Assembly: GCA_018814355.1 (NCBI GenBank)
Contig: JAHIZT010000039.1
Span: 1-39,544 of the forward strand
Source of the DNA: Candidatus Thermoplasmatota archaeon
GTDB lineage: Archaea; Thermoplasmatota; Thermoplasmata; UBA10834
Length of the DNA: 39,544 bases
Reading direction: 5' to 3'
Part shown: piece after piece, positions 1 through 39,544 of the stretch
Numbering within the stretch: the stretch's first letter is position 1
Layout of the letters: every line of letters starts with the position of its first letter
The notes under the pieces: model-generated
Told to the model about the DNA's origin: nothing
Seen by the model: only the letters and a program-made list of their open reading frames with translations
Database searches by the model: none
Program-made: the position numbers and the translations under genes

Positions 1-429
1 GACAAGGTCGAGCACGAACATCGCGCCGAACCCGCCGAGGATGAGCAGGTGCATGGCCCACCTTGTGACGCTTCTGTCCTTCAGCTTGGAAAGATAGAGT
101 GCGTCCTTGACGAAGACCGATGCGATCCGCCTGAACCTTCTGCTCAGGACGAACCTGGCGGCCTTCACCAGCAGCCTGAGCAGCCTGCCCTCGGGAGCGC
201 CTTCCAGACCCTTCCCATGCATCCAGATGAGGACGTTGTATAGAGTACCGAGGAAGAACACGGCGACACAGACAACGATCGTGACAAGAAACATGTCGAG
301 ATACGCTTCGTCCCTGACGTAGACCGTCTCGTATGGCAGGAGGAGTATGACCGCGGAGATGACAACGACGGCGCCGAAGAAGAGCAGATAGAGCATCGCC
401 CTGTCCTTCAGGTACCGACCATCTGACAT
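1..429 (-). CDS. HdrE/DsrM/NarI-type membrane subunit (partial)
   Basis: Only the first 143 codons are in the window; the 3' end lies beyond base 1. The ATG at 429 opens a protein with an early hydrophobic helix (about residues 12-32), a second one (about 46-66), then a basic linker and a segment with the pattern KDAL...RSVTRWAMHLLILGGF. That last pattern, an Arg-Trp-x-x-His run just before a helix, is typical of the cytochrome-b-like family that includes nitrate reductase gamma, DsrM and HdrE. Such proteins pass electrons between membrane quinone or methanophenazine and a cytoplasmic Fe-S partner, often an HdrD/DsrK-type protein. The partner gene would be expected further left, outside the window. 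Family assignment is from motif recognition only; the particular electron carrier cannot be told. Confidence 0.6.
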   Translation of the reverse strand, partial: MSDGRYLKDRAMLYLLFFGAVVVISAVILLLPYETVYVRDEAYLDMFLVTIVVCVAVFFLGTLYNVLIWMHGKGLEGAPEGRLLRLLVKAARFVLSRRFRRIASVFVKDALYLSKLKDRSVTRWAMHLLILGGFGAMFVLDLV

Positions 430-461
430 CGCTGCTTGAATCATGCTGGACCGCTATATAT

Positions 462-1532
462 TCATCTGCTTTCGACCAGTCTGCGGAAGTGGTTGTCCAC
501 GCACCGCCGGGCACACTCAACCAAGAGCTGCGTCGTCTGATCGACCTCGCTCTCCACTCCGATGTTGACCCTGACAATGTCCCCGCGCACTGTCTCGAGA
601 TCGCGCACAAACTCCTGGGAGAGCCTGTCGTCCGTGGACCATGTCCTCTTCTCGATGGCATGCACGAGCTCCATGTACCTGCTTCCGTCCCAGAGCTTCC
701 TGCCGACGATGAACGAGCGGTTCTCGAGCCCGACAATGGCCACCTTCAGGTCGGCTATGGCTATTGCGAGATCTGGGCGAGGAGGTTTGGCATCGACCTT
801 CGGAGCTCGCGAACGGTCCAGCCGCAGCAGGTCCAGGAATAGGTGGTTCGCCTCAGGGTACGACGGATGCTCCAGGTGAGGGCCGAACAGCAGCAGCTCG
901 CCGTCCCCATGAAGGCACCGGATGGCTGCGGGATGACCGAGAACGATCTCTTTCGCGAATCGTTCTCCGAACTGGAACTCCGTGTTGGGCGTGAAATCGC
1001 GGCACCTAAGGATGACACTGTCCTTATCGGGTTCTTTGAAGATAGGGCCTCCATAGATCGGCGCCTTGAGCACGGAACCATCTTGATCAAGATCGATCTC
1101 TCCCCTTACCGGATGGACGATGGCGCATCTTCCATACTTGACAGCTACCCTGGGCGGAATGCCTTCCAAGGGAGAGATCATGCAGTCTATGTTCTCGACC
1201 CTTGTCGTCGAGATGTTGAACTGGGAGAAGGGGTCGATGGAGGAAGGCAGGGGAAGATACGCCCCTGCGCACACGCCAACATAAGTGCCACCTCGGGAGA
1301 TGTACTCCTCGAGCTTCACAAACCCCTGACCACTAAGAGAAGAGCCGATCTCGAACCCGTCCCCTCCAGAGATGATGGCAACCGCTGGTCGACCCGGCAG
1401 GGAATCGATGAATTCAGTCGAATCAAGGAACCGAACGTTGATAACCCCCTTGGATTCGAACAGGTCCGCCAACCATGTCCATGAATGGGAGGACCCGGCC
1501 CCGGCGTAGACAATCACATTTCCTGGACTCAT
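462..1532 (-). CDS. BPL_N-type glutamine-amidotransferase-like protein
   Basis: The protein has 356 residues from the ATG at 1532, which has AGAGGAG just upstream; a longer reading from a TTG at 1565 adds 11 poorly conserved residues. The N-terminal 230 residues match the N-terminal domain family of biotin-protein ligases (BPL_N), a class I glutamine-amidotransferase fold. Visible marks are VIVYAGAGS at the start, IISGGDGFE, and the nucleophile elbow GVCAGAYL with its cysteine, followed later by a HPAAIRCLHGDGELLLFGPH block. The C-terminal 120 residues look helical and charged and have no family I recognise. No ligase domain follows, so this is the stand-alone form; its substrate is unknown. 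It is a single gene between the membrane subunit and a divergent tRNA. Confidence 0.65.
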   Translation of the reverse strand: MSPGNVIVYAGAGSSHSWTWLADLFESKGVINVRFLDSTEFIDSLPGRPAVAIISGGDGFEIGSSLSGQGFVKLEEYISRGGTYVGVCAGAYLPLPSSIDPFSQFNISTTRVENIDCMISPLEGIPPRVAVKYGRCAIVHPVRGEIDLDQDGSVLKAPIYGGPIFKEPDKDSVILRCRDFTPNTEFQFGERFAKEIVLGHPAAIRCLHGDGELLLFGPHLEHPSYPEANHLFLDLLRLDRSRAPKVDAKPPRPDLAIAIADLKVAIVGLENRSFIVGRKLWDGSRYMELVHAIEKRTWSTDDRLSQEFVRDLETVRGDIVRVNIGVESEVDQTTQLLVECARRCVDNHFRRLVESR

Positions 1533-1610
1533 GCTCCTCTGATGGGTGACGGGCGAGGACGGCAATAAACCCGATGACGGACATCTGGCTCGTCCGAGGG
1601 CTTACAGAAA

Positions 1611-1621
1611 GTGTTATACAC
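1611..1621 (+). promoter_or_regulatory. TATA box of tRNA-Val
   Basis: The run GTGTTATACAC centres about 31 bases before the mature 5' end of the tRNA. This is the usual archaeal TATA position if transcription starts a few bases upstream of the tRNA. Confidence 0.5.
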
Positions 1622-1646
1622 GGGCTCCTCTTATCTCGCGGCACAA

Positions 1647-1719
1647 GGGCCCATGGTCTAGCGGTTATGACGTCTGCTTGACATGCAGAAGTTCACCGGT
1701 TCGAATCCGGTTGGGCCCA
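1647..1719 (+). tRNA. tRNA-Val(GAC)
   Basis: The acceptor arm GGGCCCA pairs with TGGGCCC, with discriminator A at 1719. The anticodon stem TCTGC/GCAGA encloses loop TTGACAT, giving anticodon GAC, which reads valine. The T arm is ACCGG-TTCGAAT-CCGGT. There is no intron and no long variable arm, and CCA is not encoded. Confidence 0.95.
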
Positions 1720-2047
1720 CTTTCTTTCTTGTCACTTGCTACTTTTCGATCAGAGGATTGTTACGCTGAAATCGACTTCTCCTCTTTTTCACTTTGAGCC
1801 TTTGCGAATGCGATTCCTAAGTGCTTCGGCCACGAGGATCTTGTAGCAATGTGTGCCGAGAAATGACCTGCGAAGACGTTTCAGCCGAGAGCATAGCTAC
1901 ATGTCCATCGAGAGATGTAACGGACATCTGAACCAACCTTGCGCTGATGTTTGTGTCGCCGGTTTTTCACCGACTCCATACAATCAGCCTGCTCTGTGCC
2001 GCGATTGGATTTCTTGAGCTCGAATTCGCGTGCACTTGCCAGACTCG
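1720..2047. other. Intergenic stretch, nothing recognised
   Basis: This stretch separates the tRNA from the end of a convergent antiporter gene. A T-rich run directly after the tRNA may end its transcript. I see no convincing ORF, no repeat, and no RNA fold I can name. Confidence 0.4.
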
Positions 2048-3340
2048 TCACGAGGCTTCTCTGAGCTCGAGCCTTTTCCTCTTGTCTATCGCCTTCTCAG
2101 TTCTGAAACTGAGGACAGTCGCAATGATTGTCGTGCCAAGAATGACAATGAGAGTGGTGTTGAGGAACAATGCCGTCAAATCGAGGTCCTGCGGCAAATC
2201 AGGCGCGCCTACCAACAAGGCCGCGGCTCCCGTGGCTAGTACTGCAGCTGCCAATCCTCGAGGCATCAGAGCGAACAACGCAGACGAGTCCTCCTTAGGA
2301 AGAATGCCTATCCTGCTCGTGGCAGAAGATGTGATCCACCGAACTGCCACGATTACACACAACATCGCGATACCGACAGTGAGCTGCAGTCCGTCTATGG
2401 ATCCGAATTCGAAAAGCAAACCCATGTAGACGAAGAAGAAGGTCCGTATGAAGAAGGTAATTTCTGCGTGGAAACGCTGAATCCTGTCGTCATAGCCACC
2501 TGAAAGGTACACAGAAGAGATTTGTCTTTTCACGAAACCGCGGTTCCCTATTGACAGGCCAAGAGCCAAGGCTGCAATCGCGCCCGAGCTACCGACTAGT
2601 TCAACCGCGCCTGCAACAAGGAACAGCACGGCGATTGTCAACATGTAGGCAAGAGGTTGCCTTTGAAGTAGCTGAAGAGCATATAGCCAGAGCACTCCAA
2701 CTCCGAAGCCTATCAGCGCCCCACCCAAGAAGTCGAATGCAAGATCTCCAGCAAGGTTCATTGCGTCGAACTCGCCAACTCTCACAATCGTGAGCAGGGT
2801 AATTGCGGCGAGAATGACCAAGACATCTGTGAGAGCCGACTCAACTACTAGAATGGATCTTGTTGAGGGCTTGATCCTCAGTCTGCACGCAATGGGAATC
2901 ACTATCGCGCCACTTGTTCCTCCGACTATCGCTCCCAGGCTCAGGGCAATGTAGATGCTCCCGCCAATCGCAATGTAGATTACGGCTGCGACTGCCATCG
3001 CTGTAAGCAGAAACGTTACGACTGCCATGAAGAGCGATAGCCTCATCGACTCGAACACGGCCCTTATGTCCAAGGTCAAGCCTCCATCGAAAAGAATCAT
3101 TACGAGCGCCACGGAGAGGAACAGATCCCTGTAATTGTTGAATTCATCTAGAGTCTCAGTCGTAAGAAGGTGGAGCCTACCTCCAAGAATGGTCGGTCCG
3201 AGCAGGATTCCGACAAAGACAAGCAAGAGCACGTCAGGTACCTTGTATCTCTTGAATATCAAGTTGCCAAAAAATCCGATGAACACAACCGCGCCGATGG
3301 CCAGGAACGCGACTATCGTGTTGTCATCCATTTTCCGCAC
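2048..3340 (-). CDS. Cation:proton antiporter (NhaP/CPA family)
   Basis: The protein has 430 residues and is almost wholly hydrophobic, with about 12 predicted membrane helices. It begins with the GTG at 3340, though an ATG three codons inside (giving MDDNTIV) is equally good. Features of the monovalent cation/proton antiporter family include the early segment VPDVLLLVFVGILLGPTILGG, the FDGGLTLD loop and a central VESALTDVLVIL helix carrying a conserved acidic residue. It would exchange Na+ or K+ for protons across the cytoplasmic membrane. It lies 58 bases after another antiporter and 1.4 kb after a CBS regulator on the same strand, so the three probably form one operon controlling cation or pH balance. 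Ion specificity cannot be judged. Confidence 0.85.
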   Translation of the reverse strand: MRKMDDNTIVAFLAIGAVVFIGFFGNLIFKRYKVPDVLLLVFVGILLGPTILGGRLHLLTTETLDEFNNYRDLFLSVALVMILFDGGLTLDIRAVFESMRLSLFMAVVTFLLTAMAVAAVIYIAIGGSIYIALSLGAIVGGTSGAIVIPIACRLRIKPSTRSILVVESALTDVLVILAAITLLTIVRVGEFDAMNLAGDLAFDFLGGALIGFGVGVLWLYALQLLQRQPLAYMLTIAVLFLVAGAVELVGSSGAIAALALGLSIGNRGFVKRQISSVYLSGGYDDRIQRFHAEITFFIRTFFFVYMGLLFEFGSIDGLQLTVGIAMLCVIVAVRWITSSATSRIGILPKEDSSALFALMPRGLAAAVLATGAAALLVGAPDLPQDLDLTALFLNTTLIVILGTTIIATVLSFRTEKAIDKRKRLELREAS

Positions 3341-3398
3341 CGTTCTTTTTCAATCCACTTGTTCATGGACAGCTCAGGACTGACCACGCGGTGTCCTC

Positions 3399-4691
3399 CT
3401 ATCCGCGCAGTCGTTCGACTACAGCATCTTGTTCTGCTCCCTGTCGGGGCTCCACAGGACAGGCTTCTTCTGATGTGGGAGTCCCTCTCATTGACCTCCT
3501 GAGCAGAAACGGCGTGAACACAGCCGTCAGAAGCCCCATCAGTATGATCACGGAATAAATCTCCTTGGAGATAATCCCGATTGTCAGGCCGTACAGTCCA
3601 ATGATCATTGCCACCTCCAATCTTGGCGACATTCCAATACCTATCGAGATGGAGTCTCGTTTTGATAATCCAAGCAGGCGTGCAGGAATGCTACAACCTG
3701 CGATTTTCGAAAGAAACGCCACGACCGTCAGCAATGCTGCGAACAGCCAGGCGGTTCCCGATATCTCTCCAAGGTCAACAAGAACCCCAAGGGACACGAA
3801 GAATATCGGTGCAAAGACCATCTCCAGGACTGAGAGCTGTCTCTTGTAGCTCGACCTGAACTCACAGCGTGCAAAACTAGTCCCTGCGACAAAGGCTCCT
3901 ATGATTGCGGAAATGCCTATGGCTTCAGATACGACAGAGTAGACGAAGGCAATGCACAACGCCAACAGAAACCCGCTCTCCTCTATACCTCTCTCCAGGC
4001 CTCGCTTCTGGACAGCAGCAATTCCCTTCGCGATATACTTGGAGCCGATATAGGCTCCCAAGCCGACAAACGCTACTGAAGCGAACACAAGAAGAAACAG
4101 TTCCCAGAGGTCGATGCCCGCCCCTGTTGCGGTTCCCTCCGAAACCCCGAGCACGACCATCCCGAGCACATCGTCGACCACCGCAGCACCAAGGAGGATC
4201 TTCGCGGTATCGGATCCGATGACTTTCATCTCGCGAAGAACCCCGGCAGTGATTGCCACGCTCGTTGCCACCAGGGCGGCGCCTATGAAAACGGATTGTG
4301 AGAACTTGTCGTAACCGATGCCCGGTTCGGGGAGCATCAATTCTGCCAGACCGAAGCCGCAGACCCACGGGACGATGACGCCACCAAGCGCAATGGTCAT
4401 AGAGCGCTTTGTATAGATCTCCTTGATATCACATTCGAGGCCAATCATGAACAGAAGCAAGATGGCGCCAAGATTCGCCAATTGCTCCACCAGATTTCCA
4501 GTTTCTGTCCCACCAACCGAGATCACGCCCAAAACACTCGGTCCAATCACAATACCAATCACTAGTTGTCCGATGATCTTCGGCTGCCTGAACCTTGCGA
4601 ACAGGAAGCTTGAAGCTATGGCCACAGAGAGCAGAAGTGACAACTGCAGCCACAGATTGTCTACTATTGCGCTCCAGATGCCCTCGAGCAT
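3399..4691 (-). CDS. CPA2-type cation:proton antiporter (KefB/NapA-like)
   Basis: The protein has 430 residues with about 12 membrane helices, the usual size of a CPA2 antiporter without a C-terminal TrkA-N domain. The N-terminal half has RQPKIIGQLVIGIVIGPSVLG and GAILLLFMIGLECD. The middle has the ion-site motif AAVVDDVLGMVVL with its paired aspartates, the mark of electrogenic NapA/KefB relatives. A short polar tail follows the last helix. It is the middle gene of a three-gene run; the upstream CBS protein may sense adenine nucleotides and adjust this transporter or its expression. The stop codon is TAG. Confidence 0.88.
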   Translation of the reverse strand: MLEGIWSAIVDNLWLQLSLLLSVAIASSFLFARFRQPKIIGQLVIGIVIGPSVLGVISVGGTETGNLVEQLANLGAILLLFMIGLECDIKEIYTKRSMTIALGGVIVPWVCGFGLAELMLPEPGIGYDKFSQSVFIGAALVATSVAITAGVLREMKVIGSDTAKILLGAAVVDDVLGMVVLGVSEGTATGAGIDLWELFLLVFASVAFVGLGAYIGSKYIAKGIAAVQKRGLERGIEESGFLLALCIAFVYSVVSEAIGISAIIGAFVAGTSFARCEFRSSYKRQLSVLEMVFAPIFFVSLGVLVDLGEISGTAWLFAALLTVVAFLSKIAGCSIPARLLGLSKRDSISIGIGMSPRLEVAMIIGLYGLTIGIISKEIYSVIILMGLLTAVFTPFLLRRSMRGTPTSEEACPVEPRQGAEQDAVVERLRG

Positions 4692-4768
4692 GATCTAACC
4701 TTCTTGTCATGGCGGTGCGTTCTTCTGATGTCCTTCGAACGTGGTACTCCCAGTATTGGTCCTCTCGC

Positions 4769-5542
4769 TCAGCCACGCCTCTGACGTTTCATTACTTCGC
4801 TTCCGAGGAGAAGGATCTCAAAGCCGTTGAGCTCCCCGACGAGCGTGTTATGCTCATCAATGACAGGCAGGTCTTCAAGGCCGTGCTTCTTCATCTTCTC
4901 CAACGCCGCCAGCAGCCTGTCGTCCTCGGTGACTGTCACAGGCTTCGTCATGTATTCCTCGACCGAGAAAGGGAGGGGGATTCGCTTGGACCGCGGCTGC
5001 TGCCGCCCTTTCTCGAAAAGCGATAGTGAACCCTGGATTGCAGCCAGCATTTCTGTGAGTCCTATCATTCCGATGAGCCTTCTCTTGTCGTCAACGACAT
5101 ACGCACTCCTTGTCCTTGGGTCGGCCAACACTCTGTCGACGACCTCGTGCAGGCGCATGCCCTTCGTGACCACGATGGGGTTGGTCACGACAAGCCTGTA
5201 TGCATCCCTCACGAATCTAAATGAGAGTTCGTCGGCCATCCGTTCAAACATACCAACGCTCAACTCCCTCTCCACCAGATTGAGCACACTCTTTCCAAAT
5301 GAGGTTAAGCCGAACTTCTTCCATGTCCTCCGCCCAGGTTCCAATTGAGAAACGACTCTCCTCTCATCCAGTTCCTTCAATGCGGTGCCGACGTTCTGAA
5401 TCGAGCGACCTGTGTCACGTGCGATTTCGGAGGCGCCGAGGTACTGGTTGTGGGCGTAACATCTGAAAGTGACAAGCCTTCGATCTGACATGATTATCCA
5501 TCTTGCAGTGTCCTTTGCAGCGTCCTTCATCCTCTGCTCCAT
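4769..5542 (-). CDS. Winged-helix and CBS-pair protein
   Basis: The protein has 257 residues. Residues about 20-90 form a winged-helix DNA-binding segment (ASEIARDTGRSIQNVGTALKELDERRVV is the helix-turn-helix). A short linker follows, then two CBS motifs: one around TNPIVVTKGMRLHEVVDRVLADP and RLIGMIG, the second around EYMTKPVTVTEDDRLLAALEKM and TLVGELN. CBS pairs usually bind adenosine nucleotides. As first gene before two antiporters it is the likely regulator of the set. Two in-frame Met codons follow the first and the exact start is uncertain. I infer a transcription factor; a cytosolic channel regulator is the alternative. Confidence 0.78.
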   Translation of the reverse strand: MEQRMKDAAKDTARWIIMSDRRLVTFRCYAHNQYLGASEIARDTGRSIQNVGTALKELDERRVVSQLEPGRRTWKKFGLTSFGKSVLNLVERELSVGMFERMADELSFRFVRDAYRLVVTNPIVVTKGMRLHEVVDRVLADPRTRSAYVVDDKRRLIGMIGLTEMLAAIQGSLSLFEKGRQQPRSKRIPLPFSVEEYMTKPVTVTEDDRLLAALEKMKKHGLEDLPVIDEHNTLVGELNGFEILLLGSEVMKRQRRG

Positions 5543-5609
5543 ATTCTCACGATTCTCTATCTCGAATTTCTCTCAGACATTCGGTCTGTCGTGATAATTA
5601 CGGCCAAGG

Positions 5610-5618
5610 ATTTAATAG
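5610..5618 (+). promoter_or_regulatory. TATA box of the dehydrogenase/B12/AsnB operon
   Basis: The element ATTTAATAG lies in an AT-rich patch between two divergent genes. It would place the transcript start near 5636, downstream of the GTG at 5591. That argues against the longest reading of the dehydrogenase and for a start at 5651 or 5720. Confidence 0.5.
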
Positions 5619-5719
5619 TTATTCATCATTATTCACAGATAGTCATAGGGATGCAAGGGCTCTCAACCCCCAATTTTGGCCCCACTACACTTCCCACGAC
5701 TTTCCCCGAGAGTGCTCCG

Positions 5720-6838
5720 ATGCCGTACAAGAAAAGAAAGAGAGAGAGGAAGCCAACTTTCGCAGTCCTAGGAGCGGGTCACGGAGGCTTGGCGATGGCA
5801 GGCCATCTAGCGCTTCTTGGATTCCGCACGCGGCTCTGGAACCGATCGCGGGAGAGAACAGACCATGTCTCAGACCGCGGAGGAATAGAGCTGGAGGGCG
5901 TGATAGAAGGTTTCGGACAGGTGGAGCTGGCCACGGACGACATTGGTGCCGCAATCGATGGAGCGGATGTGATTATGGTGGTGGTCCCTGCAACGGGGCA
6001 CAGAGACATAGCCAAGCTGTGCGCGCCGCATCTTAGCCGCAACCAAGTCGTAGTCCTGAATCCAGGAAGGACTTTCGGAGCGCTCGAGTTCCTTAAGGTG
6101 CTCAACGAAGAGGAAGCCTCAGCCACTCCCACATTGGCGGAGGCCCAGACTTTCATCTATGTGTCTCGCCACACGGATTTCGCGCACGCGCGGATAATGC
6201 AGATCAAGAACTCCGTCCCTCTGGCGGCAATCCCCGCGCACAAGACGCCGGAAGTTCTGGACATCGTCCGAAAGGCCCTTCCCGAATTCGTAGCAGCAAC
6301 AAACGTCCTAGAGACGAGCCTCGACAACATAGGAGCTATCTTCCATCCGACCCTCACGATCCTCAATGCATCCAGAATAGAATCCACTCACGGCGACTTC
6401 GAGTACTATCTTGAGGGTGTCTCCCCTTCGACGGCGAGAATCGTCGAAGCCGCGGACATGGAGCGCGTGGCATTGGGGACAGCTCTTGGCGTGCACCTCC
6501 ACACAGCTAGGGAATGGCTCTATCTGGCCTATGCTTCTGCTGGTAGGACGCTTCATGATGCTATCCAGGCCACCCCAGGCTACAAGGGGGTCAGAGCTCC
6601 ATCGACGCTGACCCACAGGTACATCCTCGAGGATGTCCCGATGAGCCTCGTGCCGATGGTCTCAGTTGGCAAGTTGCTCGGGGTGAAGACCCCCACGCTC
6701 AACGCACTCATTCATATGGCTTCTCTGATTCACGCTCGCGATTTCTGGGCCGAGGGCAGGACTGTCCAGAAGCTAGGTCTTGCCGGGATGTCAGTTGAGG
6801 ATATCCGAATGCTTGCCGTCAGAGGAGTATCAAAATGA
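5720..6838 (+). CDS. NAD/NADP octopine/nopaline dehydrogenase family protein
   Basis: The protein has 372 residues from the ATG at 5720; an ATG at 5651 would add 23 residues of low-complexity Pro/Thr-rich sequence, and a GTG at 5591 lies upstream of the likely transcript start. The N-terminal Rossmann fold opens with FAVLGAGHGGLAMAGHL, the GxGxxG dinucleotide site just inside the start, as usual for the family. The C-terminal half has the helical opine-dehydrogenase domain, including the block DNIGAIFHPTLTILNASRIE with its conserved His, and YLEGVSPSTARIVEA. Family members reductively join an amino acid and a 2-oxo acid to a secondary amine, or run this backwards. It overlaps the next gene by four bases (ATGA), which indicates translational coupling. 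The substrate is unknown. Confidence 0.85.
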   Translation: MPYKKRKRERKPTFAVLGAGHGGLAMAGHLALLGFRTRLWNRSRERTDHVSDRGGIELEGVIEGFGQVELATDDIGAAIDGADVIMVVVPATGHRDIAKLCAPHLSRNQVVVLNPGRTFGALEFLKVLNEEEASATPTLAEAQTFIYVSRHTDFAHARIMQIKNSVPLAAIPAHKTPEVLDIVRKALPEFVAATNVLETSLDNIGAIFHPTLTILNASRIESTHGDFEYYLEGVSPSTARIVEAADMERVALGTALGVHLHTAREWLYLAYASAGRTLHDAIQATPGYKGVRAPSTLTHRYILEDVPMSLVPMVSVGKLLGVKTPTLNALIHMASLIHARDFWAEGRTVQKLGLAGMSVEDIRMLAVRGVSK

Positions 6839-8496
6839 GAATCCTGGCAGCTTCCATAGGCAATTGCGTCCACACCGCTGGCATTCAGGCCTTCCTGGAA
6901 ATAGCCCGCACTCTCGGACACGATACTGTATTCCTCGGTCCAGCGGTCCCCGTAGATAGGCTTGCTGAAGCCATTGTCGAGCACAAGCCCGATGCCGTGG
7001 CCGTGAGTTACAGGCTGACCCCCGAAAGCGCAAAGGTGATTTTCGACGAGCTGCAATCTGAGATCACCAGGAGCCCGGACATAAAGAAAAACAGGAAGTT
7101 CTTCTTCGGTGGGACGCCTCCAGTAGCGGCCCTCGCCGTCAAGACAGGCATGTTCGATACATGCTTCGACGGCAGCGAACCGGAGAAAGCCGTTGTGGCA
7201 CTTCTCCAAGGGACCCCCCTGGTAAAGAGTGCATCCGAGTACGCCTCGGACCTTGTTACTAGGGTTCAGAGCTCTCAACCGCTGCCCCTTGTTCGACATC
7301 ATTTCGGGCTTCCATCGATGAAGGACACGATTGAAGGCGCCAGGAAGATCGCTGAGAGCGGCCTGTTGGATATCCTCTCGATAGCACCGGATCAGAGCGC
7401 ACAAGAATCCTTCTTCAGGCCTCGGGAGATGGACTCGCGCCTCGATGGTGCCGGAGGCGTCCCTCTGAGAAGCCCCGCCGACCTCCAAGCGCTATACGAG
7501 GCGACAAGAACAGGCAGCTACCCCCTGCTCAGGTGCTACAGTGGCACAAGAGATCTCATCAGATGGGCCGAGATGCTGAAGGACACCATCAACACAGCAT
7601 GGGGTGCGGTCCCTCTCACCTGGTACAGCGAGCTCGACGGCCGCTCCAAAAGGACTCTGAGGGATGCGATTGCAGAGAACCAGCAGGCCATGAAATGGTA
7701 TGCTGAGCACGGGATTCCCGTGGAGGTCAACGAATCCCATCAATGGGCCCTGAGGCGTTCAGGCGACGTCGTGGAACTCGCGACAGCATACCTCGCGGCG
7801 CACAACGCGAAAGCTCTCGGCGTCAGAGACTACGTTTGTCAGTTCATGTTCGACACTCCAAAAGGCATCTCGCCCGCAATGGACATCGCGAAGATGCTCG
7901 CCAAGCTCGAGCTCGTAGAGTCCATCAAGAACGGCGAGTTCAGGGTAATCAGGATGGTCAGATCTGGTCTGACCTCGTTCTCCTCGTCGGCCAATGTCGC
8001 GAAGGGGCAGCTGGCGGCTTCCGTATACGCCGCCATGCCCCTGAACCCTCACATCGTCCACGTTGTGGGCTACAGTGAGGGGGATCATGTGTCCACGGCA
8101 GAAGAGGTGATCGAAAGCTGCGAGATCGCCCAGGGAGCAATCATGAAGGCTCTTCTCGGTGGGGTGAGACCGGAGACCGATCCAAAGGTCATGGTCAGAA
8201 AGGCAAGCCTCATCGAAGAGACTCGGTACCTGCTTGATGCGATCAAACGCCTGAAGAGAACCAACTCACATGATCCGCTCACATCCCCGGAGACGATAGC
8301 CGAGGCGATCAGGGAAGGATTACTCGATGCATCGGATCTTCGCGGGAGCGGAGTGGCCCGGGGAAAGATAGTGACATCCATCGTCGATGGAGCCTCCGTG
8401 GCGATCGGTTCCAACACTGGAAAGCCAATCACGGAGAAGGAGCGCATCCAGGAACTTGCAGTATGCGAACACGACCTTGATCTCGCCGAGATTTGA
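6835..8496 (+). CDS. B12-binding, glutamate-mutase-like fusion protein
   Basis: The protein has 553 residues. Residues 1-130 are a cobalamin-binding Rossmann domain. The signature DxHxxG appears as CVHTAG, keeping the cobalt-ligating His but with Cys for Asp; exactly 41 residues later comes SYR(L), then a GG (FFFGGTPP) about 30 residues on, as in base-off/His-on B12 domains. Residues about 150-460 form a barrel-like domain whose order of blocks (LLRCYSGT, HGIPVEVNE, LAAHNAKALGVRDYVCQFMF) recalls glutamate mutase E. A fused GlmS-GlmE order would fit, but the catalytic part is shorter than the usual 480 residues. A carbon-skeleton mutase on an amino acid is inferred; a B12 carrier for methyl transfer is possible. 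It sits between the coupled dehydrogenase and an AsnB-like gene. Confidence 0.65.
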   Translation: MRILAASIGNCVHTAGIQAFLEIARTLGHDTVFLGPAVPVDRLAEAIVEHKPDAVAVSYRLTPESAKVIFDELQSEITRSPDIKKNRKFFFGGTPPVAALAVKTGMFDTCFDGSEPEKAVVALLQGTPLVKSASEYASDLVTRVQSSQPLPLVRHHFGLPSMKDTIEGARKIAESGLLDILSIAPDQSAQESFFRPREMDSRLDGAGGVPLRSPADLQALYEATRTGSYPLLRCYSGTRDLIRWAEMLKDTINTAWGAVPLTWYSELDGRSKRTLRDAIAENQQAMKWYAEHGIPVEVNESHQWALRRSGDVVELATAYLAAHNAKALGVRDYVCQFMFDTPKGISPAMDIAKMLAKLELVESIKNGEFRVIRMVRSGLTSFSSSANVAKGQLAASVYAAMPLNPHIVHVVGYSEGDHVSTAEEVIESCEIAQGAIMKALLGGVRPETDPKVMVRKASLIEETRYLLDAIKRLKRTNSHDPLTSPETIAEAIREGLLDASDLRGSGVARGKIVTSIVDGASVAIGSNTGKPITEKERIQELAVCEHDLDLAEI

Positions 8497-8514
8497 TTCA
8501 TTTGGTGAATGGAA

Positions 8515-9990
8515 ATGGAAGGGATTGCAGGCACATTCGGAATGAGAGACAAACACCTCGTGAGAATGATGCTGGAGAAGCTCGAGCACAGGGGACCCGA
8601 CGCATCAGCAGTGTATGCTGACGATGCTCTCGTTCTCGGGGCCAGAAGGTCGAGACGAAGCCCCGTCGAAAAGACCGCAGCGATTGCACAGGAGGATGGA
8701 GTTGCTGTCGCATGCGATTCATACATCTTCAACAAAGAGTTGTTGCGAAAAACAATTGCCCCGAACTGTGACGGAAGTGTCTCAGACGCACAGCTCGTGC
8801 TCAACATGTATAGAACGATGGGCACTCCCATCTTCCGTTACATTGATGGGGCATATGCCATAGTCATCGTTGACTGTGGCAAGACCATTGTTGCAAGGGA
8901 CAACTATGGTCTTAAACCTCTCTATTTCTCGGGAGACGCGAGCAGGGGCGTATACTCTTCCGAGATCAAGTCCCAGCAACTCGCAAAAGAGAGATTCACC
9001 CCCTTCCCGCCCGGAAAGATGTTTGTCTCCGGGGACGGTTTCAGAAGAACCGTGAGGCAAGGAATCCCTTGGGCCAAAAATCTCAACCCCAAGCGTCCCG
9101 TGGATAGAGTCCGTCAGCTCATAATGGAGAGTGTGTTGGGCTGTGTCGAAGATTCCAGCGGGTTCAACGTTTTGCTCAGCGGAGGTATCGACAGCAGCGT
9201 TATTGCTGCAGCTGCTGCTGAGACGGCATTGAGCATACAAAGTGTCTGTGTAGGGACGGAAGATAGCGAGGACATCAAAATGGCTCGATTGGTCGCGGAT
9301 TACCTCGGGACTAGGCACAAGGAGCGTATTTATGATGTCGAAGACATGCTCGAAGTCCTCAGCGACGCAATATATTATGGGGAGACCTTTGACTTTCCTT
9401 TAGTGAGAAGTTGCATCCCAAATTACATGGCTACACATCTTTTCGCAGACAGAGACAGAATCACTCTCTGCGGTGAGGGAGGAGACGAGATATTCGCAGG
9501 ATACGACTTCCTATTGGGCGTCAAGAAGGATGAGGCGCTAAGATTGGAGAGGGTCGCCCTGCTCAAGGATGGCCACATGACCGGATTCCAGAGAGTCGAT
9601 AGGATGACAGCGTCTGCCTCTCTGGACGGGAGAATGCCTATGATGAGCAATCAGGTTGTGGATTATGGTCTTCGGCTGGGTAGGAAGGCATTGCTCAGAT
9701 CTAAGGTCGAGAAGAACAAACTTGTCCTTCGCAAAGCCTTCGCGGATCTCTTGCCGAGGCAGGTTACATGGAGAAGAAAGAGGAGGTTTGGCGAAGGCGC
9801 TGGCTCCATCAACTCTCTTGTCGGGTATTCGGAGAAGCTCATATCTGACAAGGAGTTCGAGAGAGAACGGAGACTCCTGCCAAGAAGCAGAATCAGGACC
9901 AAGGAGGAGCTGTTGTACTACAGGGTCTTTCAGCGTCACTTCCCATCGGAGAGCGCACTAGCCTCAGTTGGATTCACACCGCGCTCATGA
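8515..9990 (+). CDS. AsnB-like amide synthetase lacking the glutaminase Cys
   Basis: The protein has 491 residues from the ATG at 8515, which has GGTGA six bases upstream; an ATG two codons earlier is the alternative. The layout is that of class B asparagine synthetase: an N-terminal Ntn domain (MEGIAGTFG, EHRGPDA, ARDNYGLKPLYF) and a C-terminal synthetase domain with the PP-loop LLSGGIDSS, GEGGDEIFAGYD and the late KLVLRKAFADLLP...EGAG region. Normal enzymes start MCGIAG, with Cys2 as nucleophile; here residue 2 is Glu, and the NGEIYN-like glutamine-site motif is also altered (CDSYIFN). It therefore should not hydrolyse glutamine. Beta-lactam and carbapenam synthetases lost the same Cys and make amides within one substrate. 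It follows the B12 gene by 18 bases, so it should act in the same pathway. Confidence 0.8.
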   Translation: MEGIAGTFGMRDKHLVRMMLEKLEHRGPDASAVYADDALVLGARRSRRSPVEKTAAIAQEDGVAVACDSYIFNKELLRKTIAPNCDGSVSDAQLVLNMYRTMGTPIFRYIDGAYAIVIVDCGKTIVARDNYGLKPLYFSGDASRGVYSSEIKSQQLAKERFTPFPPGKMFVSGDGFRRTVRQGIPWAKNLNPKRPVDRVRQLIMESVLGCVEDSSGFNVLLSGGIDSSVIAAAAAETALSIQSVCVGTEDSEDIKMARLVADYLGTRHKERIYDVEDMLEVLSDAIYYGETFDFPLVRSCIPNYMATHLFADRDRITLCGEGGDEIFAGYDFLLGVKKDEALRLERVALLKDGHMTGFQRVDRMTASASLDGRMPMMSNQVVDYGLRLGRKALLRSKVEKNKLVLRKAFADLLPRQVTWRRKRRFGEGAGSINSLVGYSEKLISDKEFERERRLLPRSRIRTKEELLYYRVFQRHFPSESALASVGFTPRS

Positions 9991-10427
9991 CTACGTGAAG
10001 GAAGTCACGAATGAGAGACCTAACCCGATATCTCCACCAAGCGATCATCTTTTGATGGGCTGAAGCCATGTTTCGATGGGCAAATAGGCGGCGTCCATAC
10101 CCGTTCACTTTCTACCAGCGAATACTAGTATCTAGCTTATATCACCGGCAGATTACGGGCCATAATCCGGGATTGAGAAGAAAGCTGAAAGGGTTTGAGA
10201 ACTGGCCTTGCATTGTCTCACAGGAATTGAAATCCGAGATAGAATATCTGGCTCGCAACAGGTGCAGGCCCGGTCGGGCCCACTATTATACTCCCAGATG
10301 CCGGTTATCATCTCTCGCCTGGTCAACCGACGCCCGCCTATTGGCAGACCGTGCCTACGATTAAGTACGCTTCTCCCGATAAGTGACGCTTGACAGATTT
10401 CGAACCAGCTTGCCGGAGGTCGAATAC
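9991..10427. other. Intergenic stretch with one GC hairpin
   Basis: No ORF here looks coding. One strong short hairpin, GGCCC-GGTC-GGGCC, lies at 10267-10280 and is followed by an AT-rich CACTATTATA run, so it may be an operon terminator or part of a small RNA. The sequence just before it, AGGTGCAG then CCCGG, resembles the opening of the folded element behind the DUF3800 genes, but the remainder does not match. Confidence 0.35.
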
Positions 10428-11354
10428 GTGGCAAAGAAGCAGACTGGATACTTTAAGAGAGCAGTGCCGTCGATTGATCGAACCACATGCAATGACTGTG
10501 GACTCTGTGCAGATGTCTGCGGAGGAGAACCGCTCGTAGTCGTCAACGGCCGTGTCGAGATTGACCCAGAGCCCGCACTCGGATGCTTCGGGTGCGGCCT
10601 GTGCATGATGATCTGCCCCACTAGAAGCATTGCCGTGAACGGACGCGATCTATCTCCAAAGGACATACTCGACCTCCCGCCAAAGAGCGGTCGCGCAACT
10701 GCCGATCAACTTGAGGCCCTGCTATTGCCAAGGAGGTCCATTAGACGATTCAAGGAGAAGGAGGTAGACCGCGCGGTCGTTGACAGGGTCATCCGGATCG
10801 CATCAACAGCACCGATGGGGATTCCGCCTTCGGAGGTTGGAATCCTGGTAGTGCACGGGCGCGACAAGGTCAAGGCGTTCTCTGCCGACGTCATGTCGAC
10901 GGTCGAGAGGACCATGAAGATGGTGAATCCACTCACCATGGCCCTGTTCCGGCCGTTCACGAAGAAGGCTACTTATGACTCGTTCAAGGAGTTCGTCATC
11001 CCCATAGGCGACCTGATGGCGAAGGAGAAGGAATCCGGAGGGGACCCGCTGCTCTATGGAGCGTCCGTGGCCCTCCTGTTCCACAGCTCTCCATATGCTG
11101 ATCCCGCAGACTGCTACATAGCTGCGACCTATGCAATGATAGCCGCTGAGTCGCTCGGACTTGGCACCTGCATGATCGGCATGGTGGCGCCTTTCCTCGG
11201 ACGAAACAAGAAGCTGATGGCGAAGTATGGCATACCGAAGGATAACAAGCCGATCATCGTGCTCCTCATGGGATATCCTGGAACCAGCTTCAAGCACGGT
11301 GTCCGCAGAAGGTTCGCATCTGTATCGTACAACGGCGAGCCGCGGGCTGACTGA
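10428..11354 (+). CDS. Ferredoxin-nitroreductase fusion
   Basis: The protein has 308 residues from the GTG at 10428; GGAGGT seven bases upstream settles this over the GTG at 10383. Residues about 18-70 carry two 4Fe-4S motifs (CNDCGLCADVC and CFGCGLCMMICP). The rest is a nitroreductase-fold FMN domain, starting with the PRRSIRRF signature and containing the ASTAPMGIPPSE FMN-contact stretch and a late AAESLGLGTCMIGM block. Such fusions take electrons from ferredoxin-type carriers to reduce an unknown acceptor through FMN. The gene stands alone on the plus strand. A linked substrate gene is not evident, so the acceptor cannot be named. Confidence 0.87.
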   Translation: MAKKQTGYFKRAVPSIDRTTCNDCGLCADVCGGEPLVVVNGRVEIDPEPALGCFGCGLCMMICPTRSIAVNGRDLSPKDILDLPPKSGRATADQLEALLLPRRSIRRFKEKEVDRAVVDRVIRIASTAPMGIPPSEVGILVVHGRDKVKAFSADVMSTVERTMKMVNPLTMALFRPFTKKATYDSFKEFVIPIGDLMAKEKESGGDPLLYGASVALLFHSSPYADPADCYIAATYAMIAAESLGLGTCMIGMVAPFLGRNKKLMAKYGIPKDNKPIIVLLMGYPGTSFKHGVRRRFASVSYNGEPRAD

Positions 11355-11641
11355 GCATCAGCCGGTCTCGCCCGGTCCAGCTCAGGTGAGAGTGATCTCC
11401 AGTGTAGTCCATGTCTCTCGTCTCGGGCCCGCATGGCATTGACCAGAATCATCGCCTCGATGTGATAGGTGGGCTCGCGCAGAGCAATTCTCCAGGTGCG
11501 TAGTTATACCTTTCTTCCAGACTTTCAGTTGATGAAATCTGCTCTCGAAGAAATGATCGGCGAGAAACGTTTGCTGGCAATAGGCCGGTATGCCCAATGA
11601 CTGGCATGATAGCCAGCTCAGCCTCCTGCGTAGGCAGAGGC
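11355..11641. other. Convergent intergenic stretch
   Basis: Two convergent genes end on either side. Short open frames exist on both strands but have no start signals and no family. Nothing further is seen. Confidence 0.35.
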
Positions 11642-12214
11642 TTAGTTCTCCTTCGATACGACATTCATCGCGTACCAACCAACCATCATCATGATGATGA
11701 GGTCGCGGTCCAAGACGGCAGCGGGACCAAGGAGCACTTCGCCACCGGTCCTGCCCAAGTTGAGCCTGCCTGAGTAGCCGATTGAGCACACGGTCCCTCC
11801 GAGGTCGTCGACGAATATCCATCTGCTCTTCCAAACGCTCGTGGACTTGAACTTGTACTTCCTGCCGTTATCGAACTCGATCACGCCGCCGTCGGTGATG
11901 CTCAGTTTCAACCGCCCGATCTCCAGGTTGGATGCGGTATCCATGATCGGCACATGTCTTCGGATGAACCCGCGCCATCTGAATTCGAAGTCGCCATAGA
12001 CGCATGATGCCAGGGCCCTCTCGGTAAACAGCCCCTTCCAGACGAGCGTGGCATAGGTCTCCGCGTCATCGCCAGTGAGCTCATGACTGCCCCTGAGCCA
12101 GCCAAACCTGAACCACTTAAGAGATGTCCCTTTCAGCTTCTTGATGTCTCTCATTGCAGGTCCATTTCCAGACCGCAATATCGGAATCCTCCTAGACAGA
12201 GCTTTCGCAGGCAT
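11642..12214 (-). CDS. LURP-one/scramblase-like beta-barrel protein (tentative)
   Basis: The protein has 190 residues from the ATG at 12214; an ATG at 12154, giving MRDIKKLKG, is also possible, and neither has a clear ribosome site. Alternating hydrophobic and charged stretches predict mostly beta strands (EFRWRGFIRRHVPI, GRKYKFKSTSVWKSRWIFVDD), followed by one hydrophobic helix near the end (DRDLIIMMMVGWYAMNVV). That plan, strands closed by a central hydrophobic helix, is what LURP-one and phospholipid-scramblase-like proteins show, so I suggest that fold with low confidence. It starts 26 bases after a flavin disulfide reductase gene on the same strand and may be cotranscribed. No function is proposed. 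Confidence 0.55.
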   Translation of the reverse strand: MPAKALSRRIPILRSGNGPAMRDIKKLKGTSLKWFRFGWLRGSHELTGDDAETYATLVWKGLFTERALASCVYGDFEFRWRGFIRRHVPIMDTASNLEIGRLKLSITDGGVIEFDNGRKYKFKSTSVWKSRWIFVDDLGGTVCSIGYSGRLNLGRTGGEVLLGPAAVLDRDLIIMMMVGWYAMNVVSKEN

Positions 12215-12240
12215 TCCGGGGACATGTCAGAGTCGAGACC

Positions 12241-13647
12241 TCAGCGGGCGTGCTCGTGATCATGCTCCGGCTCGAAGTTCACTGGCCTAAGCCTTCCAAA
12301 AGCAGACGCCAAGACCTCTGATAGGGCGGGATGGATTATCTGCGACCGCGCAAGCGGGGCATAGGTCCCGTTCTCGGAGTTCATCAGGTTCACGACCTGC
12401 TGAACGAGAGTCGCCGCCTGAGGACCGACCACGGTCGCACCGAGGATCCTTCTCGTCGGATACTCCACGATGACCTTGGCGAAGCAGTCCTCGTCCCCGT
12501 ACGCAAAGCCCATGGCGGAGTCGAAGTACCTGCTGACGCCCACCATGACCTTGGTGTTCGCCTTGGCCTCCTCCTCGGTCATGCCCACCTGGCCGACCTG
12601 CGGGTTGGTGAACACCGCGTGCGGGACCGCGTGCAGGTCGAGCGTGACCTTGTGCTCCCCGAACAGATTGTCCCGCACCACGGACGCCTCGTAGTTCGCC
12701 GTGTGCCTGTACATGTTCCTCCCGAGGGCGTCGCCAAGCGCGTAGATATTGGGCTTCGAGGTCTCAAGGTACTGGTTGGTCTGTATCCAGCCCTTGTCGT
12801 CTGTCTTGACGCCTGTCTTCTCGGGCTTGAGCCAGTCCGAGTTGGACCTTACGCCAGTAGCTACTAGCAGGTGCTGGCCTTCCACCACCCGCTCGCTCTT
12901 CTCAGCCGGATCCTTGATCGTCACTGCTATGTTGCTTCCCGCACCATCGACCTTGAGTATGTCGGTGCCCGTGTGCACCTCGGTATGCTGCGAGAGCCTC
13001 TTCTTCACGAGTGAACTGGTTTCCAGCTCTTCGTGCGGCAGAAGAACTGGATTGCGGCCGACAAGGACTACTCTGGTGCCGATCGCGGAGAAGAAGTGGG
13101 CGAACTCGCATCCTATGTACCCTCCTCCGAGGATTACCATGCTCTCCGGCTGCTCCTCGATGTCGAAAACGGTTCGGTACGTGTGGTACTTCATTCTGTC
13201 GAGGCCGGGGATCGGAGGCATCTGCGCTCTCGCACCAGAGGCGATGACTATCTTGGGCGCCTTGATCTGTTCGCTCCCGACCTGCATGGTGTAGTCCGAG
13301 ACGAAGCTCCCGATGGTCTTGTAGAGGTCCACGTCCTTGACCTGCTTGACCCCCTCCTCCATCTCGTGCCGGCCGGTCAGGACGATGTCCCACATCCGCT
13401 TCTTGATCAGCGGATAGTCGACCTTGTCGAGCTTCATCGTCACGCCAATCTGCGCCGCCTGCTCAGCGTCGCGGATCACATCCGCCACATGTATCAGGAC
13501 CTTGGAGGGGATGCAGCCTCTGTTGAGACAGGTCCCGCCAAGCGGGCCCTCCTCAACGAGCGCCACCTTCCAGCCGCGCTCGAGAGCCGGGTCCACGACG
13601 TTCATGCCAGCTCCTGTCCCGATGACGATCAGCCCGTACTCTTTCAT
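12241..13647 (-). CDS. Pyridine nucleotide-disulfide oxidoreductase (dihydrolipoamide dehydrogenase-like)
   Basis: The protein has 468 residues from the ATG at 13647; the longer GTG/TTG-type reading adds residues before the natural FAD-binding start. It shows the FAD motif GLIVIGTGAG near the N-terminus, the redox disulfide GGTCLNRGCIPSK (Cys40 and Cys45), the NAD(P) motif VILGGGYIGCEFAHFF, the second FAD motif YALGDALG, and the dimer-interface base IHPALSEVL with its His-Glu pair. This is the full set for the lipoamide dehydrogenase/mercuric reductase family. There is no E2 or lipoyl protein next to it and no extra heavy-metal Cys pair, so the partner is open. The tail HDHEHAR is unusually His-rich. 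The start lies about 26 bases from a TATA-like element, so the mRNA may be leaderless. Confidence 0.88.
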   Translation of the reverse strand: MKEYGLIVIGTGAGMNVVDPALERGWKVALVEEGPLGGTCLNRGCIPSKVLIHVADVIRDAEQAAQIGVTMKLDKVDYPLIKKRMWDIVLTGRHEMEEGVKQVKDVDLYKTIGSFVSDYTMQVGSEQIKAPKIVIASGARAQMPPIPGLDRMKYHTYRTVFDIEEQPESMVILGGGYIGCEFAHFFSAIGTRVVLVGRNPVLLPHEELETSSLVKKRLSQHTEVHTGTDILKVDGAGSNIAVTIKDPAEKSERVVEGQHLLVATGVRSNSDWLKPEKTGVKTDDKGWIQTNQYLETSKPNIYALGDALGRNMYRHTANYEASVVRDNLFGEHKVTLDLHAVPHAVFTNPQVGQVGMTEEEAKANTKVMVGVSRYFDSAMGFAYGDEDCFAKVIVEYPTRRILGATVVGPQAATLVQQVVNLMNSENGTYAPLARSQIIHPALSEVLASAFGRLRPVNFEPEHDHEHAR

Positions 13648-13733
13648 ATCGCGCCCGGCCCTGAGATAATTGTCTGTGGTCAAAAGGATTGACACGTATA
13701 TTCGCTCAACGATTCGTGACAAAGCCTTAGTGC

Positions 13734-15227
13734 ATGGAGCGCATGACCGTCGAGAAGATGACCATGGGGGACGGAACGCTACCGCTAGTCCATTCGTTCA
13801 TCATAGACACCGAGCTGTCGCATTCCCAGCTCCTCGCGTACCCGAAGTTCATCAGGGAGCACATGGCCTTCGGCCAGCTGCCAGGCATCGCGATGGGGGA
13901 GCTCGAAGCCCTCGCCAGCGCTGGCGGACACTTCATGGAGTTCAAGTCGGGACCGCAGAGGGGCCAGTACCAGTGCCTGGTGAGGGTCTACCTCGAGAGA
14001 CCGATCAAGGTAGAGGTCATGTCCTCGATGGGCAGAGACCAGGAGTTCGAGAAACAGCTGCAGAACGTGATCCTCATGGTGACCCAGTTCTTTGAGGAGG
14101 AGGCCAGGAAATCGACGCTGTATATGGCTTTCGTCCCAGGGAGCCCGAAGACCGCCGCCGTGAGGCAGAGGTCGTCGATCTTCAGAGCGATATTCTCCGG
14201 GAATATGATCAACCTGTTCATGCTCTCCATCCTGATAGGACTGGCCATATACGCGATCATGAGCAGCATCGGCCTGAGGCTCTACGCTCCTGTCGCGATG
14301 ATCGCTCTCATGCTCTCGCTCGTGCTGTCCGCCGGGAGGCTAGTCGCGTTGCGGAGCCCTTGGAAGATCACAAGCAGCTCGCGCGAGGTGGTGCTCGTGC
14401 AGCACCAGGTCCCTGAGGGCATGCTCCAGCACTACGTCGGGGAGTACAGGGACAGGATCAAGATCGCCAAGGGGAGGGCGTACGAGCTGTATGCCGGTTG
14501 TCCGGGGACGGTCTGCGCGGAGAGCATGGCGGAGGTGTTCACCAACGCCGGACTCCCGGGGGACAAGAACGATTTCCTCGTCCGGAGGATAGACATCTAC
14601 AGCATGGTCGAGCGAGTGGCTGAGAAGTTCGGACTGTCGGTCCCGACTATCGTAATCAGCCAAGATCCGAGGCCGAACGCCGCGGCGACGGGATTCACCA
14701 AGCGTCTGGGCACGATGATCATCACCATGGGGCTGCTGGTGCAGCTGGATGAGAAGGAGATAGAGCTCGTCGTCGGGCACGAGCTGAGCCATCTCAGGTC
14801 AGGGGACCCGATCGTGCTCTTCTCGCTGGTCGTTGCAGAGTACTTCGCAAGGGTCTACCTTTATTGGCAGTTCATTGCGGCCTTCTGGATCCCCTACCTG
14901 CTGTTCGTCTTCTGGGCCATATTCTTCTTTGGCAAGTTCCTTGAGAGCCGAGCGGACCTGGAGGCTGGACTCATACTCCGGAAGCCGAAGGTCATGGCAG
15001 AGTCATTGAAGAAGATCGGGTTCAGGAGGCTCGTGCTGGCAGAGCGGTTCCTGGAACCTGGCGGGAGCAGGCTCGGCGAGTGGCTCAGGTTCGACCCCCA
15101 CCCGCCTCTGTACTTCCGGATACAGAGGCTCGAAGGCCTTGATTTGGACAACCCGCCGAAGCATCCGTTCTTGAGCTCCGTCAAGGCGGTGACATCAGGA
15201 TTCCTGCATTCGCGCCACGCGCCATAG
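13734..15227 (+). CDS. M48-family membrane metalloprotease (HtpX-like)
   Basis: The protein has 497 residues. The first 150 are a soluble domain of mixed strands and helices that I do not recognise. Two membrane helices follow (about 160-205), then a second soluble part with the protease core: GHELSHLRSGD near residue 348, the HExxH zinc site, and ESRAD near residue 403 carrying the third zinc ligand. Two hydrophobic helices lie between these motifs, as in HtpX. HtpX-type proteases degrade misfolded membrane proteins. Classical HtpX has about 290 residues, so the N-terminal domain is an addition. A TATA-like CGTATATT lies about 35 bases upstream, and the gene is divergent from the disulfide reductase. 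Stop is TAG. Confidence 0.83.
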   Translation: MERMTVEKMTMGDGTLPLVHSFIIDTELSHSQLLAYPKFIREHMAFGQLPGIAMGELEALASAGGHFMEFKSGPQRGQYQCLVRVYLERPIKVEVMSSMGRDQEFEKQLQNVILMVTQFFEEEARKSTLYMAFVPGSPKTAAVRQRSSIFRAIFSGNMINLFMLSILIGLAIYAIMSSIGLRLYAPVAMIALMLSLVLSAGRLVALRSPWKITSSSREVVLVQHQVPEGMLQHYVGEYRDRIKIAKGRAYELYAGCPGTVCAESMAEVFTNAGLPGDKNDFLVRRIDIYSMVERVAEKFGLSVPTIVISQDPRPNAAATGFTKRLGTMIITMGLLVQLDEKEIELVVGHELSHLRSGDPIVLFSLVVAEYFARVYLYWQFIAAFWIPYLLFVFWAIFFFGKFLESRADLEAGLILRKPKVMAESLKKIGFRRLVLAERFLEPGGSRLGEWLRFDPHPPLYFRIQRLEGLDLDNPPKHPFLSSVKAVTSGFLHSRHAP

Positions 15228-15235
15228 CCAATCGC

Positions 15236-15589
15236 CTAGAAGGAGTGTATCTTCTCGCACTTCTCGGTCCACTCGGAGAGCAGTGCCATGGAGCCCTGCT
15301 CGACGCCCTTGATCATGCCGTCGATACGCAGTCCTCTCGCCTTCATGCAGCTGCCGCAGGCTGCGACTCGACCGCCCTTCGCCAGGACCCTCCCGAGCAT
15401 CTCGCTTATGTTGTAGTACCCTTGCGGGGTCTCCTGCCCGGGCAGGCCACAGTAGACGGCATCCGCCATCAGGAATACATCGACTTTGTTCTCTCTCGAT
15501 TGCAGGGCTATCGACAGCCTCAGCGCGTTGTACGCCTTCTCCGTGCCATAGGGAGCGTCGTTTATCACAATGAGCACTTCCTGGACCAT
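15236..15589 (-). CDS. DsrE/DsrF-like sulfur-relay protein
   Basis: The protein has 117 residues from the ATG at 15589, with GGTGGAG upstream. A longer frame adds 32 residues that look unlike the family. The DsrE/YchN fold is shown by the N-terminal strand EVLIVINDAPYGTEKAYNAL, the VDVFLMADAV strand with Cys47, and the loop AACGSCMKARG with Cys78 and Cys81, followed by IDGMIKGVEQG. Members carry persulfide sulfur on a Cys or serve in redox sulfur transfer. Here the Cys pair is CxxC, while many DsrE members have only one of these. The gene ends convergently with the metalloprotease, eight bases apart. Confidence 0.85.
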   Translation of the reverse strand: MVQEVLIVINDAPYGTEKAYNALRLSIALQSRENKVDVFLMADAVYCGLPGQETPQGYYNISEMLGRVLAKGGRVAACGSCMKARGLRIDGMIKGVEQGSMALLSEWTEKCEKIHSF

Positions 15590-15703
15590 CATCTCCACCT
15601 TGCAGCTGGATGAACCGCTGCAAGGAATAAGCTTGCGGCGGGCGCCGGCACTGTTCGTCGAACCTTTGAATAGGCTCGAGGGCACTGAGCTCGCGGTGAT
15701 AGC

Positions 15704-15952
15704 GTGGGAAAACTAGAACTTCCATTGCCCGAAATTGGGAATTCCCTGGAGTCGCATGCGAAGGAGATACAGGCTCGAATCAGGGAGCAGACGCCGAAGG
15801 ATCTGAGGGACTCGATCGTCGTCAAGGCCTTCAAGAAGGGGAAGGAGACTGGTCTGGCGATAGAGTACGACGACCGGGCCGAGAACTTCGTTTACATGGC
15901 CATGGAGTATCCGAAGGGAGGAGGGAAGAAGGAGTCCGCTGTCCACCGTTAG
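15704..15952 (+). CDS. Small hypothetical protein
   Basis: The protein has 82 residues, opening with GTG behind a good ribosome site (GGTGAT, five bases). It starts with a short Leu/Pro-rich segment, then an amphipathic helix (SLESHAKEIQARIREQT), then DLRDSIVVKAFKKGKETGLAIEYDDRAENFVYMAMEYPKGG, which looks like two or three strands. The DLRDSI...E..YDDRAENFVYMAMEYP pattern weakly recalls phage neck proteins of the HK97 gp10 type, but no other phage gene lies near. It is divergent from the DsrE gene. Function unknown. Confidence 0.6.
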   Translation: MGKLELPLPEIGNSLESHAKEIQARIREQTPKDLRDSIVVKAFKKGKETGLAIEYDDRAENFVYMAMEYPKGGGKKESAVHR

Positions 15953-16005
15953 GAACCTCGCACTCATTTCGGAAGCGGCCGTCCAGGCGAGCAACCGACG
16001 CAGAA

Positions 16006-16092
16006 TCATTTCTTCTTGTGTATGGGACACGCGATCCCGAGCCTGCAGTACCGGCACTTCTCCTCTTTCACAGGAATGATGGCCTTCACCAT
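16006..16092 (-). CDS. 28-residue CxxC/CxxH microprotein
   Basis: This short frame runs from an ATG at 16092 to a TGA at 16006. After MVKAIIPVKEE it has CRYCRLGIACPIH and a KKK tail, giving ligands Cys-x2-Cys and Cys-x2-His, enough for one zinc knuckle. A strong TATA element lies 60 bases upstream in the right direction, in an otherwise empty gap between a sensor kinase and this frame, which supports real transcription. There is no strong ribosome site. I infer a metal-binding microprotein, perhaps a nucleic-acid or ribosome-associated one. A chance frame remains possible because it is so short. Confidence 0.45.
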   Translation of the reverse strand: MVKAIIPVKEEKCRYCRLGIACPIHKKK

Positions 16093-16146
16093 GTGTCCGT
16101 ACTTGCGCCTCGGCAGTCAGGTCCCCCGCACGGTGAGAGAGTTCGA

Positions 16147-16158
16147 CTTAAATAAAAC
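16147..16158 (-). promoter_or_regulatory. TATA box of the microprotein
   Basis: On the minus strand this reads GTTTTATTTAAG, one of the best TATA matches in the window. It should start a transcript near 16127, about 35 bases before the small frame. It lies between the sensor-kinase stop and that frame and has no other target. Confidence 0.5.
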
Positions 16159-16168
16159 CAAGCTCGAG

Positions 16169-18313
16169 TCAGTGCACGCGCGGAAGGATCAGGTTGAACA
16201 CGCATCCCTTTGTGTAGTCTCCCTGCACGATGTCCGAGACCCACATTTTCCCGTTGTAGCGCTCGACTATTCCCTTCGCGGCTGCCAGGCCGATGCCGAA
16301 CCCTCCTGTGAGTTCCGACTTCGATGTCTTCGCCATCCTGAGCACCTCTCCCTTCAGGTTGTTCGGGATGGCCTTGTTCGGCTGCGCCACCCTGACCCAC
16401 CAGGAGTCCACCTTCTGCTCCACTCTCTGCTCGGCGAACACCTCCAGCCTGGTCTTCTCCTTCCTGTCCGACATGGCAGCGCTGTAGAACAGGTTTATGA
16501 AGATGTCGTTGAGCAGGTCGTCCGCCAAGACCATCATTGCTCCGTCTGGAACGTTGATCGAGAATTCCAAATCCTTGCCATGGGCATGGCTCTGGATGTC
16601 CTTGACCGCGTAATCGATGGCCTTCCTCAGGTCCATGTTCCGCAGCTGCTTGGGCAAGGGCTCTCTCAACCTTGAGATCGTCCTGACCATCTCGACCAGG
16701 CGAATCATGCTCTCAACCTGGCGCGCGGTCCTCTCGACTGCGACCCCCATCTGTGGATCGAGATCCTTCGTCGCCCTCAGGGAGTCGAAATACGCGATGA
16801 TGGGCGTCGTGTAGTTCGCGATGTCGTGCGTGAGCAGGTCCATGTGCAGCTCTATCTGGTCCCTCACTCTCTTGAGCTCCTTCAGGAGCCTGGCGTTCTC
16901 GAGCGCCACTGAGGCGTGGTTCGCGAACAGCGTGGCTATCTCGAGGTCCTCTTGCGTGAAGATGTCGGGCGGATATCGTATCAGCTCTATGACCCCGAGG
17001 ACCTCCTTCTGGCCGATCACGGGAACGGCCAACATTCTCACACGCGCATTGGGGGTGTTTGGGATGCTCGCTGCTCTCGGGTCGGATTCGGTATCCCAGA
17101 CTATCTCCGCCCTCCTCGACCGCGCGACATAGCCAGCGATACCCACATCCACGGGGAAGTCTCTGTCCGCCATGGTCTCGCTAGCGTACGGGCCCGTGGC
17201 ATAAGCGGGGTTCGCCAATCTCCTCTCCCAATCGTACACGAAGAACGCGAACTCGTCGCAAGGGATGATCTCGGCCATGCTCGACCCGACGATCCTGTAA
17301 ATCTCCTCGGATTCGATCTCCTGCTGTAGCTTCGCCGCGGTGTCAATCAGAAGCTTCTGAGCCTTCGTCCTGATGTTGAGCTGCTGGAACATCGCGGCGC
17401 TCTGGAGGACCCAGGACAGCTGTGTCCCGAGGTCCTCGGCGACTGCGACCTCTCCCTGGGTGAAGGAGATCTGCCTCGAGTTATCCCCCAGAACTAACAG
17501 GCCTACGACATCGTCCCCTTGGACCAACGGAATGGAGATCGTGTGCAGGAACGCGAGCCGGCCGATGACTTTCTTCTTCTTAGGGGAATCAGGAACGCCC
17601 TCTGTCAGGATGGTCCTCTTGTGCAGTATCGTGTCCGATGCAATCGGGAACGTGTCCAGGAAGATGGTCGAGTCCTTTATGAGCGTCAGGCCCTTCGCCG
17701 AGCATGCCTGGCAGGTAAGCTCTTTTGAGACAGGGTTGTACTTGAAGAGAGACACGAAGTCCACTTCGAAGTAATCCATGGCGTTCCTGCAGAACCGTGC
17801 GAGCCCCTGGTCAAGCGTGGATTGCCCCTCGGGAAAGCCCGGCAGGCACCGCGACAAGGAAGCTCGCATCTCCCCGTACGCCTCGTGGAGCAAGACCGTG
17901 CCTTCGATAGACCTGTCTATCATCGCGTCGAGTGCGAGTTTCGCAGTGATCCTCTGAATATCCGGAAGGTCGTGCTCGACCACATAGAGACACACATCCC
18001 GCAGAAGATTCTGCTTCTTCACGAGCGAGCTGAGAGCCATCATCCGCGATTGCTCCGTCCTGATCGCGCTCTTGAGCAGTTCGTGGGCCTTTTTGTTGTT
18101 CGGGTCCGTGGACCTATCCACGAGCGCATCGAAGAAGTATCGCAGACGATCGACCCTGATCTCCTCGGAGTCGCCGAAGTCCGCACCTCTGATATAAGCG
18201 GACTTCGCGGTGCTGGCGGCCCAGCTCTCCACAATCCTTCCTGAATTTGCCCTGAGAACGGCGAAGATCGCCTTGTAGTCGTTAGATGAACTGGGCGTAA
18301 GTGTGCGTGCCAT
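16169..18313 (-). CDS. GAF-domain sensor histidine kinase
   Basis: The protein has 714 residues from the ATG at 18313, which has GGAGGAG about 11 bases upstream; a frame reaching 18439 adds 42 atypical residues. In order: a helical N-terminal domain (about 10-150) resembling RsbRD-type sensor regions; a first GAF domain (about 165-305) with CQACSAKGLTL; a second GAF domain (about 330-490) with CDEFAFFVYD; a dimerisation segment with LLTHDIANYTTPI, His being the probable phosphoacceptor; and a HATPase domain with DDLLNDIFINLF and GGFGIGLAAAKGIVERYNG. There are no membrane helices, so it senses a cytoplasmic ligand or redox state. No response regulator is adjacent, which is common for archaeal orphan kinases. 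Confidence 0.88.
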   Translation of the reverse strand: MARTLTPSSSNDYKAIFAVLRANSGRIVESWAASTAKSAYIRGADFGDSEEIRVDRLRYFFDALVDRSTDPNNKKAHELLKSAIRTEQSRMMALSSLVKKQNLLRDVCLYVVEHDLPDIQRITAKLALDAMIDRSIEGTVLLHEAYGEMRASLSRCLPGFPEGQSTLDQGLARFCRNAMDYFEVDFVSLFKYNPVSKELTCQACSAKGLTLIKDSTIFLDTFPIASDTILHKRTILTEGVPDSPKKKKVIGRLAFLHTISIPLVQGDDVVGLLVLGDNSRQISFTQGEVAVAEDLGTQLSWVLQSAAMFQQLNIRTKAQKLLIDTAAKLQQEIESEEIYRIVGSSMAEIIPCDEFAFFVYDWERRLANPAYATGPYASETMADRDFPVDVGIAGYVARSRRAEIVWDTESDPRAASIPNTPNARVRMLAVPVIGQKEVLGVIELIRYPPDIFTQEDLEIATLFANHASVALENARLLKELKRVRDQIELHMDLLTHDIANYTTPIIAYFDSLRATKDLDPQMGVAVERTARQVESMIRLVEMVRTISRLREPLPKQLRNMDLRKAIDYAVKDIQSHAHGKDLEFSINVPDGAMMVLADDLLNDIFINLFYSAAMSDRKEKTRLEVFAEQRVEQKVDSWWVRVAQPNKAIPNNLKGEVLRMAKTSKSELTGGFGIGLAAAKGIVERYNGKMWVSDIVQGDYTKGCVFNLILPRVH

Positions 18314-18487
18314 TGGTTTGCGATTCTCCTCCAGCTCAGCTAGTTGGGGGGTGTACTGATATGATAGACGTCCGAGAATAAATCGCTTTTCCAATGGAAA
18401 TGATGCGATGTGTGCATCATAGCAAACAACGTTATCCATACTGGCTCGTAGAAACCCAATGGAAAGTTCGGCTTTAGGTCGAATATG

Positions 18488-18495
18488 CTTATATC
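18488..18495 (+). promoter_or_regulatory. TATA box of the OCD/AlaDH-family gene
   Basis: CTTATATC would start a transcript near 18517. This excludes the TTG/ATG at 18485 as start and supports the ATG at 18533 with a leader of about 15 bases. Confidence 0.5.
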
Positions 18496-18532
18496 CGCGC
18501 TACAGATTGCAGCGTTACGGAGTAGATTCGGG

Positions 18533-19555
18533 ATGTCGTCACAGCACGCTCAGGTCAAAACTTTGATCCTAACAGGGAAGCAGGTCAAGAAGCTCCTGGA
18601 CATGAAGGACGTCCTTGGCGCTGTCGAGAACGCATTCAGGCACAAGGGGCTGGGAAAGGTCCAGATGCCAGCCAAGGTGTACCTTTTCTTTGAGAAGTTC
18701 GACGGAGACCTAAGGACCATGCCCTCGTACGTCGAGGACATGGAACTATCGGCGGTCAAGATAGTGAACGTCCATCCGCAGAACGCAAAGAACTACGGTA
18801 TGAGGACTGTCATGGCCGTGCTTGTCCTGGTGAACCCGCACACTGGCCAGCCGCTGGCGTTCATGGACGCCACGCACATCACCGACATGAGGACGGGCGG
18901 TGCGGGCGCGATATCCTCGAAATACCTGGCAAGGCCGAACCCGAAGATCCTGGGAATCATAGGGGCAGGAAACCAGGCCAGGGCTCAGATGCTAGCAATG
19001 ATCACGCAGTATGGGCACTTCGACGAGGTAAGGCTCTTTGACATCTACCCCGAGAAGAGCAAGGCCATGGCTCGTGAGTTCAGGCGCCACTACAAGGAGC
19101 AGATCGGCAAGGTCAAGGTGGCGAAGGAGGCCAAGGACTGCGTTGTCGACTCTGACATCGTGGTCACGGTCACATCCGCACGCTCTCCGATCGTTCTTGA
19201 TGAGTGGGTCAAGAACGGCACACACTTCTGCTGCATTGGAGCCGACGCTCCGGGCAAGCAGGAGATGGACCCGAAGATACTCAAGCGCGCACGCCTGGTG
19301 ATAGACGACTGGGAGCAGGCGTGCCACTCCGGTGAGATCAACGTCCCGCTCTCCAAGGGCGAGATGACGAAGGATGATGTGGACGTGGAGATCGGGCACA
19401 TAGTCGCAGGCCTGAAGCCTGGCAGGGAGAATGACGAGCAGATCACTGTCTTCTGCTCCACTGGACTCGCCATCCAGGACTGCCTGACGGCGAAGCTCGC
19501 CTACGACGCGGCCATCCAGCAGAAGATTGGCAGAGCGATGCAGATCGTTCTCTGA
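18533..19555 (+). CDS. Ornithine cyclodeaminase / alanine dehydrogenase family protein
   Basis: The protein has 340 residues, the normal length of the mu-crystallin/OCD family. It begins with MSSQHAQVKTLILTGKQVKKLL. The substrate half holds MPAKVYLFF and a central THITDMRTGGAGAISSKYLAR block with the conserved Arg-Thr-Gly. The Rossmann motif is ILGIIGAGNQARAQML. C-terminal marks are the VTSARSPI strand and the late CSTGLAIQD stretch. Members include ornithine cyclodeaminase, archaeal alanine dehydrogenase and imine reductases; the closest known archaeal case is the alanine dehydrogenase of Archaeoglobus. I cannot tell which reaction applies. A single-gene unit. Confidence 0.87.
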   Translation: MSSQHAQVKTLILTGKQVKKLLDMKDVLGAVENAFRHKGLGKVQMPAKVYLFFEKFDGDLRTMPSYVEDMELSAVKIVNVHPQNAKNYGMRTVMAVLVLVNPHTGQPLAFMDATHITDMRTGGAGAISSKYLARPNPKILGIIGAGNQARAQMLAMITQYGHFDEVRLFDIYPEKSKAMAREFRRHYKEQIGKVKVAKEAKDCVVDSDIVVTVTSARSPIVLDEWVKNGTHFCCIGADAPGKQEMDPKILKRARLVIDDWEQACHSGEINVPLSKGEMTKDDVDVEIGHIVAGLKPGRENDEQITVFCSTGLAIQDCLTAKLAYDAAIQQKIGRAMQIVL

Positions 19556-19612
19556 GCAAAACCACTTGACCAACCACTTTCCTTTCACTTTTCCTCGCAC
19601 ATTCTTTTTTAG

Positions 19613-20620
<1,008 letters not shown>

Positions 20621-20622
20621 GA

Positions 20623-20859
20623 CTACGGCATTATGCCAGAAGGTTCGATGAAATAAAGGGAAAACTCCTTGTCTCCGGAGATCTCCCTGGCCTCGGATTC
20701 CACTTGTCTCTTCATGTTCCCAGACGCGACTACCTTCTGGTCCAGCACCGCAATCCACTGGTTCGGGTAGTCTTGGATGAGCTCAAGGTAGTTCTGCTTC
20801 AGCCATAGGTCGTTCTTGACGTCCTCCGAGCCCTCCACGGGTTCCTCGTCGTCCACCAT
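20623..20859 (-). CDS. DUF5678-type small protein
   Basis: The protein has 78 residues. After an acidic lead (VDDEEPVEGSEDV) it has LKQNYLELIQDYPNQWIAVLDQKVVASGNMKRQV, the pattern of DUF5678: a Trp-Ile/Val strand, an Asp-Gln-Lys turn and a helix, then a last strand (FSLYFIEPSG). The start ATG at 20859 has GGGAG nine bases upstream and a TATA-like CCTTATTGTAT about 50 bases upstream. The function of the family is unknown. The stop is TAG and is convergent with kae1. Confidence 0.7.
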   Translation of the reverse strand: MVDDEEPVEGSEDVKNDLWLKQNYLELIQDYPNQWIAVLDQKVVASGNMKRQVESEAREISGDKEFSLYFIEPSGIMP

Positions 20860-20943
20860 CTCAATCGCTCCCTAATGACGGATAGTCGCCACAAGAATAC
20901 AATAAGGTATCCCCTCACGGCGCGTGAGGAGTCACCGGCGGCA

Positions 20944-22287
20944 TCACCTGAGCTGCAGGCCAACGAGGTCGTCGAGGGCCTTAAGGAACTCCTCCTCTTT
21001 GCCGTCTTTGATAGTCGCGCCCGCGGCCACAGCATGCCCTCCGCCGATGCCTCCGAACTTCTCAGCAGCCTTCTTCAGCGCGGCCGAGAGGTCCATGCCT
21101 TTGGACACCAGGTACTTGGTCCCCCTGCTGGACACTTTGACGCTGCCTCTCACCTTAGACAACGCGAAGGTCGGCTTTGACTGGTCCAGGATGTACTGCA
21201 TCGCGAGCCCGCATTGGGCCCCCGCAAGGGACGGATCGGATGCTGTGAAGTGCTGGATGTGGTCCATGTGTTTCGCGCCGTCCGACTCGATGCTGAGCAG
21301 TCGCTCCATGAGTCTGTTGTTGTACTCGCGCCGAAGCTCCCCGGCTATCTCGAGCGATTCCCTGTCCCCCATGCAAAGGGCTACACCGAGGCCTTCGTGA
21401 TCCATCCGGCCACACGCATTGAGCAGGTCTGCCAGGTCGGCAGCGCTCATGCCCATCGATGGTATCCAGTGGATCTCGGTCACGAGCTCCTCGACCGTCT
21501 CCGGCCGGCAACCCTGGCCCATAAGCCTGAGCGAGAGCATCGATGTCAGCTTCCTTCTGTAGACCTCATCTAGCGCTCCCATCGGCGTGCTCGGGTTCAG
21601 CTTCATAGAATCGAGGAATGCGAGGACGTTGTCCTTCCTGCCCGACAAGCCCACGAAGTAAGGGTCGACCGAATCCGCGATGGCATCTGCGATAGTAGCG
21701 CCCTTTAGGTTCAGCCCCCTCTGGACGTCGATGAACCCCTTTTCCTTGGCGTAGTCCAGGACCTGCTGGTTGACGCTCCTCATGCCTCCCATGTGCTGCC
21801 TGTCACCGATTATCCCCGCGACAGCGATAGGGGACAGGTCCCAGTTGCACGGGTCCATCATGACCGCGAGAAGGAGAGATACCGTGGACGCGCACGATTC
21901 TGTCATGCCATCGATCCCGAAGAAGTGCGGATTTGCCTGGACCACCTTCTTCGACTTCCTGATGGGCTTGTGGTGGTCGAGGGCGGCTATCCTGGCATCC
22001 AGGGTTTCGAGGCTGTCAATCATCCCTGAACCCATGTCGAGGAGGAGTATCGCCTCGTTCCCCTCCCTCCCGATGCCCTCGATGATCTCATTGTCGAGGC
22101 TCTTGCTGATGGTGAGATGGAACTGCTTCTTGCACCTCGAGAGCGCGCCGACCATGATGGATGCAGCAGCGAGGCCGTCGGCATCGTAGTGTGAGATGAC
22201 CCTGAGGTGACTCACCGAGTTGACTATCTTGAGCGCGTGCTTGAGGCTGTCCGAAAACTCGTCCGGGAGTGTTATGCTCCCGCTCAT
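20944..22287 (-). CDS. DHH-family phosphoesterase, archaeal RecJ-like
   Basis: The protein has 447 residues. The DHH domain shows VISHYDADGLAAA (motif I), LLLDMGSGM (motif II) and AALDHHKPI (the DHH motif); the C-terminal DHHA1 domain has FGGIGGGHAVAAGATI. These are the metal-binding sites of RecJ-type nucleases. In archaea this branch includes GAN and the RecJ-like proteins tied to GINS and the replisome, as well as RNA exonucleases. The gene starts seven bases after the uS15 stop on the same strand, an arrangement widely kept in archaea that links it with translation or replication. Length is typical. DNA or RNA preference cannot be read from sequence. Confidence 0.88.
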   Translation of the reverse strand: MSGSITLPDEFSDSLKHALKIVNSVSHLRVISHYDADGLAAASIMVGALSRCKKQFHLTISKSLDNEIIEGIGREGNEAILLLDMGSGMIDSLETLDARIAALDHHKPIRKSKKVVQANPHFFGIDGMTESCASTVSLLLAVMMDPCNWDLSPIAVAGIIGDRQHMGGMRSVNQQVLDYAKEKGFIDVQRGLNLKGATIADAIADSVDPYFVGLSGRKDNVLAFLDSMKLNPSTPMGALDEVYRRKLTSMLSLRLMGQGCRPETVEELVTEIHWIPSMGMSAADLADLLNACGRMDHEGLGVALCMGDRESLEIAGELRREYNNRLMERLLSIESDGAKHMDHIQHFTASDPSLAGAQCGLAMQYILDQSKPTFALSKVRGSVKVSSRGTKYLVSKGMDLSAALKKAAEKFGGIGGGHAVAAGATIKDGKEEEFLKALDDLVGLQLR

Positions 22288-22294
22288 AGAAGCA

Positions 22295-22750
22295 TCACTC
22301 GACCTGTAGCGCAGCCGTGTCTAGAGAGTAGTTCCACGTCTCCGGGATAATACCTTCCCGCTTGTAATACTTCACAAGCCGTCGGATCTTCGACTCGATG
22401 AGCTTCCTGCCCCTGAGGTTGTGAAGGTCCTTCTTGTTCTTCTTGACATGGTCCGTCATCTGGACAGCGCGCTTCATCAGTGCCTGGAGGTCCTCTGGGA
22501 GCTCGAACTTCAAGCCCTTCGCCTCACATATCTCTTTGACGCTCTTGCCCGTGGCCAATCGAACGTTCGGGATCGCGTACTGGTCCCTGAGAACCAGGCC
22601 GGTCTTCGCCATGGACATGCCCTCGCCCACCATCTTCGCCACGAGGTCCATGACCTCGCCTGGAGACTGCTGGACCCACTTCGGGTTCTCGGTCAAAAGC
22701 GGTCTCTTGGAGCCCGAGGACCCCTTCCTTTGTGAATGCATCCTTGACAT
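22295..22750 (-). CDS. rps15: 30S ribosomal protein uS15
   Basis: The protein has 151 residues, the archaeal/eukaryotic length with the extended N-terminus. It begins MHSQRKGSSGSKRP (an ATG three codons earlier is also possible) and has the typical PKWVQQSPGEVMDLVAK and GLVLRDQYAIPNVR blocks, then the conserved uS15 helices DLQALMKRAVQMTDH, KDLHNLRGRKLIESKIRRLVKYYKREG. It binds 16S rRNA helices H20/H22 in the central domain. It follows the Nudix gene by 18 bases and precedes the DHH gene, all on one strand, so the four genes flpA-nudix-rps15-dhh probably form an operon. Confidence 0.97.
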   Translation of the reverse strand: MSRMHSQRKGSSGSKRPLLTENPKWVQQSPGEVMDLVAKMVGEGMSMAKTGLVLRDQYAIPNVRLATGKSVKEICEAKGLKFELPEDLQALMKRAVQMTDHVKKNKKDLHNLRGRKLIESKIRRLVKYYKREGIIPETWNYSLDTAALQVE

Positions 22751-22768
22751 TGCTTATCTGACTCCGTG

Positions 22769-23182
22769 TTACTTGTTCAGTGGCGAGGCAGAGCCGTCTA
22801 TATTATTCCCCCTTTTAAAGGTTTCCACAATCATGCGGGCCTGGACCAGCATCATTTCGTACTCCACTAATGGGAACGAGAGGAGGTCTGGAAGCTCTGT
22901 GAATTCCTTGACCTCGACTATGTTGTATTCCGTGTGCTCTTTGCTGAGCTTTCCTCGGACCAGACCGACGAAGACCTTCCCGCCCGGCTTCGCGATCCTG
23001 ATGCTCCCGATTAACTCGAGGCTCATGCCCGTTTCCTCGAAGAACTCGCGGACCGCAGCCTGCTCGTGCGTCTCGCATTTCACTAGCCTTCCGCCCGGCA
23101 TCTCCCATGCGCGTTCTCTGTGCCGGACCATGACGAACTTGTCGCCGTTGAACGCGATGACATAGGCGAACCTCTCGACCAT
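22769..23182 (-). CDS. Nudix hydrolase
   Basis: The protein has 137 residues from the ATG at 23182; GGAGGT lies six bases upstream and overlaps the end of flpA, so the TTG two codons earlier is unlikely. The Nudix box runs from GGRLVKCETHEQ to AAVREFFEETGM and keeps all the metal-binding acidic residues (G-x5-E-x7-REUxEExGU). A final strand-helix part ends near the stop. It should hydrolyse a nucleoside diphosphate linked to another group; substrates such as oxidised dNTP or ADP-ribose cannot be told apart. It is translationally coupled with flpA. Confidence 0.9.
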   Translation of the reverse strand: MVERFAYVIAFNGDKFVMVRHRERAWEMPGGRLVKCETHEQAAVREFFEETGMSLELIGSIRIAKPGGKVFVGLVRGKLSKEHTEYNIVEVKEFTELPDLLSFPLVEYEMMLVQARMIVETFKRGNNIDGSASPLNK

Positions 23183-23184
23183 CT

Positions 23185-23850
23185 TCAAACCTCCACGATG
23201 AACGCAGCGTGGTCCTTGGAATAGCGTTGGAGGTCGACCACCTGCTTGACCTTGAGCGACTTTGAAACGAGGGCCTTCCCGACCTCGGAGAAGACCTCCT
23301 TCGGCCTCCTGTTGACATTGATGCTCCTGGACTTGAGCATCAGGATGCCGTGCTCAGCGTCGAACGCCGCCATGTTCCTGACGAAGATATCGACCTGATT
23401 CCGCTGTGCGATGTCCTGGTAGACCAGTTCGACCCCTTCGATCATGTGCGAATACTCCTCGGGCCGGTTCGCGTCCGCGAGGATGGGTATCATGTTCTTC
23501 CTGGTCTCGCACACGCCAACAAGATCCCTGAAGGACCGCTCTGATACCTCGATACAGTGCACCATGCCGTTGGTGACGATGTCCGATACATGAGAGGCAG
23601 TCGTGCCCGAGGCAGCGCCGAGGTACAAGACCTTGGTGCTCTCGTCGATACCCAGCGCCCTCGCGCCCAGCAGGATGGCCGCAGCGAGCTTGGACCGCTT
23701 GGGGTCCCAGGACCTGTACTCTATGCCGTCAGATTCGACAAGACGCTCGCCGTAAACATCCTTTCCCGGGGCGGCATTGACGGTGAGCAGGCCGTGTCCG
23801 TCCGTGAACACTCCCGGAATGCCTTCCACCCTGGTCAGCGGCTTCGTCAT
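23185..23850 (-). CDS. flpA: Fibrillarin-like rRNA/tRNA 2'-O-methyltransferase
   Basis: The protein has 221 residues, the archaeal length without the eukaryotic GAR domain. The N-terminal beta domain starts TKPLTRVEGIPGVF; the SAM-binding motif is VLYLGAASGTTASHVSDIV; later motifs are HCIEVSERSFRDL, IPILADANRPEEY, VYQDIAQRNQVDIFVRN and a closing LKSRSINV. FlpA works with L7Ae, Nop5 and C/D guide RNAs to methylate rRNA and tRNA. In most archaea the nop5 gene is the direct neighbour; here the upstream neighbour is divergent and unrelated, so nop5 is elsewhere. Confidence 0.95.
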   Translation of the reverse strand: MTKPLTRVEGIPGVFTDGHGLLTVNAAPGKDVYGERLVESDGIEYRSWDPKRSKLAAAILLGARALGIDESTKVLYLGAASGTTASHVSDIVTNGMVHCIEVSERSFRDLVGVCETRKNMIPILADANRPEEYSHMIEGVELVYQDIAQRNQVDIFVRNMAAFDAEHGILMLKSRSINVNRRPKEVFSEVGKALVSKSLKVKQVVDLQRYSKDHAAFIVEV

Positions 23851-23883
23851 GATGACCCCACGAACGGGTTTCCGATAAAAAGA

Positions 23884-23891
23884 TTATATGG
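23884..23891 (+). promoter_or_regulatory. TATA box of the winged-helix gene
   Basis: TTATATGG centres 25 bases before the ATG at 23913, so the transcript is probably leaderless. The same AT-rich patch, read backwards, could also serve the divergent flpA operon. Confidence 0.5.
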
Positions 23892-23912
23892 GCTAGAACA
23901 TAGCAAGGCACG

Positions 23913-24413
23913 ATGGCGGACGAGGATCTCAAGAAGCAGATTAAGTCGCTCTCGGAGAAGATGGAGAGCGTCGAGGAGACCATGAGCAAGGTCGCCCAGC
24001 CGTACTCACAGCTCCTGGAATACATCGAGAGGTTCCAGAAGATATCGTCCAGCTACTTCAAGATGCTCGGGCTGTACCAGAGATACGGGGCGATATCCCC
24101 GGACCTTCTCATCCCGGGCGTCAAAGACTCCATCTCCAGGGACATCGTGAAGGTCCTGTTCGAGAGGGACGGCCAGAACATCTCCCAGATAACAGACAAG
24201 CTGAAGGAGATGCGAGGCACATCCTCAAGAAGGATCGTTCGGGAACGGCTGAGGCTCCTTGAGGAGAAGGGCGTGGTGAGAGGCAAGGGATCCTCAAGGT
24301 CGAAGGACTACTGGCTCACGGAAGAGTACATTGAGAAGTGGTACAACCTGATCGGGCTCGGCCCCGGCAAGGACAAGCCCCCCGAACAGGTTCGGGATGA
24401 TGGTGGACTCTGA
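23913..24413 (+). CDS. Coiled-coil and winged-helix DNA-binding protein
   Basis: The protein has 166 residues. Residues 1-50 form a heptad-like coiled coil (DLKKQIKSLSEKMESVEETMSKV). After a linker with Tyr/Phe-rich sequence comes a winged-helix domain (about 75-145): DIVKVLFERDGQNISQITDKLKE, then SSRRIVRERLRLLEEKGVVRGKG as the recognition helix and wing, and DYWLTEEYIEKW. It is probably a dimeric transcription regulator. The following two small genes lie in the same direction about 100 bases later but have their own likely promoter, so linked control is possible only by inference. Confidence 0.75.
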   Translation: MADEDLKKQIKSLSEKMESVEETMSKVAQPYSQLLEYIERFQKISSSYFKMLGLYQRYGAISPDLLIPGVKDSISRDIVKVLFERDGQNISQITDKLKEMRGTSSRRIVRERLRLLEEKGVVRGKGSSRSKDYWLTEEYIEKWYNLIGLGPGKDKPPEQVRDDGGL

Positions 24414-24479
24414 TGGTCTGCCGGTCACTTGTGCTCACTTCCCTTATGTACTGGCTCCACACATAGTATGCTCCAAGAA

Positions 24480-24494
24480 GCCCCGTGAAGGGGC
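24480..24494 (+). promoter_or_regulatory. Leader hairpin before the small-protein pair
   Basis: GCCCC-GTGAA-GGGGC is a perfect 5-bp stem with a 5-base loop, placed five bases before the ribosome site (GGTGA at 24500). It sits in the 5' leader of the first small-protein gene and could affect translation or be a chance GC hairpin. Confidence 0.35.
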
Positions 24495-24510
24495 GAGAAG
24501 GTGAAGAAAT

Positions 24511-24798
24511 TTGTCAGGTGACATGCCAGACGCGAAAGAACTCAAGGAGATACTCGGCGTGGTCTCGACCGAGATCCCGAAGCTGCTAGAGTCGATAAGC
24601 AACATGATCTACAACAAGGACAACGCCGAGAACTTCGGCAAGTCGGTGGCCGTGTTCTACAAGCAGATGGTGGACTCGGGCATGGACCAGAAGCAGGCGT
24701 TCGAGCTGACCCAGACGTACATGACGAACTTCAGCATGGGCGGCATGCTGAGCCAGGTCATCGGCGGAGCCGCGAAGAACGCCGTTGACAAGGAATAG
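24511..24798 (+). CDS. Small paralogous protein A, ends at UAG
   Basis: The protein has 95 residues. The TTG at 24511 has GGTGA six bases upstream; an ATG four codons later (MPDAKELK) is the alternative. It is mostly helical: VVSTEIPKLLESISNMIY, FGKSVAVFYKQMVDSGMDQKQAFELTQTYM, then GGMLSQVIGGAAK. The next gene shares this layout (TEIP near the start, an N/S-GM....A..L...Y segment, and a GG near the end), so the two are tandem paralogs. The frame ends in TAG but stays open for 21 more charged codons (DESLEKNTEKMKEK...) to a TAA that overlaps the next gene, suggesting a gained stop or read-through. Function unknown. Confidence 0.7.
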   Translation: MSGDMPDAKELKEILGVVSTEIPKLLESISNMIYNKDNAENFGKSVAVFYKQMVDSGMDQKQAFELTQTYMTNFSMGGMLSQVIGGAAKNAVDKE

Positions 24799-24844
24799 GA
24801 CGAGTCGCTCGAGAAGAACACAGAGAAGATGAAAGAGAAGCTGG

Positions 24845-25120
24845 ATGAACACGATGCCGAGTAAACATGAGGGGGATCTGCCAAAGACAGTGGCAGTCAT
24901 CATGACGGAGATTCCAGCCATCGCACTGAGCACGGGTTGGGCGTACCTCAAGACCAAGAGACGCATCCGCCAGGGCTCGAAGTACGTGATGAAGGGGTTG
25001 CTGGAGAACGGCATGCCTAAGGAGCTGGCCTCACAGCTGGTGGACCAGTATGAGACGGACCTCAGCGTCAGGAAGCTAATCAAGGGGTTCGGAGGACCAT
25101 TCACCAAGAAGTGGGAATGA
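24845..25120 (+). CDS. Small paralogous protein B
   Basis: The protein has 91 residues. The start is the ATG at 24845 or the ATG at 24854 (MPSKHEGD). It contains VAVIMTEIPAIALSTGWAYLK with a mildly hydrophobic helix, a basic stretch (KTKRRIRQGSKYV), then GLLENGMPKELASQLVDQYE and KLIKGFGGPF. The order of motifs matches the preceding small protein, from which it probably arose by duplication. No family is recognised. A DUF3800 unit follows directly, so this gene may mark the left boundary of that insertion. Confidence 0.7.
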   Translation: MNTMPSKHEGDLPKTVAVIMTEIPAIALSTGWAYLKTKRRIRQGSKYVMKGLLENGMPKELASQLVDQYETDLSVRKLIKGFGGPFTKKWE

Positions 25121-25132
25121 CACGCGTCTTCG

Positions 25133-25148
25133 CTGCTGCATGTAGCAG
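25133..25148. promoter_or_regulatory. Near-palindrome upstream of DUF3800 copy A
   Basis: CTGCTGCATGTAGCAG is palindromic but for one base pair. It ends 34 bases before the GTG start, exactly the same distance as the palindrome of the second copy. The centre CATG is shared while the arms differ but stay self-complementary, so symmetry rather than sequence is kept. An operator, or a terminal hairpin of a mobile unit, would fit. Confidence 0.5.
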
Positions 25149-25182
25149 ATAGTGTGACAATCACATTCGAAAAAAGCATGTC

Positions 25183-25818
25183 GTGCAAGGACGACATGTG
25201 GACATCTACGTCGATGAGAGTGGCGACCTGGGGTTCTCATGGCCCCGGAGTTCCAAATACTTGATAGTCGCAATGCTTGCTACTAGTGATAGTAGGCAGC
25301 TTCACAGGATTATGAAGCGGGCGCGAAGTAGATTCCGCGATTCACGGTATCCCGGTGGCGAGTTCAAGTTCAACCGGGAATCAGATGTCGTAAGAGTCTT
25401 CTTCATGGAGGCACTGGGGAAAGCAAACTGTGCAATCACGTGGACCGCTGTTGACAAGATGAAACCGCGGAGACGTTTCACAAGGGGGAGTGACCTCTAT
25501 GATCTTGCGTGCGAGGAAACGCTTCGCCAGATGTCCAGAGTGTTGGAGGCGGGTTCAATCGACATGATAATGGACTGCAGGAGATCCAAGACTAAACAGA
25601 GGCGGAATCTCGAGTCTCTGATGAATCGTGTTCTCATGTCAAATCATCCTGGTCATTTTCCGCCCGAATTGACGATAAGACACCTCGACTCTGAGAGCTG
25701 TGTGGGTCTCCAAATCCATGATTTCGTAGTAGGATCGGTGTTTCAGAGGGTCGAACGAATGAACGAACGTTATCTAAGAATCATAGAGGGAAGAGTCACA
25801 TCCTACCGAATCATCTAG
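25183..25818 (+). CDS. DUF3800 protein, copy A (intact)
   Basis: The protein has 211 residues from the GTG at 25183. The family signature opens it: HVDIYVDESGDLGFSW, a strand ending in Asp-Glu-Ser-Gly-Asp. Other marks are FKFNRESDVVRVFFMEAL, the SIDMIMDCRR strand with an Asp, and the closing LDSESCVGLQIHDFVVGSVFQ. The acidic residues ending strands suggest an RNase H-like metal site, but this is inference; the family has no settled function. A second, broken copy lies 5.8 kb downstream. Start, upstream palindrome spacing and downstream folded element match between the copies. Flanking genes are unrelated chromosomal genes, which points to insertion of a unit. Confidence 0.85.
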   Translation: MQGRHVDIYVDESGDLGFSWPRSSKYLIVAMLATSDSRQLHRIMKRARSRFRDSRYPGGEFKFNRESDVVRVFFMEALGKANCAITWTAVDKMKPRRRFTRGSDLYDLACEETLRQMSRVLEAGSIDMIMDCRRSKTKQRRNLESLMNRVLMSNHPGHFPPELTIRHLDSESCVGLQIHDFVVGSVFQRVERMNERYLRIIEGRVTSYRII

Positions 25819-25826
25819 ATAGAAAG

Positions 25827-25895
25827 GTGCAGACCCCGGGTGGAGTGTTGTTGTGTGCACCGTCCGGTACACTTTACCCCCCGGGACTTACCTGC
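25827..25895 (+). repeat. Folded 3' element of DUF3800 copy A
   Basis: This begins eight bases after the stop. It runs GTGCAG, then CCCCGGG, an inner part with GTGT...ACAC and ACC/GGT pairs, then CCCCCCGGG and CTTACCTGC. GCAG pairs with CTGC and CCCGGG with CCCGGG, giving a closed multi-part hairpin. The same frame (GTGCAG, outer stem, inner hairpin, GGGACTTACCTGC) stands behind copy B with different stem bases. It may be a structured RNA, a terminator, or a transposon end. Confidence 0.6.
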
Positions 25896-25918
25896 GTTTC
25901 TCTATTAGATGGCATGCG

Positions 25919-25926
25919 ATTTAAAC
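25919..25926 (+). promoter_or_regulatory. TATA-like box of the IMPase/NAD kinase operon
   Basis: ATTTAAAC, just after the DUF3800 element, would start a transcript near 25948. The ATG at 25909 would then be upstream of the mRNA, so the GTG at 26050 is the only in-frame start left, with a leader of about 100 bases. Confidence 0.4.
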
Positions 25927-26049
25927 GTTCCTAGCGGATGTAGCACCGATGCACTCATTCATTGGGGCAACCGGGCCGGCGCAGTCGATGAACCAGAGGA
26001 TGCGACTAGTCAGGAAAGTAATATCAATGCCTCATCCAATATTGAGCCC

Positions 26050-26835
26050 GTGAAGTCAGAACTGACAAGAATAGCCAATGCAGTCTACACCGCGTACCGT
26101 GAGCTCCCCAAGGACTACGACGGGCACATACATGTGGGAAAGGGAGCGAGCGGATCCCCGACATCTAAGATTGACAAGTTCGCCGAAGACGTCATACTCA
26201 AGTACATGGACGAGGAGGAGATCGGCCTCAACGTGCTGAGCGAGGAGGCAGGGTTCATCGACCGCGGCGGAAGCCAAGTCCTTGTTGTTGACCCGATCGA
26301 CGGGACTCTGAACTGCACGAGGGGAGTGCCGTTCTTCTCGGTCTCACTTGCCATAGGCAAGAGCAAGCTATCGGACTGCGACCACGCGCTCGTGAGGAAC
26401 CTGTCCACGGGGGACACCTACTTCGCCCGGAGAGGTGGCGGGGCAGAGCTTAACGGACACAGGATTGGCATCTCGAAGTACGACAAGGACGAGGGCATGT
26501 TCATCATCTACAATAACAAGGACTCCGCGCCGGAGACCGACCGCGTGCGAAAGATGGCCAGCAAGGTCAGGTCGTTCGGCGCAGCCTCGCTCGAGATGTG
26601 CCTGGTAGCCCAGGGCGCCGCCCAAGCCCTCTACATGAACTGCGCCAAGTTCCAGAGGATGATAAGGGTAATCGACATCGCCGCGAGCTGTCTGATACTG
26701 CGCGAGGCTGGAGGCGAGGTTGTCGACCTATCCGGGGACAAGCTCGACATGGAGTTCGACCTCCAGGACAGGAAGAACTTCCTGGCATACGGCGACCCGA
26801 TGGTCAAGGAGATGGTACTACGAGGATCGGAATAA
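26050..26835 (+). CDS. Inositol monophosphatase-family phosphatase
   Basis: The protein has 261 residues from the GTG at 26050, the normal family length; an ATG at 25909 gives 47 more residues of unlike composition. Metal-site motifs are VLSEEAGF (Glu-Glu), VVDPIDGTLNCTRGVPFFSVSLA and the late VIDIAASCLILREAGG, the IDxAA form of WDxAAG. Archaeal members act as IMPase, fructose-1,6-bisphosphatase or NADP phosphatase. The 3' end overlaps NAD kinase by 16 bases in another frame. Some methanogens have these two activities fused in one protein (MJ0917 type), so NADP(H) balance is the likely role here. The active site appears complete. Confidence 0.88.
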   Translation: MKSELTRIANAVYTAYRELPKDYDGHIHVGKGASGSPTSKIDKFAEDVILKYMDEEEIGLNVLSEEAGFIDRGGSQVLVVDPIDGTLNCTRGVPFFSVSLAIGKSKLSDCDHALVRNLSTGDTYFARRGGGAELNGHRIGISKYDKDEGMFIIYNNKDSAPETDRVRKMASKVRSFGAASLEMCLVAQGAAQALYMNCAKFQRMIRVIDIAASCLILREAGGEVVDLSGDKLDMEFDLQDRKNFLAYGDPMVKEMVLRGSE

Positions 26836-27647
26836 CCGGCACACCCGAGCTCAGGAACTTCAAGCCCGTCGCGAAGAAGGTCCTGGAAGCGCTAAAGGGA
26901 GAGGAATTCGTGGTGGAAACCCACACAGCGGAGGCCCTAGGACTAAAGGGTGAGCCGCTCCAGAAGATGAAGGTCGATGTCCTGATCACCATCGGAGGGG
27001 ACGGGACGATACTGCGCACGCTCCAGGGGAACGATGCGCCTGTCATGGGCGTGAATGCTGGAGTCCTCGGGTTCCTGACGGAGGTCCAGGGGGACGAGAT
27101 CAAGCCCGCGATCAAGAAGCTCTTGGCAGGGGAGTACCACTTGGAGAAGCGGCTCAAGCTGAAGACCACGATGAACGGCCAGAGGTTGGAGGACGCCACC
27201 AACGAGGCGGTCGTGCACACGGCCCACATCGCCAAGATGAGGCACTTCGCGATATCCGTCGACGGCACTCCGGCAACGGAGATCAGAGCGGACGGACTGA
27301 TCGTCGCGACACCGACGGGCTCGACATCGTACGCCATGAGCGTCGGCTCGTCCATCATAGACCCGCGCGTGGACGCGTTCGTCATAGCTCCCATAGCCCC
27401 GTTCCGACTCGCGGCCAGGCCGCTGGTCGTGGCAGCGAAGAGCAAGATCGCAGTCACGATCCTGGAGCCTAAGGAGTGCACAATGGTCATAGACGGCCAG
27501 TGCGAGTTCAAGATCAGAGGGGACGAGAAGCTCGTGTTCACCGCGTCCGAGAAGAAGGCGAAGTTCGTCAGCTTCAAGGACGACTTCTACAGGAACCTCG
27601 AGGAGAAGCTCATAGCATCGGCGCCTTTCGCGGCGCACAGGCATTGA
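26820..27647 (+). CDS. nadK: NAD kinase, apparent ACG start
   Basis: The protein has about 275 residues. Kinase motifs are VLITIGGDGTILR (GGDGT), MGVNAGVLGFLTEV, EAVVHTAH, and VATPTGSTSYAMSVGS; a final strand-rich domain ends the protein. It makes NADP from NAD and ATP or polyphosphate. The first family-like residues are RIGITGTPEL. No ATG, GTG or TTG exists in this frame for more than 200 bases upstream. The codon before RIG is ACG, which has AAGGAG eight bases ahead, so an ACG start is the simplest reading. A -1 shift from the IMPase gene, giving a phosphatase-kinase fusion, is the alternative; a sequencing error is a third. Confidence 0.85.
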   Translation, partial: TRIGITGTPELRNFKPVAKKVLEALKGEEFVVETHTAEALGLKGEPLQKMKVDVLITIGGDGTILRTLQGNDAPVMGVNAGVLGFLTEVQGDEIKPAIKKLLAGEYHLEKRLKLKTTMNGQRLEDATNEAVVHTAHIAKMRHFAISVDGTPATEIRADGLIVATPTGSTSYAMSVGSSIIDPRVDAFVIAPIAPFRLAARPLVVAAKSKIAVTILEPKECTMVIDGQCEFKIRGDEKLVFTASEKKAKFVSFKDDFYRNLEEKLIASAPFAAHRH

Positions 27648-27666
27648 TCCGGAGCGCGAGGACAGC

Positions 27667-28203
27667 ATGAAAGCAGTCAAGTCCGAAGCCGTCAAGATCA
27701 GCTATCAGAAGCGGTGGTTCGCGCTCGGGACGGCGACCTATGTCGCGATGACAGCCGCGCTGTTCTACCTGTCCGAGTCCTCGGTGGAGGACTCGATCAA
27801 GATCTTCTGGTTCGCTGCTGGTCTTGCCGAGGGCATACTGTTCTTCCTGTTCATCGTGCCGCCGCTGCTGACAAGCCACCTCGCGGGAGACAAAGGGCTC
27901 CGGCTGCACATGGGGCTCCTCATCGACGAGACGATCCCCTATAACTGGGTCCGGGAGATCAAAGAGTCCTCGATCCACTGGGGCGCCGTCAAGGTCGGCA
28001 TAGGCGTGAGGTACTCCGGGATCACCAGGGCTTTGTTCGTTACTTCATCTTTCAACAACTTGGTCGTCATCAAGCTGGACAAGGAGCACATGATCGGCCG
28101 GGTGTTCAGGAAACCTGTGTCGGAGATCGTCGTCAGCGTCAGCTTCGCGAAGGGTTTTCTGGACGCCATGAGTCAGAGGGCCGGGCTCGAGAGGGGAGTG
28201 TAG
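27667..28203 (+). CDS. Two-helix membrane protein with PH-like tail
   Basis: The protein has 178 residues; the ATG has GAGG seven bases upstream. Two membrane helices lie at about 16-36 and 45-67. The rest is cytoplasmic and strand-rich (IPYNWVREIKESSIHWGAVKVGIGVRYSGITRALFVTSS), like bacterial PH or YdbS-type domains, ending in a helix (SFAKGFLDAMSQRAGL). It follows NAD kinase by 19 bases and precedes a JAMM protease, so it is probably cotranscribed with them. No known function. Confidence 0.7.
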   Translation: MKAVKSEAVKISYQKRWFALGTATYVAMTAALFYLSESSVEDSIKIFWFAAGLAEGILFFLFIVPPLLTSHLAGDKGLRLHMGLLIDETIPYNWVREIKESSIHWGAVKVGIGVRYSGITRALFVTSSFNNLVVIKLDKEHMIGRVFRKPVSEIVVSVSFAKGFLDAMSQRAGLERGV

Positions 28204-28245
28204 GCCCTGCCCCTGTTCGATTTCTCCAAGGACCCGCGCGCGAAC

Positions 28246-28611
28246 GTGCACAGCATCAAGAAGCGGACGCTCAAGATGATCCTCGAGGCGTCGAAGTCGC
28301 AGTACCCCGAGGAGTTCGGGGCGCTGCTGAGGGCCGAGAAGGGCGTCATCTACGAGCTCATACTCCTTCCGGGCACGATCGCCGGGGAGAGGCATGCGAT
28401 CTTCCATTTCAGCAACCTGCCGATAGATTCCACAGTCGTCGGTACGATCCACTCGCACCCTTCAGGGGCGATCCATCCCTCGGGAGCCGATGTGGACCTG
28501 TTCGGCAAGTTCGGCTGGATCCATATCATCACAGGGTACCCGTTCGAGAGGCAGAGCTGGGGCTGCTTCGATTCCAACGGGGAGCCGAGGCAGCTCAAGG
28601 TAGTCGATTGA
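28246..28611 (+). CDS. JAMM/MPN metalloprotease-like protein
   Basis: The protein has 121 residues from a GTG at 28246. The JAMM site is complete: Glu in PEEFGALL, then HSHPSGAIHPSGADVD (H-x-H-x7-S-x2-D). Archaeal stand-alone JAMM proteins remove SAMP-type ubiquitin-like modifiers or process ThiS/MoaD-like proteins. The frame is open back to 28204 and the residues there (LFDFSKDPRAN) look like coding sequence, but only CTG codons are available, so either the start is the GTG or it is a rare codon. The gene is last in the run from the IMPase gene. Its target modifier is not in the window. Confidence 0.85.
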   Translation: MHSIKKRTLKMILEASKSQYPEEFGALLRAEKGVIYELILLPGTIAGERHAIFHFSNLPIDSTVVGTIHSHPSGAIHPSGADVDLFGKFGWIHIITGYPFERQSWGCFDSNGEPRQLKVVD

Positions 28612-28614
28612 TAC

Positions 28615-29535
28615 TCAATCGCTTGCCTTTCTTGACGGGCGGGCTCTGCCAAGCGTTCTTGTGTACAGATCAATTGCCCGCTGGCTCGACAGCCAGTCCC
28701 CACGAACCATCAGGGCCGGCAACTGGCCCTGCCCTGCCCTAAGCGAAAGGTACTGTGCCGAGTAACCGCTCTTCCGGGAGAAGGATTTCAGCTGTTTCAA
28801 CTCATCTTCCCGGGTCCCGACTTGATCGAGAAGATCGAGGAGCGAGTGCGCCATCAGCACACGGACGAACTCGACCAGACGGGACAGGTCGCCGTCGTTC
28901 GCGCTCTCCATGCACGAGAGATATCGCCTTCGGTTCTGAGGCAGCACGTGAACAGGAGGCCAGTTGTGCTTGAGGAAATGGAGGTTCAGGAGCAGCCTGC
29001 CTACGCGCCCGTTGCCGTCGCTGAACGGATGGATCGACTCGAACTCGTTGTGCATCCAGGCGCCGAGGTCGAACACTGGATCTCCTTCCCTGTCCCTTCT
29101 TGAGTATTCTCTAGCCCATTCCTCCATCATGGGCACGACCTTCTCCATCCGCGGCAGAGCGAAGCTCGACCCCGCTATCCTGACATTGACCCTGCGCCAC
29201 TGCCCAGAACCCTCCTTGACCCCTCTGAAGACCGCATCGTGGAGATCCTGGACCAATACCAGCGATATGAGCTTTGTGCGGAGGGCCAGTAGTCTACGGA
29301 ACGCGGCCTCGTGCTGGATGGTCTCCAGGACATCCTTGATCGGTCTGTTCGCGACGCTCTTCTGCTGAAGCAGCAGCTTCTCGACATCGGACCAGGTCAG
29401 CGTGTTGCCCTCGATTGCGTTAGTGCCCCAGGTGTTGAGAGCGCTCGCCCTCTTCCATACACCGTCGGGCAGACCGTCAAGAGGAGTGCGGGTGAGGAAT
29501 TCGTCTCGCAGGGCATCAAGTATGATATTCCTCAT
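28615..29535 (-). CDS. Fic-domain AMP-transferase
   Basis: The protein has 306 residues from the ATG at 29535; one six codons earlier is possible, but a TATA-like element just upstream puts the transcript start near 29540. The catalytic motif is HPFSDGNGRVGR, complete with His and the GNGR anion site. Before it, TNAIEGN fits the inhibitory helix (S/T-x3-E-G/N) of class II, so the enzyme probably controls itself. A helical Fic N-terminal domain leads, and a winged-helix-like C-terminal domain ends the protein. Such proteins attach AMP to a target hydroxyl. There is no toxin-antitoxin partner, and the upstream patch is clearly AT-rich. Confidence 0.9.
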   Translation of the reverse strand: MRNIILDALRDEFLTRTPLDGLPDGVWKRASALNTWGTNAIEGNTLTWSDVEKLLLQQKSVANRPIKDVLETIQHEAAFRRLLALRTKLISLVLVQDLHDAVFRGVKEGSGQWRRVNVRIAGSSFALPRMEKVVPMMEEWAREYSRRDREGDPVFDLGAWMHNEFESIHPFSDGNGRVGRLLLNLHFLKHNWPPVHVLPQNRRRYLSCMESANDGDLSRLVEFVRVLMAHSLLDLLDQVGTREDELKQLKSFSRKSGYSAQYLSLRAGQGQLPALMVRGDWLSSQRAIDLYTRTLGRARPSRKASD

Positions 29536-29648
29536 GTGTGGTCTATATTTCATACAAAGTATATCAATCTATATGATAAATGTAGTGAAATTGAAGAAAA
29601 TCATATAAAGGGGTTTGCGTGGAGCGTTTTTCACGCACAGGCCACGCC

Positions 29649-30860
29649 TTAGACCGATCCCGCGGCGGCCCAATAGGCGTACAGGAAGTCCTCCCAGCCG
29701 TCGGCCATGAAGGAGTAGGCCCAGTAGTAACCGGGCGTCTCCCACGAATGGTTGGGGAAGACTATCCCAAGCCCGTTGATCTGGTGGTCCATTGTGTTGG
29801 TAGTCTGGACCGCCAGGACGGTCTTGTCGAAGTTGGCGAGCACGAGCGCGCAAGCGTCCTTGACCGCGCTCGACCGAGTGTTCTTAGCGATGAGCTCGAC
29901 GAACCGCTTGAAATCTACCAGGTTGATCGAGTTCGCAGCGTACGAGAAGCACGCTCCTCCTCTGGACTTCGAAACGATTCCTGCGTTGGCCTTCATGTCC
30001 TGCATCAGGAGCTCCGTGAGGTCGAAGAACGATGCGGCTGTCGCTCCCACGGCTGCGAGATCGACCGCAGCGTGGCCGTTGACCTCCTCACCCATGTACG
30101 GGGGCACTGACAGCAGCTTCTGGACCTCGTCTATGAACATGATCGAAGCCTCCCTGGGCGTCATGTACGGGTTCTCCACCAGTCCTCTGAGGGTCGCGTC
30201 GTACGGGTACCCTCTCCAGCCGGTGAATGTCTCACTGACGAGCAGGTACTGCGTGTTGAGTCCTCCCTTGAGCCACTGGTATGCGACGTCTATCTGCCCC
30301 ACATTGCACTCGTCCGTGCCGATCACATCCACGTGGTAGCCCTTGAGGGCCAGAGTGACTTCGTCGATCGTCAGCGCATCAGCCGGGTGGTCGTCCCAGG
30401 CAACCATACGAGGCGAGCCGTGATCCCAGAACATCAGCACTGTGTGCTCCGCAGGGGCGGCCTTGAACGTGTAGGAGATCAGGGAACGGAGTGTCATCGG
30501 GTCGCCCATGTTGGCCTCTTTGCCGTTGAGGGCGAAATCCTTGAGCTCCACCATCTGTCCTGGCAGAACCCTGAAAAGATTCGCAGGGCCGTCGAACCTG
30601 TCAGCGAAGACGAACATCGCCACGTCCTTGGACCCGCCGACGGACATAAGCTCGTCGTAGTCGCTCTCGACTACGGGCTCGTGATGCGCGCCCGCATACA
30701 CGTCCAGGCTATTGTCAGCGTCCAGATAGAGGATGTACCTCCACTGGGCCACATCGGGGCCCTTCCCGGCAGGCGGGCCCGCCTTCGCGACTGGAATCGC
30801 GAGCATGCCCACGACGACGATCAACGCTATCAGAGACACCACTAATGCTTTAGCTCTCAA
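29649..30860 (-). CDS. Secreted clostripain-family (C11) cysteine protease
   Basis: The protein has 403 residues. It starts with a TTG behind GGGAGGGG, a strong ribosome site. Residues 1-27 are a signal peptide (RAKALVVSLIALIVVVGMLAIPVAKA), and the mature part begins near GPPAGKG. The peptidase fold has YILYLDADNSLD, the catalytic His147 in WDHGSP and Cys185 in GTDECNVGQ. The remaining half holds TFTGWRGYPYDATL and ends with aromatic-rich FPNHSWETPGYYW. Clostripain-type proteases cut after Arg or Lys. It should act outside the cell on peptides, as seen in protein-degrading archaea. The gene is monocistronic. Both catalytic residues are kept. Confidence 0.85.
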   Translation of the reverse strand: MRAKALVVSLIALIVVVGMLAIPVAKAGPPAGKGPDVAQWRYILYLDADNSLDVYAGAHHEPVVESDYDELMSVGGSKDVAMFVFADRFDGPANLFRVLPGQMVELKDFALNGKEANMGDPMTLRSLISYTFKAAPAEHTVLMFWDHGSPRMVAWDDHPADALTIDEVTLALKGYHVDVIGTDECNVGQIDVAYQWLKGGLNTQYLLVSETFTGWRGYPYDATLRGLVENPYMTPREASIMFIDEVQKLLSVPPYMGEEVNGHAAVDLAAVGATAASFFDLTELLMQDMKANAGIVSKSRGGACFSYAANSINLVDFKRFVELIAKNTRSSAVKDACALVLANFDKTVLAVQTTNTMDHQINGLGIVFPNHSWETPGYYWAYSFMADGWEDFLYAYWAAAGSV

Positions 30861-30900
30861 TTGACAGCCCCTCCCCCTGGTTTCCTACCTAGGTCAGTAC

Positions 30901-30957
30901 CCCGAATGGCGACTTGATTATTTATGGATGTTGTGAGACGACGCTGCGCCATTCGGG
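30901..30957. repeat. 11-bp inverted repeat upstream of DUF3800 copy B
   Basis: CCCGAATGGCG at 30901-30911 is matched exactly by CGCCATTCGGG at 30947-30957. The 35 bases between include TTATTTATGG, a TATA-like element. The right arm is 6 bases from the 16-bp palindrome. A close variant of the right arm (GCGCCATTCCG) recurs in the folded element after the gene, near 31691. Copy A has no such pair. Confidence 0.5.
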
Positions 30958-30963
30958 CAGGGA

Positions 30964-30979
30964 GCACTACATGTAGTGC
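30964..30979. promoter_or_regulatory. Perfect 16-bp palindrome upstream of DUF3800 copy B
   Basis: GCACTACATGTAGTGC is a perfect palindrome ending 34 bases before the GTG start, as in copy A. The central CATG is common; the arms differ from copy A but complement one another. Confidence 0.6.
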
Positions 30980-31013
30980 AAGAGACGAACCTGCTGATGT
31001 CCACCTTGGGATT

Positions 31014-31655
31014 GTGACCCAGGGCGTCTTGGACGTCTTCGTAGATGAGAGCGGAGACTTCGGCTTCTCCCACAAGGGAGGTTCCCAGCATATCGTCATG
31101 ACCGCAATGGCCACGGACAACGCCGCTGTCCTGGGAAGACTGGCAAAGAGAGCTCGGAGGAAGATGAGTATCCAAGGAATGACCGCCCAGGAATTCAAGT
31201 TCAAGGGGAGCTCGGACTGGATGCGATTTCACTTCCTGAGGGGGATTGCAGAAAGCAATTGCGAGATATCGTGGGTGGGGGTCCGAAAGGAGAACGTATG
31301 CGAGAAATACGTAGAACGGAGAGAGCTACTATACCAGCTCATGTGCAGAGCTGTCTTAGGACCTGTCTTCAAGAGAGTCCGCGGGAACACAGTCAACATT
31401 GTATTTGACAGACGGACCGAGAAATGGCTTCTGTAAATCGAACTCGACCTCTTTGTCGGGAGCATCATGTCCCAGAACTGCTCAGGCGCCTTCCCGCCCA
31501 GGTTGAAAATCAGACACGTCGACTCACGAAGATCTCCGCAGCTCCAAGCCAACGATTTCGTGACAGGCGCGCTCTTCCAACTTGTAGAGAGGGAGAACGC
31601 ACACTACTATGACGTAATTGGCGAACGAGTGGTTGATGGTACTCTTATCATCTAG
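31014..31655 (+). pseudogene. DUF3800 protein, copy B (nonsense codon)
   Basis: The frame starts with GTG and reads VTQGVLDVFVDESGDFGFS, the same start layout as copy A (GTG ten codons before the Asp of DESGD). It is open to a TAA at 31434-31436 and then continues in the same frame without further stops to 31655: EKWLL, stop, IELDLFVGSIMSQ, and later RHVD, LQANDFVTGALFQ, ending with Ile-Ile and TAG as in copy A. The lone in-frame stop falls where copy A has a Gln/Arg-rich helix. Full length would be about 213 residues. I call it a recent pseudogene; read-through or a sequencing error is possible. It differs strongly from copy A, so it is not a new duplicate. Confidence 0.75.
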
Positions 31656-31659
31656 AAAA

Positions 31660-31733
31660 GTGCAGCCCCCGGACGGAGTTTTTTTCTGGGGCGCCATTCC
31701 GACGCCCGCTATACCGTCCGGGACTTACCTGCA
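31660..31733 (+). repeat. Folded 3' element of DUF3800 copy B
   Basis: This begins five bases after the stop. GTGCAG is followed by CCCGGACGG, which pairs perfectly with CCGTCCGGG (31714-31722); an inner GGGCG/CGCCC hairpin and a T7 run lie within; the end is GGGACTTACCTGCA, where CTGCA pairs with TGCAG. Ends and architecture equal those after copy A, with changed but still pairing stems, the sign of selection on structure. Confidence 0.65.
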
Positions 31734-31817
31734 ATTGACAATACTGCGACATCCCATAAGTATGTTGCGCGCGGATGTAGCCGCAATCCAGCTACCGTCA
31801 CATGGATGACGATACCA

Positions 31818-33044
31818 TCAGAGCAGCCTGCTCTTAGGTGCGATCGTGCCTCTCGCAACTGCGCCCAGTCCTATGAAGGTCCCCTCGCCAATGATAGTGC
31901 CCACATCGATGGTGGCGTTGATGCCCGTCTTGACATCGTCCCCCATGATGACGCCCAGCTTCCTGCGGCCGGAGCCGACCTTCTTCCCGTCGACCACGAC
32001 CTGAATCTCCCTCTCGTCCAGGCGGAGGTTCGCGACCTTGGTGCCTGCGCCCAGATTGCACCTCTCGCCGATGACGCTGTCCCCCACGTAGGACAGGTGC
32101 GGCACGTTGGTCCTGTTCATGATGATCGAGTTCTTTATCTCGACAGCAGCGCCGATCTTGCAGTGCTCGCCTATCGAAGTGCTCGGGCGGATGTATGCGT
32201 TGGGGCCTATCTCGCAGTTCTCGCCGATGATCGTGGGGCCGATGATGTATGATCCCGGCAATACTTTGGTGCCCTTGCCGACCTGGATGTTGCCGATGAT
32301 CGTCGCCTTCTCGGAGACATCTCCCTTGATGTCAGCCCCCAGTCCTTCCATGAGTATGCGGTTGGCATCTATGAGGTCCCAAGGCCTGGCGACATCTATC
32401 CACTCGCCCGTGAGGAGGTGTGTGAACAAATGGCTCTTGCGAATGAGCGTCTTGAACGAGTCCGTTATCTCGTACTCCCCTCTCGATGATTTCTTCGTCT
32501 CTGCGATCGCCTCGAAGATCTCAGGCTCGAGGATGTAGGCTCCGGCGTTGACGAGGTTGGACTCGGGCACATCCGGCTTCTCTACGATGTCCTTGACGAT
32601 ACCGGCGTCCACGACCACGCTCCCGTACCTTCTGGGGTCCTCGACGGTCGTCAGGGCCATCAAACTGCCCTTGACCTTCTTGTGGTGCTCCACCATCCCC
32701 TTGACGCTCTCCTTGGTGAGCACGACATCCCCGTACAGGCAGAAGAACGACGAGTCGATCTTGTCCTTGATCATGCCTATGGCATGTGCGGTCCCGAGCC
32801 GCTCCTTCTGCTCGACATACGCTATCTTGACACCGAAGTCCTTCCCGTCCCCGAAATGCTCCCTGATGCGCTGGGCGCGCCAGCCTACCAGGAGTATGAG
32901 GTCCCTTATGCCCGCTTCCTTGAGCGACTCGATGTTGTGCTCCAGGAAGGGCCTGCCTGCTACCGGCAGGAGCGGCTTCGGTATGTTGGACGTCAGTGGT
33001 CTCATCCTGAGCCCTTCGCCCGCAGCTAGAATATAGCCCTTCAT
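31818..33044 (-). CDS. glmU: Bifunctional sugar-1-phosphate nucleotidylyltransferase/acetyltransferase (GlmU-like)
   Basis: The protein has 408 residues from the ATG at 33044, which has AGAGGT seven bases upstream and overlaps the glmM stop by four bases. Residues 1-230 form the nucleotidyltransferase with MKGYILAAGEGLRMRPLT and PKPLLPVAGRP, plus LYGDVVL and EKPDVP. The rest is a left-handed beta-helix of hexapeptide repeats (IIGNIQVGKGTKV, IIGPTIIGENCEIG), as in acetyltransferases. Together with GlmM it converts GlcN-1-P to UDP-GlcNAc, as known for the Sulfolobus ST0452-type enzymes; a glucose/dTTP preference cannot be ruled out. The product feeds glycan or S-layer glycosylation. Confidence 0.88.
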   Translation of the reverse strand: MKGYILAAGEGLRMRPLTSNIPKPLLPVAGRPFLEHNIESLKEAGIRDLILLVGWRAQRIREHFGDGKDFGVKIAYVEQKERLGTAHAIGMIKDKIDSSFFCLYGDVVLTKESVKGMVEHHKKVKGSLMALTTVEDPRRYGSVVVDAGIVKDIVEKPDVPESNLVNAGAYILEPEIFEAIAETKKSSRGEYEITDSFKTLIRKSHLFTHLLTGEWIDVARPWDLIDANRILMEGLGADIKGDVSEKATIIGNIQVGKGTKVLPGSYIIGPTIIGENCEIGPNAYIRPSTSIGEHCKIGAAVEIKNSIIMNRTNVPHLSYVGDSVIGERCNLGAGTKVANLRLDEREIQVVVDGKKVGSGRRKLGVIMGDDVKTGINATIDVGTIIGEGTFIGLGAVARGTIAPKSRLL

Positions 33045-34345
33045 CTGCAAGACCTCTTGACCACATTGTCCATCGTGCTCATGATGTTCGCGGCCCGCTT
33101 CTCGGTCCTTGCCTCCGCCACGAGCCTGATCTTGGGCTCGGTCCCGGACGGCCGGACGAGCGCCCAGCCGTCATCGAACTGGAGCCGGTAGCCGTCCAGC
33201 GTCAGGAGCTCGTCGCATTTGAGCGACCTCATTGCCTTGTCGAGTGTAGCGAGGATTGCGGCTTTGAACTTGGGGTTGTATGAGACCGCGCCTCGTAGGA
33301 TCGGATACCTGGGGATCTTCGTCCGTAGCTCGGAGAGCTTCTTTTCGGAGGCGATCTCGACAAGCCTGGCTGCCGCGAGTATCCCGTCCGGGCAGTAGGT
33401 CTGGTCAGGGAAGATGAATGTGCCCGAGGGCTCACCGCCGAAGCTGGCCTTGCTCTTCTTGACCTCCTCGCTTACGAACACGTCCCCCACCCTGGTCCTG
33501 ATCACCTTCGCATCGACGTAGTCGTCGATCGCGATCGAAGTGTCGACCGTGACGACCAGCTTCTTCTTCGCGAAGCGCTTGGCGAAGAGTGCTAGAAGCT
33601 GGTCACCGCCCAGGAACATGCCCTTGTCGTCGACGGCGACCATCCTGTCCGCATCGCCGTCGTGGGCGATGCCAAGGTCGGCCTTCATCGAGACGACCGC
33701 GCTCTTGAGGTCCGTCAGGTTCTCGTACACAGGCTCAGGCGGTCTCCCGGGGAAGTGTCCGTCCGGGTTGGAATTGATCGTGATCACCTTGCAGCCCATG
33801 CGCTGGAGGACGATGGGGGTGATGGTGAATGCAGGGCCGTTCGCGCAGTCGACGACGACCTTCAGATTGGATTCCTTCGCGTTGTCGAGTATGCGCTCTG
33901 CGTGATTCTCGACTGCTTCCGGGAGGATGTGCTTCCTGCCCACCTCGTCCCAGGGCTTCAGCCCGAACTTGTTCGATCCGAGAAGGTTCTCGATGGCATT
34001 GGACTGGGAGACGCTGAACCCGGATCCATCTGGGTTCCAGAGCTTGATGCCGCCATACTCCGGAGGGTTGTGGCTGGCCGTGATCATGATGCCTGCATCG
34101 AGTTCCCGGGCGGCCTCGGCAAGAGTCGGCGTCGTGACGAGGCCCGCAAGGTAGACATCGCATCCCGCGGCCATCAGCCCGCTGGAAACTGCGGCCTCAA
34201 TCATCGGTCCAGAGGTCCTGGAGTCCATGCCGACGGCTGCGCGCTTGGCGTTCGAGCCAACGGCCATGCCTATCTTGGCCGCGAGCTCGGGCGTGAAGTC
34301 CTTGTTGACGACGCCCCTGATGCCTGACGAACCGAAGAGCGACAA
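33041..34345 (-). CDS. glmM: Phosphoglucosamine mutase/phosphohexomutase
   Basis: The protein has 434 residues. It starts with TTG and AGGA six bases upstream. It has the four phosphohexomutase domains: the catalytic Ser loop MITASHNPPEYGG, the metal loop HDGDADRMVAV, the sugar loop GGEPSGTF and the phosphate loop RPSGTEPKIRLV. Archaeal relatives convert glucosamine-6-phosphate to glucosamine-1-phosphate, or glucose/mannose phosphates. Fusion-like ATGA overlap with the GlmU-like gene supports the glucosamine role. The first residues, LFGSSGIRGVVNKD, are typical. An AT-rich patch near 34390 is the likely promoter. Confidence 0.9.
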   Translation of the reverse strand: MSLFGSSGIRGVVNKDFTPELAAKIGMAVGSNAKRAAVGMDSRTSGPMIEAAVSSGLMAAGCDVYLAGLVTTPTLAEAARELDAGIMITASHNPPEYGGIKLWNPDGSGFSVSQSNAIENLLGSNKFGLKPWDEVGRKHILPEAVENHAERILDNAKESNLKVVVDCANGPAFTITPIVLQRMGCKVITINSNPDGHFPGRPPEPVYENLTDLKSAVVSMKADLGIAHDGDADRMVAVDDKGMFLGGDQLLALFAKRFAKKKLVVTVDTSIAIDDYVDAKVIRTRVGDVFVSEEVKKSKASFGGEPSGTFIFPDQTYCPDGILAAARLVEIASEKKLSELRTKIPRYPILRGAVSYNPKFKAAILATLDKAMRSLKCDELLTLDGYRLQFDDGWALVRPSGTEPKIRLVAEARTEKRAANIMSTMDNVVKRSCR

Positions 34346-34597
34346 TCTATTCCTGCCTCTGCGCCTTGCATGACACTAGGGGATTATCTACGTATTGTGA
34401 TTGAGAGAGATGATGATACGTATCGAGAAGAAGAGAGGGAAGAGCGAGAATGGAGATACTGGCTTACCTCGCCTCAACCGAATATCCTACAGCCAGGAGC
34501 ACCGATTTCTTAGCCAGTGTCACTGGCCATGTCGTCATCCGCCGACCTCGCGGACATAGCCAGATACCTCGGAAAAACGAGCCAGCATACGCAAATC
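34346..34597. other. Divergent intergenic stretch
   Basis: This lies between the divergent glmM-glmU operon and the small gene at 34677. It contains a run of GAGAGAGATGATGATAC and an A/G-rich tract around 34404-34455. I see no ORF with a family and no RNA gene. Confidence 0.35.
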
Positions 34598-34606
34598 ATT
34601 AAATAC
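34598..34606 (+). promoter_or_regulatory. TATA box of the 72-residue protein
   Basis: ATTAAATAC would start transcription near 34625, at the first bases of the following hairpin. Confidence 0.55.
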
Positions 34607-34622
34607 CATCCATCGTGATACA

Positions 34623-34656
34623 CATCTGGACCATGTCTGGATGGCATGGCCAGATG
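34623..34656 (+). promoter_or_regulatory. Long leader hairpin
   Basis: CATCTGG-A-CCATG pairs with CATGG-CCAGATG: 12 base pairs with one bulged A and a 9-base loop (TCTGGATGG). It fills the leader from the likely transcript start to just before the ribosome site GGAGG (34662). As DNA it is also an imperfect palindrome, so either an RNA fold that controls translation or an operator over the transcript start is possible. Confidence 0.55.
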
Positions 34657-34676
34657 AACCCGGAGGGATAAGAAAA

Positions 34677-34895
34677 ATGGTCATGGAACCAATCAGCATC
34701 GACAAGGCCATGGAGATCGCGAAGAAGAAGGGCATCAAGCCAGGCCGCGTAAAGGGCACGAACGGGATACAGTTCACGAAGGGCAGGAACTCGCGCCTGG
34801 AGATTATCAACTGGGACGACTTCAAGACCACGCTGTCGAAGAGAAGGCTCGCAGTCTTCGAGTCCGGCGGCTGGATGAAGATAATGAAGAAGTAG
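34677..34895 (+). CDS. Small basic hypothetical protein
   Basis: The protein has 72 residues from the ATG at 34677, which has GGAGG ten bases upstream; the ATG at 34641 lies within the leader hairpin and is unlikely. It is Lys/Arg-rich: MEIAKKKGIKPGRVKGTNGIQFTKGRN, a strand (RLEIINWDDFKTTLSKRR) and an end with ESGGWMKIMKK. The mixture of a short helix and strands with many basic residues suggests nucleic-acid contact, but no family is recognised. It may control its own leader hairpin. Stop is TAG. Confidence 0.65.
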   Translation: MVMEPISIDKAMEIAKKKGIKPGRVKGTNGIQFTKGRNSRLEIINWDDFKTTLSKRRLAVFESGGWMKIMKK

Positions 34896-35043
34896 GCCTG
34901 TGGCCTCTTCTCTTCAAACCTATGACAAACTCCTTCCTCGCTATCTCAAACCCTTTAGATTGCTTTTCATTCCTTGATGAGTAGCTTGGGCGTTGCCGAT
35001 ACCATTACACTTGGCTTCAGACAAGCGTTCACGAATCGCCCGG

Positions 35044-35706
35044 TCAGGCCTTCTTCTCTTCTGGGCTTATCCCGAACCCGCAATTCTTGCAGGTCAGAGA
35101 CCCCGTGATCCAAGGAGCGCCACAGTTCGGACACGCGTTCTTCCTTAAGCCACAGTGCCAACAATCCGGGCGGTCCCCTTGCCAGACCCTCTTGCACCGG
35201 GGGCATCTTCCGGCGAGAGGATCCGAGTGAGAGTCAATGTCAACAAGGCCGGTCCCATCACACGCTTGGCACTTGTCCGCACCGTTCGGGTTGGGCATGA
35301 ATCCGATACCGCGGCACGCCGGACACTTGCCCGTCCCATAGCAACGAGGACACCTGCCAGTGCCCCCGCAGCTAGGACACGCTGAGAGGAAGTATATCCC
35401 GCGCCCCTTGCACCCCGAGCATATGCCGTTCTCGCAATGTGCGTGGTAACCTATGGAGAGTAGATCGTTCCCACCGCCGTAGTTCGTGTACCAGGTGCAC
35501 TGACCACTGCCGTCGCAGACAGGACAGATGTCCACTCTTCCAAAGCCGTCACAAGCCCTGCACTCGACTTTGTGGACCACGCCCGTCTTCGCCAGAAGGA
35601 TCTCAGTTCCGCAGTACATGCAGTGGGCCTTTCTCAGGTCCTCGGGCAGGCTGAGATTGGCCCCGCAGCGGGGACATACGGCCGGAATCAACTTGATGTC
35701 TGCCAT
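35044..35706 (-). CDS. Cysteine-rich protein with DnaJ-type zinc-finger repeats
   Basis: The protein has 220 residues from the ATG at 35706, with GGTGA upstream; the open frame beyond it is AT-rich and not family-like. It starts with a zinc ribbon (CPRCGANLSLPEDLRKAHCMYC), then has seven CxxCxGxG units such as CRACDGFG, CPVCDGSG, CSGCKGRG, CPSCGGTG, CPRCYGTG, CPACRGIG and CQACDGTG. DnaJ has four. The end carries two more ribbons (CPRCKR...CWHC and CPNC...CKNC). There is no J-domain, so this is not a DnaJ. I infer a zinc-dependent disulfide or protein-holding role. Function is not established. Confidence 0.75.
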   Translation of the reverse strand: MADIKLIPAVCPRCGANLSLPEDLRKAHCMYCGTEILLAKTGVVHKVECRACDGFGRVDICPVCDGSGQCTWYTNYGGGNDLLSIGYHAHCENGICSGCKGRGIYFLSACPSCGGTGRCPRCYGTGKCPACRGIGFMPNPNGADKCQACDGTGLVDIDSHSDPLAGRCPRCKRVWQGDRPDCWHCGLRKNACPNCGAPWITGSLTCKNCGFGISPEEKKA

Positions 35707-35842
35707 GAGTTCACCCGCGAACCCGTGGTTTGGCGCTCTTGGCTGTATCGTTTTGTCTGGATAGCCCGGGCTGATCATGAATATCTCTGAGGAAAGATCC
35801 GCATTTGATCGATGAATTCGTGAAGCGGTCCCGAGAAGAGTT

Positions 35843-35852
35843 ACATATATAG
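35843..35852 (+). promoter_or_regulatory. TATA box of tRNA-Leu
   Basis: ACATATATAG lies 33 bases before the mature tRNA 5' end, a standard archaeal tRNA promoter position given a short 5' leader. Confidence 0.6.
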
Positions 35853-35884
35853 TGATGGTAATCATTGGCGCTTGTTCCGTGCAT

Positions 35885-35969
35885 GCAGGGATAGCCAAGC
35901 CTGGTCAACGGCGCTAGATTCAGGGTCTAGTCGCGCAGGCGTCCGCCGGTTCAAATCCGGCTCCCTGCA
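35885..35969 (+). tRNA. tRNA-Leu(CAG)
   Basis: The acceptor GCAGGGA pairs with TCCCTGC; discriminator A at 35969. The anticodon stem CTAGA/TCTAG encloses TTCAGGG, giving anticodon CAG. A long variable arm (TCGCGCAGGCGTCC) marks a class II tRNA, and the T arm is GCCGG-TTCAAAT-CCGGC. No intron, no encoded CCA. Confidence 0.95.
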
Positions 35970-36100
35970 CTTGGATTCTTCCTCAAGGGATTCTCGATCA
36001 GACGACCTGGGTCACGAGCTAGTGATGTTCATATCCCGGCTGGGCCCATCAACATCTCTGCAGATGATTTCATTGCCTTCAAACGCGATTACTTAGGCAC

Positions 36101-36556
36101 ATGAATGAGGAGTTAGTCGCGCCATGCGGCATGAACTGCAATGTGTGCGCTGCATATCTGGCGGTCACGCATGACGTCAAAAGCAAGGGCATCCGGATGA
36201 TGTACTGCATCGGGTGTAGGCCCAGGAACAAGCTCTGTGCATTCTTGAAGAAGAGCTGCAGCCTGCTCCGCAAGAACGAGGTCAAGTACTGCTACGAGTG
36301 CCCGACCTTTCCATGTGAACGATTGTCCGCCATCGACAAGCGTTACAGGACGCAGTTCAGGATGAGCGAGATCGAAAATCTACACCGTATCAGGGACGAA
36401 GGCATCGAGTCCTTTCTCAAGGCTGAGGAAGCAAAGTGGAAATGCCCAGAATGTGGCGGGGTGATGTCCTGTCATAACGGCCTTTGCTTCGTATGCGACC
36501 TGGACAAGCTGAGGAAGAAGAAGCGGCTCTATCGGTGGGACAAGAAACCGGAATGA
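36101..36556 (+). CDS. DUF3795 cysteine-rich protein
   Basis: The protein has 151 residues. The DUF3795 signature is complete: LVAPCGMNCNVCAAYLA at the start, then MYCIGCRPRNKLCAFLKKSC and KYCYECPTFPCERL. The end adds a zinc ribbon (CPECGG...CHNGLCFVCD). The Cys spacing suggests bound zinc or an Fe-S cluster. The family is common in anaerobic archaea and bacteria and has no known activity. The first Met has weak initiation signals but no alternative is better. Confidence 0.85.
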   Translation: MNEELVAPCGMNCNVCAAYLAVTHDVKSKGIRMMYCIGCRPRNKLCAFLKKSCSLLRKNEVKYCYECPTFPCERLSAIDKRYRTQFRMSEIENLHRIRDEGIESFLKAEEAKWKCPECGGVMSCHNGLCFVCDLDKLRKKKRLYRWDKKPE

Positions 36557-36695
36557 CGCGCACTGTGGCCAATAGCTGACTGTTCAAATGAGAGCCTTCG
36601 CGCCGGATGTACCGGTAAGAAATGGAGCGATGACTGGGAGTCGTTGAATCAGAGGATTGTCGCACCGAGCTAGACTCAATCTCCTCTCCTATTCA

Positions 36696-37148
36696 TCATG
36701 GAGGGGGAGATATGCGTCGCGCTGCTTGACAAGCACTGAAATGTGAGGGCAGAGACGGTTCTGAAGTTCCGGTTTGAACACGGCCATGATTTGGAAGGTC
36801 GTCTTTTCCCAACTTCGCCTTCTCCGAGAATCGGATTGAGTCCCGGGCCCGCGTCGTCACGAAGGCATCTTGTTGTGGATGACCTCGTTGATCCATTACC
36901 AGCTTCTTGTAGGCCTCCTCGCCCTTCGGCGTGAGGCGCAGACGTTCGTGCCCGTCGTTCGAGGCCTCCATCGCGATGATCCCACGGTCGGCCATCCAGG
37001 AAGTGTATCTTCTGAAGACATCGTAGTTGACGTTCGAGGCCGTTCGGAGGCGGGTCTTCAACATCGGTTGTTCTTCTCTCCACAGTCGTTCAAGAATTCG
37101 GGCGACTATGTACAGGTCGGGCCGGTCCATGAGATGGGGAGTCACCAT
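36696..37148 (-). CDS. ArnR-like winged-helix protein with atypical tail
   Basis: The protein has 150 residues. Residues 8-85 are a winged-helix of the archaeal ArnR1 type: LYIVARILERLWREEQPMLKTRLRTASNVNYDVFRRYTSWMADRGII, then a wing and LRLTPKGEEAYKKL. The last 60 residues (from QRGHPQQD) are Pro/Ser/Arg-rich and unlike the family. In another frame of the same strand (36689-36787) a 32-codon stretch starting MAVFKPELQNRL looks more protein-like, so a frameshift near the end of the domain is possible. Probably a small DNA-binding regulator beside the Fe-S protein gene, whose start lies further upstream. Confidence 0.65.
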   Translation of the reverse strand: MVTPHLMDRPDLYIVARILERLWREEQPMLKTRLRTASNVNYDVFRRYTSWMADRGIIAMEASNDGHERLRLTPKGEEAYKKLVMDQRGHPQQDAFVTTRARDSIRFSEKAKLGKDDLPNHGRVQTGTSEPSLPSHFSACQAARRISPPP

Positions 37149-37231
37149 GGGTCACTCACCTGCAAGGAGCCTTTCCATCGCAGATTTCAGAGTTTCGTAT
37201 CTCCCAGTCCACTCAGAGAGAAGGACGCTTA

Positions 37232-38341
37232 CTATCTGATTAGACCTCGATTGAGGAGACGCTGGTGCTCCCAGGTCTTGAAGTCCGCCGGAGGGGGGAC
37301 GATCTCGTTGTCAGTCTTCCTCACGAGCATCGCCGCTCCATTAGGGCATCCGGTGACACACAACCCGCATCCTATGCACTTCTCCCGGTCAACGACTGAA
37401 ACCTCGTTGTCCTCTGAGATGGCATGAACCTGACACCTATCTATGCAGGTCCCGCAACCGACGCATTCCTGAGCCTTGATATCGGCATAGTAGTTGGCAT
37501 AGGCAACTGATTTCTCAATGCCCCAATCAGTGATTCCTCTCAGCAAGCCACAGCAACAGCCACAACAGTTGCAGACGTAACCTACTCCTTTCATGACGTT
37601 GCTCACTGTGTGGACGAGACCCAATTCCTCAGCTTCATCGAGAAACGCCAATGCCTCTTCTCTTGAGACAGAACCCTGGCCTGAGGGGCTCTCATCTGCG
37701 GAGAAGGAGAGGCATGTTCTGAGCGGAAAGCCGCACTCGTGGCCCATATGCTTCTGTTGGACCCTGCAAACGCAATCGCGCAGATTGAAAGATCTCGAGC
37801 CCATAAGAAGTGCTTTGACATCGTCATAGGGGAGGATCCATTCCGATTTGGTGGCATTGTATGCAGGGACGACGCGGTGTATGGCTGGCTGAGGCCTCAT
37901 GATCCCAGCGGCTCCCCCATTTGCCAGGTACTCTTCTACCAGATGGGCCAGCTCATGGTCGACATCACTAGCTTCGAATATCCCAACGATGAATGGCGCC
38001 AACCTGAAGAGATGCTTGCCTTCTTCCTCGCGGTCCCATAGCATGCCCTTCTCCACCATCTTCGTCAATAATGCCTCGGCTTGCCCAGCCGGGAGTCCGA
38101 GTCGCTTGGATATTGCCTCACAGGCCTCCATCGAGCCGCCTAGCTGACAAGCTATAGAAGCCTCTTCAGGTGAGAATATCTTCTTCAGGAGTCTTATCTC
38201 AACATTGGAGGATGTTCTGGGAAAACCATTTGCGAGGCTGTCCAATGCCTCCGCAAGACGCTCATAGACGTGATCGTTCAGCTCAGTCACCATTGCCGAA
38301 GCCCTGAACGACATGCCCGGTAATATATGTGGTTTGAGCAT
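37232..38341 (-). CDS. 4Fe-4S protein with extra Cys-rich motif
   Basis: The protein has 369 residues from the ATG at 38341, behind GGGGAGGAAAGG; the start at 38395 adds a doubtful lead. The N-terminal half is helical with a winged-helix-like part (ISKRLGLPAGQAEALLTKMVEKGML). Then come RDCVCRVQQKHMGHECGFPLRTC and a CNCCGCCCG cluster, and two ferredoxin motifs: CVGCGTCIDRCQ and CIGCGLCVTGCP. Such proteins, common in anaerobes, seem to carry several Fe-S clusters in electron transfer, with the Cys-rich block as a further metal site. The partner is unknown. It overlaps the end of a membrane protein gene, suggesting cotranscription. Confidence 0.8.
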   Translation of the reverse strand: MLKPHILPGMSFRASAMVTELNDHVYERLAEALDSLANGFPRTSSNVEIRLLKKIFSPEEASIACQLGGSMEACEAISKRLGLPAGQAEALLTKMVEKGMLWDREEEGKHLFRLAPFIVGIFEASDVDHELAHLVEEYLANGGAAGIMRPQPAIHRVVPAYNATKSEWILPYDDVKALLMGSRSFNLRDCVCRVQQKHMGHECGFPLRTCLSFSADESPSGQGSVSREEALAFLDEAEELGLVHTVSNVMKGVGYVCNCCGCCCGLLRGITDWGIEKSVAYANYYADIKAQECVGCGTCIDRCQVHAISEDNEVSVVDREKCIGCGLCVTGCPNGAAMLVRKTDNEIVPPPADFKTWEHQRLLNRGLIR

Positions 38342-38706
38342 CGGTCGCCTTTCCTCCCCAAGGTCTTTCCCGAGATGTAGTGACTGCAACCACAACCGCC
38401 ATGATCGTGACCATAGCGCCGAGAAGCACTTTCGGGGGGCCGAACTCCGGGGATGACCAGTGTCGCTTCTATTAGCAGATGGTTCAATGCGGTTGCGACC
38501 GCTTCGACGGATTCGTTCAAAGAGGCGAATGCACTAGACTTGAACATCTGGGAAGACCAATCATAGTTTCCATCCATCCAGGTATTGTTCTTGATCGCTC
38601 CGCTGCCGAAAGTAATGGTCGAGGCCAACCCTGTTGTCCAAATCGCGACAAGCACGGGAGCCTCCAGAATCACCGGGATCAAAAGAGAAGCCCCCAGAGT
38701 CCACAT
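38283..38706 (-). pseudogene. Frameshifted two-helix membrane protein
   Basis: From the ATG at 38706 the frame has a first membrane helix (LGASLLIPVILEAPVLVAIWTTGL), an outer loop with Asn/Ser-rich sequence (NNTWMDGNYDWSSQM) and ATALNHLLIEATLVIPG. It then meets a run of six C (38434-38439 as G on the plus strand). Removing one C switches to a frame reading VLLGAMVTIMAVVVAVTTSRERPW, a clean second membrane helix with a positive stop-transfer end, finishing at 38283. As given, the frame goes on into low-quality sequence and stops at 38287. Assembly error, phase variation or true decay are all possible. The gene comes before and overlaps the Fe-S protein gene. Confidence 0.55.
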
Positions 38707-38762
38707 TGTCAGGAAGAACCCTTATCTCCTGCTGCGGGGATGACGATTGGAGAGAGAAACAA

Positions 38763-39544
38763 ATGACGTTCAAAAATCTTAAGCTCATAGCGCCTCTTCT
38801 GGAGGCAATTGCTAGACAGGGTTATACTGCGCCAACACCAATACAGGAACAGGCAATCCCTCATATTCTTCAAGGCAAGGATTTGATTGGGATCGCACAA
38901 ACTGGCACAGGAAAGACCGCTGCATTTGTTCTGCCCCTATTGCAGTTAATGTCACAATCACCTAGGCGTATTATCCCTAAGTCTCCTAGAACTCTAGTTC
39001 TTGCGCCAACTAGAGAATTGGCTGCGCAGATAGATGAAAGCTTTGCAACCTACGGCTCATTTATGAGATTCAGGCACACTGTAATGTTCGGCGGTGTCAG
39101 CCAAGGCGCTCAGGTTAGAGCAGTTACCGAGGGTGTTGATGTCCTAGTCGCTACACCTGGCAGATTATTGGACTTGATGAATCAGGGCTACGTGAATCTA
39201 AACCATTTAGAATTCCTTGTTCTCGATGAGGTTGATAGAATGCTTGACATGGGATTCATAGTTGATGTCAAAAGAATCATTTCAAAATTGCCGACACACC
39301 GACAATCAATATTTTTGTCAGCAACAATGCCGCAAAAGATAAGCGAGCTTGCAAGAACATTGCTCCGTCATCCTGTGCGCGTTGAAGTTGCTCCTCAAGC
39401 AACCACAGTAAAGCAGGTTCAACAAAAAGTCCTCTTTGTAGACGAAAGAAACAAAATCGCGATCTTATTGGAATTGTTGAAACGTGAAGATTTGAGATGT
39501 GTACTGATATTTGCAAGAACAAAAAGAAGAGCCAACAACGTCGC
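38763..39544 (+). CDS. DEAD-box RNA helicase, RhlE-type (partial)
   Basis: The first 260 codons are present; the 3' end lies beyond the window. The ATG at 38763 has GGAGAG upstream. Helicase motifs are in order: the Q motif (GYTAPTPIQEQAIP), AQTGTGKT (motif I), PTRELAAQ (Ia), TPGRLLDL (Ib), motif II as VLDEVDRMLDMGF, and SATMP (III). Motif II reads Asp-Glu-Val-Asp rather than Asp-Glu-Ala-Asp. The order and wording match bacterial RhlE/DeaD enzymes, which unwind RNA in ribosome assembly or decay. The sequence is clearly AT-richer than the rest of the window, with AAA/TTG/ATT codons frequent, so it was probably acquired from bacteria. Confidence 0.9.
   Translation, partial: MTFKNLKLIAPLLEAIARQGYTAPTPIQEQAIPHILQGKDLIGIAQTGTGKTAAFVLPLLQLMSQSPRRIIPKSPRTLVLAPTRELAAQIDESFATYGSFMRFRHTVMFGGVSQGAQVRAVTEGVDVLVATPGRLLDLMNQGYVNLNHLEFLVLDEVDRMLDMGFIVDVKRIISKLPTHRQSIFLSATMPQKISELARTLLRHPVRVEVAPQATTVKQVQQKVLFVDERNKIAILLELLKREDLRCVLIFARTKRRANNV

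Follow-up and report, generated by a model that had tools for sequence, protein, structure and literature searches.

A gene trio shared by archaea and bacteria links an opine dehydrogenase to a predicted B12-dependent mutase and an AsnB-like enzyme

The window, by which we mean the whole 39,544-nucleotide stretch of archaeal DNA analysed here, is contig 39 of a 2.06 Mb genome assembled into 135 contigs. Protein families of archaeal type (EMG1/NEP1, DUF1246/1297 and KaiC) encoded near orthologous loci identify the host as an archaeon, probably one of the Thermoplasmatota. It contains three co-directional genes encoding an opine dehydrogenase, a B12 mutase-like fusion protein and an AsnB-like enzyme. 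These genes and the features upstream of them are as follows, with the evidence for each assignment in brackets.

2048..4691, minus strand: two genes for antiporters of the Na+/H+ exchanger family, context outside the core (PF00999, E=2e-39 and 7e-62)
4769..5542, minus strand: divergent gene for an HTH/CBS-domain protein, a candidate regulator (CBS, E=2e-17)
5608..5618, plus strand: putative TATA-like element upstream of the trio (sequence read)
5720..6838, plus strand: opine dehydrogenase of the Arg111/Gly198 type, P0001 (PF02317, 1bg6, residue signature)
6835..8496, plus strand: predicted AdoCbl-dependent mutase-like protein (PF02310, AlphaFold model against PDB, hhalign)
8515..9990, plus strand: AsnB-like enzyme of the carboxyl-activating class, glutaminase domain dead, P0003 (PF00733, NF006949, active-site table)

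The dehydrogenase and mutase genes overlap in the sequence ATGA. The third open reading frame begins at 8509, and its relatives begin at the equivalent of its second Met, at 8515, a start that yields the gap of 18 bases behind the mutase gene. Coordinates, Pfam matches, structural comparison and the starts of relatives thus confirm the arrangement described in the initial annotation, including the Cys-less character of the AsnB-like protein. A TATA-like sequence, GGATTTAATAG, lies at 5608, 5' of the dehydrogenase gene, and it is plausible that a single promoter serves all three genes.

The first protein belongs to the Octopine_DH family (PF02317, E=5e-48, 163 bits against a cut-off of 30) and aligns from end to end (E=4.7e-81) with 1bg6, the Arthrobacter N-(1-D-carboxylethyl)-L-norvaline dehydrogenase known as ArODH or CENDH, with which the trio dehydrogenase shares the fold, the catalytic His and Asp, and about 40% identity. 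Its nucleotide fold motif is GAGHGG (residues 18-23), and the invariant residues H209, D305 and W266 align with H202, D297 and the corresponding Trp of ArODH. Opine dehydrogenases recovered from hot-spring metagenomes are likewise about 40% identical to ArODH, and among these enzymes an Arg at position 111 together with a Gly at position 198 gives specificity for L-Asp and L-Glu, such that a double swap reverses specificity in both directions (PMC10787698). This Asp/Glu-specific pair (1BG6 numbering) is present in all 25 dehydrogenases that we compared, as R117 and G205 in the window, and many of them share further positions given in the same study.

The residues therefore support well the prediction that the dehydrogenase is an N-(1-carboxyethyl) acidic amino acid synthase. 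Ornithine and lysine, which the initial annotation had put forward as possible substrates, are unlikely amine partners given this residue pair, and a basic partner was set aside on this ground despite an Orr-like racemase encoded at one relative's locus (L086). The published enzymes prefer pyruvate as the keto acid, and most of them favour NADPH. With L-Asp their kcat/KM is low (about 0.04 per s per mM; PMC10787698), which leaves room for a different acidic amino acid, such as 3-methylaspartate, as the natural amine. Those enzymes were isolated sequences assembled from reads, and that study does not describe an operon, partner proteins or a physiological product.

The second protein combines an N-terminal B12 domain (approximately residues 1-130, motif CVHTAG) with a barrel resembling the epsilon subunit of glutamate mutase (approximately residues 135-540), although Pfam detects the B12-binding domain alone (PF02310, 52 bits against a cut-off of 32). 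An AlphaFold model built from a four-sequence alignment, with a pLDDT of 75.5 and low confidence in some active-site loops, has the epsilon chain of glutamate mutase as its top structural match (Foldseek E 2e-13), and superposes on 6h9e_B/1cb7_B with Z 32.6 and 3.0 A over 358 residues (VIA-align). Among the chains ranked by Foldseek, which this comparison covered, the next best were the barrels of lysine 5,6- and ornithine 4,5-aminomutase (Z 27-28), with CoA mutases at about 21. A profile of 17 mutase members aligned over the whole barrel with nine GlmE sequences (hhalign probability 95, E 3e-8); all nine were required, as a one-sequence GlmE profile gave a weak local match. PF06368 matches four of the 17 members weakly and has no match in the window genome.

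On the strength of the model and these profiles, the protein is best described as resembling GlmS and GlmE joined in one chain, the B12 domain coming first. It shares with GlmES (1cb7, 6h9e) the epsilon-subunit barrel, the Rossmann B12 domain and an equivalent of Glu330 (E415), a residue that we take to contact adenosine. Unlike GlmES, it is a single chain and, in common with the main clade, carries CxHxxG in place of DxHxxG, although a divergent clade of relatives (27-31% identity) has the intact DxHxxG. The B12 domain also keeps His13, Gly16, SYRL and GG. Two observations count against the pathway proposed below: the Cys that stands for Asp in this motif, and a search of the archaeal genomes that turned up no adenosyltransferase of the PduO type.

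In glutamate mutase, R66 and R149 bind the glycyl moiety, E171 sits at the amine, and R100 and Y177 bind the acrylate part (PMC9545868). By profile alignment, which at about 15-19% identity is a distant guide to individual residues, R66 corresponds to H156, R100 to a gap beside Q190, E171 to G257, and R149 to R233 (or to Y235 if read ungapped). Given that the arginine claw (R66, R100 and R149) and Glu171 are not kept, we do not class the protein as a glutamate mutase. Four new arginines (R154, R270, R307 and R376) are invariant among the relatives, and on this distant alignment the lost amine contact and the extra arginines would fit the needs of a bulkier, N-substituted tricarboxylate.

Whether the three genes belong together was examined across genomes, and the conserved co-occurrence of the trio could be established. 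The mutase gene is present in nine of 19 genomes of the same GTDB family, including that of the window, and in all eight relatives it is flanked by the dehydrogenase gene on the 5' side and the AsnB-like gene on the 3' side, with two of these eight loci interrupted by contig ends. The mutase is sporadic in wider searches, occurring in 12 of 297, four of 296 and five of 389 genomes in the phyla of an Aminicenantes genome, a Bacteroidales genome and the host, respectively, and these counts include members of the divergent clade. Outside the family, the AsnB-like gene adjoins the mutase gene in 12 loci of the main clade, which come from other archaeal groups, Acidobacteriota and Bacteroidota. The trio is complete in eleven of them, and the twelfth (L054) begins within the mutase gene.

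The trees of the three proteins recover the same groups, and their pairwise distances correlate with r of 0.85-0.93 (divergent locus L055 excluded); with all loci included, the observed congruence was reached in none of 2000 permutations. Dehydrogenases of the trio type are absent from the 10 family genomes that lack the mutase, where the sole dehydrogenase match (in G017) belongs to another subfamily without the Arg/Gly signature. This joint absence and the congruent trees indicate that the three genes are gained or lost together. Their contiguity and co-inheritance in both archaea and bacteria go far beyond chance.

The third protein matches PF00733 (E=1.8e-47), and its synthetase domain contains a PP-loop and the active-site Glu, Asp and Lys. 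It shares with AsnB (1ct9) and AsnB-like amidotransferases the two-domain layout, the SGGxDSS loop and these three residues, but differs from AsnB in its dead glutaminase (in archaea and Bacteroidota), an altered D-V-T-T-I-R motif and the lack of a C-terminal tail. In the window, the glutaminase Cys is replaced by Glu, Asn74 by Asp, Gly75 by Ser and Glu76 by Tyr. The full set C1, R49, N74, G75, E76 and D98 is intact only in five Acidobacteriota members of the operon, and archaeal, Bacteroidota and other members have lost these residues in differing ways. The Cys-less state, judged from this alignment, is thus a lineage trait and not a defining mark of the AsnB-like family. In the synthetase domain, the AS-type Glu of the G-E-x-x-D-E motif is retained in every member (GEGGDE in the window). 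The Thr pair of D-V-T-T-I-R, presumably concerned with aspartate handling, is replaced in 19 of 19 aligned members, and the window reads D-F-P-L-V-R.

Assignment of this protein to the carboxyl-activating class, as the initial annotation had proposed for the last step, is well supported by PF00733 and the active-site residues, with amidation as the predicted reaction. That annotation had left the product as either cyclised or amidated; the intact glutaminase of the Acidobacteriota orthologues and the AS-type Glu make amidation with ammonia most likely and weigh against cyclisation to a lactam. The simplest reading would be that ammonia amidates a substrate other than plain aspartate.

In the pathway that we infer, for its substrates, order of steps, product and physiological role alike, the dehydrogenase would first use NAD(P)H to couple pyruvate to the L form of Asp, Glu or 3-methylaspartate. 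The resulting N-(1-carboxyethyl) amino acid would be an opine bearing three carboxylates. The fused B12 mutase, whose class of chemistry is suggested by its fold, might then rearrange the carbon skeleton of this product, in the simplest form by the kind of glycyl migration that converts glutamate to 3-methylaspartate, here on an N-substituted amino acid. Finally, the AsnB-like enzyme would adenylate one carboxylate, and ammonia would cap it as a carboxamide. The ammonia would come from glutamine in Acidobacteriota, and lineages whose glutaminase is dead, this archaeon included, would presumably use free ammonia. As first suggested from the window, the product is probably of the N-carboxyalkyl amino acid type, its carbon skeleton rearranged. 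We judge the chances to be evenly balanced that three such steps yield a rearranged acidic amino acid, N-carboxyethylated and amidated, that serves most likely as a compatible solute or something similar.

The proposed role draws on the genes nearby. Six bacterial loci (L050-L054 and L060) encode a MarC-family membrane protein immediately 3' of the trio. In three of the six a DUF389 gene comes next, and DUF389 is also found near L052. Genes for CLC channels occur near L050, L052 and L060, and at L061 a mechanosensitive channel (MscS) and trehalose-6-phosphate synthase are encoded next to the trio. The dehydrogenase of L055 carries a fused PTS EIIA domain. Five relatives (L069, L070, L071, L072 and L073) have an adjacent, divergent orthologue of the CBS-HTH gene. 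These neighbours, together with the Na+/H+ antiporters of the window, suggest from a raw listing, in which the ion-related genes differ between lineages, that the product is a compatible solute or a metabolite of ion or osmotic homeostasis. Nothing points to the metallophore or cofactor that had been considered earlier. The compatible solute N-acetylglutaminylglutamine amide (NAGGN) is likewise made by a small gene set, whose final step is the amidation of an acidic precursor by an enzyme of AsnB type. The trio resembles this system (TIGR03104) in that respect, but NAGGN synthesis has no dehydrogenase or B12 step, and the trio AsnB-like protein scores far below the TIGR03104 cut-off.

Some loci depart from this pattern. 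In two Aminicenantes loci the dehydrogenase and mutase genes are accompanied by TldD/PmbA, and AsnB is absent; the Bacteroidota locus L062, of the divergent clade, places the pair inside an exopolysaccharide operon with a sugar transferase, a Wzz-like protein, a DegT aminotransferase and an ATP-grasp ligase; and at L086 a mutase fragment lies beside the Orr-like racemase and a Ddl-like ATP-grasp protein. These exceptions indicate that the dehydrogenase and mutase core can feed other end steps, and that the end product or its use varies. They also lend some weight to the alternative that the first two steps are as proposed but lead to a building block for attachment to a polysaccharide, the cell envelope or a peptide, and not to a free solute. 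We consider this unlikely for the window, because L062 is a member of the divergent clade (27-31% identity), glycan genes do not adjoin the trio in the loci of the window's family that were examined, and MarC and ion-transport neighbours prevail in the main clade.

Even less probable is the reading that the third gene is simply the ordinary asparagine synthetase of the cell, with an incidental position beside the other two. The best curated match of the protein is indeed asparagine synthase B (NF006949), at 334 bits against a cut-off of 499 that some Acidobacteriota members exceed, and the only other clear Asn_synthase protein of the window genome is 259 aa long and has no glutaminase domain. 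However, the gene holds the same position in archaea and bacteria, the trees are congruent, and the Thr pair is replaced in all members. Moreover, the Acidobacteriota hosts possess additional, larger AsnB-type proteins, so that asparagine need not come from the trio member.

Similarly low probability attaches to a fermentative route, in which the dehydrogenase would serve mainly to re-oxidize NAD(P)H with pyruvate, like the alanopine-type enzymes of marine invertebrates, while the two remaining enzymes would process the opine. The hosts are probably anaerobic sediment lineages, and the pyruvate preference of the published relatives would suit such a route, but those enzymes mostly favour NADPH and turn over slowly, and an ATP-consuming amidation plus a B12 step would be costly for a redox sink. 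We hold a catabolic direction to be just as doubtful. Opine dehydrogenases and mutases are reversible, and amino-acid or dicarboxylate symporters are encoded near L057-L060, such that the dehydrogenase could act oxidatively and the mutase could pass the released acid to central metabolism. Against this, the AsnB-like step is biosynthetic, and enzymes for the breakdown of methylaspartate were not among the neighbours scanned.

Beta-lactam synthetase is a Cys-less relative of AsnB whose substrate is an N-(2-carboxyethyl) amino acid. The window protein matches this enzyme (1jgt) and shares with it and with carbapenam synthetase (1q15) the AsnB fold without the catalytic Cys, but a route in which the mutase would shift the N-(1-carboxyethyl) group to N-(2-carboxyethyl) and the AsnB-like enzyme would close a lactam is very improbable, and both this route and the analogy drawn in the initial annotation were rejected, because the Tyr/Glu dyad is missing (the window has AS-type Glu in GEGGDE where beta-lactam synthetase has Tyr in GYGAD, and Arg at the position of the dyad Glu) and orthologues in the same operon in Acidobacteriota retain a working-type glutaminase that would deliver ammonia.

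Amidation of a rearranged opine, the reading that we prefer, appears to be without precedent in the open-access literature searched. Consistent with the earlier impression that the three genes fit no described pathway, that literature contained none that pairs an opine dehydrogenase with a glutamate mutase or an asparagine synthetase, and nothing relevant on an opine osmolyte. AdoCbl-dependent carbon-skeleton mutases are few, and we know of none that acts on an opine. We put forward, as a more tentative proposal that may well prove wrong, that the mutase of the trio represents a subfamily of B12 mutases whose substrate is an opine, and neither a CoA ester nor a free amino acid, and that the pathway, spread horizontally, leads to a new class of amidated compatible solutes common to archaea and bacteria. 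Mutase relatives were not found on plasmids. If the proposal is true, the presence of the trio in two domains of life would predict that sediment and hot-spring microbes contain an abundant metabolite that has so far escaped detection, and the trio would give a physiological context to opine dehydrogenases hitherto used solely as biocatalysts.

In six bacterial loci where an AsnB-like gene neighbours the mutase gene (L050-L054 and L060), a gene for a MarC-family membrane protein lies directly 3' of the AsnB-like gene, and in several of them DUF389 comes next. Because the MarC-family gene sits immediately behind the trio in all six, the bacterial operon comprises at least four genes. Other loci with related genes are:

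L012:9620-12393, L013:2202-4981 and L095:241-3032 (Aminicenantes), TldD/PmbA metalloprotease pair behind dehydrogenase or dehydrogenase-mutase genes
L062:1-12001 (Bacteroidota), exopolysaccharide operon in which an opine dehydrogenase (38% identical) and a divergent B12 mutase sit together with an ATP-grasp ligase and a DegT aminotransferase
L086:1108-3222, ornithine-racemase-like (Orr) and D-Ala-D-Ala-ligase-like genes adjoining a mutase fragment
L055:7680-9299 (divergent locus), PTS EIIA type 2 domain fused N-terminally to opine dehydrogenase
L074:6747-7526 (contig 116 of the window's genome), stand-alone AsnB-like synthetase domain of 259 aa without any glutaminase domain

AsnB is absent from the three Aminicenantes loci that carry the metalloprotease pair. 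The exopolysaccharide operon is a candidate for glycan decoration by an unusual amino acid. At L086, the Orr-like match scores 370 bits, under the curated cut-off of 480. The EIIA fusion suggests phosphorylation-dependent control of the opine dehydrogenase.

Elsewhere in the window, an ornithine cyclodeaminase/mu-crystallin family protein (18485-19555; PF02423, E=2e-101), whose gene adjoins a TsaD/Kae1-like gene, is possibly another amino/imino-acid enzyme. The VDESGD-F motif of a DUF3800 protein recurs in another short ORF 5 kb away (25183-25818 and 30924-31436), which is perhaps a paralogue. A clostripain-family (C11) peptidase is encoded at 29649-30860 in this archaeal genome.

Follow-up and report, generated by a model that had tools for sequence, protein, structure and literature searches.

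Organization of the two DUF3800 units

The window analysed here (the whole stretch of 39,544 nucleotides from a Candidatus Thermoplasmatota archaeon) carries two copies of a unit which almost certainly consists of a gene for a predicted DUF3800 nuclease and a small RNA gene converging on it (Table 1). The layout described in the first-pass annotation, i.e., a palindrome, exactly 34 bases, a GTG start codon, the DESGD motif, a stop codon following Ile-Ile and a folded element, was found in both copies, and the proteins are indeed well diverged, with copies 1 and 2 being 35% identical. The folded elements (25825-25899 and 31658-31736) score 82.4 and 73.3 bits, respectively, with the covariance model R1. 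An additional fixed 3' part was identified in nearly all copies, in which CTTACCTGC is followed by exactly 40 nt and then by GGATGTAGC or a close variant. The DUF3800 reading frame of copy 2 is interrupted by an in-frame TAA at 31434-31436 (codon 141), so that either the gene is broken or the sequence is in error at this position. In total, the host genome possesses six DUF3800 genes, five of them with the element, whereby three of these form a tandem array on contigs C7/C111, and similar DUF3800 arrays with units in both orientations were found in relatives of the same genus and of the same family. A Fic-family gene (28615-29553; PADLOC SoFic and PDC-S04 matches) is located between the two units.

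Table 1. Features of the two DUF3800 units in the window
Feature	Position	Strand	Description	Evidence
Palindrome, copy 1 (CTGCTGCATGTAGCAG)	25133..25148	none	7/8 pairs match, 1 mismatched; CTGCATGTAG core starts 47 nt ahead of the DUF3800 start codon; interpreted as promoter/operator element of the mRNA	Sequence
DUF3800 gene, copy 1	25183..25818	+	GTG start, 211 aa, intact	PF12686, AlphaFold2, Foldseek, alignment
Small RNA gene, copy 1	25829..25895	-	5'-GCAGGUAAGUCC...GGUCUGC-3'; T-rich tail faces the DUF3800 stop	Covariance models R1/R2, strand tests
TATA box, small RNA copy 1	25920..25925	-	TTTAAA, about 25-30 nt upstream of the RNA	A/T profile over 30+35 copies
Upstream promoter element, small RNA copy 1	25936..25944	-	GCTACATCC; CTACAT at -48	Fixed 40-nt spacing
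Palindrome, copy 2 (GCACTACATGTAGTGC)	30964..30979	none	Perfect 16 bp	Sequence
DUF3800 gene, copy 2	31014..31655	+	GTG start; interrupted by in-frame TAA	PF12686 across one TAA, translation
Small RNA gene, copy 2	31662..31732	-	Intact despite interrupted DUF3800	R1 73.3 bits, R2 71.5 bits
TATA-like box, small RNA copy 2	31756..31763	-	ATACTTAT	Sequence, A/T profile
Upstream promoter element, small RNA copy 2	31773..31781	-	GCTACATCC	Fixed 40-nt spacing

The DUF3800 protein

Copy 1 matches Pfam family PF12686 with 45.6 bits (gathering cut-off 21) and copy 2 with 43.3 bits when read across one TAA. For the AlphaFold2 model of copy 1 (pLDDT 93, pTM 0.90), Foldseek identified archaeal RNase HII (1eke) as the best solved match (E 1.6e-5, TM 0.63/0.60), followed by much weaker matches, Argonaute PIWI domains being among them. 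The RNase HII active site comprises four acidic residues, the first two of which form an Asp-Glu pair. Within the protein alignment, D11, E12, K62, K92 and D180 are invariant, while E60 and D131 are near-invariant. A Pfam search with the copy 1 protein returned no RNase HII family match, and a sequence search of the PDB with the protein profile returned nothing meaningful. Judged from the model, the DUF3800 protein is predicted to fold RNase HII-like with conserved acidic residues, and it is probably an active nuclease. An RNase H fold was previously reported for another DUF3800 protein (PMC10910872); the window protein shares with PF12686 proteins this RNase H-like fold and the above-cut-off Pfam match, but differs in being short, single-domain and structurally closest to RNase HII.

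Structure and strand of the small RNA

In family f1, model R1 recovers 31 distinct elements, which score 57-85 bits, with all else at 15.3 bits or less. The RNA is closed by the outer stem GCAG/CUGC; inside it, an asymmetric internal loop leads to a second stem (CCYGGn), which is capped by an apical hairpin. Compensatory changes occur at several pairs, and different lineages share the GGUAAG loop. The folded 3' element noticed in the first-pass annotation is real as a structure; its strand, however, had been misassigned, as the RNA gene lies opposite to DUF3800 and converges on it. On the DUF3800 strand, the non-Watson-Crick cells of the alignment are 36 A·C and 7 G·U, as compared to 36 G·U and 7 A·C on the opposite strand, where 96.9% of the cells are paired versus about 93%. 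The alignment-free folding energy is lower on the opposite strand for 28/30 copies of f1 and 32/35 other copies, a count (60/65) made over related and thus not independent sequences. Upstream of the RNA, an A/T block is found at -29 to -26 (93-100% in f1 and similar elsewhere) and another one at -11/-10, while T is enriched immediately past the RNA 3' end in the profile over 30+35 copies. In A/T-rich relatives the TATA box is clearly recognizable as TTTATAT or TTTAAAT, and archaeal TATA boxes are located approximately 26 nt ahead of the transcription start. This promoter evidence is separate from the pairing and folding counts, the P values of which are overstated because the sequences are not independent. 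Since the A·C/G·U bias, the folding energies and the TATA-type promoter agree, the small RNA possesses its own archaeal promoter on the strand opposite DUF3800, and an RNA encoded on the DUF3800 strand was rejected on these three grounds.

From the TATA position and the T-rich tail it follows that the first base of the RNA is the first stem base or lies only a few bases from it, and that the RNA runs out in the T-rich tail, giving a length of about 70-75 nt which leaves no room for a guide. The 40-nt stretch was considered as a guide or spacer and rejected, for its length is constant and it holds the TATA box at a constant place; a guide RNA was likewise rejected, as no variable segment exists between promoter and tail.

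In f1, a CTACAT element is found at -48 of the small RNA, and in most genes of this family the core of the palindrome begins 47-49 nt ahead of the DUF3800 start codon. The same position relative to RNA and gene suggests one promoter element used twice, i.e., that the left palindrome is the CTACAT element of the RNA promoter, located at about -48 of a DUF3800 mRNA which would then probably be leaderless. Neither element nor palindrome was seen in the families other than f1. The earlier view of the palindrome as the left end of an element was not supported, since at -48 the palindrome and the 3' motif both look like promoter elements and not like demonstrated transposon ends; that GGATGTAGC and the palindrome are such ends is conceivable but need not be assumed, as both lie at about -48 of a start and come without target duplication.

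Distribution of the gene-RNA pair and relation to known RNA families

A second covariance model, R2, built on the RNA strand, was searched over 400 genomes of the class and matched in 37 of them, covering eleven families. As an independent sample, 79 DUF3800 loci were chosen from bacterial and archaeal genomes by protein similarity alone. In 55 of these, either R2 (E<=0.05) or one of the Rfam families DUF3800-X, -V and -IX identified an RNA on the opposite strand, placed at a median of 2 nt past the DUF3800 stop codon; one R2 match lies on the gene strand, elsewhere in its locus (L139). Many loci show a convergent overlap of RNA and DUF3800 at the stop codon. All matches to DUF3800-X, -V and -IX lie opposite the DUF3800 strand and at the same relative place, and the R2 and DUF3800-X models match the same sites in 10 loci, although R2 is mostly weak there. 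Neither of the two outcomes that the first-pass annotation had set as refuting was obtained: other DUF3800 genes have the element beside them, and its number, 0 to 7 per genome, shows that it is no common terminator. Whether it always follows DUF3800 had been asked as well: the pairing recurs in dozens of lineages, but orphan RNAs without DUF3800 also exist.

In an Rfam search of the window with E up to 5, the small RNAs gave no match and the real matches were tRNAs only; accordingly, the gathering cut-off of the DUF3800-X RNA (RF02984) was not reached. They nevertheless resemble DUF3800-X in the outer stem, a GUAAG(U) 5' in the internal loop, an inner stem starting from CC and the apical hairpin, and share with DUF3800-X, DUF3800-V (RF02964) and DUF3800-IX (RF02968) the strand and place relative to DUF3800. 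They differ from these three in stem and hairpin sequence, in forming tandem arrays and in the CTACAT promoter element. With a conserved structure, the opposite strand and a position at the 3' end of the gene, the window RNAs possess what defines the DUF3800-associated small RNAs, and since they share the DUF3800-X topology and strand but reach no Rfam family, they are a new archaeal subgroup of these known, functionally unexplained RNAs.

Several further loci were noted. DUF3800 genes of family f6 have apparent convergent RNAs (L074 after position 2064, L078 and L081 after 2085) with (A/G)UAAGnCC motifs, occurring twice in L074, and a TATA box, all read by eye. In a different DUF3800 subfamily (PF12686 at 25-29 bits), represented by L009 (own contig C119) and L018, a hairpin RNA that has a TATA box of its own likewise converges on the gene. 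This RNA, 5'-GUGAGAAGGAGGGCGUCGUGAUGUCGCUAGGCCUUCUCAC-3', is present in three copies near the gene in C119 and has no Rfam match. In a Methanolobus genome, a CRISPR array (CRISPR-DR7; L179, 3582-4791) begins approximately 400 nt past a DUF3800-RNA pair.

Gain and loss of units and orphan RNAs

Both loci of the window were found empty in relatives, the unit being missing as a whole. The gene order surrounding copy 1 is kept in six genomes of the same genus, none of which holds the unit (6/6), while at the copy 2 locus one genome of the same genus lacks it; no target-site duplication was visible when both window loci were compared to the empty sites. Units are gained and lost whole. Together with the covariation and with the RNA following DUF3800 in dozens of lineages, this presence or absence of whole units upholds the initial proposal that a unit, and not only a gene, is under selection.

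Protein and RNA do not persist equally. Family f1 comprises 18 intact pairs, three RNAs with a broken DUF3800, nine RNAs alone and one at a contig end; in the class outside f1, 15-16 intact pairs, six broken DUF3800 genes and about 14 RNAs alone were counted, some of them near contig ends. Among 17 genomes chosen for holding orphan or broken-partner RNAs, 14 are devoid of any DUF3800 match, and two of these 14 are single contigs with 99% completeness. Conversely, all intact DUF3800 genes to which the subfamily model gives more than 150 bits are accompanied by this RNA or a DUF3800-X-type RNA (that of L071 being assigned by eye, from near-identity to L070), and no intact DUF3800 of the window subfamily was seen without one. 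Protein and RNA distances correlate with r = 0.80 (0.38 and 0.74 within clades) and the nearest RNA relative comes from the same protein clade in 18/18 cases, mixed arrays included; this is no proof of contact, as linked genes co-diverge anyway.

Weak PADLOC PDC-M04A matches were obtained, and orphan RNAs adjoin HsdM/HsdS, AlbA_2 and AbiEii genes; in L109 (1404-1670), a type I restriction-modification locus has an orphan RNA between HsdS and HsdM. The orphan RNAs of L106, L107, L108, L112, L115, L122 and L128 adjoin a small, very basic protein (approximately 110 aa, PADLOC PDC-S38); several of these loci also have an AlbA_2/HATPase, HsdM or AbiEii neighbour, and most of the genomes concerned are without a DUF3800 match.

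Many arrays (L007, L008, L011, L050, L054, L055, L056) are located at the 3' end of a 538-aa gene that belongs to no known family and of which copies of only the last approximately 84 codons intersperse the DUF3800 units, so that this gene end looks like an integration hot spot. One array (L007, 1774-2841) includes a 356-aa gene with no Pfam or NCBIfam match.

A proposed toxin-antitoxin function and its alternatives

Two functional analogies had been offered initially, an IS200/IS605-TnpB element and a toxin with an RNA partner. The latter is the reading favoured here, whereby the RNA outliving the enzyme, the pairing and the defence context speak for it, while toxicity, binding and neutralisation are inferred. 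With a probability of roughly one half, the small RNA would be the antitoxin of a DUF3800 nuclease toxin. It would bind its cognate DUF3800 protein and hold the nuclease inactive, until loss of the unit, or an invader disturbing the RNA, frees the nuclease; such a pair may serve defence or self-maintenance. That the enzyme of this subfamily was not found without the RNA whereas the RNA is often found without the enzyme is the pattern expected of a toxin with an RNA antidote, and the HsdM/HsdS, AlbA_2 and AbiEii neighbours together with the weak PADLOC matches fit a defence role. As counterpoints, orphan RNAs conserved in genomes that lack DUF3800 could act in their own right, and an RNA cofactor instead of an inhibitor would give the same linkage.

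The latter thought leads to the main rival, according to which DUF3800 is an RNA-dependent nuclease that needs the small RNA as its scaffold or activator, i.e., part of a ribonucleoprotein effector acting, e.g., in defence. The tight gene-RNA pairing and co-divergence as well as the RNase H-like fold are consistent with it, as is the reported link of DUF3800 to ncRNAs and to some type V and VI CRISPR loci (PMC10910872, PMC12669027). However, an intact RNA often outlasts a broken or absent DUF3800, which is unexpected for a pure cofactor, and the RNA has no variable stretch with which to guide; this explanation is considered less likely than the antitoxin function. Less plausible is that the function resides mainly in the RNA, which would have a host or phage target of its own, with DUF3800 as an optional processing enzyme. 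Orphan RNAs with promoters and similar neighbours (families f4, f13, f14 and f25), beside the PDC-S38-type basic protein and defence genes, would fit this assumption, yet the single fixed geometry of RNA and DUF3800 in the protein-selected samples argues against it. Antisense regulation, in which the RNA base-pairs with the DUF3800 mRNA at its 3' end in a type I-like manner and is structured for stability, could draw on the convergent overlap at the stop codon; it is considered improbable, as the compensatory changes preserve the internal structure of the RNA, the GGUAAG loop is conserved across lineages and orphan RNAs have no mRNA partner to pair with.

The TnpB analogy, i.e., a mobile element with a palindromic left end and a 3' guide RNA, was not sustained and is very improbable. 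Presence or absence of whole units at conserved loci would suit it, and an RNase H-superfamily nuclease beside a 3' structured RNA recalls TnpB and its omega-RNA; in the window, however, the RNA has a promoter of its own on the opposite strand and no guide segment, the protein fold is RNase HII-like, no target-site duplication was seen, the Pfam search found only DUF3800 and neither TnpB nor TnpA in the unit, and the Rfam families HEARO and IS605-orfB gave no match in the window. An ordinary bidirectional terminator, to which the hairpin and T-rich tail past the stop codon would correspond, is practically dismissed by the 0-7 copies per genome at DUF3800 clusters or orphan sites, the absence behind unrelated genes, the complex covarying structure and the separate promoter.

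Assuming the antitoxin function, the closest known counterpart would be the type III system ToxIN, the likeness being a proposed one, namely a structured RNA holding a nuclease. In ToxIN, however, a tandem-repeat RNA, ToxI, precedes the toxin gene within one operon, and the toxin fold is unrelated to DUF3800; in the window units, by contrast, one convergent RNA has its own promoter and the protein fold is another, which places them outside type III. Literature searches yielded no RNA antitoxin of a toxin with an RNase H fold, and we know of no RNA-antitoxin system with such a layout or fold. Tentatively, one may envisage DUF3800 proteins across Bacteria and Archaea as a large group of toxins or abortive-infection nucleases with an RNase HII-like fold, in which every member is kept in check by a small RNA that converges on its gene from a separate promoter. 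In layout and fold, such pairs would differ from toxin-antitoxin types I and III and constitute a type of their own. The DUF3800-associated RNAs have stood in catalogues for years with no function attached, and some CRISPR loci of types V and VI come with a DUF3800 gene; with the correct strand, the promoter, the partner and the finding that the RNA outlives the protein, an unexplained catalogue entry becomes a simple question of binding and toxicity.
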